A DNA stretch of 48,323 nt, from NCBI GenBank assembly GCA_017629175.1, contig JAGBXS010000049.1, positions 1 to 48,323 of the forward strand, read 5' to 3'. Within the stretch, counting starts at the first letter, position 1, and each line of letters opens with the position of its first letter. The notes under the pieces were generated by a model. The model saw nothing but the letters and a program-made list of their open reading frames with translations. It was not told where the DNA came from and did not search any database. This document shows, one piece after another, positions 1-48,323 of the stretch. The DNA comes from Clostridia bacterium (GTDB taxonomy: Bacteria > Bacillota > Clostridia > Oscillospirales > CAG-382). Both the position numbers and the translations under genes were made by a program.

Positions 1-314
<314 letters not shown>

Positions 315-326
315 TTACCTCCAAAA

Positions 327-827
<501 letters not shown>

Positions 828-833
828 AACAAA

Positions 834-860
834 TTAGCACTTGAATTTACGGTGTGCCAA
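834..860 (-). promoter_or_regulatory. CIRCE-like operator 2 (HrcA site)
   Basis: On the minus strand the arms are TTGGCACAC, nine bases, AAGTGCTAA, with the exact CIRCE spacing. Fourteen of 18 arm positions fit the consensus, and the core GCAC/GTGC is kept. It lies 3 nt downstream of the stop codon of the neighbouring methyltransferase gene and just upstream of the candidate -35. The differences from consensus partly mirror those in operator 1. Confidence 0.7.
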
Positions 861-863
861 AGC

Positions 864-1982
864 TTATTTAAAGAATTGGTAGAAGCCGCAACGGATCATA
901 CCGTTGTAAAGCTTACGAACTTTGTTTGCACGTCTGCCGAAGAATTGCTCGAATTTTTCATCGGAAGAGATGATATAAAGCTGCCAGGAGGGAACCTCCT
1001 TCTGGAAGGCCTTCCCCATGGCAGTAGTAAGCTCCCTCGCCTGCTGAAGATCCAGCAACCGTTCTCCATAGGGAGGGTTGGTGACGACGGTTCCCCGTGC
1101 ATCAGGCTCGGGCGACTTAAAGGAACGCACGTCCGCTACGCGGAAAACAATACGATCCTCAACACCTGCACGACGAGCATTCTCTTTTGCCATGGCAACG
1201 CACATGGGATCAATATCGTAGGCATAGATTTTGGAAGCCCAAGGGGTGATCTCGCTTTCAGCCTTCTTACGCTCCTCGACCCAAACAGACGAAGGGATCA
1301 GGGAGAATTTCTCGGCAGCAAAGGAACGCTTGAGGCCGGGGGCAATGTTGCCCGTAAGCAACGCCGCCTCGATAGCGATGGTACCGGATCCGCAAAGAGG
1401 ATCCACCAGCAATACATTCTCTCTGGGACGAGCCATTTTAACCATGCCTGCCGCCAAGGTCTCCCGCAGGGGTGCGGCATTGGACACAGGACGGTAGCCA
1501 CGCTTATGCAAGGTGGTACCACTGGTATCGATCATCAAATGCACCTCATCCTTTAAAATAAAGAACTCGATTTGATACATGGCCCCGCTTTCGGGAAGAC
1601 GGGAGATGTGATAAACAGACGCAAGCCTGTCCACCACTGCCTTTTTAGTGATTTTCTGGCAATCGGGAATGGAATACAACGCAGAGCGGATGGAATGTCC
1701 CTTGACGGGAAATGCACCGTCTTTTCCCACGTAATCCTCCCAAGGAATGGATTTCGTGCCTTGATACAGCTCCTCAAAGGTAACTGCGCGGAAACGGGAA
1801 AGGAGGATCATAACGCGTTCCGCATAACGGAGGCGGATATTACACACGGCAATGGCAGACTCCGGAGCGGAGAAGATCACTCTTCCGTCGATGGTCTCGA
1901 TGCGTTGGTATCCCAGGGCATCGATTTCTTCACCCAAAACCTTTTCCAAACCGAAAAGGCAGGTTGCTACAAGTTGGATCAT
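864..1982 (-). CDS. THUMP-domain class I SAM RNA methyltransferase (YpsC/RlmL-like)
   Basis: Predicted N2-guanine methyltransferase acting on 23S rRNA, by similarity to the Bacillus YpsC / RlmL N-terminal family. The 372 residues fit single-domain members; the E. coli protein is a longer fusion. An N-terminal THUMP RNA-binding region covers roughly residues 45-155. The methylase follows with the SAM motif DPLCGSGTIAIEAAL near 195 and the catalytic NPPYGERL near 305, the NPPY form used by amino-group methylases. An AGAGGA site precedes the ATG at 1980-1982. It lies between the spore cluster and groESL, with a candidate terminator upstream. No promoter of its own is obvious. The exact target base cannot be read from sequence. 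Confidence 0.9.
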   Translation of the reverse strand: MIQLVATCLFGLEKVLGEEIDALGYQRIETIDGRVIFSAPESAIAVCNIRLRYAERVMILLSRFRAVTFEELYQGTKSIPWEDYVGKDGAFPVKGHSIRSALYSIPDCQKITKKAVVDRLASVYHISRLPESGAMYQIEFFILKDEVHLMIDTSGTTLHKRGYRPVSNAAPLRETLAAGMVKMARPRENVLLVDPLCGSGTIAIEAALLTGNIAPGLKRSFAAEKFSLIPSSVWVEERKKAESEITPWASKIYAYDIDPMCVAMAKENARRAGVEDRIVFRVADVRSFKSPEPDARGTVVTNPPYGERLLDLQQARELTTAMGKAFQKEVPSWQLYIISSDEKFEQFFGRRANKVRKLYNGMIRCGFYQFFK

Positions 1983-2020
1983 AATTTTTTCCTCTGACTT
2001 ATGTGTCTGAAAAAGCCTTG

Positions 2021-2041
2021 AAAAAAACGGGGCTTGCCCGT
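2021..2041 (-). terminator. Short hairpin terminator after yabR
   Basis: On the minus strand AACGGG and CCCGTT form a 6-bp stem around a 5-nt loop and run directly into seven T residues. It lies 19 nt past the yabR stop codon. The stem is short, so termination may be partial. It probably marks the end of the rqcP-yabR unit. Confidence 0.5.
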
Positions 2042-2059
2042 TCGTTTCATGAGCTGTTA

Positions 2060-2437
2060 TTATCTTTTGCGGGAATGCAATCTACGCAATTCCCCAAGCT
2101 TTTCCTCACTGACGGTTTTAAACCGATCGATCATCTCCTCCAGATCGGAGGATCTGCGGGAGGATTGAAATTGCGCCGGTTGAGGACCATATCGAGACGG
2201 ATCCTCCTTCTCTCTTTTGAGTGTCAAGGAAATACGCCCTTTTTCGTCTACCGAAAGAATGCGCGGCTCCACCTCTTGACCAACGGTTAAGTATTCTTGC
2301 ACGTCCGAAACATAAGCATCCGAAACCTGAGAAATGTGAACCAAGCCGTTGGATCCATCCTCAAGTCTGATAAAAGCACCGAATTTCGTAATCTTGGTGA
2401 CCTTACCTTTACACGTCTTGCCTGCCTCAGCCTGCAT
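2060..2437 (-). CDS. S1 RNA-binding domain protein, YabR-like
   Basis: A 125-residue protein with one S1 (OB-fold) RNA-binding domain at residues about 5-75: the opening GKVTKITKFGAFIRL, then GLVHISQVSD and GRISLTLKR are standard S1 landmarks. The basic, low-complexity tail (residues 80-125) is variable in the family. It follows divIC by 17 nt, as in the Bacillus divIC-yabR pair. The ATG at 2435-2437 has an AAGGGGG site 6 nt upstream. The family is thought to contact ribosomes or RNA, but its precise role is not settled. Confidence 0.88.
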   Translation of the reverse strand: MQAEAGKTCKGKVTKITKFGAFIRLEDGSNGLVHISQVSDAYVSDVQEYLTVGQEVEPRILSVDEKGRISLTLKREKEDPSRYGPQPAQFQSSRRSSDLEEMIDRFKTVSEEKLGELRRLHSRKR

Positions 2438-2454
2438 GAAACGCCCCCTTGATC

Positions 2455-2736
2455 TTATTCAGCTATATCGTTGTAAAAAAGAATCTCGTTGGGATAACGG
2501 TAGTTCAGCTTCTCGCGTGCGTAACGCTCGATATACGCCGCATTGGTCTCCTCGGAGAGACGGTAGTTGGTCTCTTCGATATCATCCTGCAAATCGGCAA
2601 TATCGTTTTCCAGACGGGTACGCTCTCGACGGAGAGAGTTCAAGCTGATCTGCATGTTGATAACGGAAACAAACAGGACAACCAAGATACCGCCCAAGGC
2701 GAATTTAACCGCCAGGCCTGTTCTTTGACGAGTCAT
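2455..2736 (-). CDS. divIC: Septum formation initiator DivIC/FtsB family
   Basis: A small bitopic membrane protein of the divisome that pairs with FtsL and helps trigger septal peptidoglycan synthesis. The 93-residue protein has one membrane helix at about residues 11-29 followed by a coiled coil (SLRRERTRLENDIADLQDDIEE) and the short globular end YIERYAREKLNYRYPNEILFY, which matches the family. The frame can extend to 2769, but the ATG at 2734-2736 has an AAAGGAG site at 6 nt, so that start is used. The gene starts inside the last 32 bases of yabQ, which implies translational coupling. Confidence 0.9.
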   Translation of the reverse strand: MTRQRTGLAVKFALGGILVVLFVSVINMQISLNSLRRERTRLENDIADLQDDIEETNYRLSEETNAAYIERYAREKLNYRYPNEILFYNDIAE

Positions 2737-3166
2737 TTTTACTGCTCCTTTTGATAAAACGCTTTGCACCGAAGCCTTCTTCGGCGCGGAGTGAAATACG
2801 AAACGTTCCGCCGCAGGTACGAAAATAACGATGAAGATATCTTACGGGAGGCGAAACGGCGTTGGAAACACGAAGACATACTTGTCTGAAAGCTCTTCCT
2901 AACGTGAAATACCATAGTATAAAGCCAAGAAGAACGCCAGGGAATGCATAAAAGCGCATTCTCCCAAAGGATAAATTGAAAAACAAAAGCATCATGCCTG
3001 CTGTACAGATCGATCCAAAGAAAAGATCTTCCAGAAGGATCAGCCAATAGGCACGGGGATGCAATCGGTGCAAAAGCCGAAAGAACTCATATACAAATCC
3101 GCAGGCTACACCTAAAATCACAGACCAAAAAGCCAGCAGGCTGTGCAGCGTATAATCTACACTCAT
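2705..3166 (-). CDS. yabQ: Spore cortex biosynthesis protein YabQ
   Basis: An integral membrane protein known in Bacillus to be needed for spore cortex formation; it locates to the outer forespore membrane. The 153 residues contain three to four membrane helices (about 8-27, 38-60, 70-92) and a basic C-terminal tail. The N-terminal FWSVILGVACGFVYEFFRLL is characteristic. The start overlaps the yabP stop by 4 nt (ATGA). Its place between yabP and divIC is diagnostic and is direct evidence that this organism belongs to a spore-forming lineage. Confidence 0.88.
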   Translation of the reverse strand: MSVDYTLHSLLAFWSVILGVACGFVYEFFRLLHRLHPRAYWLILLEDLFFGSICTAGMMLLFFNLSFGRMRFYAFPGVLLGFILWYFTLGRAFRQVCLRVSNAVSPPVRYLHRYFRTCGGTFRISLRAEEGFGAKRFIKRSSKNDSSKNRPGG

Positions 3167-3435
3167 GCGCCGAAGAGCCTTCCCAGCCCTTTTTTGCGGG
3201 ACTTTGTGTTTTCTAAATACACGATGGCGTCGATGCTGCCGCAGAGGGTGACTTCCCCGTTTTCCAGGGAAAGACTGCTGACGGATAACTCTGTTCCGCT
3301 TACGTTCAACACGGTATCTCCCACGGACATGCTCACGTTTGTTTCATCGAAATTTATCACATCGGAAACAGCCGTGATCTTTAACACGCGACGGTCTGAA
3401 AGCGATAGGCTGTGGACGGTGTTTTGTGAATTCAT
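3163..3435 (-). CDS. yabP: Sporulation protein YabP
   Basis: A 90-residue soluble protein of the YabP/YqfC family, required with YabQ for spore cortex assembly in Bacillus. The family pattern is visible: HSLSLSDRRVLKITAVSDV, FDETNVSMSVGD, then the beta-rich LNVSGTELSVSSLSLENGEV and CGSIDAIVYLE. Longer frames reach a TTG at 3501 or an ATG at 3483, but neither has a ribosome site. The ATG at 3433-3435 has AAGGAAGG about 9 nt upstream and gives the usual N-terminus. It overlaps yabQ by 4 nt. Confidence 0.88.
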   Translation of the reverse strand: MNSQNTVHSLSLSDRRVLKITAVSDVINFDETNVSMSVGDTVLNVSGTELSVSSLSLENGEVTLCGSIDAIVYLENTKSRKKGLGRLFGA

Positions 3436-3501
3436 ATGCGCAAACCTTCCTTTGACAAAGATACTCTTTACGGTTTTAAGCATATGAAACACGGCATTCA
3501 A

Positions 3502-3744
3502 TTATGACAGGATCTCGTACATCTCAGAGGCTTCCGCCTTGGCAACGTGATCACTAATAGACAAAACCTTAAGCTTGGTGGTGCGGTTACCGAAGGTGAT
3601 CTCCAGTATATCGCCCACTTTGACGTCATAGGACGCCTTGGCGCGTCTTCCGTTGGCCAAAACAAGGGATTCATCACAAGCCTCGTTGGCAACGGTACGC
3701 CTCTTGATAATGCGGGATACTTTTAAAAACTTATCTAATCTCAT
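3502..3744 (-). CDS. rqcP: S4-domain protein RqcP (YabO/HslR-like)
   Basis: An 80-residue S4 RNA-binding protein. In Bacillus the gene at this position (yabO) encodes RqcP, which binds stalled 50S subunits and supports RqcH-directed alanine tailing of stuck nascent chains. The S4 signature MRLDKFLKVSRIIKRRTVA at the N-terminus and LVLANGRRAKASYDVKVGD are clear. It starts only 16 nt downstream of the hairpin that follows hup and has no good ribosome site, which is unusual. The yabP start is 66 nt beyond its stop codon. Confidence 0.88.
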   Translation of the reverse strand: MRLDKFLKVSRIIKRRTVANEACDESLVLANGRRAKASYDVKVGDILEITFGNRTTKLKVLSISDHVAKAEASEMYEILS

Positions 3745-3750
3745 ACTTCA

Positions 3751-3794
3751 TAAAAATGTATATTACCGGGTGAAGTATCACCCGGTAATACATT
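3751..3794 (-). terminator. Strong hairpin between hup and rqcP
   Basis: TATTACCGGGTGA and TCACCCGGTAATA pair perfectly over 13 bp around a 4-nt loop. An outer AATG/CATT extension follows across a 2-nt bulge. On the minus strand the 3' arm runs into a short T-rich stretch (CATTTTTATG). It is best read as the hup terminator. It leaves no space for a promoter before rqcP, so it may act as a partial terminator. Confidence 0.72.
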
Positions 3795-3806
3795 GTTCAA
3801 AAGAAA

Positions 3807-4085
3807 TCAGTCTTCTGCAACTGCGTCCTTCAGGCTCTTGCCGGGAACGAAGGTGGGAAGCTTGGTTGCCTTGATGGTGATAGCCTGGTTGGTTCTGGGG
3901 TTACGGCCGCTACGCTCTGCGCGCTCCTTAACCTTGAAAGTACCAAAGCCTGCTACCTGAACCTTACCGCCGGTTGCCAGCTCATCCTCGATGGCTGCAA
4001 ATACTGCGGTAACGGCTGCCTCGGCATCCTTCTTCTTGAGACCGGTGTTAGCTGCAACGATGTCGATCAAAGTGGTTTTCGTCAT
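3807..4085 (-). CDS. hup: DNA-binding protein HU
   Basis: A small, abundant nucleoid protein that binds and bends DNA as a dimer. It has 92 residues, the normal length. It starts MTKTTLIDIVAANTGLKKKDAE and carries the beta-arm signature GFGTFKVKERAERSGRNPRT with the DNA-contacting proline region and PTFVPGKSLKDAV at the end. An AAGGAG site precedes the ATG at 4083-4085. It has its own extended -10 promoter and its own hairpin, so it is probably a high-level monocistronic message placed inside the spore cluster. That insertion between mazG and rqcP is absent in Bacillus. Confidence 0.97.
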   Translation of the reverse strand: MTKTTLIDIVAANTGLKKKDAEAAVTAVFAAIEDELATGGKVQVAGFGTFKVKERAERSGRNPRTNQAITIKATKLPTFVPGKSLKDAVAED

Positions 4086-4125
4086 GATTGATTACTCCTT
4101 TTCAATAATCCTAAATCTTGGAGAC

Positions 4126-4154
4126 ATTATATCACAAATTTCTCAAATTTGCAA
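4126..4154 (-). promoter_or_regulatory. hup promoter
   Basis: Minus strand: TTGCAA, 17 bp, TATAAT, with TG one base before the -10 (extended -10). The predicted start leaves a leader of about 35 nt before hup. This is one of the best promoters in the window, fitting a highly expressed nucleoid protein. Confidence 0.85.
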
Positions 4155-4196
4155 GAGGATTTTGAATATTTCTGCATGAAAATGTGTATTTTGTCA

Positions 4197-5003
4197 CTAT
4201 GTAACCGATTTTTTTGCTTTTTTCCAGTAGCTTAACAGCTCATCTCGAGAATTTTCGTTGATCTTACGCCCTAAATCAAGGCTTTGCTTCTCCACAGAGG
4301 CAAATCTGCGGAGGTATTTCTCACAAGCCTTGATCAAAGCAAGCTCGGGATCGACGCCGGAAAGCCTTGCGGCATTGACAACAGACAGAAGCAGGTCGCC
4401 AAATTCCTCCTCAATATGCTCAAAAGATCCCTCCGCGATGGCACTCTTGACCTCAAGAACCTCCTCGTCAACCTTCAGCAGAGATTCCTCCGGCTCCCAA
4501 TCGAAACCGAACTTACGGGATTTCTTTCCTAACTTATCGGCGCGCATCAACGCGGGCAAAGTGCGAGGAATAGCCTCCAGAGTTTGCGTGGCGGTGGTAA
4601 AGCTATGGGAGTTGGCTTTGATAGCCTCCCAATCCTTCAAGGGCTTTCCTTCCCCGTCGAAAACACGGTCTCCGAAAACGTGAGGATGGCGGATGATCAT
4701 CTTGCGGCAGATCTCGTCGCAGACCTCCTCCAAATCAAACCAGCCGTCTTCTTCTGCAATGCGGGAATGGAAGGCAACCTGAAACAGCACATCTCCAAGC
4801 TCCTCGCGCATACCCACAATGTCCTTGTTGTCAATGGTCTCGACAGCCTCATAGACCTCTTCCAAAAAGTTCATACGGATGCTGTCGTGGGTCTGCTCCT
4901 TATCCCAGGGGCAACCCTCCGGAGAGCGAAGAATTTCCACCACAGTGCGCAGATCCTCAAAGGTGTAGCGAGTTTTATTGCATAGCGTTTCAATTCGATT
5001 CAT
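4197..5003 (-). CDS. mazG: Nucleoside triphosphate pyrophosphohydrolase MazG
   Basis: Hydrolyses NTPs and dNTPs to the monophosphate and PPi, a house-cleaning role. The 268 residues contain two MazG modules. The first has SPEGCPWDKEQTH (about 28-39), the Mg-binding EE..E set (about 48-52) and EELGD (67-71); the second has EEEFGDLLLSVVNAARL. Bacillus YabN, found at the same locus, also carries an N-terminal tetrapyrrole-methylase-like domain; that domain is missing here, so this is the E. coli-length form. The start overlaps the flippase stop by 14 nt. Last gene of the cdaA-mazG unit. Confidence 0.95.
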   Translation of the reverse strand: MNRIETLCNKTRYTFEDLRTVVEILRSPEGCPWDKEQTHDSIRMNFLEEVYEAVETIDNKDIVGMREELGDVLFQVAFHSRIAEEDGWFDLEEVCDEICRKMIIRHPHVFGDRVFDGEGKPLKDWEAIKANSHSFTTATQTLEAIPRTLPALMRADKLGKKSRKFGFDWEPEESLLKVDEEVLEVKSAIAEGSFEHIEEEFGDLLLSVVNAARLSGVDPELALIKACEKYLRRFASVEKQSLDLGRKINENSRDELLSYWKKAKKSVT

Positions 5004-6660
5004 GGAGCAAACCTCTCTTCACCAGGAAGGATGCAAGTCTCCCACCCATGGGAAGCAATCGCACCTCGTCTGCAGTGATGCCTTTGAACAAAAGCATAGT
5101 AAGAACGTAAATTGCCACGGCGAAGATGCCTGTGATCATCAGCAGGATCAAGGCGTTCAATCTGCCTCCACCGGAGAACACGAGAGAAGACAGATTGTAT
5201 ACCAAAACAGACCCACCGCAGGTCAAAAGCGCACAAATTACCGGACGCAAGAACAGCTTAACAGGAGAAAGCTCCGCGGTGGTATATTTCTTCAGGAAGA
5301 ACAGATTCAGCGTCGCAGCGACAAAATAACAGCTGATGGAGCTGATAGGTGCGCCGTAGATGCCCAGCACTCCGGAAACACCGAAATACTCGATCAAGGC
5401 CATGCAAACAACGCCAACGCCCACGGAAAGCATGGGTAACCATATCTTCCCAACGGCCTGTAACAACGCATTGGTGGTAGATACGATGGCCATGAAAATT
5501 ATTCCCAAAGCAAGGATCTGTAAAGTTCCCGAGGAAACGGCAAGGGCGTCAATTCTGCTGTATTGATCCAAGGCCCCCTGATACAAAACAGTCAAGCAAG
5601 AAGGTGCCGTTGCCACAAGAAACGCGGCACTGGGCAGACCGATGATGGCACTGATGCGGATGGACTGGACGATGTTCTTGTTTCCGCTTGCGCTGTCCTT
5701 CACGGAAAATGCGGCAGAAACCAAGGGCAAAATGCTGATGGCAATGGGATAGATCAACGTGGACGGCAGTAGATCGGCAATGGCAGTGGAATAGGAAGTA
5801 TACGCGGTATACAGATCCTCAGCAACCGCCTCCGACGCTCCGCCGAGCATCAGGCATTTTTTGATCAGCACCGTATCGATAAAGGTAGATAAATAGAGCG
5901 CGGAGGAGGTGATCGTCGCAGGTAACGCAATGATCAAGATCTTCTTGGTCAAGGCCGAGGTCTGTTCGCAACCGTCATCCGTGGAAGCTGGTCTCTTCCC
6001 TGCGGTACGGAAACGGTAGCAGAACAGCAGAAGCATCTCCAAGAACATACCGACCGTAATACCGCTGACGGCACAAGCGGCCTGGACGTAAGGCTCGTAG
6101 CCTGCATTGGCCGCCCAAACGGTCGCACCCAAGCCGAGCCCCATCTTCAAGGCCGCCTCGATCAACTGACCGATGGCGGTGGGATACATATTATGTAATC
6201 CCTGATAATATCCTCTGAAGGCAGAGCAAACGCAAACGAACAGCAAAGTGGGCGCAATGAAATACGCCGCCAAAACGCTGTCGGGGTGGCCCGTTGCGCC
6301 AAAGAAGGGCTTGGCCAAAAGGATCATGGCGGCAGTAGCGATCACACCAAGTACCGTAAAGGCTGTAAGGGCAACGCGGAAGGTACGCAGGACCTCTTTT
6401 TCACGCCCACGTTTTGCAGAGGCAGAGATCATACGGCTGATAGCCACCGGTAATCCGCTGGTGGACACCATATACAGCATTGCATACAAAGAATACGCCG
6501 CACTGAAGATGCCCATATGCTCGCCGAGAATGTTGGCAAGGGGGATCTTGAACAGAACGCCGATGATCTTTACAACAAAGCTGGAAACGGAGATGATCCC
6601 CGCTTCCACCAAAAAGCTTTTATTCTTTTTTTGTCCTTGTGCTTTTTCTAATTCTGACAT
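4990..6660 (-). CDS. MOP-superfamily lipid flippase, SpoVB/YabM family
   Basis: A 556-residue polytopic membrane protein with about 14 predicted helices. Members of this family flip lipid-linked saccharides such as lipid II or polymer precursors across the membrane; SpoVB does so for spore cortex synthesis. The N-terminal SVSSFVVKIIGVLFKIPLANILG and SGLPVAISRMIS, and SAFRGYYQGLHNMYPTAIGQ near 150, are typical of the SpoVB branch. It sits next to mazG as yabM does in Bacillus, 6 nt after the uridine kinase gene. Which paralogue it is (SpoVB, YabM or MurJ-like) cannot be settled by eye. Confidence 0.9.
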   Translation of the reverse strand: MSELEKAQGQKKNKSFLVEAGIISVSSFVVKIIGVLFKIPLANILGEHMGIFSAAYSLYAMLYMVSTSGLPVAISRMISASAKRGREKEVLRTFRVALTAFTVLGVIATAAMILLAKPFFGATGHPDSVLAAYFIAPTLLFVCVCSAFRGYYQGLHNMYPTAIGQLIEAALKMGLGLGATVWAANAGYEPYVQAACAVSGITVGMFLEMLLLFCYRFRTAGKRPASTDDGCEQTSALTKKILIIALPATITSSALYLSTFIDTVLIKKCLMLGGASEAVAEDLYTAYTSYSTAIADLLPSTLIYPIAISILPLVSAAFSVKDSASGNKNIVQSIRISAIIGLPSAAFLVATAPSCLTVLYQGALDQYSRIDALAVSSGTLQILALGIIFMAIVSTTNALLQAVGKIWLPMLSVGVGVVCMALIEYFGVSGVLGIYGAPISSISCYFVAATLNLFFLKKYTTAELSPVKLFLRPVICALLTCGGSVLVYNLSSLVFSGGGRLNALILLMITGIFAVAIYVLTMLLFKGITADEVRLLPMGGRLASFLVKRGLLHESN

Positions 6661-6666
6661 AAAAGA

Positions 6667-7488
6667 TCAAATAAACTCTCTCAAAAGGGAATCCTCCGGA
6701 ACAACGCTATCCGGCAGTAAGGGAATGTCTTTTAACGCCTCAATCAGCTCACGGGCCTGAGCAGCATGGGAATGCTCCGGGGGAAGCTGTTCAAGCAATG
6801 CAATGGCATCATCGGCCAAGATGCTCCGTTCGTAATCAAAATGGGTATTGATACGGGCATCGGCAAGGTGCGCAAAGGGCTCGATGGTCTCTTTTTCGGC
6901 ACTGCGAACGGTGTCCCACTGATCAAAGGTCTGTTTGGCATCCGCGGCACGGTAACGGGAATCTCTTACCAAACGGCGAAGTAATCTGCCATCCAAGTGA
7001 TCCTCGGGATCGGAATAAAGATAAATGCGGAACAGGGTCTCCTCAGCGGTTCCCTTTGCGCAGATAGCGGGATTTAAGGCATGGAGGCCTTCCACTATGG
7101 TAATGCCGCCGGGAACGGGTGTTAAGATGCGATGGGCATCCGTACGGCGCTTTGTGGTGAAATCATAGAAAGGGATCGGGGCAGGCTTACCCACGGAAAG
7201 CAGATACATGGTCTCTTGCAAAAGATCCAGGCGAAGACTTCCCAAGCCTTCAATATCGGGCTTGCCGTTGGGAAGATACACAGCATTCTCGGGATTACGG
7301 TAATAATCGTCCAGAGAAATGGTATCCACGGGTCTCCCCCGTTCTCGGATCAGCTGAGACAGCTTTCGTGTGGTGGTGGTCTTCCCTGCACAGGAACCGC
7401 CTGCGATGAGAACCAATCTTATGCTTTGGTTCTTACAGATCTCATCGGCACATTCTGCCAAGCGCTGTTCGTACAGCTCCTCTTTCAT
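6667..7488 (-). CDS. Uridine kinase family P-loop protein
   Basis: A 273-residue soluble protein. The Walker A loop is AGGSCAGKTTTT at residues 29-40, followed by the kinase landmarks ISLDDYYRN and the pyrimidine-site region PFYDFTTKRR, IVEGLHALNP and RLLRRLVRDSRYR. This pattern belongs to the uridine kinase/phosphoribulokinase family. The C-terminal 80 residues are less conserved. It lies between hemZ (6 nt) and the flippase (6 nt). Uridine phosphorylation is the likely reaction, but related clostridial proteins are annotated only by fold. Confidence 0.85.
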   Translation of the reverse strand: MKEELYEQRLAECADEICKNQSIRLVLIAGGSCAGKTTTTRKLSQLIRERGRPVDTISLDDYYRNPENAVYLPNGKPDIEGLGSLRLDLLQETMYLLSVGKPAPIPFYDFTTKRRTDAHRILTPVPGGITIVEGLHALNPAICAKGTAEETLFRIYLYSDPEDHLDGRLLRRLVRDSRYRAADAKQTFDQWDTVRSAEKETIEPFAHLADARINTHFDYERSILADDAIALLEQLPPEHSHAAQARELIEALKDIPLLPDSVVPEDSLLREFI

Positions 7489-7494
7489 TACTCA

Positions 7495-8982
7495 TCAAAC
7501 CTTTCGGGGATAGTGGGAAAAGAATTCTCTGATCTCCGATTCACGGATGCCGCTATCGGTATCAAGATATTCATACGGATATTTTGGGAATGCGATGCGG
7601 CAGATCTCGTCTCTGGCAGGTGAAACCAACTTGGTGATCGCTCCTGCACCGCAGGCAAAGACGGTGGAATACTCTTCCATCATCAAAACATTATAAAGAT
7701 TTTCCGTCCCGGGCTTGGCGTAACCTACGTTTTCCGCATTGCCGACAATGTTCTTCTGGCGATACAGATAATAAGGCAACCACCCTGCATCGGAAAGGGT
7801 ATTGCAAGCATATTCAACACATTCTCTGGCAAGAACTCCCGCAGGATCATAAACCTCACCCTCGCGAAACCGTAAGGAGGCGGATTTCTTCACAGAAAGT
7901 GTGTGCACGGTAATATTCTCAAAGCCCAACGCCATAACATCGGAAAGGCTCTTTTCGAAGCTTTCCTTCGTATCACCGGGAAGTCCTGCGATCAGATCGG
8001 CATTCACGGTATCGAAGCCTAAAGAGAGGGCCTTCTTTGCAACCTCAAAAAAGTCGGCAACGGAGTGCTTTCTGCCGATCCCGCGAAGAACCTCGTCGTT
8101 GGTGGTTTGGGGGTTCACGCTGATGCGATCAACACCGTGCTCTTTCAGGATATGCAGCTTACCTTCCGTAATGGTATCGGGTCTGCCCGCCTCGAAGGAA
8201 AATTCAAGGAGATGCTCCTTGGGAAGATGCCCGTTCATGCAGCCGAGAAGATCGGTCAGCTGTTCCTCGGTGAGAATAGAAGGGGTTCCGCCGCCGATAT
8301 ATACGCTGCGAAGGCGCAGACCCAGCTCACGGATCACGTTGCAGGTATTCACAAAATCTCTCTTCAAACGCTCCAGATAGGAAGGGATCAAAGAAAACAG
8401 CCGAGGCGTTGCGCAGGAAATAAAAGAGCAATAATCACATTTTGTGGGACAGAAAGGAATGGACAAGTACAATCCGCAATCAAATTCTCCCACGTCCTTT
8501 AACATTTGGTTCTCGGTAAGTGCCGTGGTAACGGCGAGGCGGGCTTTTGTGGGCAAAACGCCATAATCCTCGGTAAACAGTTTTTCCACAACTTCTCCGG
8601 AATAACCGCGATCCAGATAATATTTCGCTCGCTTGACGGGACGAAGCCCCAAAAGGTAACCCCAAGGCAAGGGGAACCCCATAAGTGCTTCGCCGGCTTG
8701 CAAATAAGCTTTGCCCAAGGCAAGGGCGGCAAAATCGCTGTCTGTCATCTCTACCATAGGAACATATCCGTTGGTATCAAAGCTTCCCGTTTCGCTTCGG
8801 TCGCCCAAAGAGAGCCGTGCTTCGCAATAGAAGCCGTTGCCCCGATGCTCCAAAAGGAAGCTCGCTTCCGCAGGGCTTTCATATCCCTCTTGGAACTTTT
8901 CACCCGGGAAATACAACAGGCAAAGGGTTTGGAAATAATATTCGTTGAGATATTCGGTTTTGTTTTGAATGGTTAGTTTCAT
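7495..8982 (-). CDS. hemZ: Coproporphyrinogen III dehydrogenase-like radical SAM protein HemZ
   Basis: A 495-residue radical SAM enzyme of the HemZ family. The 4Fe-4S motif CPTKCDYC has its cysteines at 178, 182 and 185. The N-terminal 170 residues form the family-specific extension. Further landmarks are VYIGGGTPSILTEEQL, FEAGRPDTI, RISVNPQT and ADLIAGLPGDT. Related enzymes decarboxylate coproporphyrinogen in anaerobic haem synthesis, but many clostridia that carry hemZ lack haem genes, so the true substrate is open. It overlaps dtd by 4 nt within the rel-dtd-hemZ order common in Clostridia. Confidence 0.92.
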   Translation of the reverse strand: MKLTIQNKTEYLNEYYFQTLCLLYFPGEKFQEGYESPAEASFLLEHRGNGFYCEARLSLGDRSETGSFDTNGYVPMVEMTDSDFAALALGKAYLQAGEALMGFPLPWGYLLGLRPVKRAKYYLDRGYSGEVVEKLFTEDYGVLPTKARLAVTTALTENQMLKDVGEFDCGLYLSIPFCPTKCDYCSFISCATPRLFSLIPSYLERLKRDFVNTCNVIRELGLRLRSVYIGGGTPSILTEEQLTDLLGCMNGHLPKEHLLEFSFEAGRPDTITEGKLHILKEHGVDRISVNPQTTNDEVLRGIGRKHSVADFFEVAKKALSLGFDTVNADLIAGLPGDTKESFEKSLSDVMALGFENITVHTLSVKKSASLRFREGEVYDPAGVLARECVEYACNTLSDAGWLPYYLYRQKNIVGNAENVGYAKPGTENLYNVLMMEEYSTVFACGAGAITKLVSPARDEICRIAFPKYPYEYLDTDSGIRESEIREFFSHYPRKV

Positions 8983-9431
8983 TTCTTCAAAAGCTCTGCC
9001 GTATCGATGATTAAATTGACGGGACCGTCTAAACTTGCGGAAATCTGCATATCCGCTCCAAAGATCCCTCGAGAAACAGGAACGGTTTGAGCAACAGCAT
9101 CACAAAAAGCATCGTACATTGGCTGTGCCTTGGAGGGATGGGCCGCGTGAGTACAATCGGGGCGGAATCCTCTTTGTACCCTCCCCAAAAGCGTAAAATT
9201 GGAGATGATCATGATCTCGCCGCCGATGTCGGAGGCAGAAAGTGACATCTTCCCTTCCTCGTTTTCGAAAATACGCAAGCCGGCAAGCTTGGTACTGCCT
9301 TTGCGGAGATCTTCCTCCGTATCGCTTTCCGCGACGCCAACAAAGGCCAAAAGCCCTTTGCCGATGCGGGAAACCTCTTTCCCGTCCACAACGCAGGAAG
9401 CGGCGTTGACACGCTGTACGACGATCTTCAT
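8979..9431 (-). CDS. dtd: D-aminoacyl-tRNA deacylase
   Basis: Removes D-amino acids (and glycine mischarged on tRNA-Ala) from tRNA. The 150 residues match the family length. The start MKIVVQRVNAASCVVDGKEV, the internal GFRPD and the closing GPV segment at 136-138 are characteristic. The active-site segment usually written SQFTL reads SNFTL here (77-81); the threonine is kept. The gene follows rel by 2 nt and overlaps hemZ by 4 nt, so it is translated as part of that unit. Confidence 0.93.
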   Translation of the reverse strand: MKIVVQRVNAASCVVDGKEVSRIGKGLLAFVGVAESDTEEDLRKGSTKLAGLRIFENEEGKMSLSASDIGGEIMIISNFTLLGRVQRGFRPDCTHAAHPSKAQPMYDAFCDAVAQTVPVSRGIFGADMQISASLDGPVNLIIDTAELLKK

Positions 9432-9433
9432 AC

Positions 9434-11635
9434 TTACTGATTTCCTCGGGTAATATCGTATACGCCCTTGATCTTACGCAGGGCACTTATAATAGACTGG
9501 GCATGATCCGTATTGCTGCAACGGATACCAAAATTCAAAACGATGTTATCGCCGTTTTCCTTGGTTGCAACGGAGGTAATCTCAACCTTCATATCTCTCA
9601 GCAAAACGGAAACGTCGGCAATGATGCTGGGAGAATAGGATGCAAAGATGTTAAGATGCACTTCAAAGCCGCCCAGGGAGCGGCGTTCTGCGCGTGCCGT
9701 CCAGGAAGCGGTGACCCAACGGTCCCGATCCTCAGCCTTTTTGAGGCCGTTTTGAACGTTGATGCAATCGTATTTATGAATGGAGATGCCGTACCCTTTG
9801 GTGATAAAGCCGATGATATGGTCACCGGGCAAGGGAGAACAGCATTTTGCAAACTTAACGGCACAACCCTCCACGTTATCCACGATAACGCTCTCGGAGG
9901 ATTTTTTGTTCTTGCGATCTTCTCTGGCAGGACGGTCGCTGATATCCGGCTTCACGGGGGCGGTCTCTTGCTCGGGAACCACCACGCGGTTAAACTCTTC
10001 CTTCAGCTTAGAGCCGAGCTTAACAACGTCCATACCTCCAAAGCCGATGCTGTTATAAAGATCGTCTCCCTCTGCAAAGCCCATACGGGACGCCAGCGTC
10101 TGCATGATCTTATCCCTCTGAGCTTCGGTATACCGAACACCGTAGCGGCGGAACTCTCTGTCGATCTCCTGCTTGCCGAGGACGATATTCTCCTCCCGCA
10201 TCTCCTTTTTAAAGAACATACGGATCTTATTTCTCGCCTCGCTGGAACGAACGTAGGTAAGCCAATCTCGGCTGGGTCCTTTGGAGTTGGGATTGGTCAA
10301 CACCTCTACGATCTGACCGGTTTGAAGCTCTGTATTAATGGGAACGATGTTGCCGTTGACCTTGGCACCCACCATTTTGTTACCTACACCGGAGTGAATG
10401 GCGTAAGCAAAATCCACAGGGGTACTTCTGGCGGGGAGATTCATAACGTCACCCTTGGGGGTGAACACAAAGATCTCATCCTCAAACAGATCGATCTTCA
10501 AAGAATTGAAAAATTCATCGGGATCTCCGCCGTCGCTCTCGGACTCCACCAAGGAGCGGATCCAGCGAAGCTTTTCATCCAATCCATGGTTGGCTTGCTC
10601 GCCGGATTTATACTTCCAATGCGCCGCGAGACCGTATTCAGCCACGCTGTGCATCTCCCAAGTACGGATCTGCACCTCAAAGGGAATACCGCCGGAACCG
10701 ATAACCGTTGTATGAAGAGAACGGTAAAGGTTTTGTTTGGGGGTGGAAATATAGTCCTTGAATCTGCCGGGAACGGAATTGAATTTCTCGTGAATGATAC
10801 CCAAAACAGTATAGCAATCCAACTCGGTATCGACCAAGACGCGCAAAGCATAGAAGTCGTATATCTCGTCGAAGGATTTGCTTTGGTTATACATCTTTTT
10901 ATAGATGCTGTAGCTGCTCTTGACTCTGCCCTCCAGGCGATAATTGACGCCGTAGGAATCCAGGCTTTCTGCCACCATCTTGGTCGCCTGGGTAAGGAAA
11001 TCCTTGCTTTCGCCGTAACGCTTTTCGGTATCCTTCTCGATTTCGGCAAAGCCGATGGGATCCAGATAAGAAAGCGCTAAGGTCTCAAGCTCCAGCTTGA
11101 TACGCTGCATACCGATACGGTGTGCCAAGGGGGCATAGACGTGCATGGTCTCCAAGGCGATGGAACGCTGTTTCTCGGGAGAGCGAACGTCAAGGGTGCG
11201 CATATTATGGAGACGGTCGGCAAGCTTTACGAAAATAACGCGAAGATCCTTGGACATCGCCAGGAACATCTTGCGCAAATTACGGATGCTGGCCTCCTGC
11301 TTGGTCTCGAAGGGAATATTCAGCTTGGTCACGCCGTCTACGATATCGGCAACGTCCGCACCAAACTGTCTGCGTACATCCTCCAAGGTAACGCGGTCGG
11401 AGCAATCCTCCACCGTATCGTGGAGAAAAGCGGCGCAAATGGAATCTGTATCCAGCTGACATTCGTACACGATGGTAGCCACAGCTATGGGATGGATAAT
11501 ATAATCTTCCCCGGAAATACGCTTCTGGCCGCGGTGTAACTCCTCGGCCAGAAAATAAGCGCGTTTAATTTTGTCTATGTCGTAACAACCGCTTGCATCA
11601 CAACGGGCAAGCAATTCGTTTACATCGTATTCCAT
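9434..11635 (-). CDS. relA: Bifunctional (p)ppGpp synthetase/hydrolase Rel
   Basis: Makes and degrades the stringent-response alarmone. The 733 residues carry the full long-Rel layout: HD hydrolase (about 25-180, with FLHDTVEDC containing H72-D73), synthetase (about 230-350, with KDYISTPKQNLYRSLHTTV), TGS (about 390-450), a Cys motif region with AKCCSPLPGD, and a C-terminal ACT domain. Both catalytic halves look intact. An AAGGA site precedes the ATG at 11633-11635. It follows recJ by 13 nt and precedes dtd by 2 nt. Confidence 0.97.
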   Translation of the reverse strand: MEYDVNELLARCDASGCYDIDKIKRAYFLAEELHRGQKRISGEDYIIHPIAVATIVYECQLDTDSICAAFLHDTVEDCSDRVTLEDVRRQFGADVADIVDGVTKLNIPFETKQEASIRNLRKMFLAMSKDLRVIFVKLADRLHNMRTLDVRSPEKQRSIALETMHVYAPLAHRIGMQRIKLELETLALSYLDPIGFAEIEKDTEKRYGESKDFLTQATKMVAESLDSYGVNYRLEGRVKSSYSIYKKMYNQSKSFDEIYDFYALRVLVDTELDCYTVLGIIHEKFNSVPGRFKDYISTPKQNLYRSLHTTVIGSGGIPFEVQIRTWEMHSVAEYGLAAHWKYKSGEQANHGLDEKLRWIRSLVESESDGGDPDEFFNSLKIDLFEDEIFVFTPKGDVMNLPARSTPVDFAYAIHSGVGNKMVGAKVNGNIVPINTELQTGQIVEVLTNPNSKGPSRDWLTYVRSSEARNKIRMFFKKEMREENIVLGKQEIDREFRRYGVRYTEAQRDKIMQTLASRMGFAEGDDLYNSIGFGGMDVVKLGSKLKEEFNRVVVPEQETAPVKPDISDRPAREDRKNKKSSESVIVDNVEGCAVKFAKCCSPLPGDHIIGFITKGYGISIHKYDCINVQNGLKKAEDRDRWVTASWTARAERRSLGGFEVHLNIFASYSPSIIADVSVLLRDMKVEITSVATKENGDNIVLNFGIRCSNTDHAQSIISALRKIKGVYDITRGNQ

Positions 11636-11648
11636 AGATGTTTCCTTT

Positions 11649-13745
11649 TTAAATTTGACGGTGGTTTCCTCGAATCATTTGCAAAATGGGAGACTGATCC
11701 AGGTTTACCTTCTTACCAACGGGCAGGATGCCGACCTCGGCAATTTTGCCGCCGTCGCTATACGTACAGCTGATCAACCCCTCGTCGGCAAGAACATCGA
11801 GAATGATCTTGAAACTACAATAAGAAACATGAATGTTTTCCTGCTCCAAGGCGCGGCAGGTAGCAGTAATAGCCATATGCTTACTGCTCTCCAGCACGTC
11901 GCGCTTCAGGAACTTATATACGTCTCTGAAGCCTGCCAACGTGGGAACATCACTGCGAGACACATCGCTACGGTCTGCAGGATCCTTCAAGCGGCGATAG
12001 GTCTGTTCACCCTCGGCGGTATCCTCACTTTCGACATCGGAAAGACGGAGAGCTTTAATGGTGATCTGAGGGGTACACTGACCCATATATTCATTGATAT
12101 CGGCGGTAAAGACTACGTCGCAAATATTGCCCTCGCTCAGCTTCAGATCAGCGGGAACGGAGAACCAAATGGCACCCACCTCAGCGCCGCTGAATCTGTT
12201 ATCATGGGGACGAAGCTTGAATTTAAGATGCTTTCCGCCGGAAAGGTAGACCAGATCGGTGACCGCAACGCGCTTCATCATCAAAACGGGCTGAAGATTC
12301 TGCAAGCCGAAGGGCTCCATGGTCTGCATCTCACGAATTCCTTGCAGGGTAACGTCGGAGAAATCTACCTTACACTCAATTTCAAGAGGCAAGGAAGAAT
12401 CGGTTTTTACAAGATACTGCTTTGCATACTCATTGATGCGCTTACGGAAATCGTCGATGCGATCCTTGTTGACGGAAAGGCCCGCAGCAAGCTCGTGACC
12501 ACCGTATTCGCACAAAAGATCCTCGCAGGAGGACAAGGCATCCATCAAAGAGAAGCCCTTGATGCTTCTGCCGGAGCCCTTTGCAACGTCTCCGTCGTAG
12601 GAGAAGAGAATGCAAGGCAAGGAGAATTTCTCGGCAATCTTAGATGCTACCACACCGATAACACCCTGGTGCCAGCCATCGGAGCCAAGGACAAAGAAGC
12701 AATCATCCTTACCAAACTGCTCGATCTGCTGAAGTGCCTGCTCGTAGATCTCCTGCTCCATAGCCTGGCGAAGCTTATTGGTTTCGCAAAGCTCACCGGC
12801 AATCTTATCGGCAAGTTGCTCATCCTTGGTCACTAACAGCTCTACCGCGCGGGATGCAGAAGCAATTCTGCCTGCAGCATTGATACGGGGAGCCAGCACA
12901 TATCCCACGGTGGAAGAGGTAACCTTCTTCACCTGTCTTCCGTGCTTTATAATGCCTGCATGGCGCATTAAGGCCAAGATACCGGGAGAACGGACAGACT
13001 CCAATTTTTTCAAGCCCATTGCAGCAATGCGACGGTTTTCATCAATAATCGGCATAACGTCCGCAATGGTACCGATGGCAACGATATCCGCATAGCGATC
13101 ACAAATACGCTTTGTATCGCCGTCAACCGCACACAGAAGCTTAAAGACCACGCCTACGCCCGCAAGATTTTTGAAGGGATAGGCGCAATCCTCTCTGTGA
13201 GGGTTTACCACCGCAACCGCATCGGGAATGATCTCGCGACAGTTGTGATGATCGGTGATCACCATATCGATCCCCTGCTCCTTAGCGTAAAGAGCTTCAT
13301 CGATAGCGGTGATGCCGGTGTCAACGGTGATGATCATATCCACTCTGCCAACCATCCGCTGGATAACGGGCAAGCTGAGACCGTATCCCTCGGAGATGCG
13401 ATCGGGAATGAAATACTCGCATTTAACGCCTCTGCCGGTAAGATAATCGTACAACATCATAGTAGAGGTAACGCCGTCTACGTCGTAATCGCCGTAAATG
13501 CAAACCCGCTCCTTGTTGTCGATCGCGCGACGAATTCTTTCCACTGCGCGATCCATATCCTTGAGAAGATAAGGATCGTGGAGCGGAATTTCGTCCTTGT
13601 TTAAAAATGCTTTGACTTTATCGGCTGAGTCAAGCCCTCTGTTGGAGAGCAATTTTGCGGTCAGAGGAAGAACGCCGAGCTCTGCCTGCAAACGCCCGCA
13701 GACCTCCTCGTCAATTTCTCTGAGAACCCATTTTCTTTCTGTCAT
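11649..13745 (-). CDS. recJ: Single-stranded-DNA-specific exonuclease RecJ
   Basis: A 5'-3' single-strand DNA exonuclease in recombination and repair. The 698 residues show the DHH phosphoesterase motifs YGDYDVDGVTS, TVDTGI and the eponymous DHHNC, then the DHHA1 region with GSGRSIKGFSLMDAL and GGHELAAGLS, an OB-like domain and a C-terminal helical extension. The frame stays open to 13793, but the ATG at 13743-13745 has AAGGAGG 9 nt upstream and is chosen; the longer frame would run into the cdaR stop region. It lies between cdaR and rel. Confidence 0.95.
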   Translation of the reverse strand: MTERKWVLREIDEEVCGRLQAELGVLPLTAKLLSNRGLDSADKVKAFLNKDEIPLHDPYLLKDMDRAVERIRRAIDNKERVCIYGDYDVDGVTSTMMLYDYLTGRGVKCEYFIPDRISEGYGLSLPVIQRMVGRVDMIITVDTGITAIDEALYAKEQGIDMVITDHHNCREIIPDAVAVVNPHREDCAYPFKNLAGVGVVFKLLCAVDGDTKRICDRYADIVAIGTIADVMPIIDENRRIAAMGLKKLESVRSPGILALMRHAGIIKHGRQVKKVTSSTVGYVLAPRINAAGRIASASRAVELLVTKDEQLADKIAGELCETNKLRQAMEQEIYEQALQQIEQFGKDDCFFVLGSDGWHQGVIGVVASKIAEKFSLPCILFSYDGDVAKGSGRSIKGFSLMDALSSCEDLLCEYGGHELAAGLSVNKDRIDDFRKRINEYAKQYLVKTDSSLPLEIECKVDFSDVTLQGIREMQTMEPFGLQNLQPVLMMKRVAVTDLVYLSGGKHLKFKLRPHDNRFSGAEVGAIWFSVPADLKLSEGNICDVVFTADINEYMGQCTPQITIKALRLSDVESEDTAEGEQTYRRLKDPADRSDVSRSDVPTLAGFRDVYKFLKRDVLESSKHMAITATCRALEQENIHVSYCSFKIILDVLADEGLISCTYSDGGKIAEVGILPVGKKVNLDQSPILQMIRGNHRQI

Positions 13746-13770
13746 TTGACTCCGCCTCCTTTCTGTTTTA

Positions 13771-15045
13771 TCATCGAGATAACACGTTATCAATGACCTG
13801 CAAGGTCAAAGAAACGGGCACGTAATACGCATTGCCTACGACACAGATGTGATTGTCGCCAGAAGAAACCGTTGCGTATCCGATCAACCCGCCGCTGGCG
13901 GGATCTTTTTTGATGGAATGATAGCCTACCATAACTGTCATCAAAGCACTGTTATAGGCTTCAATATCCTGATACGTGCCTAAGATCTGAACAGTGATGC
14001 CTTGAAGCGCCTCTGCAAAAACAGAGCCGTCCTCGGGCAGATCATATATAATAATGCGATTTGCGGGAATTTCTACGTTCAAGAAACGAACGGTGGGCAG
14101 CGAAACAGTATAAGTCAGCTCCGCCTCAGCCAGAACCGCGGTCACAGACGAAGGAACGCCGTTTTCTGACAAAAGCTCAGAAATTGTCATGGTTCTGCTA
14201 AAGGAATTTCCGTCGCCTTCATCACCTACAGAAACCTCAAGAAACTCAATTTGTGCCAAAGCGTCCACAGGCCCTTGCAGCACAACGGAATCGAAATTCG
14301 AGATAAACACAAGGTCCTCCGAAGCGTACCCGACATCTGGAACCTTCAGCTTCACCGGAACGTTCTTTTGATGATGCATGGTAATGGCGACGTTGACAAT
14401 ATTCTTGCTCAGCGACACGTAAGGATTTGAGATCTGCACCTTGGTTTCCGCATCTCTAAGCAAAATAGAACCGCTGACATTGAAGGAACCTACATTGATA
14501 GCTCCCAAGTCAAAATGAACGTACGCCTCGGCATTCTGAATAATGCTCTCAGGACCGTAAACCGTCACGAAGTTGGTATCCTGCGCAATGGCTCCGATGG
14601 TATACGGAGAGGTATAGGTTTTCTCAAGATTCACCTTGATCGTTCGGGAGGTAAAGACATCCACATATAAAGTGACGTTGGGTACGGAAACCGTCTCCAC
14701 GGTAGCGCCGTTGGGGACAACCACAGTCACGGGAAGGGTTGTTAACCCCGGGCCGCTCACACCGGAAATATCCACATAGGCAGACAAATCGGAAACGTCG
14801 ATTTCGGAAAGGATCTGACGGGTGCCCGCCAAATGAACATCTACGGATAAGGAAAAGCTATCACCGTCAGCAACGGTATAACCGTTGGTATTGACACCCA
14901 TGATCTCTACAACGATTCCGTTATAGGTTTCAGTGGAGATCTCCGTATCGTAACCGATAGCATACATCCAGAGGACCAATGCACCGAACAAAGCAACAGC
15001 GAAGGTAAAGATCTTCTTTTTTCTGCCGATAACTTCGTTATTCAT
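13771..15045 (-). CDS. cdaR: CdaR/YbbR-domain regulator of the c-di-AMP cyclase
   Basis: A bitopic membrane protein that modulates CdaA. The 424 residues begin MNNEVIGRKKKIFTFAVALFG with one membrane helix (about 11-31), followed by an extracytoplasmic region of beta-rich YbbR repeats, four by rough count. The open frame extends to 15114, but the ATG at 15043-15045 overlaps the cdaA stop in an ATGAATAA arrangement and gives the normal N-terminus. In Bacillus the trio is cdaA-cdaR-glmM; here recJ takes the third place. Confidence 0.9.
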   Translation of the reverse strand: MNNEVIGRKKKIFTFAVALFGALVLWMYAIGYDTEISTETYNGIVVEIMGVNTNGYTVADGDSFSLSVDVHLAGTRQILSEIDVSDLSAYVDISGVSGPGLTTLPVTVVVPNGATVETVSVPNVTLYVDVFTSRTIKVNLEKTYTSPYTIGAIAQDTNFVTVYGPESIIQNAEAYVHFDLGAINVGSFNVSGSILLRDAETKVQISNPYVSLSKNIVNVAITMHHQKNVPVKLKVPDVGYASEDLVFISNFDSVVLQGPVDALAQIEFLEVSVGDEGDGNSFSRTMTISELLSENGVPSSVTAVLAEAELTYTVSLPTVRFLNVEIPANRIIIYDLPEDGSVFAEALQGITVQILGTYQDIEAYNSALMTVMVGYHSIKKDPASGGLIGYATVSSGDNHICVVGNAYYVPVSLTLQVIDNVLSR

Positions 15046-15916
15046 TGTTCTTCTTGCCCCCCTTCCGAAGAATCGTGCCCTTAAAGCGATTGACCATCTT
15101 ATCGGCGATGGCATCCTCGCGGGAGAGGCGAAGGTTCAAATATTCTTCCAGCGTGGAACGGTCGAAGCCGCGCTTCAGCTCACCCTCCACGGCAACGGAA
15201 ATGATACCCGTCTCCTCGGAGACGATCAAAACAACGGCATCGCTGTTTTCGCTCATACCGATGCCTGCGCGATGGCGAGTACCCAGCTCACGGATAAGGT
15301 CAACGTTAGAAGACAAGGGCAACAAGCAACCTGCGGAATGCAAGCGTCCCTGGCTGATGATAACAGCTCCGTCATGGAGCGGAGACTTGTTAAAGAAAAT
15401 GTTCTCCAAAAGATAGGAGGAAACGTCTGCATTCACAACAGTACCGGTACGCGCCTGGTCGCCAAGCTTGGTCTCGCGCTCGAAAACAATCAAAGCGCCG
15501 GTCTTCGTCTTGGAGAAATAGTCTGCAGCAATGCATACCTCGGAGACAACGTTGCGGAAAGCGGCATCCTGGTTCTTATCCAGCTTGCCTTTGAAATTAT
15601 GGAAGGTGGTACCGCCCACTTTTTCCAAAAAACTACGCAGCTCGGGCTGGAAAACGATGATAAGGGAAAGGATACCCACCGAGAAAACGTTGGTCAGTAT
15701 AAAGTTCAACGCCTTCATCTTGGCAACCTCGCTGATCAGCAAAAGAACGATCAGCAAAACGACGCCAACAAGAAGCTTTCCTGCACGGCGCTTACGCATA
15801 AACTGGAAGATATAGTAGAAGACAAACGCCACCAAAAGGATGTCCAAGACATCCACGGCACGGATAGATTTCAACTGTTCGCCCACGTAGCGAAAATAAT
15901 CCAAAATTGCCGACAT
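15038..15916 (-). CDS. cdaA: Diadenylate cyclase CdaA
   Basis: Membrane-bound enzyme that condenses two ATP into cyclic di-AMP, a second messenger controlling potassium and osmolyte balance and cell-wall homeostasis. The 292 residues have three N-terminal membrane helices (about 22-40, 47-62, 78-92) and the DAC domain with the metal-binding DGA at 182-184 (LHDGAVI) and RHR at 214-216 (GTRHRAGIG). First gene after a near-perfect promoter, it probably leads a nine-gene unit down to mazG. It overlaps cdaR by 8 nt. Confidence 0.96.
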   Translation of the reverse strand: MSAILDYFRYVGEQLKSIRAVDVLDILLVAFVFYYIFQFMRKRRAGKLLVGVVLLIVLLLISEVAKMKALNFILTNVFSVGILSLIIVFQPELRSFLEKVGGTTFHNFKGKLDKNQDAAFRNVVSEVCIAADYFSKTKTGALIVFERETKLGDQARTGTVVNADVSSYLLENIFFNKSPLHDGAVIISQGRLHSAGCLLPLSSNVDLIRELGTRHRAGIGMSENSDAVVLIVSEETGIISVAVEGELKRGFDRSTLEEYLNLRLSREDAIADKMVNRFKGTILRKGGKKNNE

Positions 15917-15952
15917 CAGCTCCCCGCCTTTCCAAAAAGTTTTCCGTTTCTC

Positions 15953-15981
15953 ATAATATCATATACAAAAAACGTTGTCAA
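15953..15981 (-). promoter_or_regulatory. cdaA operon promoter
   Basis: Minus strand: TTGACA, 17 bp, TATTAT. The -35 is exact and the spacer ideal, with a T-rich spacer. Transcription would start about 30 nt before the cdaA ATG. No terminator is seen between here and mazG. Confidence 0.88.
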
Positions 15982-16003
15982 TAATTTCGGTTGGATTTTT
16001 GTG

Positions 16004-16606
16004 TTATTTCAAAAAGAAATCGCGTTTTTCCATCAACAGAGCAAGTGCATTTCCGCGGTGGCTGATGGAATTTTTTTCCGAACCGTCCATTTCGGCAAAG
16101 GTTTTACCAAAGGGCGGATAGTAGAACAAAGGATCGTACCCAAAGGTTCCGCTTCCCTTCTTTTCCGTAAGGATCAAGCCCTCTGCTGTCCCGCGGACGG
16201 AAACAGACGCGCCGTCCTCCCGGTACACACAGATCACGCTTACAAAACGGGCGGTTCGCTTACAGTCGGGAATGCCGTCCAGCTCCTGCAAAAGCTTTGC
16301 ATTGTTGGCATTGTCATCACCATGAACGCCGGCAAATCTTGCGGAATACACGCCGGGTGCCCCGTGCAAGGCATCAACCTCCAAACCGCTGTCATCCGCG
16401 ATCGCGGCACAGCCGGTGGCAAGTGCAACGGTACGAGCCTTGATCAAAGCGTTTTCTTCGAAGGTTTCACCGTCCTCAACGATCTCGCCGGAAAAGCCGG
16501 AGTCCCGCAACGGAATGATTTCTGCAGGAATTTCCGCTTCTTTGAAGTAGCGGCGGATCTCCTCCAGCTTATGGGCATTATCGGAGGCCAAAATGATCTT
16601 CTTCAT
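16004..16606 (-). CDS. rdgB: XTP/dITP diphosphatase (RdgB/HAM1)
   Basis: Removes deaminated purine nucleotides (ITP, dITP, XTP) from the pool by hydrolysis to the monophosphate. The 200 residues carry the family motifs SDNAHKLEEI at the N-terminus, ETFEENALIKA, ADDSGLEVDALHGAPGVYSA and FGYDPLFYYP. It follows ftsY by 3 nt and is the last gene of the trmH-rdgB unit. No clear hairpin follows before the cdaA promoter, so read-through is possible. Confidence 0.95.
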   Translation of the reverse strand: MKKIILASDNAHKLEEIRRYFKEAEIPAEIIPLRDSGFSGEIVEDGETFEENALIKARTVALATGCAAIADDSGLEVDALHGAPGVYSARFAGVHGDDNANNAKLLQELDGIPDCKRTARFVSVICVYREDGASVSVRGTAEGLILTEKKGSGTFGYDPLFYYPPFGKTFAEMDGSEKNSISHRGNALALLMEKRDFFLK

Positions 16607-16609
16607 GCG

Positions 16610-17521
16610 TTAACCCTCAAAGAATGCTTCGATAAATTCGTTGCCGTTGAAACGCTGGAGATCATCGATCCCCTCGCCGACACCAATGAACTTAACGGGA
16701 ATACCCAGCTCGCGCTTGATGGCAAGAACGATACCGCCTTTTGCGGTGCCGTCCAGCTTGGTAAGCACAAGCCCGGTGATCTCTGCCGCCTTGCGGAACT
16801 CTTTAGCCTGCACCAAGGCGTTCTGACCGGTGGAAGCATCCAATACCAGCAAGGTGTCTCTCGTGGCATCGGGAAGCTCTCTGGAGATCACGCGGTTGAT
16901 CTTGGCAAGCTCGTCGATCAAATTCTTTTTGTTATGAAGTCGGCCTGCAGTATCCACGATCAGAACGTCAACGCCCTGCTTCTTTGCGGCACCTGCGGCA
17001 TCGAACACAACAGCGGCGGGATCTGCGCCCTCCTTCTGCTTGATCAGCGGAACACCGCTGCGGTTTGCCCATACCTCAAGCTGCTCAATGGCGGCCGCAC
17101 GGAAGGTATCGGCGGCACAGAGCATAACCTTTTTTCCCTGTTGCTTCAAGCAGTTGGCGATCTTACCGATGGAGGTGGTCTTACCGACACCGTTGACACC
17201 GATCACAAGGATCACAGAAACGCCGTTTCCGCCAATGGTCAGGTCTTCCCCGTCTCCAACAAGCTCCCGGAGAATTGCGCGGAATTCCTCTCTTGCAGGC
17301 TCGGTCTCCTTGATCTTTTTTTCCTTCAAACGAGCGCGAAGAGTCTCTGCAATATACTCGGAGGTCTCAACGCCCACATCGGCCATGATCAAAAGATCGG
17401 TAAGCTCCTCGAAAAAGTCGTCATCAACCTTATCGCCGGAGGCAAACAGCATATCCACCGGCTTCAGAAGAGCATCCTTCGTCTTCTTAAGGCCGGATTT
17501 CAATTTATCAAAAAATCCCAT
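16610..17521 (-). CDS. ftsY: Signal recognition particle receptor FtsY
   Basis: Membrane-associated SRP GTPase that receives ribosome-SRP complexes for co-translational insertion. The 303 residues consist of an N domain and G domain with almost no acidic A domain, as in many Firmicutes. G motifs are GVNGVGKTTS (108-117), DTAGR (190-194) and TKLD (254-257). The N-terminus MGFFDKLKSGLKKTKDAL forms an amphipathic, membrane-binding helix. Its start shares one base with the smc stop codon (TGATG), a coupled arrangement standard for smc-ftsY. Confidence 0.97.
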   Translation of the reverse strand: MGFFDKLKSGLKKTKDALLKPVDMLFASGDKVDDDFFEELTDLLIMADVGVETSEYIAETLRARLKEKKIKETEPAREEFRAILRELVGDGEDLTIGGNGVSVILVIGVNGVGKTTSIGKIANCLKQQGKKVMLCAADTFRAAAIEQLEVWANRSGVPLIKQKEGADPAAVVFDAAGAAKKQGVDVLIVDTAGRLHNKKNLIDELAKINRVISRELPDATRDTLLVLDASTGQNALVQAKEFRKAAEITGLVLTKLDGTAKGGIVLAIKRELGIPVKFIGVGEGIDDLQRFNGNEFIEAFFEG

Positions 17522-20500
17522 CAGTTGGTATACTCCTTAAATTTGTCGTCAAGACCGGAAAGGCTGAGACGGATATAATCCGAGATGCCCTTCTGGTGCA
17601 TAGTCACGCCGTACAGCGTATCCGCACGTTCCATGGTACCGCGGCGGTGGGTAATTACGATGTACTGGGTCTTCTCGCTGTGAGAGCGGATATAATCCGC
17701 AAACTTATTCAGGTTGATATCGTCAAGGGCGCTCTCGATCTCGTCAAAAATACAGAACGGAGCGGGATTGACGCTTTGAAGAGCCAGATACAAGGCAATT
17801 GCCGCAAAGGATTGTTCACCACCGGACAACAGAGAAATGCTCTTGACGCTCTTTCCCGGCGGTTTCAAAATGATATCGATGCCGCATTCCAAGGGCTTCT
17901 CCGGGTCTTGCAGCTCTATTCTTGCGCTACCGCCGCCAAACAGCTCCACAAATACCTCCGCAAAGCTGTCGTTGATCTTTTTAAAGGTAGAAACAAAGCT
18001 TTCCTTCATTTCCGTCTCCAGCTTGGAGATGGTGCCGTCCAGACTGCGGCGGGTCTTTTGGAGATCCTCAACCTGCGCGGTCAGGAAATCAAAGCGCTCC
18101 TTGGTCTCGCGGTATTCTTCAACAGCGTTTACGTTGATCACGCCCATGGAACGGATCTTTGCCTTCAAGGATGCCAAACGGGAGGGGGCTTTGTCCATCT
18201 GCTCATCCGGCAGACGGAAGGTCTCCGCATCGGAATAAGTAAGCTCGTACTCATCCCACAGCTTGGCAGTAACAACGTCGAAATCCTCGTTCAAGCGACG
18301 GAAATTGTTCTCCTCGTTGGTCACCTGTACAAAAGACTCCTCACGCTTCTGCTGTGCCTCTTTGTAAAGACGGCGAACCTCTGCAAGCTTATTCTCCTGG
18401 GCCTCTCGGCTTCCGATCAACTCCTGCAGCTTAGCTTCGCCTGCGGCAATACCCTTGCAGGCGGCGGCAATCTTTTCTTCCACAACAGCGATGCGATTAC
18501 CACGCTCCGTAATACTGTTCTGCGCAGAAGCCACGTTGACACGCAAGGCGGCAATACGATCCATAATTCCCGCAAGGAGGGAGGTCTGCTGGGTCAATCC
18601 GGCAGACAAGCTGTCGATATGAGATCTCTTGGAAACTACCACAATGCGCGCCTGAGCAAGCGCCTCGTAGGCGGCAGATTCTGCCTCGCGGGATTCTTCT
18701 ACCTGCTTTTTGCAAGAAATGTTCTTTTCCTCGGCGGAGTCGACTGCTTGCCCGCGGACGGTAAGGCCTTGCTTAACAGCGGCCAAGCGCTCCTCTAAGG
18801 AGCGTCTGCCGTCAGAATCCGCATTTTTTCCGTTTTCGATGGCACGGATATGAGAAAGCTCCTCTTCCATACGAACGAGATAGCCGTTGATCTCGTTTTC
18901 AGCCTCGTCGTAGCGAAGCTTCTGCTCAGCGGAGAGCAGCTCCAATTCTGCCAACGCAGTCTCGTTCTCGGTGATGGAGCGCTTTCTGCGGGATGCTTTT
19001 CGGTCAAGCTCCAGCAAGGCCATATTGAACTCGCGGATCTCTCCGGAAAGGCGCTCAATATCCATTGCACGGGTGAAGACACCCACCTTCTTGGCAGATG
19101 CACCGCCGGTAAAGCTTCCGCCCGGATGGATCACCTGTCCGTCCAGCGTAACGATCTTTACCTTATAACCGGTAGCGGAAGCGATCTTGGTAGCGTTATC
19201 GATATGATCGGCAATCACCGTTCTGCCCAAAAGGTCATTGGCAACGCCGCTGAATTTCGCATCAAAACGAGCCAGCTGGGATGCAATTCCCACATAGCCT
19301 TCCATGTTCTTGATCTTGGAAACGTCGCACAGAGATCCTTTGACGGTGTCCAAGGGCAGGAAGGTAGCTCTGCCGATGTGGTGATCCTTCAAATAACGGA
19401 TACACGCCTTTGCATCCTCTGCGCTTTCCACCACGACGAACTGCACGGATGCGGCCAGAGCGGTCTCCAATGCCACAACGTATTCGTTATCCGCGGAAAG
19501 AATGTTGGAAACAGGGCCGTGGAGAACCACATTGCTTCCACCCTGACGGCGGATCTTCCCTGCGGCACCATCTTTTAAAATGCTGCGTACACTCTCGGAA
19601 TAGCCCTCAAAAAGCTGTTCCATTCTCTGCAAGGAATCTCTTCTTTGTTCTGCGGCGGTAAGCTTCAATCGGAGAGAAACAGCCTCCTCGCGAAGGGTCG
19701 CTTCCTCGGCAGTATCCACGCGGATCTGCTCGCGTTTTTCCTTCATATCGGAAAGGGTTTCCAAATATACCGCTTCCAATTGATCGCGGACGGCTTCCTT
19801 TTCCTTACATTCCGCTTCCAGAGAAGCGATACGCTCTTTACCGGCGGCGATGCGCTCCTCGCTCTCCGAGTCGCTCTTTTTAGCGGCCTCCAGCTCTGCG
19901 GAAAGTGCCGCCTCAGCCATATTCAGATCGGAAAGCGACTGCCTTGCCAAGGTAAGAGCCTGCTCCGCTTCCTCTGCGGCATTGGTGCATTGAGAAACCG
20001 CGGCTCTCGCATCCTGCCAGAGCGTTTCTTTTGCGGTACAATCCTCCTCGGAGGTCTTAACATCCTCCTTGGCGGCGAGGATCTCCTGCTCGGTGACGGT
20101 GATCTGCTTTGCGATCAAAGAGGATTGCTGTTCCGACTCGGTGATCTCGCGGTTGCTGTCTATAACGATCTGCTCGTAATGCTGAAGATCGTTAAGGCAA
20201 ACTGCCTTCTCGCCCTCCGCCTCGGCCTTGATACGCTCGGAAACGGATTTTTCCTGCTCGGTCAAAGACATGAGGCGGGAGAACTCATAGCTTTCGTTCA
20301 ACTGCTCATCAAGCTCTTTTTCCAGAGCTGACTCTGCGTTCTGCGCCTGCTCCAGAGCGGCCTTTGCGTGCTCCAAGCCCTCTTCGCCTAAGTTACGCTT
20401 GGCTCTGAGATCATCTAAGCGGTTCAGCCAAAGAGTGATCTCCAAGCCCTTCTTCTCCTCGCTGAGAATCAAGTACTGCTTAGCGTTTTCCGCCTGCTTC

Positions 20501-21180
20501 TCCAAGGGCTTCACACGGGAAGCGACTTCTTGCAGAATATCGGTGACGCGAAGAAGATTGTTTTCTGTATCGGCAAGCTTACGCTCGGCCTCCGTCTTAC
20601 GATAACGGAAGCGGGAAATTCCGGACGCCTCCTCAAAAATACTGCGGCGTTCGTCGCCCTTCTGAGAAAGAACCTCCGCAATCTTACCTTGGCTGATAAC
20701 GGAATAGCCCTCTCTGCCGATACCTGTATCGTAGAACATCTCGTAAATATCGCGCAGACGGGAAAGCTTACGGTTGATGTAATATTCACTCTCGCCGCTA
20801 CGGTAATATTTACGGGTGATCACCGTCTCGGGAGAATCGGAAAGACGGGGCTTCTCATCGGGAGAAACGGCCTCCTCCTGCATATCCAACGTCATCTGGT
20901 GAGCAGAGCTGTATTCCTCCTCGGAATCGATGTACAAAGAAACAGAAGCGCAATTAGAAGCGGGACGATTAGGCGTTCCGTTGAAAATAACGTCATCCAT
21001 TTTGGAGCCTCTGAGGCTCTTCATGCTCATCTCGCCAAGTACCCAACGGACGGCATCGGAAATGTTGGACTTACCGCTTCCATTGGGGCCGATGATGGCC
21101 GTAACACCTTGCTCAAAGGTGATCTTCGTTTTATCGGGGAATGATTTAAACCCCTGCATTTCCACTGCTTTTAATCTCAT
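17521..21180 (-). CDS. smc: Chromosome segregation protein SMC
   Basis: Condensin ATPase that loops and segregates chromosomes with ScpA and ScpB. The 1219 residues show Walker A GPNGSGKS at 31-38, two long coiled coils (about 170-490 and 660-1000), a hinge at about 510-650 with GYVGIASQLA and GGSFTGGASAK, then the ABC signature LLSGGEQSFAAIAL and Walker B APFCIFDEIESALDD. The length is normal for Firmicutes. It lies 5 nt after the radical SAM gene and is fused in translation to ftsY. Confidence 0.98.
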   Translation of the reverse strand: MRLKAVEMQGFKSFPDKTKITFEQGVTAIIGPNGSGKSNISDAVRWVLGEMSMKSLRGSKMDDVIFNGTPNRPASNCASVSLYIDSEEEYSSAHQMTLDMQEEAVSPDEKPRLSDSPETVITRKYYRSGESEYYINRKLSRLRDIYEMFYDTGIGREGYSVISQGKIAEVLSQKGDERRSIFEEASGISRFRYRKTEAERKLADTENNLLRVTDILQEVASRVKPLEKQAENAKQYLILSEEKKGLEITLWLNRLDDLRAKRNLGEEGLEHAKAALEQAQNAESALEKELDEQLNESYEFSRLMSLTEQEKSVSERIKAEAEGEKAVCLNDLQHYEQIVIDSNREITESEQQSSLIAKQITVTEQEILAAKEDVKTSEEDCTAKETLWQDARAAVSQCTNAAEEAEQALTLARQSLSDLNMAEAALSAELEAAKKSDSESEERIAAGKERIASLEAECKEKEAVRDQLEAVYLETLSDMKEKREQIRVDTAEEATLREEAVSLRLKLTAAEQRRDSLQRMEQLFEGYSESVRSILKDGAAGKIRRQGGSNVVLHGPVSNILSADNEYVVALETALAASVQFVVVESAEDAKACIRYLKDHHIGRATFLPLDTVKGSLCDVSKIKNMEGYVGIASQLARFDAKFSGVANDLLGRTVIADHIDNATKIASATGYKVKIVTLDGQVIHPGGSFTGGASAKKVGVFTRAMDIERLSGEIREFNMALLELDRKASRRKRSITENETALAELELLSAEQKLRYDEAENEINGYLVRMEEELSHIRAIENGKNADSDGRRSLEERLAAVKQGLTVRGQAVDSAEEKNISCKKQVEESREAESAAYEALAQARIVVVSKRSHIDSLSAGLTQQTSLLAGIMDRIAALRVNVASAQNSITERGNRIAVVEEKIAAACKGIAAGEAKLQELIGSREAQENKLAEVRRLYKEAQQKREESFVQVTNEENNFRRLNEDFDVVTAKLWDEYELTYSDAETFRLPDEQMDKAPSRLASLKAKIRSMGVINVNAVEEYRETKERFDFLTAQVEDLQKTRRSLDGTISKLETEMKESFVSTFKKINDSFAEVFVELFGGGSARIELQDPEKPLECGIDIILKPPGKSVKSISLLSGGEQSFAAIALYLALQSVNPAPFCIFDEIESALDDINLNKFADYIRSHSEKTQYIVITHRRGTMERADTLYGVTMHQKGISDYIRLSLSGLDDKFKEYTN

Positions 21181-21185
21181 GGCAG

Positions 21186-22202
21186 TTATCCTTCAATTTG
21201 AATTTTCACGTTCGGCACGGAAAGCGTTCCGTCCTCACGCAGATTGATACAGGCGGGCAAAAGAGCTTGTTTTAGCTCTTGTAAAACCACACCTTTATGA
21301 CCTGTAAATTTAGAGATCTCGCCGCGGGGAAGAAAAATGTTCAATGTCTTCCCTGCCGCGTTACCCGAAACCTGTTCTATGATCCTTTTGGCATACAGAA
21401 AGCCGTACGCCAGCTCCGCAAGTGAGCCGTCTCTCGGGCCGAAGGGAGCAGTGCTCAACTCCTTAGAGGATTGCAGTCCGATCTTCAGAACACGCACTCC
21501 CAAAGAAATGAAGGTCTCCAGACAAGGAACCGTTCGTTTCGCGGCAGTCAAGTCATCCAACGGGATGTATTCTCCGCGAACAGTCATGTCGTACAGCTCT
21601 GTCCCCTCGAATACCACGGTTGGATAGATGCGGGCAGATACCGCACCCATAGAGCAGATCTCATGGGCCGTTGCAAGCTCCTTGCGTTCATCCGAGCCGG
21701 GAAGCGCCAGCATCATCTGCCCTGTAAAACGAACGCTGTGCTTTTGCAACCGCTCTGCTGCAACGCGGGAATCCTTTGCCGTATGCCCTCGTCCGGAAAG
21801 GCGAAGCACCTCGTCATCCATGCTTTGCACACCCAGCTCAACATCGGTGACGCGGTAACGCACCAAAAGCTCCAGCACCTCGTCGTCGATCAAATCCGGA
21901 CGTGTGGAGATCCGTATACTTGAAGCGTACCCTCTCTCGATATAGGTTTGTGCGCGTTCAAGGAGCGCGATCATTCTGGCTTTGGGAATGCCCGTAAAGC
22001 TCCCGCCGAAAAAGGCGATCTGATTTTCGGTTTTGCTGAGATCTCCGGCATGAAGCATCATGCTGTCAAAGGAATCGAGCTCTGCGGATAGCGTCTCCGC
22101 CGAACCTTCGCACCCGGTGATCTTCTCTTGGGAACAAAACTTACACCGGAAGGGACACCCCGCAAAAGGTACGAAAAAGGGCAGATTACGGTGTTTCTTC
22201 AT
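21186..22202 (-). CDS. Elp3-like radical SAM protein
   Basis: A 338-residue radical SAM enzyme. The iron-sulfur motif CPFRCKFC has cysteines at 16, 20 and 23; FFGGSFTG, STRPDLIDDEVLELL and ELGVQSMDDEVL follow, the pattern of the Elp3-type radical SAM domain. The C-terminal acetyltransferase domain of true Elp3 is missing. Clostridia commonly have this gene between rnc and smc, as here. It overlaps rnc by 17 nt. A tRNA-modification role is possible but is only inferred from the family. Confidence 0.88.
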   Translation of the reverse strand: MKKHRNLPFFVPFAGCPFRCKFCSQEKITGCEGSAETLSAELDSFDSMMLHAGDLSKTENQIAFFGGSFTGIPKARMIALLERAQTYIERGYASSIRISTRPDLIDDEVLELLVRYRVTDVELGVQSMDDEVLRLSGRGHTAKDSRVAAERLQKHSVRFTGQMMLALPGSDERKELATAHEICSMGAVSARIYPTVVFEGTELYDMTVRGEYIPLDDLTAAKRTVPCLETFISLGVRVLKIGLQSSKELSTAPFGPRDGSLAELAYGFLYAKRIIEQVSGNAAGKTLNIFLPRGEISKFTGHKGVVLQELKQALLPACINLREDGTLSVPNVKIQIEG

Positions 22203-22905
22203 TCAACTCGCCCAAAAGGATCAACGCGTGCTTAGCAGCCTGCTGCTCGGCTTCCCGCTTGGTTCTGCCTGCGCCGGTGCCCAAAAGGTTGGAGTTCAAG
22301 AACACGTCGAAGTAGAAAACGCGGTCGTGAGGAGGCCCCTCCTCACCTTTCTCCACGTAATACAGCTTTTCCTCGGGAGTTTGCTGAACGATCCGCTGGA
22401 GCATGGATTTATAATCCTCGTTTCCGTTTTTGGAAACGGTCTCCAGCATACGGATCAAGCGAGGCAGGAGGAAGCTCTTGACCTGCTCCATGCCGCTGTC
22501 AAGATAGATGGCGGCGAGCAAGGCTTCGAAAGCATCTGCGATGATGCTCTTACGTTTTTTTCCGCCCCCGGAAATGATCTCGCCGTGACCGAAGGACATG
22601 AAATCTCCCAAGCCGATCTCGGAAGCCAAAACGGCAAGAGTGGTCTCGCACACCAATGCGGCGCGGGTCTTGGTCAAAAAGCCTTCGTCCTCACCGGGAA
22701 AAGCGGAAAACAGATATTCCGCTGTGATCACAGAAAGAATGGAATCTCCGAGGAACTCCAAGCGCTCGTTGCTTTCGATCTTACGGCGTTTATTTTCGTT
22801 GCAGTAGGAAGAATGGGTCAGTGCCTCGGATAAAAGCTCCGTGTTTCGGAAGGTATAACCGATCCGCTCCTGCAACATTTCTTTGGTATATTCTTTACGA
22901 TTCAA
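22186..22905 (-). CDS. rnc: Ribonuclease III
   Basis: Double-strand-specific endoribonuclease processing rRNA and mRNA. The 239 residues hold the RNase III signature NERLEFLGDSIL (46-57, with catalytic D54), a second acidic set in KSIIADAFEALLAAIYLD near 120-135, and a C-terminal dsRNA-binding domain ending in GRTKREAEQQAAKHAL. The start appears to be TTG at 22903-22905 with AAAGGA about 10 nt upstream; the first ATG would remove nine residues. It follows topA by 24 nt. Confidence 0.95.
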   Translation of the reverse strand: MNRKEYTKEMLQERIGYTFRNTELLSEALTHSSYCNENKRRKIESNERLEFLGDSILSVITAEYLFSAFPGEDEGFLTKTRAALVCETTLAVLASEIGLGDFMSFGHGEIISGGGKKRKSIIADAFEALLAAIYLDSGMEQVKSFLLPRLIRMLETVSKNGNEDYKSMLQRIVQQTPEEKLYYVEKGEEGPPHDRVFYFDVFLNSNLLGTGAGRTKREAEQQAAKHALILLGELNEETP

Positions 22906-22929
22906 GTGCGATACATCCTTTCCGAAGAA

Positions 22930-25152
22930 TTACTTTCCGTCGGAATACCCGCATCCGGATTTACAATAAACGGTATTTTTTCCCTTCTTGCGAAGAAGCG
23001 CACTGCCGCACCCGGGACATTTTTCGCCCGTGGGAATATCCCAAGAGGAGAAGGAGCATTCCGGATACTTCTCACAGCAATAATAAGTCTTATGCTTTCG
23101 GGTCTGCTTGATCAAAATACGCTTGCCGCAATCGGGACAAAGAATTCCGCTGTCTCGATAGAAAGGCATGCTACCCTTGCAATCGGGATATTTACGGCAG
23201 GCAAAGAAGGTGCCGAAGGCGCCCTTGCGAGCAATCATTTCGCCGCCGCAGATGGGACAGGGATCATCCGCCACAATCTCGGGCTGACGGTCCTCCTCTG
23301 CAGGAGCGGTTTCCTCCTTGGCGTCAAGTCTCTTGGTGTTCTTACATTTGGGGTAATTGGGGCAAGCGGCGAATTTGCCGTATCTTCCCTCTCGCTCCAC
23401 CATACGGGCACCGCACTTCTCGCAGACCATATCAAGCTCAACCTTTTGCAGAGCAATACGGTCTTCACCCAGCGTTTCGGAGGCACGCTTCAGCTGGGAC
23501 TCGAAATCCGCGTAGAAGCGGCGGATAACCTCGATATGATTCTCATCGCCGCTTTCAATTCGGTCAAGGTCGGCCTCCATCTCGGCGGTAAAGTTATAGT
23601 CAACGATGTTCGTGAAGGCATTCTTCATCAAATCGGTGGTAACGAAGCCCAGATCGGTGGGGATCAAAACCTTTCCCTCGCGCTTAACGTAACCGCGGTT
23701 TACGATGGTGGTAATGGTAGCCGTATAAGTGGAGGGACGTCCGATACCCTTCTCCTCCAAAACGCGGATCAAAGAGCCTTCGGTATATCTGGGGGGCGGC
23801 TGAGTGAACTTCTGCTCGGGAGTCACGGATACGGTAGACAAGCGTGCGCCCTCATTCAACTCGGGCAATCTGCCTTCTGCTTCCTCCTCATCGGCATCGT
23901 CATATAAAGCCATATAACCGCGGAAGCGGACGGTGTTACCGTTGGCGCGGAAGACAGCGGCGCCGGAAAGAATATCCGCAGATACGGTATCAAACGCTGC
24001 GGCCGCCATCTGGCTTGCCATAAACCGCTCCCAGATCAGCTTGTAAAGCTTATACTGATCCGCAGACAGCTTACCCTTCACGTCCTCAGGAAGGAGGGCG
24101 GGATCGGAGGGACGGATGGCTTCGTGAGCATCCTGCGCATTCTTGCGCATTTTATACTGGTTGGGAGTTTCGGGATAATATTCGTTGCCGAAGCGGGAAC
24201 AGATCACGTTCTTTGCGGCCTCTCTCGCCTCATCGGAAATGCGGAGAGAGTCGGTACGCATATAGGTGATCAAACCGTGGGTACTCTTTTCGCCGATGTT
24301 AACACCCTCGTAAAGCTCCTGCGCGATCATCATGGTGCGGGAGGACTGGAACCCCAAGCGACGGTTTGCCTCCTGCTGCAAGGTGGAGGTAACGAAGGGA
24401 GGCTGTGGCTTACGGTGCTTGACGGAGCGTTTTACGGAAAGAACCGCAAAGGAATCGTTCATGGAATCCAAAACAGCGTCAACGTCAGCACGGCAATGAA
24501 GTTCCTTCTTGCCCTCTACATCACCGTAATAATGAGCGGTAAAAGATTCACCCGCGGCATTCTTTAGCAATGCATTGATATGCCAATATTCCTCGGGAGT
24601 GAAGGCGCGGATCTCCTCCTCGCGCTCAACGATGATGCGGGTCGCCACAGATTGCACGCGGCCTGCGGAAAGTCCGTTCTTGATCTTCTTCCAAAGGAAG
24701 GGACTGATCTGATAACCCACCAAACGGTCAAGAATACGACGTGCCTGCTGAGAGTTGACCATATCCATGTCAATATCTCTGGGAGACTTGATAGCCTCCT
24801 TCACCACGTTCTTGGTGATCTCGTTAAAGGTAATGCGCTTGGTCTTCTCGGGATCAAGCTTCAAAACCGCCGCCAAATGCCAGCTGATCGCCTCGCCCTC
24901 ACGATCAGGGTCGGCCGCCAGCAGGACACGATCTGCCGCTTTTGCTTCTTTACGAAGCTCGTTGATCAGATCACCCTTGCCGCGGATGTTGATATATTGA
25001 GGCTCGAAATCATTTTCCAGATCGATACCCAGCTTACTCTTGGGCAGGTCACGGACGTGACCCTTGGAAGCCTTTACTTTATAGCCCTTACCCAAAAAGC
25101 TTTTGATGGAATTGGCTTTTGTGGGGGACTCAACGATAACTAATGTGTTCAT
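22930..25152 (-). CDS. topA: DNA topoisomerase I
   Basis: Type IA topoisomerase that relaxes negative supercoils. The 740 residues start with the Toprim domain (VIVESPTKANSIKSFLG; LAADPDREGEAISWH) and contain the active-site tyrosine in ITYMRTDS. The C-terminus has four zinc-ribbon modules: CEKCG...CPNYPKC, CPICG...CRKYPDC, CPDCG...CEKYPEC and a last CPGCG...CKSGC. The family norm is two to four, so this is a full set. It follows dprA by 27 nt. Confidence 0.97.
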   Translation of the reverse strand: MNTLVIVESPTKANSIKSFLGKGYKVKASKGHVRDLPKSKLGIDLENDFEPQYINIRGKGDLINELRKEAKAADRVLLAADPDREGEAISWHLAAVLKLDPEKTKRITFNEITKNVVKEAIKSPRDIDMDMVNSQQARRILDRLVGYQISPFLWKKIKNGLSAGRVQSVATRIIVEREEEIRAFTPEEYWHINALLKNAAGESFTAHYYGDVEGKKELHCRADVDAVLDSMNDSFAVLSVKRSVKHRKPQPPFVTSTLQQEANRRLGFQSSRTMMIAQELYEGVNIGEKSTHGLITYMRTDSLRISDEAREAAKNVICSRFGNEYYPETPNQYKMRKNAQDAHEAIRPSDPALLPEDVKGKLSADQYKLYKLIWERFMASQMAAAAFDTVSADILSGAAVFRANGNTVRFRGYMALYDDADEEEAEGRLPELNEGARLSTVSVTPEQKFTQPPPRYTEGSLIRVLEEKGIGRPSTYTATITTIVNRGYVKREGKVLIPTDLGFVTTDLMKNAFTNIVDYNFTAEMEADLDRIESGDENHIEVIRRFYADFESQLKRASETLGEDRIALQKVELDMVCEKCGARMVEREGRYGKFAACPNYPKCKNTKRLDAKEETAPAEEDRQPEIVADDPCPICGGEMIARKGAFGTFFACRKYPDCKGSMPFYRDSGILCPDCGKRILIKQTRKHKTYYCCEKYPECSFSSWDIPTGEKCPGCGSALLRKKGKNTVYCKSGCGYSDGK

Positions 25153-25179
25153 TTGTTTCGTAATTCTCCTTGGTTTGAA

Positions 25180-26385
25180 TTATATACAGGTAAAGCGGTT
25201 GCCCGCCATAGAACGGATTTTTCCGTCGATCTCCAGTTCGGTAAGCTCTGCAAGCAGGTCACCGATACCGATTCCTGTGGCTACGGAAAGCTCATCCGCG
25301 CTCAAAGCATTGCCGCGCAACGCTTCACAAATACGCTGTGACAAGGATGCCGCGGGCGTCTTCACTGCCACAGGGACGGAAGACGGTTTTTGGGGAGGGG
25401 GTTGCACCGACACTTTTGCAGACGGTAACTCCTCCTCGGGCTCTGCCGAGGCAAATGCGTTTCCGTACGCATAGATCTTCTTGGAGGTCAAAAGATACTC
25501 GGGGTGGATCTTGGTGGGATAGGACAGCGCCAGCTCGTCTAAAATATCAGAAGCGGAGGTGGCGGTTTTAGCACCGTTTTTGATCAGCTCGTTGGTGCCG
25601 GCATGGGAATCCCCCAATGCACCCGGAACAGCGAAAACAGGCTTGTTTTGGTACACGGCGTGCTTGGCGGTAATCAACGCACCGCTGTGCTCTCCGGCTT
25701 CCACCACCAAGGTGGCCTTGGACAGACCGCTGATGATACGGTTTCGGTTGGGGAAATCTCCCCTGCTACGCTTGCACCCCGGATACATCTCGCTGATGAC
25801 CAAGCCGCTTTTGTACAAAGCGTGGAAGGCTCTTGCGTTTTCCTTGGGATAGATCTCATCGATAGGTGTTCCCAACACGCCAATGGTATAGCTTTCGGCT
25901 CGGAATGCGCCTCGATGAGCGCAGGTATCGATCCCTTTTGCCAAGCCGCTGATCACGGTTGCCCCGCAAACGGAAAGGCGCATTGCGAAATCCTCAGCAA
26001 CTCTGGCGCCGTAAGAGGTCATGTTGCGGGTGCCGACCACGGCAACACCAACCAGCTCGTTAAGATCCTTAAGCTCACCGATGGCATACAAAACTGCAGG
26101 AGGCGCTTGGATCAGGCGGAGGGAAGCAGGAAAACGATCCTCGTAATACGTGATGGCGTGGATCTGCTTCTCCTTTAAGGATTTCATCAGCTCATAGGCT
26201 TCATCCAGATCCTTGCGTTTCAAATTCTTCTCGCAGAGATGTTTCCCGGACAAGAAAGAAAAATCCTCACACTCATAGATCTCCCTGCAGGAGGAAAAGC
26301 GGGTAAACAGCTTAAGATAGACCGTATTGGCAATTCCGCAGGCCTGCTGTAACCATAATGCGTACAAAAGGTCGGGATTATGCAC
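25180..26385 (-). CDS. dprA: DNA-processing protein DprA
   Basis: Protects incoming single-stranded DNA and loads RecA in natural transformation. The 401 residues have an N-terminal helical region, the Rossmann-like core with VGTRNMTSYG, SGLAKGIDTCAHRGA and GNRIISGLSK, a long linker around 310-340 rich in Pro and Ser, and a C-terminal winged helix (SQRICEALRGNALSADEL). The start is GTG at 26383-26385, with AAGGGG 9 nt upstream, overlapping the previous gene by 8 nt. Its place before topA is standard; competence itself is not shown. Confidence 0.94.
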   Translation of the reverse strand: MHNPDLLYALWLQQACGIANTVYLKLFTRFSSCREIYECEDFSFLSGKHLCEKNLKRKDLDEAYELMKSLKEKQIHAITYYEDRFPASLRLIQAPPAVLYAIGELKDLNELVGVAVVGTRNMTSYGARVAEDFAMRLSVCGATVISGLAKGIDTCAHRGAFRAESYTIGVLGTPIDEIYPKENARAFHALYKSGLVISEMYPGCKRSRGDFPNRNRIISGLSKATLVVEAGEHSGALITAKHAVYQNKPVFAVPGALGDSHAGTNELIKNGAKTATSASDILDELALSYPTKIHPEYLLTSKKIYAYGNAFASAEPEEELPSAKVSVQPPPQKPSSVPVAVKTPAASLSQRICEALRGNALSADELSVATGIGIGDLLAELTELEIDGKIRSMAGNRFTCI

Positions 26386-27166
26386 GATTTCGCACCCCTT
26401 CCCACATGATTACGGCGGCGGCAATAGAGGCGTTCAAGCTTTCAGCGGCATCGGTCATGGGAATCAGTACACCGCTGTCGCAAGCGTCCAGCAGCTCTTG
26501 GGAAATTCCCTGCCCCTCGTTACCGATAACAAACAGATCCCGCTCACCTACGGAGAAGCTTCCCAGCATACAGCTCTTCTCGCTCAAGGCCGCGGCGTAG
26601 GTATGTCTGCCGGTACCATGAAAAGAACGCACAAAAGAAACGGGATCCTTGCACAGATACGTGTTCCGCGAAAAGAGTGTGCCCATAGTGGCACGCACCG
26701 TTTTGGAAGCGTAGACATCGGCACAGTCCGCAGAAAGAACCACGGACCAGCCCAACGCGGCGGCGGTACGAAGAACGGTGCCTACGTTGCCATTGTCGCG
26801 AAGGGATTCCAGAAACAGAACCCGGCCGGGAACCTCAGATGCCTCCGAAACCTCACGGACACAGGACAAATAAGAGGATACCGTTAAGATCCCTTGCGGC
26901 GCTTGCTCCGTGGACAGTTTTGCAAAAACTGCATCGGGTACGGAACATAAGATCTCCTCCGGAAGGGAGGAAAGGAGGGGGCGATACTTCTTCATCGCTT
27001 CGTCGGTAAAAAAGACAGTATGGGGCGTGTGACCGAAACGAAGATACTCCTCCAGCAAATGGGCGCCCTCGAAAAAGAACAGTTTCTCCTCCTCGCGGTG
27101 CTTACGGGACGTAAGCTTGCCAACTCGTACCACCAACGGATTACTTCTGGATTCAATTCTCTTCAC
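26378..27166 (-). CDS. TrmH/SpoU family RNA 2'-O-methyltransferase
   Basis: A SPOUT-fold RNA methyltransferase, probably acting on rRNA. The 262 residues show the N-terminal substrate-binding domain (KRIESRSNPLVVRVGKL) and the three SpoU motifs: DNGNVGTVLRTAAALG, VIGNEGQGIS and IPMTDAAESLNASIAAAVIMWE. The open frame begins at an ATG at 27202, but that lies within about 10 nt of the expected transcription start and has no ribosome site. The GTG at 27164-27166 has AGAAGG 7 nt upstream and is chosen. First gene of the long unit ending at rdgB. Confidence 0.9.
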   Translation of the reverse strand: MKRIESRSNPLVVRVGKLTSRKHREEEKLFFFEGAHLLEEYLRFGHTPHTVFFTDEAMKKYRPLLSSLPEEILCSVPDAVFAKLSTEQAPQGILTVSSYLSCVREVSEASEVPGRVLFLESLRDNGNVGTVLRTAAALGWSVVLSADCADVYASKTVRATMGTLFSRNTYLCKDPVSFVRSFHGTGRHTYAAALSEKSCMLGSFSVGERDLFVIGNEGQGISQELLDACDSGVLIPMTDAAESLNASIAAAVIMWEGVRNRA

Positions 27167-27217
27167 GGAGACACCTTCTTTCTTGCAAAACAAAAAATCC
27201 ATACCATAATAATATAT

Positions 27218-27246
27218 AATATAGTACAGATTTTTTGAATTGTCAA
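27218..27246 (-). promoter_or_regulatory. Promoter of the trmH-like/dprA/topA/.../rdgB unit
   Basis: Minus strand: TTGACA, 17 bp, TATATT. The -35 overlaps the stop codon of prmC, so the start of this roughly 11-kb unit is embedded in the end of the preceding gene. The leader before the GTG start is about 45 nt. Confidence 0.85.
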
Positions 27247-28091
27247 CCTCTTTTTGCTAAAACGACACGATCATTTTTTGAATAATCCTTCAAAACGGCT
27301 ACGCTGTAACCCGCATCCTCAAGTATACGGGAAACATCTTCCGCTTGATCGTATCCGATCTCAAAGAGCAAAATACCATCCGGCTTTAACAAAAGCGGAG
27401 CATACGCAACGATGGCGCGGTAATAACGCAAGCCGTCTTCCCCGCCGTCCAAAGCGGTATGTGGCTCATACTGCACCTCGGTGGAAAGCATATCGATCAC
27501 ATCGGTGGGAATGTAAGGCGGGTTGGAGACCAAAAGATCGAACTGTCTGCCCGCCTTGATGGCAAGTGCCGCATATTCGTCGGGATCCAACACGTCAAAG
27601 CGAAGCACCTCAACGTTGGGACAAGGATCCAGATTACGGATGGTATAGGGCAAGGCCTTGCGGGAAAGCTCCAGAGCATAGCCCTTGCAATCCGTCAGAT
27701 TGGCACCGATGGCACGGGAGATACAACCGCTTCCGCTGCACAGATCGGCAAAAAGATCTCCGGGCTGTAAAATCTTCAACGCGGTTTCTACCAAAAGCTC
27801 GGTGTCACTGCGGGGGATGAAAACGCCCTCTCCCACAAAAATATCCTGCCCGAAGAAGCAACAGCTTCCCAGGATGTACTGGATGGGCTTACCGTAAGAA
27901 AGCTCCTTGATGGCCTTGCCGCAGAACTCCTCGGATTCCTCGGACATCTCTTCGTCCAGGACGGAAAGCATCGTGCCCATATCCGTCTCCAAGGCGGCAC
28001 AAAGCATCAGATCTGCGATGGCAACACCTTCCTCGGGATTCATCTCCGTCAGAATATCACGGAGTCTCGTTCTGTATTCCCTCACCAGCAT
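27243..28091 (-). CDS. prmC: Release factor glutamine methyltransferase PrmC (HemK)
   Basis: Methylates the GGQ glutamine of peptide chain release factors. The 282 residues have an N-terminal helical domain, the linker LGSCCFFGQDIFVGEGVFIPRSDTE, a SAM-binding loop DLCSGSG (116-122) and the catalytic NPPY at 190-193. A GGAGG site lies 9 nt before the ATG at 28089-28091. It overlaps the DUF1385 gene by 35 nt. The usual partner prfA is not between them; it may lie elsewhere. Confidence 0.95.
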   Translation of the reverse strand: MLVREYRTRLRDILTEMNPEEGVAIADLMLCAALETDMGTMLSVLDEEMSEESEEFCGKAIKELSYGKPIQYILGSCCFFGQDIFVGEGVFIPRSDTELLVETALKILQPGDLFADLCSGSGCISRAIGANLTDCKGYALELSRKALPYTIRNLDPCPNVEVLRFDVLDPDEYAALAIKAGRQFDLLVSNPPYIPTDVIDMLSTEVQYEPHTALDGGEDGLRYYRAIVAYAPLLLKPDGILLFEIGYDQAEDVSRILEDAGYSVAVLKDYSKNDRVVLAKRG

Positions 28092-29139
28092 TGGCTTCTT
28101 CCTCCGTTTTCTTTGCTTCTTCTTTCTTCTTCAGATATTCTGATTCGTAAGGAATCTCAAACTCCGCAAACTCCTCGTGGAGAGCGGATTTGGTAGCAAC
28201 GATAGCGACCTCGATCATATCGTCATCAGGCTCACGGGTGGTAATACGCTGCATCCAAAGACCGGGTGCGGCCAAAAAACGAACAAACGCGTTATCGTGC
28301 TTACCCGCAAAGCGAATAAACTCATAGCCCAAGCCGACGCAGACCGGCAACAGCAAAAGCTTTAACAGCACGCGAAGCCAGCCCCACACGTTGGGAATAA
28401 AGGCAATGGAAACGATGATGGACAGGAAAACCATAACGAACATAAAGGAGGTCCCGCATCTGGGATGGAAGCGGCTCTGCTTACGAACGTTTTCCACGGT
28501 CAGCTCCAAGCCTGCCTCGTAGCAGAAGATGGTTTTATGCTCTGCACCATGGTACATATAGACGCGGCGGATCTCTTTCATCAAGGAGGTGAAATATAGA
28601 TATCCGATGAAGATCAAGACCTTCAAAACGCCTTCCACCAGGCACTTCAGACGGTTCATCCAGAAGTCGCCGTCCAGCTCCTCGGGGAAGATCAAATTGG
28701 TCACGAAGGCGGGCAGAGCAATGAAAAGCCCCATTGCCAAAAGGATGCCCAACACCATGGCGAAGCCGGAGACCACGTTCATAAGGTTTTTGCCGAAATG
28801 CTTCTCCAGCCATTTCTCAAACTTAGAAGGCTCTTCGGAGTATAATTCATCCTCCAAGCCCATCATTTCGGTGGAGGCCGACAGCGTGGAGAAAGAGAGG
28901 ATGAACATCTCGACCAAATTTACCACACCGCGGATCAAGGGGAGATCAAGGATCTTATATTTACTTCTTACAGTGGTAGAGGGCTGGGTACGCACGACGA
29001 TGGTTTGGTCATCTGTGCGGCGGACAGCCGTGGCCATCTGCTTAGGGGAACGCATCATAACGCCTTCCATAACCGCTTGACCGCCCACTTTTCCCAAGCG
29101 GGGATTCAAGGGGCAGTTTTTTTCTGCATTCTTTTTCAA
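28057..29139 (-). CDS. DUF1385 membrane protein (YqhQ-like)
   Basis: A 360-residue membrane protein of unknown function, conserved in Firmicutes and often beside prmC/prfA. The signature GGQAVMEGVMMRSP is at residues 19-32, with AEHKTIFCYEAG in the middle. Three to four hydrophobic segments are visible near 110-140, 155-175 and 220-265. The start is TTG at 29137-29139 with GGAAGG 7 nt upstream. The C-terminal 40 residues are charged (EYLKKKEEAKKTEEEA). Some relatives are annotated as metal-dependent enzymes without proof. Confidence 0.9.
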   Translation of the reverse strand: MKKNAEKNCPLNPRLGKVGGQAVMEGVMMRSPKQMATAVRRTDDQTIVVRTQPSTTVRSKYKILDLPLIRGVVNLVEMFILSFSTLSASTEMMGLEDELYSEEPSKFEKWLEKHFGKNLMNVVSGFAMVLGILLAMGLFIALPAFVTNLIFPEELDGDFWMNRLKCLVEGVLKVLIFIGYLYFTSLMKEIRRVYMYHGAEHKTIFCYEAGLELTVENVRKQSRFHPRCGTSFMFVMVFLSIIVSIAFIPNVWGWLRVLLKLLLLPVCVGLGYEFIRFAGKHDNAFVRFLAAPGLWMQRITTREPDDDMIEVAIVATKSALHEEFAEFEIPYESEYLKKKEEAKKTEEEANAGEGIQNETP

Positions 29140-29156
29140 AATTTCACCTTCCGTTC

Positions 29157-29185
29157 TTGCTTTTTTTATAAAGATGTATTATACT
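29157..29185 (+). promoter_or_regulatory. Candidate promoter of the RNHCP gene
   Basis: Plus strand: TTGCTT, 17 bp, TATACT. It points toward the gene at 29,276 and crosses the minus-strand promoter region. It would leave a leader of about 85 nt. Confidence 0.5.
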
Positions 29186-29214
29186 GTTGACGGGCAATCA
29201 ATATGCCTTTGCTT

Positions 29215-29244
29215 ATTATACTCTCAGTTGCACCCAAAAGTAAA
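29215..29244 (-). promoter_or_regulatory. Promoter of the DUF1385-prmC unit
   Basis: Minus strand: TTTACT, 18 bp, TATAAT. Exact -10, fair -35. It faces away from the RNHCP gene in a 136-bp divergent intergenic region. A second TATAAT at about 29,180 on the same strand lacks a well-placed -35. Confidence 0.65.
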
Positions 29245-29275
29245 GACTATTTGTAAATTTTTGTGAGGTTTTTTT

Positions 29276-29593
29276 GTGGAAACGAAGAGATTTACCAAAA
29301 ACGACAGCGGATTTATCTGCGGTCACTGCGAAAAAGAGGTTCCGCCCCTGGTATATTCCTCGAGAAATCACTGTCCGTATTGCCTGTGGTCTCTTCACGT
29401 GGATGAGCTTCCCGGAGACCGCGCCTGCGTTTGCCGCGGCTTGATGAAGCCCCACGCGGTATTGTCCCATCCCAAAAAGGGGTTCGTGATCACTCACAAG
29501 TGTACCGTTTGCGGTGCAGAAAAGAACAATCGCTCTCAGCAAGATGACGACATGGATCTTCTGATCCGCTTGACAAATCCTTACAACAGGTGA
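29276..29593 (+). CDS. RNHCP domain protein
   Basis: A 105-residue protein with the RNHCP domain: an N-terminal FTKNDSGFICGHC, the eponymous RNHCPYC, CVCRGLMKP, then ITHKCTVCG. At least eight cysteines occur in CxxC-like pairs, suggesting zinc binding. The function of the family is unknown. The start is GTG at 29276-29278 with GAGG upstream. It is the first gene on the plus strand and overlaps the following membrane-protein gene by 4 nt (GTGA), so the two are probably co-translated. Confidence 0.85.
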   Translation: METKRFTKNDSGFICGHCEKEVPPLVYSSRNHCPYCLWSLHVDELPGDRACVCRGLMKPHAVLSHPKKGFVITHKCTVCGAEKNNRSQQDDDMDLLIRLTNPYNR

Positions 29594-30657
29594 AAAACGT
29601 GAAAAACAAAAAAGAAATCTCCCCTTTCCTTTCCACTGCATATATGCTGGCATTAGGTCTTTTAGCCTGCTGTGCCGCCTTGACCATGCGGGCATCCGCC
29701 GGAATCTGGACCACGGTGCCCCTTTATCCCATTTGCATTGCGGCAGCATGCTTGCTTCCCGTTAAGCCCCGGCACAGAGTTTTATTCTTCGGCGGCATTA
29801 CCTTGTTCTTGAACTTAGCAGAAAGCACCCCTGCTGAAAGTCTGCCTTATCTTTTGGTAGCCTTGGGATGCATTATAACCGTATCCGTCGGCATGGCGCT
29901 GATCAAGCTGAAAAAGGTACGCACCTGCGGGGTCGGCATTCTCTTGATTTTGGGATACCTGGTATTTTCCTTCCTCTACATGGGAAATCCCTTCGTTGCG
30001 TTTGACAAGAGTGCGCTTTTAAACGAATATATCGACGCTCACTACGGCGACGGCAATCATTTTGAGAACGTACGCTTTGATCCCGTTTCCGGGTGCTATG
30101 CCGTCACGGCATACAACGAAAAGTTCCCCGCCGAGACCGCTGAGATCTTCTTATCCGGGGATACCGTCGTGGATCATTACAGAGATCTTGTGGAAGATCA
30201 GACCATGCGGGAGCATACGTTGAAGATCACCATGATCCTGCGCGAGGCTTTTCCCGCAGATTCCTTTACGGTGTCCGGTGTCAGGATCGAAGGATTCCTT
30301 GAGAGCGGCGAGAAATTCGACGCTTACGAGACCAAGGCGGATCCCAATAAAATCCATTATTACGTGGAGCTTATGGGAAGACCCAACTACGATAAGTATT
30401 ATGAGGGCGTTCAAAGCTACGCTACCGCCTTCTCCGCGATGAAAACGGAATTCGCTTCCGTCACCTATTTGTGCGGAACGGGTCTGCACTTCCGTGTCGC
30501 CATCGTTCCCGGAAGTCGAAACGGAATCTTCCCCACCCGAGAAAGCTTTGCGATCCATACCGTATCCCACCCCGAAAATCACTATTTTCTGAGAAAATAC
30601 GAGGATTGGAATCTTGCCAAGCGTATCGGTTCCTTCCCTCTTACGGAAGAAAAATAA
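29590..30657 (+). CDS. Unknown membrane protein with C-terminal soluble domain
   Basis: I do not recognise this 355-residue protein. The N-terminal 130 residues contain about five hydrophobic segments (near 14-34, 42-57, 63-78, 86-104, 113-132). The remaining 220 residues look like a soluble, possibly extracytoplasmic domain of mixed alpha/beta character with many aromatic residues. The chosen GTG start overlaps the RNHCP stop (GTGA); a GTG nine bases later is also possible. A strong terminator follows the stop codon, so the two genes form a complete unit. Confidence 0.8.
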   Translation: MKNVKNKKEISPFLSTAYMLALGLLACCAALTMRASAGIWTTVPLYPICIAAACLLPVKPRHRVLFFGGITLFLNLAESTPAESLPYLLVALGCIITVSVGMALIKLKKVRTCGVGILLILGYLVFSFLYMGNPFVAFDKSALLNEYIDAHYGDGNHFENVRFDPVSGCYAVTAYNEKFPAETAEIFLSGDTVVDHYRDLVEDQTMREHTLKITMILREAFPADSFTVSGVRIEGFLESGEKFDAYETKADPNKIHYYVELMGRPNYDKYYEGVQSYATAFSAMKTEFASVTYLCGTGLHFRVAIVPGSRNGIFPTRESFAIHTVSHPENHYFLRKYEDWNLAKRIGSFPLTEEK

Positions 30658-30666
30658 TCCAAAGCG

Positions 30667-30696
30667 CAAGCCGTGAAAATCACGGCTTGTTTTTTT
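30667..30696 (+). terminator. Intrinsic terminator
   Basis: CAAGCCGTG and CACGGCTTG pair perfectly over 9 bp around AAAAT, followed by seven T residues. It ends the RNHCP/membrane-protein unit, 9 nt past the stop codon. Confidence 0.9.
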
Positions 30697-30814
30697 GAAT
30701 ACCAAAAGAAACCACGGGCAAAAATATCTCCGGTGGGCAAGGTGACAGCAGCCCGAAAAATCACATATTCTGTTCCTGTGGGAGAATTCCCCGGAACGAC
30801 AAGGAGTGTTTCTT

Positions 30815-31225
30815 TTGAAAGGACAACAGAACAGCGGAGAACGCGGTGCTGTACGCCGCGGCGATATTTATTATGCAGATCTCAGCCCGGTAGTGGGTTC
30901 AGAGCAGGGCGGTATTCGGCCAGTTCTCATTGTGCAGAACAACGTGGGAAACCGTTACAGTCCTACGGTGATTGCCGCGGCAATTACCAGCCAGACCGGA
31001 AAGAATAAGCTTCCCACCCACATTGAGGTGCAAAGTCAGCTTTCCGCCGATGGCACGGGCAACGGACTTGCCAAGCGCTCCATCATTCTGCTGGAGCAGA
31101 TCCGAACCATTGATAAGCAAAGGCTCAAGGAAAAAATGGGACATCTGGATGACAGAACCATGCACATGGTAGACGAGGCCATCTCCGTCAGCTTTGGCTT
31201 GGGAGACAGCGGAACAACCGTATAA
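30815..31225 (+). CDS. MazF/PemK-type endoribonuclease toxin (EndoA-like)
   Basis: A 136-residue mRNA interferase of the EndoA/MazF group. [29 protein letters not shown] and [17 protein letters not shown] contain the conserved Arg and Thr of the family's active site; the C-terminal [12 protein letters not shown] is also typical. The frame is open from a GTG at 30806, but that start would abut the AAGGAG site. The TTG at 30815-30817 is 8 nt from it and is chosen. No MazE/EndoAI-type antitoxin frame precedes it. In Bacillus the pair sits behind alr; here alr is 4 kb away on the same strand. Confidence 0.9.
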
Positions 31226-31230
31226 AACGG

Positions 31231-31260
31231 AAGCCCCTTTGAGATAAGTCAAAGGGGCTT
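31231..31260. terminator. Bidirectional terminator between convergent genes
   Basis: AAGCCCCTTTGA and TCAAAGGGGCTT form a perfect 12-bp stem around 6 nt. It lies between the mazF-like gene and the convergent DUF4855 gene, 5 nt from each stop codon. The plus-strand side is followed by T-rich sequence. Confidence 0.85.
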
Positions 31261-31265
31261 AGTGT

Positions 31266-33389
31266 TTATTTCTTTTTGCGGAAAAGCAAAACGACTATAA
31301 GTGAGGCGGCAACAGCCCATACAACGCACAAAAGAATCCACCACGGGAAGGAACTCTCGGCAGGCGTTGACGGCAAAGAAGTCTCTGCGGAAGGAAGATC
31401 CGAAACTGCGACTTCCTCATTCACCACGTGCAATACCAACGTATACTCCAAGGGTTTGTTTTGTCCGTCGGTAACAGAAAGCAAAATCTCAGCATCCCCT
31501 ACAAAGCCATCATCGGGAATGAAAATAATACTTTGTTTGGTGGCGGAGACCTGTGCTCTGCCGTTGGCACAAGAAACGACCTCGGCCTTTACATCTCCTG
31601 CAAAGGAATCCTCGTCAAAAACAGAAATCTCGATAGCGCTTCGCTCGTCGGAGGAAACGGTGATTTCCGAGGGAATATCGCAGTTGGGAGGAAGGTTTTG
31701 GTAAGTGCCCTTGATAAACGCATAAGTGATATCATACAAACGGCGGAGACGGCGTTGGTTGCCATTCTCTTGGGTCGCGTAGCAGAAATTATACAGCGTT
31801 CCCGGCCCCGCACCTTGATAAAAGGTGTGCAAGGCATCAATATATCCCGTTTGTGCGCCAACGTACAGATACCTCTCGTAGTTATAAGCCGCCGCTTCTG
31901 CGGTGGCAGAATTGTTAAAGAAGGATGGTTCGTTGGTCTCAACCTCTACGCCCAGATGATATTGCTTTGCGGCAGAGGCGAACTCCCAAAGCATCTCGGT
32001 ATCAAAATATGGACGGCTATCGGAAAAAGCCACGTTTGGCTGCATAACGGCCCCGTCAAAGCCCAGCTCCTGCCAATGATCAAATCCCGTCGAAAGATAG
32101 AAGGGATCAAACAAGACGGATTTCCCGCCATCCTCGATAGCTTGTGTTGCAAGTCGGGTAAATTCCGCCTCGTCCTCCGACCAGGAATAGTTCACCTCTT
32201 CGCCGTACCAATAATATCCCACCAGCTCAAGATGAGAGAAATTCGCGCTTTCGAAACGCTCTGTGACATATTGATCGTACCACTTGACGGCGGATGCACG
32301 TTCAGCAGGGGTGCGTGTGTAATCGTCCTTGCCATCTCCATCCAGATCGCCGAAGGCGGTCTTTGGGATCCCCGCATAGGGCATGGTAAGCAGCACGGGG
32401 AATTTGCCTTCGATGCCAAGCCGGGTATAGACCTGCTCTACCACCGAGTTCAAGGCATCCAGCTCGTAACCATCGGCAAACAGAAAATCGGTATAGTAGA
32501 TCCAATCGCTCATCACTGCGGCGGGGTATTTTGAGGTTTTTACAAGCGTACCGCCGGAGGGATAGGAAAAATTCGTAGAGACGCAGGGCACAAAAGCAAC
32601 GGCATCAAACATAGTGTCCTTAACATCCCCTTGGGCAGAAAGATATGCTACGTACGGCAAAAGCTCTTCCGCGGTATTTTGTGCCAAGGCTTTGTTCGAC
32701 GGATAATATCCGTTATAGATCTTGATGATGTCCGTGATGCCCTCCAAGGAGGAACAAAAATCGTTTTGCTTTGCGGGATCGGGGGTAACTTTTTTCTCAG
32801 TGCCGTCGGTTTTCTGACTGCCGTAGATTTCGATCTCGTCGCAGACGGTAAAAATATCACAGCAGAATTCCACACGAACGTATTTCGCGGCGGTGGGCTC
32901 TATGGTAAGCTTTGCATCATATCTTCTTGCAGAAGCATTCAAAGCAAAAGAAGGCTCTGCCGTTCCCAGAAGCTCCCAATTTTCGCCGTCGTCGGAAAGA
33001 TATAACTTCACGTAACGGGGAGCATAAAAGGCACTGCCCGCATTATGATAAAAGCCGGCGGAAAAACCTTCCACAGCCACCGGGGCATCGAAGGAAAACG
33101 TGACATACCGAGAACGTGAACGGAAGGTAGTGTACCATGCGGGATCACCGATACCGCCCTTGGCACGGATGCCGTCTGTCAGTTTTCCGGAGATTCCAAG
33201 CAAATCCTCGGTATCGTAGGATACACCATCCTCGGTAAAATTGGAATAGGAATGGGTAGTGGGAACACTGTTTTCGATGGTATATGCCATGCCTGCAACA
33301 AGGTTCGTTGCGGAAGCCTCCGCAGAACCCGACAAGGGCATACATAGGCATAAGAGAAGAACGGGGATCACGAGAAATTTTCGAAGCAT
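31266..33389 (-). CDS. Secreted, membrane-anchored DUF4855 protein
   Basis: A 707-residue surface protein. Residues 1-26 are a signal peptide. Residues about 27-190 look like an F5/8-type (discoidin) carbohydrate-binding fold: RYVTFSFDAPVAVEGF, RYVKLYLSDDGENWELLG, AKYVRVEF. Residues about 215-560 fit DUF4855, a TIM-barrel-like domain related to glycoside hydrolases (VGYYWYGEEVNYSWSEDEAEF, LFDPFYLSTGFDHWQELGFDG, GVEVETNEPSF). After a beta-rich segment, a C-terminal membrane helix ends in RKKK. An AGGAGG site precedes the ATG. It probably acts on cell-surface or dietary glycans; no catalytic residue is certain. Confidence 0.82.
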   Translation of the reverse strand: MLRKFLVIPVLLLCLCMPLSGSAEASATNLVAGMAYTIENSVPTTHSYSNFTEDGVSYDTEDLLGISGKLTDGIRAKGGIGDPAWYTTFRSRSRYVTFSFDAPVAVEGFSAGFYHNAGSAFYAPRYVKLYLSDDGENWELLGTAEPSFALNASARRYDAKLTIEPTAAKYVRVEFCCDIFTVCDEIEIYGSQKTDGTEKKVTPDPAKQNDFCSSLEGITDIIKIYNGYYPSNKALAQNTAEELLPYVAYLSAQGDVKDTMFDAVAFVPCVSTNFSYPSGGTLVKTSKYPAAVMSDWIYYTDFLFADGYELDALNSVVEQVYTRLGIEGKFPVLLTMPYAGIPKTAFGDLDGDGKDDYTRTPAERASAVKWYDQYVTERFESANFSHLELVGYYWYGEEVNYSWSEDEAEFTRLATQAIEDGGKSVLFDPFYLSTGFDHWQELGFDGAVMQPNVAFSDSRPYFDTEMLWEFASAAKQYHLGVEVETNEPSFFNNSATAEAAAYNYERYLYVGAQTGYIDALHTFYQGAGPGTLYNFCYATQENGNQRRLRRLYDITYAFIKGTYQNLPPNCDIPSEITVSSDERSAIEISVFDEDSFAGDVKAEVVSCANGRAQVSATKQSIIFIPDDGFVGDAEILLSVTDGQNKPLEYTLVLHVVNEEVAVSDLPSAETSLPSTPAESSFPWWILLCVVWAVAASLIVVLLFRKKK

Positions 33390-33415
33390 ATAGGTTCCTC
33401 CTCTCTGTTTTTTTC

Positions 33416-33444
33416 AGTATAACCCATTTTATCAAAAAAATCAA
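33416..33444 (-). promoter_or_regulatory. Promoter of the DUF4855 gene
   Basis: Minus strand: TTGATT, 17 bp, TATACT, about 25 nt before the ATG and just upstream of an AGGAGG ribosome site. Confidence 0.75.
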
Positions 33445-33494
33445 GCACAATCATCATGATTTTCCGCATACACTGAGCAACAGAGGTGTTGCTT

Positions 33495-34217
33495 ATGTTG
33501 AAGGGAAATCCCATTGCATTTTGTTTACCGGTGGAAGCTCCGGCTTTTTCCGTGGCAAAGGTTGATTCTGACCACTTTGTGTCAACCGATGGGCGGGAGA
33601 GGGTGTTATATCTTTTTTCCTCGCAGGGAAAGTTTACCGAAGGAATTCCCACCCCTCGGGTATATGAAACCGTAACCCCCATGGGAGACAAGGGCTATTT
33701 GGCCTTGGCGAGGTGCAACTGCAGACGGTTTGCAAACAGAGCGTACGTTCTAAACAGAGATTTTGAGGAGATCGGGTGTATGGATCTTTCCGCAGAGGAT
33801 CCCTGCGAAGCTTTGATTGACATTTACTGCGAAACCGACGGGACGATATTGGCGGCCTATGAAAACAGTTTGCGCAGGGTTTCACCGTGCGACAATCGGC
33901 AGGAGATTATGCGAAACAATATCGGCGTCCCTATTTTTCACGTTGCATCGGGAAATGAATTTATTGCTGTACATCACTGCAGTCGACGGGGAGATCTTTT
34001 AACGGTACGAACCTCCGAGGAGGCCATCTCGGGAAGCGTTTTGGGAAGATTGGTATTACGAGACCTTATTCCCTTGGAGAACGGTACGCTTTACGGACTC
34101 TTCGGCTTCCGCTATCGCTACAACTACTTGCTACCCGTGTACGCAGACGGTAAAATCACGTTACCTGCGGAAGAAGATCTGCTATGTTTTTTACAAAACA
34201 TCTCGCCTCGTTCTTGA
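33495..34217 (+). CDS. Unknown protein, possibly beta-propeller-like
   Basis: A 240-residue protein I cannot assign. There is no signal peptide or membrane helix. The sequence is beta-strand-rich with repeated short hydrophobic segments separated by charged turns (for example LYLFSSQGKFTEGIP, ALARCNCRRFANRAYVLNRDFEEIGCMDL, IYCETDGTILAAYENSLRRVS), a pattern seen in beta-propeller proteins. Seven cysteines are scattered. The frame is open from 33486, but the ATG at 33495 has AGAGG 8 nt upstream. The nnrD promoter overlaps its stop codon. The name beta-propeller is a guess from pattern only. Confidence 0.75.
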   Translation: MLKGNPIAFCLPVEAPAFSVAKVDSDHFVSTDGRERVLYLFSSQGKFTEGIPTPRVYETVTPMGDKGYLALARCNCRRFANRAYVLNRDFEEIGCMDLSAEDPCEALIDIYCETDGTILAAYENSLRRVSPCDNRQEIMRNNIGVPIFHVASGNEFIAVHHCSRRGDLLTVRTSEEAISGSVLGRLVLRDLIPLENGTLYGLFGFRYRYNYLLPVYADGKITLPAEEDLLCFLQNISPRS

Positions 34218-34242
34218 AATCCTTCACGGGATGTGGTACAAT
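34214..34242 (+). promoter_or_regulatory. Promoter of the nnrD-lipoprotein-alr unit
   Basis: Plus strand: TTGAAA, 17 bp, TACAAT. The -35 contains the stop codon of the upstream gene. The leader is only about 15 nt and holds the GAGGTG ribosome site. Confidence 0.75.
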
Positions 34243-34263
34243 ACTATCGCGAGGTGACGTAAA

Positions 34264-35073
34264 ATGGTTCAGCAGATCGATCAGACGATTCTCGATAAAT
34301 TGCTCCCCAGAAAAGAGAATACTCACAAGGGCTCCTTCGGCACACTGGCCATGCTTTGCGGAAGTGAGGATATGCCCGGTGCGGCTTATCTTGCGGCATC
34401 GGGAGCACTGCGAAGCGGTGTGGGACTTTTGGCGGCCGCGGCAGACGGCGAGCTGAAACGTGTATTACAAAGCAGGATCGCTGAGCCAGTATGGATCTCC
34501 ACTGCATCCCTGCCTCATCCCACCGCAACGGCGTTTCTTTGCGGATGCGGTTTGGGACGTACTAAGGACGATCTTATGATAGAGCTTTTGCCCCGCATTC
34601 AAGTCCCTGCGGTTTACGATGCGGATTGCATAAACTTTTTATCGGCGCATATAGATGTTCTGGACGAACTATCCTCGACGGCGATACTTACCCCTCATCC
34701 CGCGGAATTCTCAAGATTGACGGGGCTCCCCGTATCGGAAATCCAAGAGCATCGCGAGGAATCAGCCGCTTTCTTTGCAAAAAAGCACGGTTGCGTTTTG
34801 GTTTTGAAGGGGCATAAAACCGTGGTGGCATCTCCCGACGGAGAGGTACTTGTGAACACCTCCGGCTGTAACGCCCTTGCCAAAGGCGGCAGCGGTGATG
34901 TGTTGGCAGGTGTTATTGCCTCTCTGCTGGCGCAAGGACACTCCCCCATGGAGTCTGCCTGCATCGGTGTTTACGCCCACGGTCTGGCAGGCGAGAATTT
35001 AGCCAAGCGGTACGGTATGCGGGGTGTATTGCCCTCCGACCTTCCGATGGAGATCGGCAGGATCTTAGGATAG
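34264..35073 (+). CDS. nnrD: ADP-dependent NAD(P)H-hydrate dehydratase
   Basis: Repairs hydrated NADH/NADPH back to the active cofactor. The 269 residues are the YjeF C-terminal, ribokinase-like domain alone: KGSFGTLAMLCGSEDMPGAA near 22, TPHPAEFSRL (143-152) and the nucleotide-site KGGSGDVLAG (207-216, with catalytic D212). The N-terminal epimerase domain (NnrE) usually fused in bacteria is absent, and no separate nnrE is seen in the window. It opens a three-gene unit with a lipoprotein and alr, an order known in clostridia. Confidence 0.92.
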   Translation: MVQQIDQTILDKLLPRKENTHKGSFGTLAMLCGSEDMPGAAYLAASGALRSGVGLLAAAADGELKRVLQSRIAEPVWISTASLPHPTATAFLCGCGLGRTKDDLMIELLPRIQVPAVYDADCINFLSAHIDVLDELSSTAILTPHPAEFSRLTGLPVSEIQEHREESAAFFAKKHGCVLVLKGHKTVVASPDGEVLVNTSGCNALAKGGSGDVLAGVIASLLAQGHSPMESACIGVYAHGLAGENLAKRYGMRGVLPSDLPMEIGRILG

Positions 35074-35106
35074 CTTCGTATCATTTTTGAAACGGAACGA
35101 TCTGAT

Positions 35107-35616
35107 TTGAAAAGAATTTTTCCCTTGCTTTTGTTATGCGTTATGCTTTGCGGATGTGCGGGCGGTTCAAAGCAGAAGGATCCCCTGAAAAATCTATCGG
35201 AGATCACCTTCTCTACCGACGGACTTGTCTGCGTTTTAACCATCCATGACGGTGGATGCACCTTTGGATTCCAAGAACCTAAAACCCTTAAAGAGCTTAC
35301 CGTCGCCTACGACGGCAAGGAGATGACGGCACGGTACGGTAAAATCGAGACCAAGGTGCCGGATTCGTTTTTAGGAAGAATATTGCCTGTTTATCGGTTG
35401 ATCAAAGCATTTAAGGACAATCCTCCGGAGCAATCGGAGGGAAATATCCGCAGGATTGCTATTGACGAACGGGAGTTTTTATTGTATTATGATGCAGAGA
35501 GTGATCGTATCACTCGTCTGGAAGTGAAAGGAGCCGACGGCGCGTACAGTTACGACGTGCTTTCTTACATAGAACATGACAACACAAAGAGTGCGGGTTC
35601 AGATCTCTACCCGTAA
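35107..35616 (+). CDS. Small lipoprotein of unknown function
   Basis: A 169-residue exported lipoprotein. The N-terminus MKRIFPLLLLCVMLCGCAGG has a short basic start, a hydrophobic core and a lipobox with the modified Cys at 17. The rest is a soluble, mostly beta domain (EITFSTDGLVCVLTIHDGGCTFGFQEP, REFLLYYDAESDRITRLEVKG). The start is TTG at 35107 with a weak ribosome site. It lies between nnrD and alr and overlaps alr by 41 nt. Bacillus also has a lipoprotein gene (ydcC) before alr, but similarity to it is not evident. Confidence 0.82.
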   Translation: MKRIFPLLLLCVMLCGCAGGSKQKDPLKNLSEITFSTDGLVCVLTIHDGGCTFGFQEPKTLKELTVAYDGKEMTARYGKIETKVPDSFLGRILPVYRLIKAFKDNPPEQSEGNIRRIAIDEREFLLYYDAESDRITRLEVKGADGAYSYDVLSYIEHDNTKSAGSDLYP

Positions 35617-36676
35617 GATCAAAGAGAATTATCTCCATCTGCAAAGCTTGGTTCCAAAGGACTGCAAGGTTTTGGCGGTGGTAAAGGCGGATGCCTACGG
35701 ACACGGTGCCGCCGAAGTCTGCAATATGCTTTACCAAACGGGTTGTCGTTATTTTGCGGTAGCCTGCATCGAGGAGGCGCTCCATCTCCGCGAAAACGGT
35801 ATCGGCGGGAATATTTTGATCCTCGGGAATACAGATCCCTCCTACGTAAAGCAGTTACAGGAATTTGATCTGATCCAAACGGTGGACAGCGAGGAATACG
35901 CTTTACAGCTTTCTGCGTTCGGAACCGTTCGCGTTCACGTAAAGGTTGACACAGGAATGTCCCGTCTCGGATTGTATTGCCACCGGGAAACAGATATTGA
36001 TGCTACCGCATCCGCGGTTTCTGCCATCGCTTCTCTACCCGGGATCTCCGTAGAAGGTATTTTTACACATTTTGCTGACAGCGACGGCGTGACCGAAGAT
36101 TTTACCCGCAAGCAATTCGGGCTGTTCTCCGACTTATTGAAAAAACTGGAGGAAATGGGTGTCGACGTGGGAATTCGTCACTGCTGTAACAGTGCGGGCA
36201 TCCTTCGTTTCCCTGAAATGCATTTGGATATGGTGCGTGCGGGATTGGTTCTTTATGGACTGATGCCCTCCCCTTACGTAAGAGACGAGGCTTTACGGCC
36301 TGCCATGACCCTGATCGCAAGAGTATCTGCGGTAAATACCCTTCTTCCCGGAGATGCGGTGTCTTACGGCGGTGTTTACCGTGCGGAAAAGCCCATGCGA
36401 GTGGCTGTGCTTTCCATTGGGTACGCCGACGGACTTTCCAGAGTACTTTCCGGCAATCTCTCCGTTAACATCGGCGGAAGAGAGGTCAAGCTGATCGGCA
36501 GGATCTGTATGGATCTCTGTATGGCAGATCTTGGCAACGTTCCCTGTGAGCCCGGAGATGAAGCCGTGATCTTTGATTCTCCTGAGAAGATAGAAGAAAT
36601 GGCGGCTAAGATGGGTACCATCAACTACGAGGTGATCTGCTCCTTGAAAAAGCGGGTTGCCATTGAATACGTGTAG
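35576..36676 (+). CDS. alr: Alanine racemase
   Basis: PLP enzyme interconverting L- and D-alanine for peptidoglycan. The 366 residues are normal. The PLP lysine is K37 in AVVKADAYGHG; the second catalytic residue is Y264 in VSYGGVYRAEKP; VDTGMSRLG and SIGYADGLSR are also typical. The ATG lies inside the end of the lipoprotein gene and has no clear ribosome site, so translational coupling is likely. A hairpin follows. Spore-formers often have a second, spore-associated alr, and this could be either type. Confidence 0.96.
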   Translation: MTTQRVRVQISTRKIKENYLHLQSLVPKDCKVLAVVKADAYGHGAAEVCNMLYQTGCRYFAVACIEEALHLRENGIGGNILILGNTDPSYVKQLQEFDLIQTVDSEEYALQLSAFGTVRVHVKVDTGMSRLGLYCHRETDIDATASAVSAIASLPGISVEGIFTHFADSDGVTEDFTRKQFGLFSDLLKKLEEMGVDVGIRHCCNSAGILRFPEMHLDMVRAGLVLYGLMPSPYVRDEALRPAMTLIARVSAVNTLLPGDAVSYGGVYRAEKPMRVAVLSIGYADGLSRVLSGNLSVNIGGREVKLIGRICMDLCMADLGNVPCEPGDEAVIFDSPEKIEEMAAKMGTINYEVICSLKKRVAIEYV

Positions 36677-36679
36677 AAA

Positions 36680-36705
36680 AAAGCTCCCCGAGCATGGGGA
36701 GCTTT
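36680..36705. terminator. Terminator between alr and the metallophosphoesterase
   Basis: AAAGCTCCCC and GGGGAGCTTT form a 10-bp stem around 6 nt between two convergent genes. On the minus strand it runs into six T residues, so it is strongest for the metallophosphoesterase gene; on the plus strand only three T residues follow. Confidence 0.82.
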
Positions 36706-36710
36706 CAAAT

Positions 36711-37565
36711 TTATGCAGGAATAAATCTTAACAAGGCGCAGGCGCCCACCATGGCACTGGAGCAACAGATCTGCTTCTTCCCGGGGGCAAACTCGGAGAT
36801 ATGGTGTCCGTGAACGTGTCCGCACAGGATCAATGCAATGGGACAAGAGTCCTCCTGCAGATATGCAAGAAACTCTGCGCTCTCGGGATCCACATCATCC
36901 CCGCCCAACAGGAAGTAAGGATCGAAAATAGCAGTCTCTGCCGTGTTGTAAGGCGTTTTCACGGGGATGTGCATCACAAGCACGGGAATGTTGCCCGATC
37001 GGCTTTCTTCCGCTGCGCAGGCTTTCACCGCGTCTGCCAGTTCTTTCGTGATCTTTTTGCGGGAATTATCGATTCCAAGCAAAGCAACTTTACCGACTCG
37101 CATGATCCGCACAAGGTCGCTTCCGGTGTAAGGCAGGTAAAATTCATCGTTGCCTACCTCATGGTTGCCGCGAACCCACATATAAGGAACCGTTACCTCT
37201 CCTAAAGCATCCCCAAGGAAATCAATGGTCTCTTTGTTGAAATCGTTGAGCATATCCCCTGTCATCAAAAAGCCTCCGGGCTTTTTTTCGTTGACCAAGG
37301 AAACATACTTGGGTAAAGCCTCCTCCGGCTGGATGAGGTGGGGCTCGTCATAGGCGTCGCCGTAAAGCTGAGCGAAGGAAATGCGCACGCCCTTCCAAGC
37401 ATTGCGCTGCTTTTCGGCAAATGCCTTCCATTCCTCGGTGCTGTTCTCGTTGGAGTAAATGAGGTGAAGGTCGGAAATTTGGAATACGGTTTCTTCCTTA
37501 TCCAAGCCTTTCAAGGGAATTACGTGTTCTTTCACCTGAAAATAAGGATCATTTGTGTAGAACAT
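36711..37565 (-). CDS. Calcineurin-like metallophosphoesterase
   Basis: A 284-residue cytosolic enzyme with the complete dinuclear-metal motif set: SDLHL (D32, H34), TGDMLND (103-104), RGNHE (133-136), MHIPV and GHVHGHH near 246. The substrate is not predictable; relatives act on phospholipids, cyclic nucleotides or proteins. An AAAGGAG site is 7 nt before the ATG. The gene has a strong promoter 180 nt upstream, giving an unusually long leader. Confidence 0.9.
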   Translation of the reverse strand: MFYTNDPYFQVKEHVIPLKGLDKEETVFQISDLHLIYSNENSTEEWKAFAEKQRNAWKGVRISFAQLYGDAYDEPHLIQPEEALPKYVSLVNEKKPGGFLMTGDMLNDFNKETIDFLGDALGEVTVPYMWVRGNHEVGNDEFYLPYTGSDLVRIMRVGKVALLGIDNSRKKITKELADAVKACAAEESRSGNIPVLVMHIPVKTPYNTAETAIFDPYFLLGGDDVDPESAEFLAYLQEDSCPIALILCGHVHGHHISEFAPGKKQICCSSAMVGACALLRFIPA

Positions 37566-37588
37566 CGATATGCTCCTTTCAAAAAAAA

Positions 37589-37735
37589 TTATTTAAGAGT
37601 GATACCGGAAGCCCACTGAAAGATTTCATCGTTCAGCTCATCGCCTGCTCATTCGTAACGGTGATATTCACGATCCAGAATGCATCATCGGCCAAGATGA
37701 TCACCGCACCATAATATGTTAAAAAACCGAACGAT
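37589..37735 (-). other. Long leader with possible broken reading frame
   Basis: This stretch lies between the promoter at 37,745-37,773 and the metallophosphoesterase gene and is expected to be transcribed. It looks protein-like but broken. From a GTG near 37,704 a frame reads VIILADDAFWIVNITVTNEQ before stopping at 37,633. A second frame then reads GDELNDEIFQWASGITLK and stops at 37,589. One base change in length would join them. It may be a decayed small gene, a leader peptide or coincidence. No riboswitch or convincing terminator fold was seen. Confidence 0.3.
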
Positions 37736-37744
37736 GTTGAAATC

Positions 37745-37773
37745 AGTATACCATACGCAAGGTATAAATACAA
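37745..37773 (-). promoter_or_regulatory. Promoter of the metallophosphoesterase gene
   Basis: Minus strand: TTGTAT, 17 bp, TATACT, with TG one base before the -10 (extended -10). The predicted leader to the ATG at 37,565 is about 170 nt. Confidence 0.7.
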
Positions 37774-37873
37774 GTACCTTGTTTCCATTTTTTTTGCAAA
37801 AAAAGACAGTGTTTCCGAAAGATCCTTTTGAAAAAATACTGCTCGCGAATTCTGTGTTTTTCTACGTAAAATA

Positions 37874-37902
37874 TTTACTTTTGTTTTATGATGTGATATA
37901 AT
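37874..37902 (+). promoter_or_regulatory. Promoter of the MFS transporter gene
   Basis: Plus strand: TTTACT, 17 bp, TATAAT with an extended -10 TG. The leader is about 25 nt. The 100 bases between this and the opposite promoter at 37,773 hold nothing I recognise. Confidence 0.78.
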
Positions 37903-37934
37903 CACGAGAAATCTTTTGTGGATGACGGTATTTT

Positions 37935-39164
37935 ATGGATCATAAGAAAAGAAGCGCCGCCTCGCTGATCTTTCTCTGCTGGGCGGTATATGCCTGCTCT
38001 TATCTTGGAAAATTGAATTATGCCGCCAACATCGTACCTCTGATGTCCCACTACGGTGTAAATCACGGGCAAGCCGGTTTGGTAAGCAGTTATTTTTCCG
38101 TGGCTTACGCCATCGGACAGGTAGTCAACGGCATTTTATGTAAGAAATACAATTTGCGCATAACGGTGTTTGGCGCCTTGACGGTTTCCGCCACCATCAA
38201 TCTTTGCGTTGGGTTTGCTCCGAATTTTGAGATCTTACGCTTTTTGTGGATGCTTAACGGCTTTGCCACCTCTCTGCTTTGGCCCTGCTTGGTACGGTTG
38301 CTTTCCGAATCGCTGGACGCCAAGGATCTGGGAAAGGCGGTGGTGGCCATGGGTACCACCACGGCACTGGGAACCTTTACCATCTATGGGATCAGTGCCG
38401 GGTTCGCCTTGTTTAACGGCTTTAAGTGGGTGTTCATCCTTTCTGCCGTAGCGGTCTACGGGGCGGCCATCTTCTGGCTGTTTACGGTGAAAAAGCGAGT
38501 AAACGGTGTGGTGCGCAGTGATGTGTCGGAAAGCAAGAGCAATGCCTCGGAAGCAATCAAAAAGACCTCTCCCGGGAAAGCGCTTCTCGTCTGCGCGGCC
38601 ATTCTGGCGGTGTTCGGAATCTTTACCAACCTGGTAAAGGACGGGCTTTCCGGATGGGTACCCTCCATTTTGAAGGAAGAATACGGAATGGGTGACTCCC
38701 TCTCCATTCTGTTGACCTTAGCGCTCCCCTTGGTCTCTATGTTCGGCAGTGCCTTCTCCGTGAAGGCGCAAAAGAGACTCCCGGATTTTGTTCTGCTTTG
38801 CGGCGCGCTGTTCGGAGGGTCTGCTGTGGTACTGTTGGGCATTACGGCAGGCTTAAAGGAAGGCCTTCTGCCGTTGTTGTTTGCAGGCTTTGCACTGGTT
38901 TGCTTCTTAATGGCAACGGGCAACAGTGTGATCACCAGCATGTTTCCTATGTTCATGAAGGGAAAAATGAATTCTGGGATGCTTGCCGGTGTACTCAACG
39001 GGTTTTGCTACGTTGGCAGTACGTTAAGCTCCTACGGGCTGGGAGCCTTGGCAGATCACTTTGGTTGGGAAGCGGTGTTTACCGTACTGACTGCCGCTTG
39101 CGCAGGGTGCTTGGTGCTGGCAATGCTCTACGGCGCAGGAAAACGCGTCATAAAAAACAAATAA
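37935..39164 (+). CDS. MFS permease, organophosphate:phosphate antiporter type
   Basis: A 409-residue transporter with about 12 membrane helices and a charged central loop near residues 185-215. The beginning (SLIFLCWAVYACSYLGKLNYAANIVPLM) and SSYFSVAYAIGQVVNGILCKKYNLR resemble the GlpT/UhpT-like branch of the major facilitator superfamily, whose members exchange sugar phosphates or glycerol phosphate for phosphate; other branches carry sugar acids. The substrate cannot be fixed. The ribosome site is weak (GGATGACGG). A shared terminator follows. Confidence 0.88.
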   Translation: MDHKKRSAASLIFLCWAVYACSYLGKLNYAANIVPLMSHYGVNHGQAGLVSSYFSVAYAIGQVVNGILCKKYNLRITVFGALTVSATINLCVGFAPNFEILRFLWMLNGFATSLLWPCLVRLLSESLDAKDLGKAVVAMGTTTALGTFTIYGISAGFALFNGFKWVFILSAVAVYGAAIFWLFTVKKRVNGVVRSDVSESKSNASEAIKKTSPGKALLVCAAILAVFGIFTNLVKDGLSGWVPSILKEEYGMGDSLSILLTLALPLVSMFGSAFSVKAQKRLPDFVLLCGALFGGSAVVLLGITAGLKEGLLPLLFAGFALVCFLMATGNSVITSMFPMFMKGKMNSGMLAGVLNGFCYVGSTLSSYGLGALADHFGWEAVFTVLTAACAGCLVLAMLYGAGKRVIKNK

Positions 39165-39171
39165 AAACAGT

Positions 39172-39200
39172 AAAAGCCGTCGGGAAAACCGACGGCTTTT
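39172..39200. terminator. Bidirectional terminator
   Basis: AAAAGCCGTCGG and CCGACGGCTTTT form a perfect 12-bp stem around a 5-nt loop between the convergent MFS and FliB-like genes. Both strands end the stem in T residues. Confidence 0.9.
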
Positions 39201-39203
39201 GTG

Positions 39204-40100
39204 TTATAAAAACAATTCTTTCAAGGCCTCTGTATTCTCCGTGGAGTACTCGATCTCCTCGGAGAGGATGCGGGCGAGATCTGCAATGGGAAGCGCGGGA
39301 TGCTTGGTGGCCATAGATGCCAGAAGGCGCTCACACAGCAGGCAGAAGCCTAAAGCGGCGCGGAATTCCTCGTAGCTTTCCGCGGGAGTACAGTGACGGA
39401 AGATGAAATACGCAAGGGCACGTTCCAGAGGTTTCGCACAGTCCGCAGGAGGCTCTGTATGGTTCTGATAACAAGCAAACAGCTCTTTGTGTGCTTCCGT
39501 CAAATATTCCAGGGAAACAAGCTGAGCGCGCCAGAAATCATCCGTGTTGTCACAAGGAGAAACATCATACAGGCGGCCGATCTCCTCCAGCTTTGCGGAG
39601 CGGGAAATGGTCTCATGGGAAAGGATGCGATAAAGGGTATCTCTACGGGGCAAGGCATCGAAGAAGAACTCCTCCGGGTCACCGTCCTCATGGGAAACCT
39701 CATAAAAGGCATCGTATCCGTCGGAGGAAAGGATCAAGCGGCAGGCCTCCTCGCAGGACATCCCCAAGCCCACCTCCATGCCCTTTGCGGTGGTGTGGTA
39801 AAAGCGGGGATGCTCACGGCAGATCTCGCAAAGAGAGGACTCCCCTGCTTCTATGATAAGCTTGCAAAGCCCGTTCTCGTTCAAGTGGGGACAACGGTCT
39901 CCCGCAGTTAAGGCGAAATGGGGATCGTCTTGGTAGGAGATGCTGTTGCGAACAGCCTCTCCATAAGGGTGGGTCATGGTTTCATAATGAGCGAGGGTAT
40001 CGGGGTCGATATCGATCTCCCAACCTACACAGCAGCTATGTTGACAGCGGTCTGCAATGCAGGCGAAGTCCTTGTAGTAGGAAGGCGCAAAAAGCTTCAT
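39204..40100 (-). CDS. Flagellin lysine-N-methylase FliB homologue
   Basis: A 298-residue protein with the FliB cysteine cluster: CIADRCQHSCCVGWEIDID (C14, C19, C23, C24), then RCPHLNENGLCKL and SSLCEICREHPRFY, resembling YkgJ-type metal/iron-sulfur domains. FliB methylates lysines of flagellin in Salmonella; members in gut clostridia are common even in non-motile strains, so the target here may differ. Family members are often 350-400 residues, so the C-terminus is short. It starts 7 nt after the GH3 stop codon without a clear ribosome site. Confidence 0.85.
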   Translation of the reverse strand: MKLFAPSYYKDFACIADRCQHSCCVGWEIDIDPDTLAHYETMTHPYGEAVRNSISYQDDPHFALTAGDRCPHLNENGLCKLIIEAGESSLCEICREHPRFYHTTAKGMEVGLGMSCEEACRLILSSDGYDAFYEVSHEDGDPEEFFFDALPRRDTLYRILSHETISRSAKLEEIGRLYDVSPCDNTDDFWRAQLVSLEYLTEAHKELFACYQNHTEPPADCAKPLERALAYFIFRHCTPAESYEEFRAALGFCLLCERLLASMATKHPALPIADLARILSEEIEYSTENTEALKELFL

Positions 40101-40107
40101 GGAGAAA

Positions 40108-42108
40108 TTACCCGATCATATCCACGCCGACGCGGCGGATGGTATAGTCCTTGCCGTTGGTATGGAGGATGGTGCCCTGCAGGCGAATATCCTGGGAGGA
40201 AGAGCCTACCAAGATATGGTACTTGCCGTCTTCCGCAACCCAGCGGTGAAGCGAAACGTTGTAATAGGAAAGGTCGCGCTCTGTCAGCGTAAAGGAAACG
40301 GATTGGGTCTCCCCGGGAGCAAGGCGAAGTTTTTTAAACTTTTTCAGTTCCTTGACGGGCTTGGGAACGGTGGATACGGGGTCGCAGATATACAGCTGAG
40401 CCACTTCTGCGCCGTAAAGGCTGCCGTTGTTGGTCACGTCAAAGGAAACCTGCCAGCCGTCCTCTTTCTTTTCTACGGAAAGATTGCTGTACCAGAAAGA
40501 GGTATAGGACAAGCCGTGGCCGAAGGGGAACAAGATCTCCTCCGGATGGAGGTCATAGTAACGGTATCCTACACGGAAACGCTCGGTATATTCGATATAA
40601 TGACCGTTGCCGGGATATTGCAGATCTGTACGGGGTTCCTTGGGGAAGGTCTCGGAAAGCTTGCCGGAGGGATTGACCTTACCGGTCAGAACGTCGGCGA
40701 TGGCACCGCCTGCGGCTTCTCCGGCCAGCCACATCTGCACAATAGCGTGGGCGTTACGAGTGTCTTCGTCAAAGACGACGGCACTGCCGGACTGGCAGAC
40801 GACGATGGTGGGCTTACCGGTACGGATGGCGGCCTCTACGTACATATCGTAGTTGGGGTTCATACGCAGGGTACGGCGGTCGAACTTCTCGGTATCCTCG
40901 GATTCCTGGGCACCAACGAACAGCAAGACTGCATCCGCCTGACGGGCAAAATCCATAAACTCACCCAGCTTGGGCCACAGCATCTCCTTGGAGTAGGCGG
41001 CTTTTTGATAATACTCCCCGTAGAGGAATTCCGTTTCGGGGAGAAGCTTTTTCAGTTCTTCCAAGGGGCTGTCGGTATATTCGGGGGTTTGCAGTACCTC
41101 GGCACTTCCCTGGCCGGAATACAAGGGGTTGACGGCGTATTCACCGACGACAGCGATCTTCTTGTATTTCTCGGAGGTGAGGGGGAGAACTTCATCGCGG
41201 TTTTGCAGAAGAACGATGCTTCCTGCGGCGATCTCGCGAACCAAGCTGTGCTGGGCATCTCTGTCGTAAGGCTTCTTCTCGGGGATAGCGCGGGTAGCGA
41301 AGGGCAGGACACGTTCCACGGCGGCGTCGATCTGCTCCATGGTCACATCCCCGTTTTCCAGCCCGGCCTTTAACTGTTCCAAAATGATCCAGTTATTGGG
41401 CATTTCCAGGTCAAGGCCTGCGGCAACGGCTTTGGCAATGTTATGGACGGCACCCCAGTCGGAGACTACCATGCCCTCGTAGCCCCACTCTTCTTTTAAG
41501 ATCTCGGTGAGAAGCTGTTTGTTCTCGGAGCACCAGATGGAATTGACCTTGTTGTAGGCGCACATGATGCCGGTGGGGTTTCCTTTTTCCACGGCGATCT
41601 CAAAGGGACGGAGGTAGATCTCCCGCATGGTACGCTCATCCGCATCAACGCTGGCGTCCAGACGGTATTTTTCCTGGTTGTTCATGGCGTAGTGCTTCAA
41701 GCAGGTGGCAACGCCTTGATCCTCCGCACCGCGGATGTAGCCTGCAACGATCTCCCCTGCCAAAACGGGATCTTCGGAAACGTACTCAAAGTTTCTGCCG
41801 CAGAGAGGGGTGCGCTTGATGTTCACGCCAGGGCCGAGAATCATCTGCACGTCATGCTCAATGCAATCGTCGCCGATCCCCTTGCCCATTTTATAGGCGG
41901 CTTCTACGTCCCATGAGGCGCCCAGACAGCAGAGGTTGGGAAAATGGGTACAGTTGTCCTCTCTATTGCTGCGAACGCCGTGAGGGCCGTCCGCGAGGTT
42001 CTTGCCCTTGATGCCCAAACGGGAGATCTCAGCAGTGGCCATAGAGGCGGCACCGGTGAGCAGGGCGGCTTTTTCTTCTAAGGTGAGTTGGCTGAGGATG
42101 GTTTTCAT
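40108..42108 (-). CDS. Glycoside hydrolase family 3 (beta-glucosidase-like)
   Basis: A 666-residue cytosolic enzyme with no signal peptide, hydrolysing terminal beta-linked sugars. The N-terminal barrel shows ADGPHGVR near 40, GRNFEYVSEDP (104-114), the substrate-binding KHY (138-140) and the nucleophile D217 in VVSDWGAVHN. The alpha/beta sandwich domain covers about 290-510 and a fibronectin III-like domain closes the protein (YAKEVAQLYI-type region reads GAEVAQLYICDP). The GGAG site is close to the ATG. It sits between an unknown gene (17 nt) and the FliB homologue (7 nt). Confidence 0.93.
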   Translation of the reverse strand: MKTILSQLTLEEKAALLTGAASMATAEISRLGIKGKNLADGPHGVRSNREDNCTHFPNLCCLGASWDVEAAYKMGKGIGDDCIEHDVQMILGPGVNIKRTPLCGRNFEYVSEDPVLAGEIVAGYIRGAEDQGVATCLKHYAMNNQEKYRLDASVDADERTMREIYLRPFEIAVEKGNPTGIMCAYNKVNSIWCSENKQLLTEILKEEWGYEGMVVSDWGAVHNIAKAVAAGLDLEMPNNWIILEQLKAGLENGDVTMEQIDAAVERVLPFATRAIPEKKPYDRDAQHSLVREIAAGSIVLLQNRDEVLPLTSEKYKKIAVVGEYAVNPLYSGQGSAEVLQTPEYTDSPLEELKKLLPETEFLYGEYYQKAAYSKEMLWPKLGEFMDFARQADAVLLFVGAQESEDTEKFDRRTLRMNPNYDMYVEAAIRTGKPTIVVCQSGSAVVFDEDTRNAHAIVQMWLAGEAAGGAIADVLTGKVNPSGKLSETFPKEPRTDLQYPGNGHYIEYTERFRVGYRYYDLHPEEILFPFGHGLSYTSFWYSNLSVEKKEDGWQVSFDVTNNGSLYGAEVAQLYICDPVSTVPKPVKELKKFKKLRLAPGETQSVSFTLTERDLSYYNVSLHRWVAEDGKYHILVGSSSQDIRLQGTILHTNGKDYTIRRVGVDMIG

Positions 42109-42125
42109 ATTTGGTCTCCTGTTGG

Positions 42126-42989
42126 TTAGGCTTTAGGTGTGTATGTTACGGAATGAATCTCGAAACGGACGGTAGGATCTGCGGCCACGGTGAGCAAGGA
42201 ATCCTCGTAAAAGGCTTTGGCTTGTTCCAACGCTTCGATAGAAGTGTAGCGGATCTCGGGTGCATGATCGAACCAGTATTCGTAGCCTTTGCGATCGGAT
42301 GCAAGCTGTTTGCAGACGGTGAAGGCGCGGAAATATCCTTTGAGGGCGTAGGAAAGCTCCAACGTTAAAACGGTGTTGGGCTTGGGGCTTTTGGCAATGG
42401 CGGCTTTCAGCTCCTCGTAGGAAGCAGCAGGGGGCAAGGGGAAGCCTTCGCACATACAGTAACGGCTTTTTGCCGCTACCATGGGTTGTTCCGATTCCAG
42501 ATCCCAGAAATCATTTTCATGGGTGAACACAAGAAGGTGCTCCATGGAAGGGTCGAAAACGTAGAGGTCCACGGGTAGCATAGCGTCTTCCAAATATTGA
42601 TCCAAGACTCCTAACCGCCGCTCCTCGTACCATTCGTATTCAATACGTTCTGCCAAGTCCATGGGGGTTGCTTGAATCACTTCCCCAAAGCGGCATTCAC
42701 CTTCGATGGTGAAGCCTTGACCGTGCTCCCGTGTCGGCTCTGACATAGCGTAAACGTTGCCGTTCATGCCTTTCAAAAATGCCAGTGCGCGATCGAAGGA
42801 GATGGCTTGGTAGGGAGGCATTTTATCCCAAAGGAGCAAGCGATCATAACTCAAGGGATGTCCTTGGGCGGCGTTTCTTTCGATCCAATCCCTGTGGTGA
42901 AGCTCAAATTCGGCTTCGGTGTAAACAAATTTCGCATTAAAATTTTTGCGGATCTCCTCGTGGTTTTCTAAAAGCGTAACGTTTAGCAT
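42126..42989 (-). CDS. Unknown protein before the GH3 gene
   Basis: A 287-residue soluble protein I do not recognise. It is acidic and rich in Trp, Tyr and Phe, with no signal or membrane helix. Notable stretches are RDWIERNAAQGHPLSYDRLLLWDKMPPYQAISF, ERIEYEWYEERRLGVLDQYLED and LLVFTHENDFWDLESEQP. An ATG at 42995 lies only 2 nt from the AAGGAG site; the ATG at 42987-42989 is 8 nt away and is preferred. It leads the unit with GH3 and the FliB homologue behind an extended -10 promoter. No function is proposed. Confidence 0.8.
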   Translation of the reverse strand: MLNVTLLENHEEIRKNFNAKFVYTEAEFELHHRDWIERNAAQGHPLSYDRLLLWDKMPPYQAISFDRALAFLKGMNGNVYAMSEPTREHGQGFTIEGECRFGEVIQATPMDLAERIEYEWYEERRLGVLDQYLEDAMLPVDLYVFDPSMEHLLVFTHENDFWDLESEQPMVAAKSRYCMCEGFPLPPAASYEELKAAIAKSPKPNTVLTLELSYALKGYFRAFTVCKQLASDRKGYEYWFDHAPEIRYTSIEALEQAKAFYEDSLLTVAADPTVRFEIHSVTYTPKA

Positions 42990-43022
42990 AGACATTGCTC
43001 CTTTCTAATGGATGTCTTTTTT

Positions 43023-43051
43023 ATGATACCATACTTTTAGAGCAATTGCAA
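43023..43051 (-). promoter_or_regulatory. Promoter of the unknown/GH3/FliB unit
   Basis: Minus strand: TTGCAA, 17 bp, TATCAT with extended -10 TG. It is divergent from, and only 9 bp away from, the next promoter. Confidence 0.75.
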
Positions 43052-43060
43052 GGCGTACTA

Positions 43061-43089
43061 TTGATTTTTTGGGGAATTTATGGTAGACT
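43061..43089 (+). promoter_or_regulatory. Promoter of the small membrane protein gene
   Basis: Plus strand: TTGATT, 17 bp, TAGACT with extended -10 TG. The leader is about 25 nt. Confidence 0.6.
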
Positions 43090-43121
43090 ACAAAAAAGCG
43101 ATTTAGAGAGGATATAAGGAT

Positions 43122-43583
43122 ATGCTTACGTTGGAGCAAGCAAAAGAAATACAGCGAAAAAGAAGCAAGGCTTGTCTTTTGAAGTTTGGCGGATATGTTT
43201 TACTTGCGGTTGCTCTTTGGGGTGTACTGTTTTTCTTCACCGACTATTTGGCGAAGTACGGGGCGCTTTACGCGGTGTTCCCTCTTCTGCTTCTTGTGGG
43301 GGCAAAAATGTCGAAGCTCTTGGCATTTCTACAAAAGAAGGAGTTTATCGGCAAGATTGTGGATAGCGACATCAAAATGGTGCCTGCAAGACGGTACGGC
43401 GCAACTAACCAGCCCGGGACAACGTATGCTACTTCTGATATGCCGATTTTGGAGATCACCGTGGAAAACGATGTGGGAAAGCGGGTGTGCAAAACGACCC
43501 CCTACCAGTGGGCGTGGGGAGAGTTCAAGCCCGGGATGCAGGTTTGCTTGCTTCGGTTTATCGATCAGCCTGTTAGATTTTAA
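43122..43583 (+). CDS. Small membrane protein of unknown function
   Basis: A 153-residue protein with two adjacent membrane helices (about 23-41 and 47-63) after a basic N-terminus (EIQRKRSKACLLKFGG), then an 85-residue soluble domain. That domain looks beta-rich (KIVDSDIKMVPARR, MPILEITVENDVGKRVCKTTPY, GMQVCLLRFIDQP), perhaps an OB- or SH3-like barrel, as seen in NfeD-like or DUF small proteins. It is a single-gene unit with its own promoter and terminator. No family is assigned. Confidence 0.78.
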   Translation: MLTLEQAKEIQRKRSKACLLKFGGYVLLAVALWGVLFFFTDYLAKYGALYAVFPLLLLVGAKMSKLLAFLQKKEFIGKIVDSDIKMVPARRYGATNQPGTTYATSDMPILEITVENDVGKRVCKTTPYQWAWGEFKPGMQVCLLRFIDQPVRF

Positions 43584-43590
43584 GGAGATG

Positions 43591-43632
43591 AAAATAACTC
43601 CGTGGATGCATTGATTCCACGGAGTTATTTTT
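43591..43632 (+). terminator. Intrinsic terminator
   Basis: AAAATAACTCCGTGGA and TCCACGGAGTTATTTT pair perfectly over 16 bp around 9 nt and end in T residues. It follows the stop codon of the small membrane protein gene by 7 nt. Confidence 0.88.
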
Positions 43633-43675
43633 ATGTTAAAACAACGAGAGCTGACGCCGGTTCTCTCTCCCGCAT

Positions 43676-43741
43676 GCTCCCTCAGTCAGCCGGATGGCTG
43701 ACTGCGCATCCGCTTTAGCGGATATCCTCCCCGGAGGGAGC
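43676..43741. repeat. Multi-hairpin palindromic element
   Basis: An outer stem GCTCCCTC/GAGGGAGC (43676-43683 with 43734-43741) encloses two inner hairpins: AGTCAGCC/GGCTGACT with a GGAT loop (43684-43703) and ATCCGC/GCGGAT with a TTTA loop (43708-43723). CCTCC/GGAGG near the right end is a competing stem. The element ends exactly at the base before the stop codon of the XRE regulator gene, read on the minus strand. The form resembles dispersed CTCCCTCAGTC-type intergenic elements I recall from gut Firmicutes genomes, but only one copy is in this window. Confidence 0.7.
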
Positions 43742-44815
43742 CTAACCCAACAGTGATTTAAAATCCTCGCGGTGGCGGAGGGGATCGTAGGTCTTATCAT
43801 CGCGGAGCTCGTCTTTGAAATAGGTTTCAATACTGCCCAGGGGTCTGCAGTCGGAATAGTCGTAGTAATAGTGATCCAAGATGGGGCAGGTATAGGGGTG
43901 CTTGCCGCCCGTCACGGAACGGTCTCGTTCCTTGGCAAACTGTAAGGCTTTTTTCAGTTCTTCCACGGCAAGGGCGTGGTCACCGTCATAGATTGCGATC
44001 CGGGCAAGCTTTTCATGGATGAACTGCATCCAAAAGCTGAAATACAGATAATTGCCGTCCGGGATGACGGTCTCGATGATGGCCTTGCTTGCTAAGACGG
44101 AGGCACGGGTGCGAGGAAGGGCGGGACTCTCGAACCGCCAATGCTTTTCCAGCTTGTTCAAAAGATTTGCCAAAGCATCGGAGATGTTTTCCTGGCGGAG
44201 GATCAAAAGCTCTTCCCCTTTCAGACACATCTCCAGAGCATCGTTACGGGTAGTGGGGCTTCCCTCTGGGTAGAGCATAGCATATTTCTTTGCCTCATCG
44301 ATCCTGTCGCTGTAACGGTAGGCACAGATCACCGTCCACAGAGAATCGTTGCGAAGATCTTCGTCTGTAGCATTTTCATACACCTGCAGGTTGTGGGCGA
44401 TGGATTTGTCCATAGCGGCAAGGAATTCTTTTTGATCCTTGTGACGGAAGGCGATGTAGTATTCCACGGATCCAAGCCAATGAAGATAGCGGTAGTCACC
44501 GGGGTATTCCGATACGGCTTGTTTTGCGATGAGGTAATCCGCCTCGTGGTCGTCCTTCTTCCAGTATTCGAAGTACTCTGCATCGAAGTATTGCTTGCGG
44601 GGGTCGTTTTCCGGCGGACTCATTCCCAGCAGGGTGTCGGTGCTTACCTGCTGGAGCCTCGCCAGAGGGACAATGAGGGCGAGGTCGGGCATGGTGGCGC
44701 CGCATTCCCATTTGGAGACGGCCTTATCCGTTACGCCCAAAAGGGTGGCAAGCTTTTCCTGGGTGAGGTCGTTTTGCTTCCGCAGGTCTTTGATGCGTTT
44801 GCCGATGTTTTGCAT
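43742..44815 (-). CDS. XRE-family regulator with TPR-like C-terminus
   Basis: A 357-residue regulator. The N-terminal helix-turn-helix (IGKRIKDLRKQNDLTQEKLATLL, KAVSKWECGATMPDL) covers residues 3-60. The rest is alpha-helical with TPR-like pairs (YLIAKQAVSEYPGDYRYLHWLGSVEYYIA, SLWTVICAYRYSDRIDEAKKYAML, ALAVEELKKALQFAKERD). The frame extends to 44857 but the ATG at 44813-44815 has GGAGGA 8 nt upstream and the longer form would contain the -10. TPR tails in such proteins can bind peptides or partners. Targets are unknown; it may regulate itself. Confidence 0.88.
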   Translation of the reverse strand: MQNIGKRIKDLRKQNDLTQEKLATLLGVTDKAVSKWECGATMPDLALIVPLARLQQVSTDTLLGMSPPENDPRKQYFDAEYFEYWKKDDHEADYLIAKQAVSEYPGDYRYLHWLGSVEYYIAFRHKDQKEFLAAMDKSIAHNLQVYENATDEDLRNDSLWTVICAYRYSDRIDEAKKYAMLYPEGSPTTRNDALEMCLKGEELLILRQENISDALANLLNKLEKHWRFESPALPRTRASVLASKAIIETVIPDGNYLYFSFWMQFIHEKLARIAIYDGDHALAVEELKKALQFAKERDRSVTGGKHPYTCPILDHYYYDYSDCRPLGSIETYFKDELRDDKTYDPLRHREDFKSLLG

Positions 44816-44847
44816 AAGAAGTTCCTCCGTAGTGTTCTTTCGAATGC

Positions 44848-44876
44848 AGTATAACACAAAGAAAAACTTCCTGCAA
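44848..44876 (-). promoter_or_regulatory. Promoter of the TPR-type XRE gene
   Basis: Minus strand: TTGCAG, 17 bp, TATACT. The leader is about 25 nt and holds the ribosome site. Confidence 0.72.
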
Positions 44877-44950
44877 CACCCGTGTTTTCAACGGCAGGTC
44901 TCCCGGCGAGAGAGTTAAGTGTTTATGGGATACGAATGCTCATTGAGATA

Positions 44951-45139
44951 TTAAGAATTCAAGTTTTCTTTGCAATGGATCGTAAAATTGATCTTACCCC
45001 TTTTGTTTTTACCAAGCCACCAAAGTTTTCGATGCGTTTCTAAGGTAAAGCCTTTCTGTTTGCAGATCCTTCTGACCTTGACGGCATAGGCGAGCCGTTT
45101 GCAGATCAGTTTGATCCAGCCTGTTGGTGCACCGAACAT
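44951..45139 (-). pseudogene. Small basic frame, possible gene remnant
   Basis: A 62-residue Lys/Arg-rich frame in the 330-bp gap between the two XRE genes. It starts 4 nt after the stop codon of the upstream gene with no ribosome site. The segment VRRICKQKGFTLETHRKLWWLGKNKRGKINFTI looks like the N-terminal part of a larger clostridial hypothetical protein family, recalled from memory and not verified. It may be a truncated remnant, a short real gene, or chance. Nothing else recognisable lies in 44,877-45,143. Confidence 0.3.
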
Positions 45140-45143
45140 AGGC

Positions 45144-45938
45144 TTAATTCAGGAAGCCGCGGTACATCTCGCGGTAGTTTCCCAAACGGGAGGCGATGGA
45201 GAGCATGGTATAGACCAGCAAAAGCTTATGTGTTCCCCAGGCGCGGTAGACGTAGAGGATGCCGTCCCCGGTGTCCACATCGTTGCGAGAGACAAGGTTC
45301 ATCCGCAACAGGTTATCCAACGCCCTCTCCGCAAGACCGATTTCGATATTGCATTTGGCGGCGATGAGAGAGGAGGTAAAGGATTTGCAGGGATTGCAGA
45401 CGATGAATTCAAAGACGGCACGGGTCTCCCCATCGGCAAAGCGTTTCAGCACTGTCCAAGCCTGCTCGTCCTGCAGAAGGTCGCGGATGGTGGATTCCTC
45501 TTTACGGAAGATCACGGCAAGATCGCTGTTGGCGTACACGCCGTTACCTGTATGATTTGACAGGATCATGGTTTGGACCTCGGGGTGGGTGAACAGATAT
45601 TGCTTTAGATCTGCCGTACGCTCCTCCAGAGGCGGGGGCGCTTTTTCGTCCTTCCAATAGCCCGCAAAACTGCGGCAGACCTGAGAATAGACCTCTTCAC
45701 AAAAGGTTTCCTTGGTATAAGTCTTCCGTTCTTCTACAGGCTTGATCCCAAAGAGGGCATCGATGGTGGTGCCGAAGACGTCTGCGATCATGGGGAGTAA
45801 CAAAATGTCGGGCATGGTTGTTCCTGTTTCCCATTTTGAAACGGTTTGCGGGGAAACGCCGAGAATATTCGCCAAGGCTTCCTGGGTCATCCCTTTGCTT
45901 TTACGGAGAGAGGCAATGATTTCGCTGATGGTGTTCAT
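45144..45938 (-). CDS. XRE-family regulator with winged-helix-like C-terminus
   Basis: A 264-residue regulator. Residues 3-60 are a helix-turn-helix (ISEIIASLRKSKGMTQEALANILGVSPQTVSKWETG) closely like that of the neighbouring regulator, including the WE-G-TMPD segment. The C-terminal part differs: AVFEFIVCNPCKSFTSSLIAAKCNIEIGLAERALDNLLRMNLVSR reads as a winged-helix unit, followed by a hydrophobic end (HKLLLVYTMLSIASRLGNYREMYRGFLN). AAAGGAGG lies 7 nt before the ATG. It appears to be a separate unit; its target is unknown. Confidence 0.87.
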   Translation of the reverse strand: MNTISEIIASLRKSKGMTQEALANILGVSPQTVSKWETGTTMPDILLLPMIADVFGTTIDALFGIKPVEERKTYTKETFCEEVYSQVCRSFAGYWKDEKAPPPLEERTADLKQYLFTHPEVQTMILSNHTGNGVYANSDLAVIFRKEESTIRDLLQDEQAWTVLKRFADGETRAVFEFIVCNPCKSFTSSLIAAKCNIEIGLAERALDNLLRMNLVSRNDVDTGDGILYVYRAWGTHKLLLVYTMLSIASRLGNYREMYRGFLN

Positions 45939-45965
45939 AAAACATCCTCCTTTCTGGTTGCCATT

Positions 45966-45994
45966 ATTTTAGCACAGGGAGCCGTTAAAATCAA
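45966..45994 (-). promoter_or_regulatory. Promoter of the winged-helix XRE gene
   Basis: Minus strand: TTGATT, 17 bp, TAAAAT, about 28 nt before the ATG. Confidence 0.68.
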
Positions 45995-46032
45995 TCACCG
46001 TGTTGGAGGAAAAAACGCCCATACAGAGAGAA

Positions 46033-46057
46033 GGCCGCCGTGAAGATCACGACGGTC
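46033..46057 (-). terminator. Hairpin after the kinase-like gene
   Basis: An 11-bp stem with one mismatch and one G-T pair around a 3-nt loop; the minus-strand 3' side is only T/C-rich (TTCTCTCT). It lies 12 nt past the stop codon at 46,070 and could be a moderate terminator. Confidence 0.5.
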
Positions 46058-46069
46058 TTTTGGGTTAGA

Positions 46070-47134
46070 TTATGGGTTGAATTCTTCCGGAATGGAAAGG
46101 GTACAACGGTTTTTGGCATCCGTTTCGGTGAAGTACCGATTTTCCATAGGGATCCAGGTTTCTAAGTATTTTTGGGCGAAGAAGGGGGAATTCCGTTTTT
46201 CCACCCGTTGTTTTTGGGTTGCGGGAGCAATGTCCAGGAATACGGAAAGATCGTAGCAATCAGAAAAGGCGGGGTGCATGGAATAAACACCCTCGATGAC
46301 GGTTAAGGGCTTGCGAGGAATTTGAATGGGTTCCCTTAAAGCTTGGGTGGAGCAATCGAAGGGACGGTAGCTGAAGGGCTCGCTCTCGGACAGTGGGTGG
46401 AGAACCTCGGTCAAGAAGCGTTCTCGGTCGATATTACCGCCGATCTCCCTCAGGCGGTCAGCGGTGCGTTGCTCCGGGCGGAGGAAGAAATCGTCCATGT
46501 GGATCACGTTGCAATCATAAAGCTCCGAAAGCAGTGTACTCAGGGTGCTTTTTCCGGAGGCACTTCCCCCTTCGATGGCCAGCGTACAGGAGCTCTTGGC
46601 AAGGGCTTGATCGATCCTGGCAAGTAGAGGCAAAAGTCTCACGTACTCTTTTGCAATGACGCGGTAGGCGGGGTGGTAGGCGTTACGGAAGGTCTCGGAG
46701 TGGTGCACGGGACAGAAGTCGTTTTCTTTCCATAAAGTTAAGTTATATTCGAAAACTTCAGCGGAAAAAGGCAAGGCACCCTCTGCGATCATTTCCCGTG
46801 CGGTGGTTAGCATTTCGGTCAAGCGTTTTTTTCCGTCGGGTTCATGCTTGGAGGAACGGCAAAACAGCTTGCCCAGGGTTTCGGGAGCAAGGCCGTTCTG
46901 CAGGCAAGAAAGAGAAACGCGGCAGTAGTCCCCGTCCAGTTCTGTCACTTCGGGAGGACAAAAGGACGTCGAAGCGTCGTATTCCTTACGGATGTAGTCT
47001 ATCGCCCTCTCCGGGGAGGAGACAAGATGCTCACACCCGAAGGCGCTCTGAAAGAGAAATTTGAAAAGATCGGTAAGCTCTGCTGCGGGATAAAGTTGGT
47101 ACTGCCGTAGCAGAAGGCGGCGGGTCTGTTCCAT
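46070..47134 (-). CDS. Two-domain uridine-kinase-like P-loop protein
   Basis: A 354-residue cytosolic protein. The C-terminal half (about 183-354) is a uridine kinase-type P-loop domain: EGGSASGKSTLS (188-199), NVIHMDDFFLRPEQRT, IDRERFLTEVLHPL, TVIEGVYSMHP and late arginines (KQRVEKRNSPFF). The N-terminal half (about 1-180) is a helical domain I do not recognise, with LFKFLFQSAFGCEHLVSS and HHSETFRNAYHPAYRVIAKEYVRLLP. The frame is open to 47182, but that start lies upstream of the -10, so the ATG at 47132-47134 is used. The substrate is not known. Confidence 0.82.
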   Translation of the reverse strand: MEQTRRLLLRQYQLYPAAELTDLFKFLFQSAFGCEHLVSSPERAIDYIRKEYDASTSFCPPEVTELDGDYCRVSLSCLQNGLAPETLGKLFCRSSKHEPDGKKRLTEMLTTAREMIAEGALPFSAEVFEYNLTLWKENDFCPVHHSETFRNAYHPAYRVIAKEYVRLLPLLARIDQALAKSSCTLAIEGGSASGKSTLSTLLSELYDCNVIHMDDFFLRPEQRTADRLREIGGNIDRERFLTEVLHPLSESEPFSYRPFDCSTQALREPIQIPRKPLTVIEGVYSMHPAFSDCYDLSVFLDIAPATQKQRVEKRNSPFFAQKYLETWIPMENRYFTETDAKNRCTLSIPEEFNP

Positions 47135-47168
47135 GATCGGTATCGCTTTCGTTGTGTCTAATGGGTAC

Positions 47169-47196
47169 AGTATAACACACAATAGAGAAAAATCAA
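47169..47196 (-). promoter_or_regulatory. Promoter of the kinase-like gene
   Basis: Minus strand: TTGATT, 16 bp, TATACT. It rules out the longer open frame that begins at 47,182. Confidence 0.7.
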
Positions 47197-47212
47197 GAGG
47201 AAAATACGCTAT

Positions 47213-47249
47213 AAAAAAAACTGCCGAGAAACAAGAAATTTCTCGGCAG
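47213..47249 (-). terminator. Terminator of the PFP gene
   Basis: CTGCCGAGAAA and TTTCTCGGCAG pair perfectly over 11 bp around 7 nt. On the minus strand eight T residues follow directly. It lies 38 nt past the PFP stop codon. Confidence 0.92.
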
Positions 47250-47287
47250 CTTCAATTTTAAGGTTTTACGTTCCAATACAGGAAGAA

Positions 47288-48323
47288 TTACTCGCCTTTT
47301 TCCAGAGCCAGGGTAACGGTGGTAGCGTCGCAAACCTCGGTGGGTCCAAAGTACTGGATAGCGCCGGGATAAACGAAGCAGGTTTCCTCTGCCCATTCTG
47401 CGCGGTGAGCTGCGAAGTACTGGAAGGGCTTGCCGTCCAGCTCTACAAGAGCCTTACGGATAACGGGCTTATCCTTACCGTTTCTTCTCTCGATGTTCAT
47501 CATCTTGGTCATGGGCATACCGCCTGCAACCCACTCTTCAGCGGGCTTGGACAGGTTGGAAACCTTGGAGAGGTAGCCGGTGTAACCGTACTGGATGAGC
47601 ATGAATGCGTTGTAGCCCAGGGAGTAGCAGTAGTCAGCATCGAAGTTGGAGGGGAATGCGCAACGGCCTTCGTAGCCCAGGAAGTGGTGGAGGGCGGAGA
47701 ACTTGCCGTTGTAGGTGCCTGCGGCCTTACGAGCCTTCAGGTTAGCGGCAACCATTGCGGAGAACAGCTTCTCGGACTCGATGAGGGATACCTGCACGTT
47801 ACCGTGAGGATCGCGCTCCAGGAAGAGCTGCTGCTGGATGGACTGGGGAAGGATGGCGAAGACTGCCATGGATTCCTTGGTCAGACCAGCCTCGATGAAG
47901 GCATACTTAGCCTCCCAAGTGGGCAGTGCGTTGAACTCTTCAGTCTTCTCGCCTGCCAACAGCTCGTTGATCTCTGCGATGAGCTTGGAGAACTCGGGAA
48001 CGAACTCAACGATACCCTCGGGGATGATGGCAACACCGAAGTTCCAGCCCTTTGCGGCACGGGTAGCTACGGAGTCTGCGATATAATCGGTGATCTCTGC
48101 CAGAGACATCTTCTTAGCGGCAACTTCCTCGCCTACCAGACAGATGTTGGGACGGGTCTGCAGAGCGCATTCCAGTGCAACGTGGGATGCGGAACGACCC
48201 ATAACCTTTACGAAATGCCAGTACTTCTTAGCGGAGTTGGCATCACGCTCGATATTGCCGACGATCTCGCTGTAAGTCTTGGTAGCGGTGTCAAAACCGA
48301 AGGAGCATTCGATGTCCTCGTTC
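47288..48323 (-). CDS. pfp: PPi-dependent 6-phosphofructokinase (PFP), N-terminus cut by window edge
   Basis: Phosphorylates fructose 6-phosphate with pyrophosphate instead of ATP, a reversible glycolytic step in many anaerobes. The 344 visible codons run through the window edge: the frame continues upstream of the first internal ATG (48,200-48,202) with GFDTATKTYSEIVGNIERDA and then VMGRSASHVALECALQTRPN, the conserved substrate-site block of the long, PPi-type branch of the family. GWNFGVAIIPEGIVEF follows near the middle. The true start lies outside. A strong terminator follows. Confidence 0.93.
   Translation of the reverse strand, partial: NEDIECSFGFDTATKTYSEIVGNIERDANSAKKYWHFVKVMGRSASHVALECALQTRPNICLVGEEVAAKKMSLAEITDYIADSVATRAAKGWNFGVAIIPEGIVEFVPEFSKLIAEINELLAGEKTEEFNALPTWEAKYAFIEAGLTKESMAVFAILPQSIQQQLFLERDPHGNVQVSLIESEKLFSAMVAANLKARKAAGTYNGKFSALHHFLGYEGRCAFPSNFDADYCYSLGYNAFMLIQYGYTGYLSKVSNLSKPAEEWVAGGMPMTKMMNIERRNGKDKPVIRKALVELDGKPFQYFAAHRAEWAEETCFVYPGAIQYFGPTEVCDATTVTLALEKGE

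Follow-up and report, generated by a model that had tools for sequence, protein, structure and literature searches.

The locus raises the question of what the compact palindromic structure at positions 43676-43741 is, and how it came to lie at the end of a gene. The window, as the term is used here, is the whole stretch of 48,323 nucleotides that was analysed, and all positions are those of the window.

Structure of the element and its neighbourhood

The features of the locus are as follows, with the basis of each assignment in brackets.

43122-43583, plus strand: membrane-like ORF of 153 amino acids, without a Pfam family
43596-43632, no strand assigned: separate terminator-like stem-loop AACTCCGTGGA/TCCACGGAGTT (43596-43626), followed by a T run that ends at 43632 (direct reading)
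43633-43742, no strand assigned: stretch missing in the relative G009, an empty site (alignment of relatives)
43663-43675, plus strand: left extension CTCTCTCCCGCAT, common to the copy L001 and to the CNCGCRG flank of congeners
43676-43742, plus strand: whole repeat unit, a type A variant, GCTCCCTCAGTC...GGAGGGAGCC (match of the structure model R2, E 6e-6)
43676-43683, plus strand: 5' arm GCTCCCTC, paired in the window copy with 43734-43741 (fold computations)
43683-43704, plus strand: hairpin 1, AGTCAGCC-GGAT-GGCTGACT at 43684-43703, extended to CAGTCAGCC-GGAT-GGCTGACTG (fold and family comparison)
43705-43725, plus strand: stretch with the extra (second) hairpin, ATCCGC-TTTA-GCGGAT at 43708-43723 (copy comparison and fold)
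43734-43742, plus strand: 3' arm GAGGGAGCC, of which GAGGGAGC at 43734-43741 is the partner in the outer stem
43742-44857, minus strand: gene of an HTH_3 (XRE-like) regulator, its stop codon abutting the repeat (ORF call and domain search)

Two hairpins enclosed by an 8-bp closing stem were found in the 66 bases of 43676-43741 by sequence reading and RNAfold, as the earlier note had described, and its placing of the element's edge directly before a stop codon was also borne out, the TAG (CTA on the plus strand) of the minus-strand HTH_3 ORF starting at base 43742. The structure was rejected as a terminator, in agreement with the same note, since a T tract was absent at both edges and a distinct terminator-like stem lies 43 nt to the left, between the convergent genes. 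That stem-loop probably serves both genes; it was not picked up by the automatic terminator scan, probably because its loop is of 9 nt.

The minimum free energy of the element as RNA was -36.0 kcal/mol (z -3.8; 2 of 200 shuffles equally good). As single-stranded DNA, z was -4.6 for the plus strand and -4.7 for the minus strand, with none of 200 shuffles equally good, and the two strands folded about equally well. Inverted repeats are common near gene ends, and a chance palindrome with no relation to other sequences would be the simplest account of the structure; it was refuted, to the point of having practically no probability left, by the shuffled DNA and by a 34-base match (94% identity, E 1e-8) to the closest other copy in the genome (L001), together with the many related copies described below.

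Copies and their distribution

Exact GCTCCCTCAGTC sites numbered 6 in the 1.83 Mb draft host genome (1 for the reversed-pattern control), and about 9 units were supported by two models, R1 built on sequence and R2 on structure; the element is not single-copy. The model-based counts, here and in other genomes, rest on models trained on type A. An inverted A/B pair is present in the same genome at C73:29374-29578. Within the taxonomic family, the repeat family was present in 23 of 63 genomes, with a patchy distribution. At least 136 copies were obtained by the GTDB scan, among the first 120 contigs listed, from Clostridia, Bifidobacterium and a few Caulobacterales. Two metagenome-assembled genomes (MAGs), both with sampled copies from Clostridia, contained 106-115 copies; three Bifidobacterium species had 43, 149 and at least 150, and Caulobacter sp. 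BK020 had 68. The genomes and records reached through the loci held from 4 to at least 150 matches each, and one Deinococcus plasmid a single, more divergent match. The Rfam search gave no match above any family's gathering score. The repeat family was not found described in the open-access papers searched; subscription journals could hold a description.

In one MAG (G093), very many contigs begin with a unit (positions ~45-90). Because so many copies lie near contig ends there, the repeats may break short-read assemblies.

Design of the family

The family follows the formula CTCCCTCAGTC-stem-GACAGCTCCCTC-nnn-GAGGGAGCC, and the copies of the window's genome, set side by side, have CNCGCRG-GCTCCCTCAGTC-stem-GACAGCTCCCTCCCGGAGGGAGCC in common. 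A regular type A unit of ~45-50 bp consists of the 5' motif CTCCCTC, hairpin 1 (CAGTC-variable stem-GACAG) and hairpin 2 (GCTCCCTC-nnn-GAGGGAGC), and a sister type B reads CTCCYTCCGTC..CCACCTCCCTC-nnn-GAGGGAGG.

Compensatory changes are abundant in hairpin 1, where pairing is kept and the bases swap freely; the covariation that the earlier note had proposed to look for in the stems is thus present in this hairpin. Among the 136 copies listed in the GTDB scan, the first apex pair was AT in 87, GC in 20, TA in 7 and CG in 3, and the second was GC in 54, CG in 50, AT in 7 and TA in 5. In 22 aligned copies, 98.1% of the cells were paired (90.6% in shuffles) and 22 cells were double-changed (7.2 in shuffles).

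In almost all copies the 3' arm can pair with the 5' arm CTCCCTC as well, so the outer stem and hairpin 2 are mutually exclusive; with two copies of CTCCCTC and one partner GAGGGAG, the arms therefore compete. Hairpin 2 is ahead of the outer stem by ~2-6 kcal/mol in regular copies, and of the nine discriminating copies seven favour hairpin 2 and two the outer stem. A conserved outer stem was rejected, as it nearly always co-occurs with the pairing of hairpin 2. By these computations the closing stem is not the normal fold of the family, and ordinary copies are predicted to prefer two separate hairpins.

The window copy as an altered unit

The window copy follows L001 as far as GGATGGCTGAC, after which TGCGCATCCGCTTTAGCGGATATCC replaces AGCTCCCTC: the inner arm AGCTCCC of the family is displaced by the extra hairpin, and it is only because this arm is gone that the window copy prefers the outer stem. 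The three-way arrangement, which the earlier note had taken for the design of the element, is consequently not that of the family, whose regular copies carry side-by-side hairpins; the inserted hairpin belongs to the window copy only. Since its second half is altered, the window copy scored only 25.9 bits with the model. In hairpin 1 it has an A-T pair where the family usually has an A.A mismatch. As the family ends in GAGGGAGCC, the last C of the window unit is probably base 43742, inside the neighbour's stop codon.

The extra hairpin ATCCGCTNNAGCGGAT had no second occurrence in 24 genomes of the genus, and was rejected as a dispersed repeat, being found within the genus in the window copy only. 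Palindromes are inserted in other copies as well (G010, G025, L005, L114), whether close to GACAGC, within the apex or within the loop of hairpin 2, and such nesting therefore recurs.

Presence and absence in relatives

The empty-site comparison suggested by the earlier note gave a positive result: the relative G009 lacks the window insertion, and the T run of its terminator continues directly into the stop codon of the gene (TAA in G009, TAG in the window's genome). Between G010 and G009, with flanks 95-98% identical, exactly 214 extra bp lie in G010 between two adjacent bases of G009, at the same point as the G009 empty site, and carry a CCCCTCAGTC-type unit. The junction is clean, with no obvious target duplication, at the one precise site available.

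When L005 (1389-1610) and L006 (~150-230) were compared with G009:C16, a different palindromic subfamily, CCTCATCC..CCTTCCCC, was seen to fill the same intergenic slot in the other genome. Our reading is that these permissive 3' slots received insertions repeatedly; local replacement, or loss in G009 rather than gain elsewhere, could be the alternative.

No transposition event, mobilising enzyme or target duplication was seen in this material; the family behaves like non-autonomous mobile DNA, and we infer its mobility from its distribution and the empty sites.

Genomic placement and arrangement

The units are mostly intergenic and lie in either orientation; 40 of 136 overlapped predicted ORFs, many of which are probably spurious. 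Among the clearly intergenic units no preferred orientation to genes was found, the rates being about background, and no protein family recurred beside the units in ~170 loci. On a phage contig (L370, IMGVR_UViG_3300029705_000238), five A units lie on one strand at 2205, 3285, 5136, 7471 and 11425; in each, a left part of ~60 nt is conserved and includes a GCGTTGC..GGCAACGC hairpin.

These data bear on the alternative that the element is a structured RNA (a 3' UTR stabiliser, an attenuator or a small RNA) with a cellular function, which the earlier note had left beside the mobile repeat. The strong stems and the compensatory changes would suit an RNA model, the window copy between stop codon and terminator is probably transcribed, and the five same-strand phage units are each just upstream of a gene. 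The units nevertheless take every orientation to the adjoining genes, at rates close to background, no gene family recurred beside them in the ~170 loci, Rfam holds no match, one genome may have no copy and another at least 150, and both strands fold about equally well, all of which makes an RNA function quite improbable.

A and B are often paired in inverted orientation with short spacing; spacer and geometry differ widely from pair to pair. Tandem units and single ones are common too, and the window copy is a solo unit. An array in G009 (L283 305-1452, G009:C22) holds 4.1 copies of 279 bp, each with an inverted pair. In G025 (L225-L231), units are found within inverted composites of ~300-400 bp whose ends have a AAATTTGGGTTTRTCGGG-like sequence in common.

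The inverted A/B pairs with their short spacers, and the composites of G025, would also be expected if a classical MITE or insertion sequence, mobilised by an ordinary transposase, had A and B as its left and right ends and left solo copies behind as remnants. Among ~170 loci, however, the inverted pairs yielded no autonomous partner with a transposase enclosed by A and B, and the frequent tandem and single units, the varying spacers and geometry and the lack of an identified target duplication likewise speak against such ends, so that this account appears unlikely, if still worth keeping in view.

A full A unit and an inverted B-like unit lie on Klebsiella/Enterobacter plasmids (L405/L406 ~5001-5160; e.g. 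NZ_CP004000.1:194066-194114), just upstream of rsmH-tgt-rmtG. This suggests that the resistance segment rsmH-tgt-rmtG was derived from a repeat-carrying bacterium outside the Enterobacterales, and units on phages and resistance plasmids may mark the donor.

Interpretation

The window element is very probably one modified member of a dispersed, non-autonomous family of palindromic DNA repeats (REP/MITE-like) that occurs in many gut bacteria, because the family is multicopy, carries compensatory changes, is mostly intergenic and in both orientations, is present or absent in close relatives and has no linked gene family; the modest copy number in the window's genome and the low score of the window copy count against this reading. 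The earlier note's idea of a dispersed CTCCCTCAGTC-type non-autonomous repeat is upheld by the copies, the compensatory changes and the empty site, and the case by which it would have been refuted, a lone copy with no compensatory changes in relatives, did not arise.

A trans-acting enzyme would recognise the hairpins, probably as folded single strands, and units would thereby be copied and spread; this putative mobilising enzyme would be one other than a Y1/RAYT transposase. In the window copy, an extra hairpin would have been inserted after GACTGC with loss of the inner arm, upon which the 5' arm would have come to close a three-way junction. The solo altered unit would have inserted where the HTH gene ends, its terminal C probably supplying the final base of the stop codon, and transcription of the minus strand would place a strong 3' UTR hairpin ahead of the shared terminator. 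The window copy is thus pictured as probably a passenger that is transcribed within the 3' UTR of the HTH gene and folds there into a hairpin; this predicted hairpin may influence mRNA decay.

In some gut Clostridia and Bifidobacterium the family ranks with the more abundant intergenic repeats, and it is not in Rfam.

Comparison with known systems

Y1 (RAYT) enzymes mobilise GTAG REPs (PMC8266576, PMC3116915), in which the palindrome is preceded on its 5' side by a conserved GTAG tetranucleotide (PMC8266576). GTAG was absent at the unit edge of the present family, the 5' motif of which is CTCCCTCAGTC. PF01797 was absent from the window's genome (G000) and from 11 others of the 16 genomes, including the copy-bearing G080 and G026, and no Y1 transposase was found in the Bifidobacterium genomes G086, G087 and G088 (43 to at least 149 copies). 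In other genomes the Y1 loci were not flanked by units, save for a single locus ~300 bp away from units, in a genome carrying 106 copies. A GTAG REP mobilised by RAYT was accordingly rejected, there being no tag, no repeat-flanked Y1 and high-copy genomes that lack Y1; in the Bifidobacterium genomes without Y1, REP-like spread without RAYT becomes directly testable.

CGTC REPs have a CGTC head, a single stem of 8-9 bp, a loop of 4-5 nt and a CCA tail (Di Nocera 2013, PMC3733652); they occur in several phyla without a dedicated transposase, and no Bacillota or Actinomycetota are listed for either superfamily (PMC3733652). Like them, the present units are tagged palindromes in pairs, are spread over several phyla and were found with no dedicated transposase, and type B has CCGTC before and CCA after hairpin 1, a fit of head and tail that is only loose, whereas type A, to which the window copy belongs, differs in its CAGTC..GACAG and its second hairpin. 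With MITEs the family shares small size, lack of autonomy and composites of inverted pairs; a parent insertion sequence, a common terminal repeat and a target duplication were not found.

In the manner of REP, REPIN and BIME elements, the units are short, multicopy, mostly intergenic palindromes, reaching 150 copies or more in a genome and patchily spread, with head-to-head pairs, tandem inverted arrays and a fixed mismatch at the foot of the stem; unlike GTAG REPs, with one hairpin per unit, they have two. We tentatively propose, while thinking it somewhat short of probable, that they form a further REP-like superfamily in Bacillota, Bifidobacterium and Caulobacterales, made up of two-hairpin A/B units with competing arms and served by a putative hairpin-recognising mobiliser that is not of the Y1/RAYT kind.
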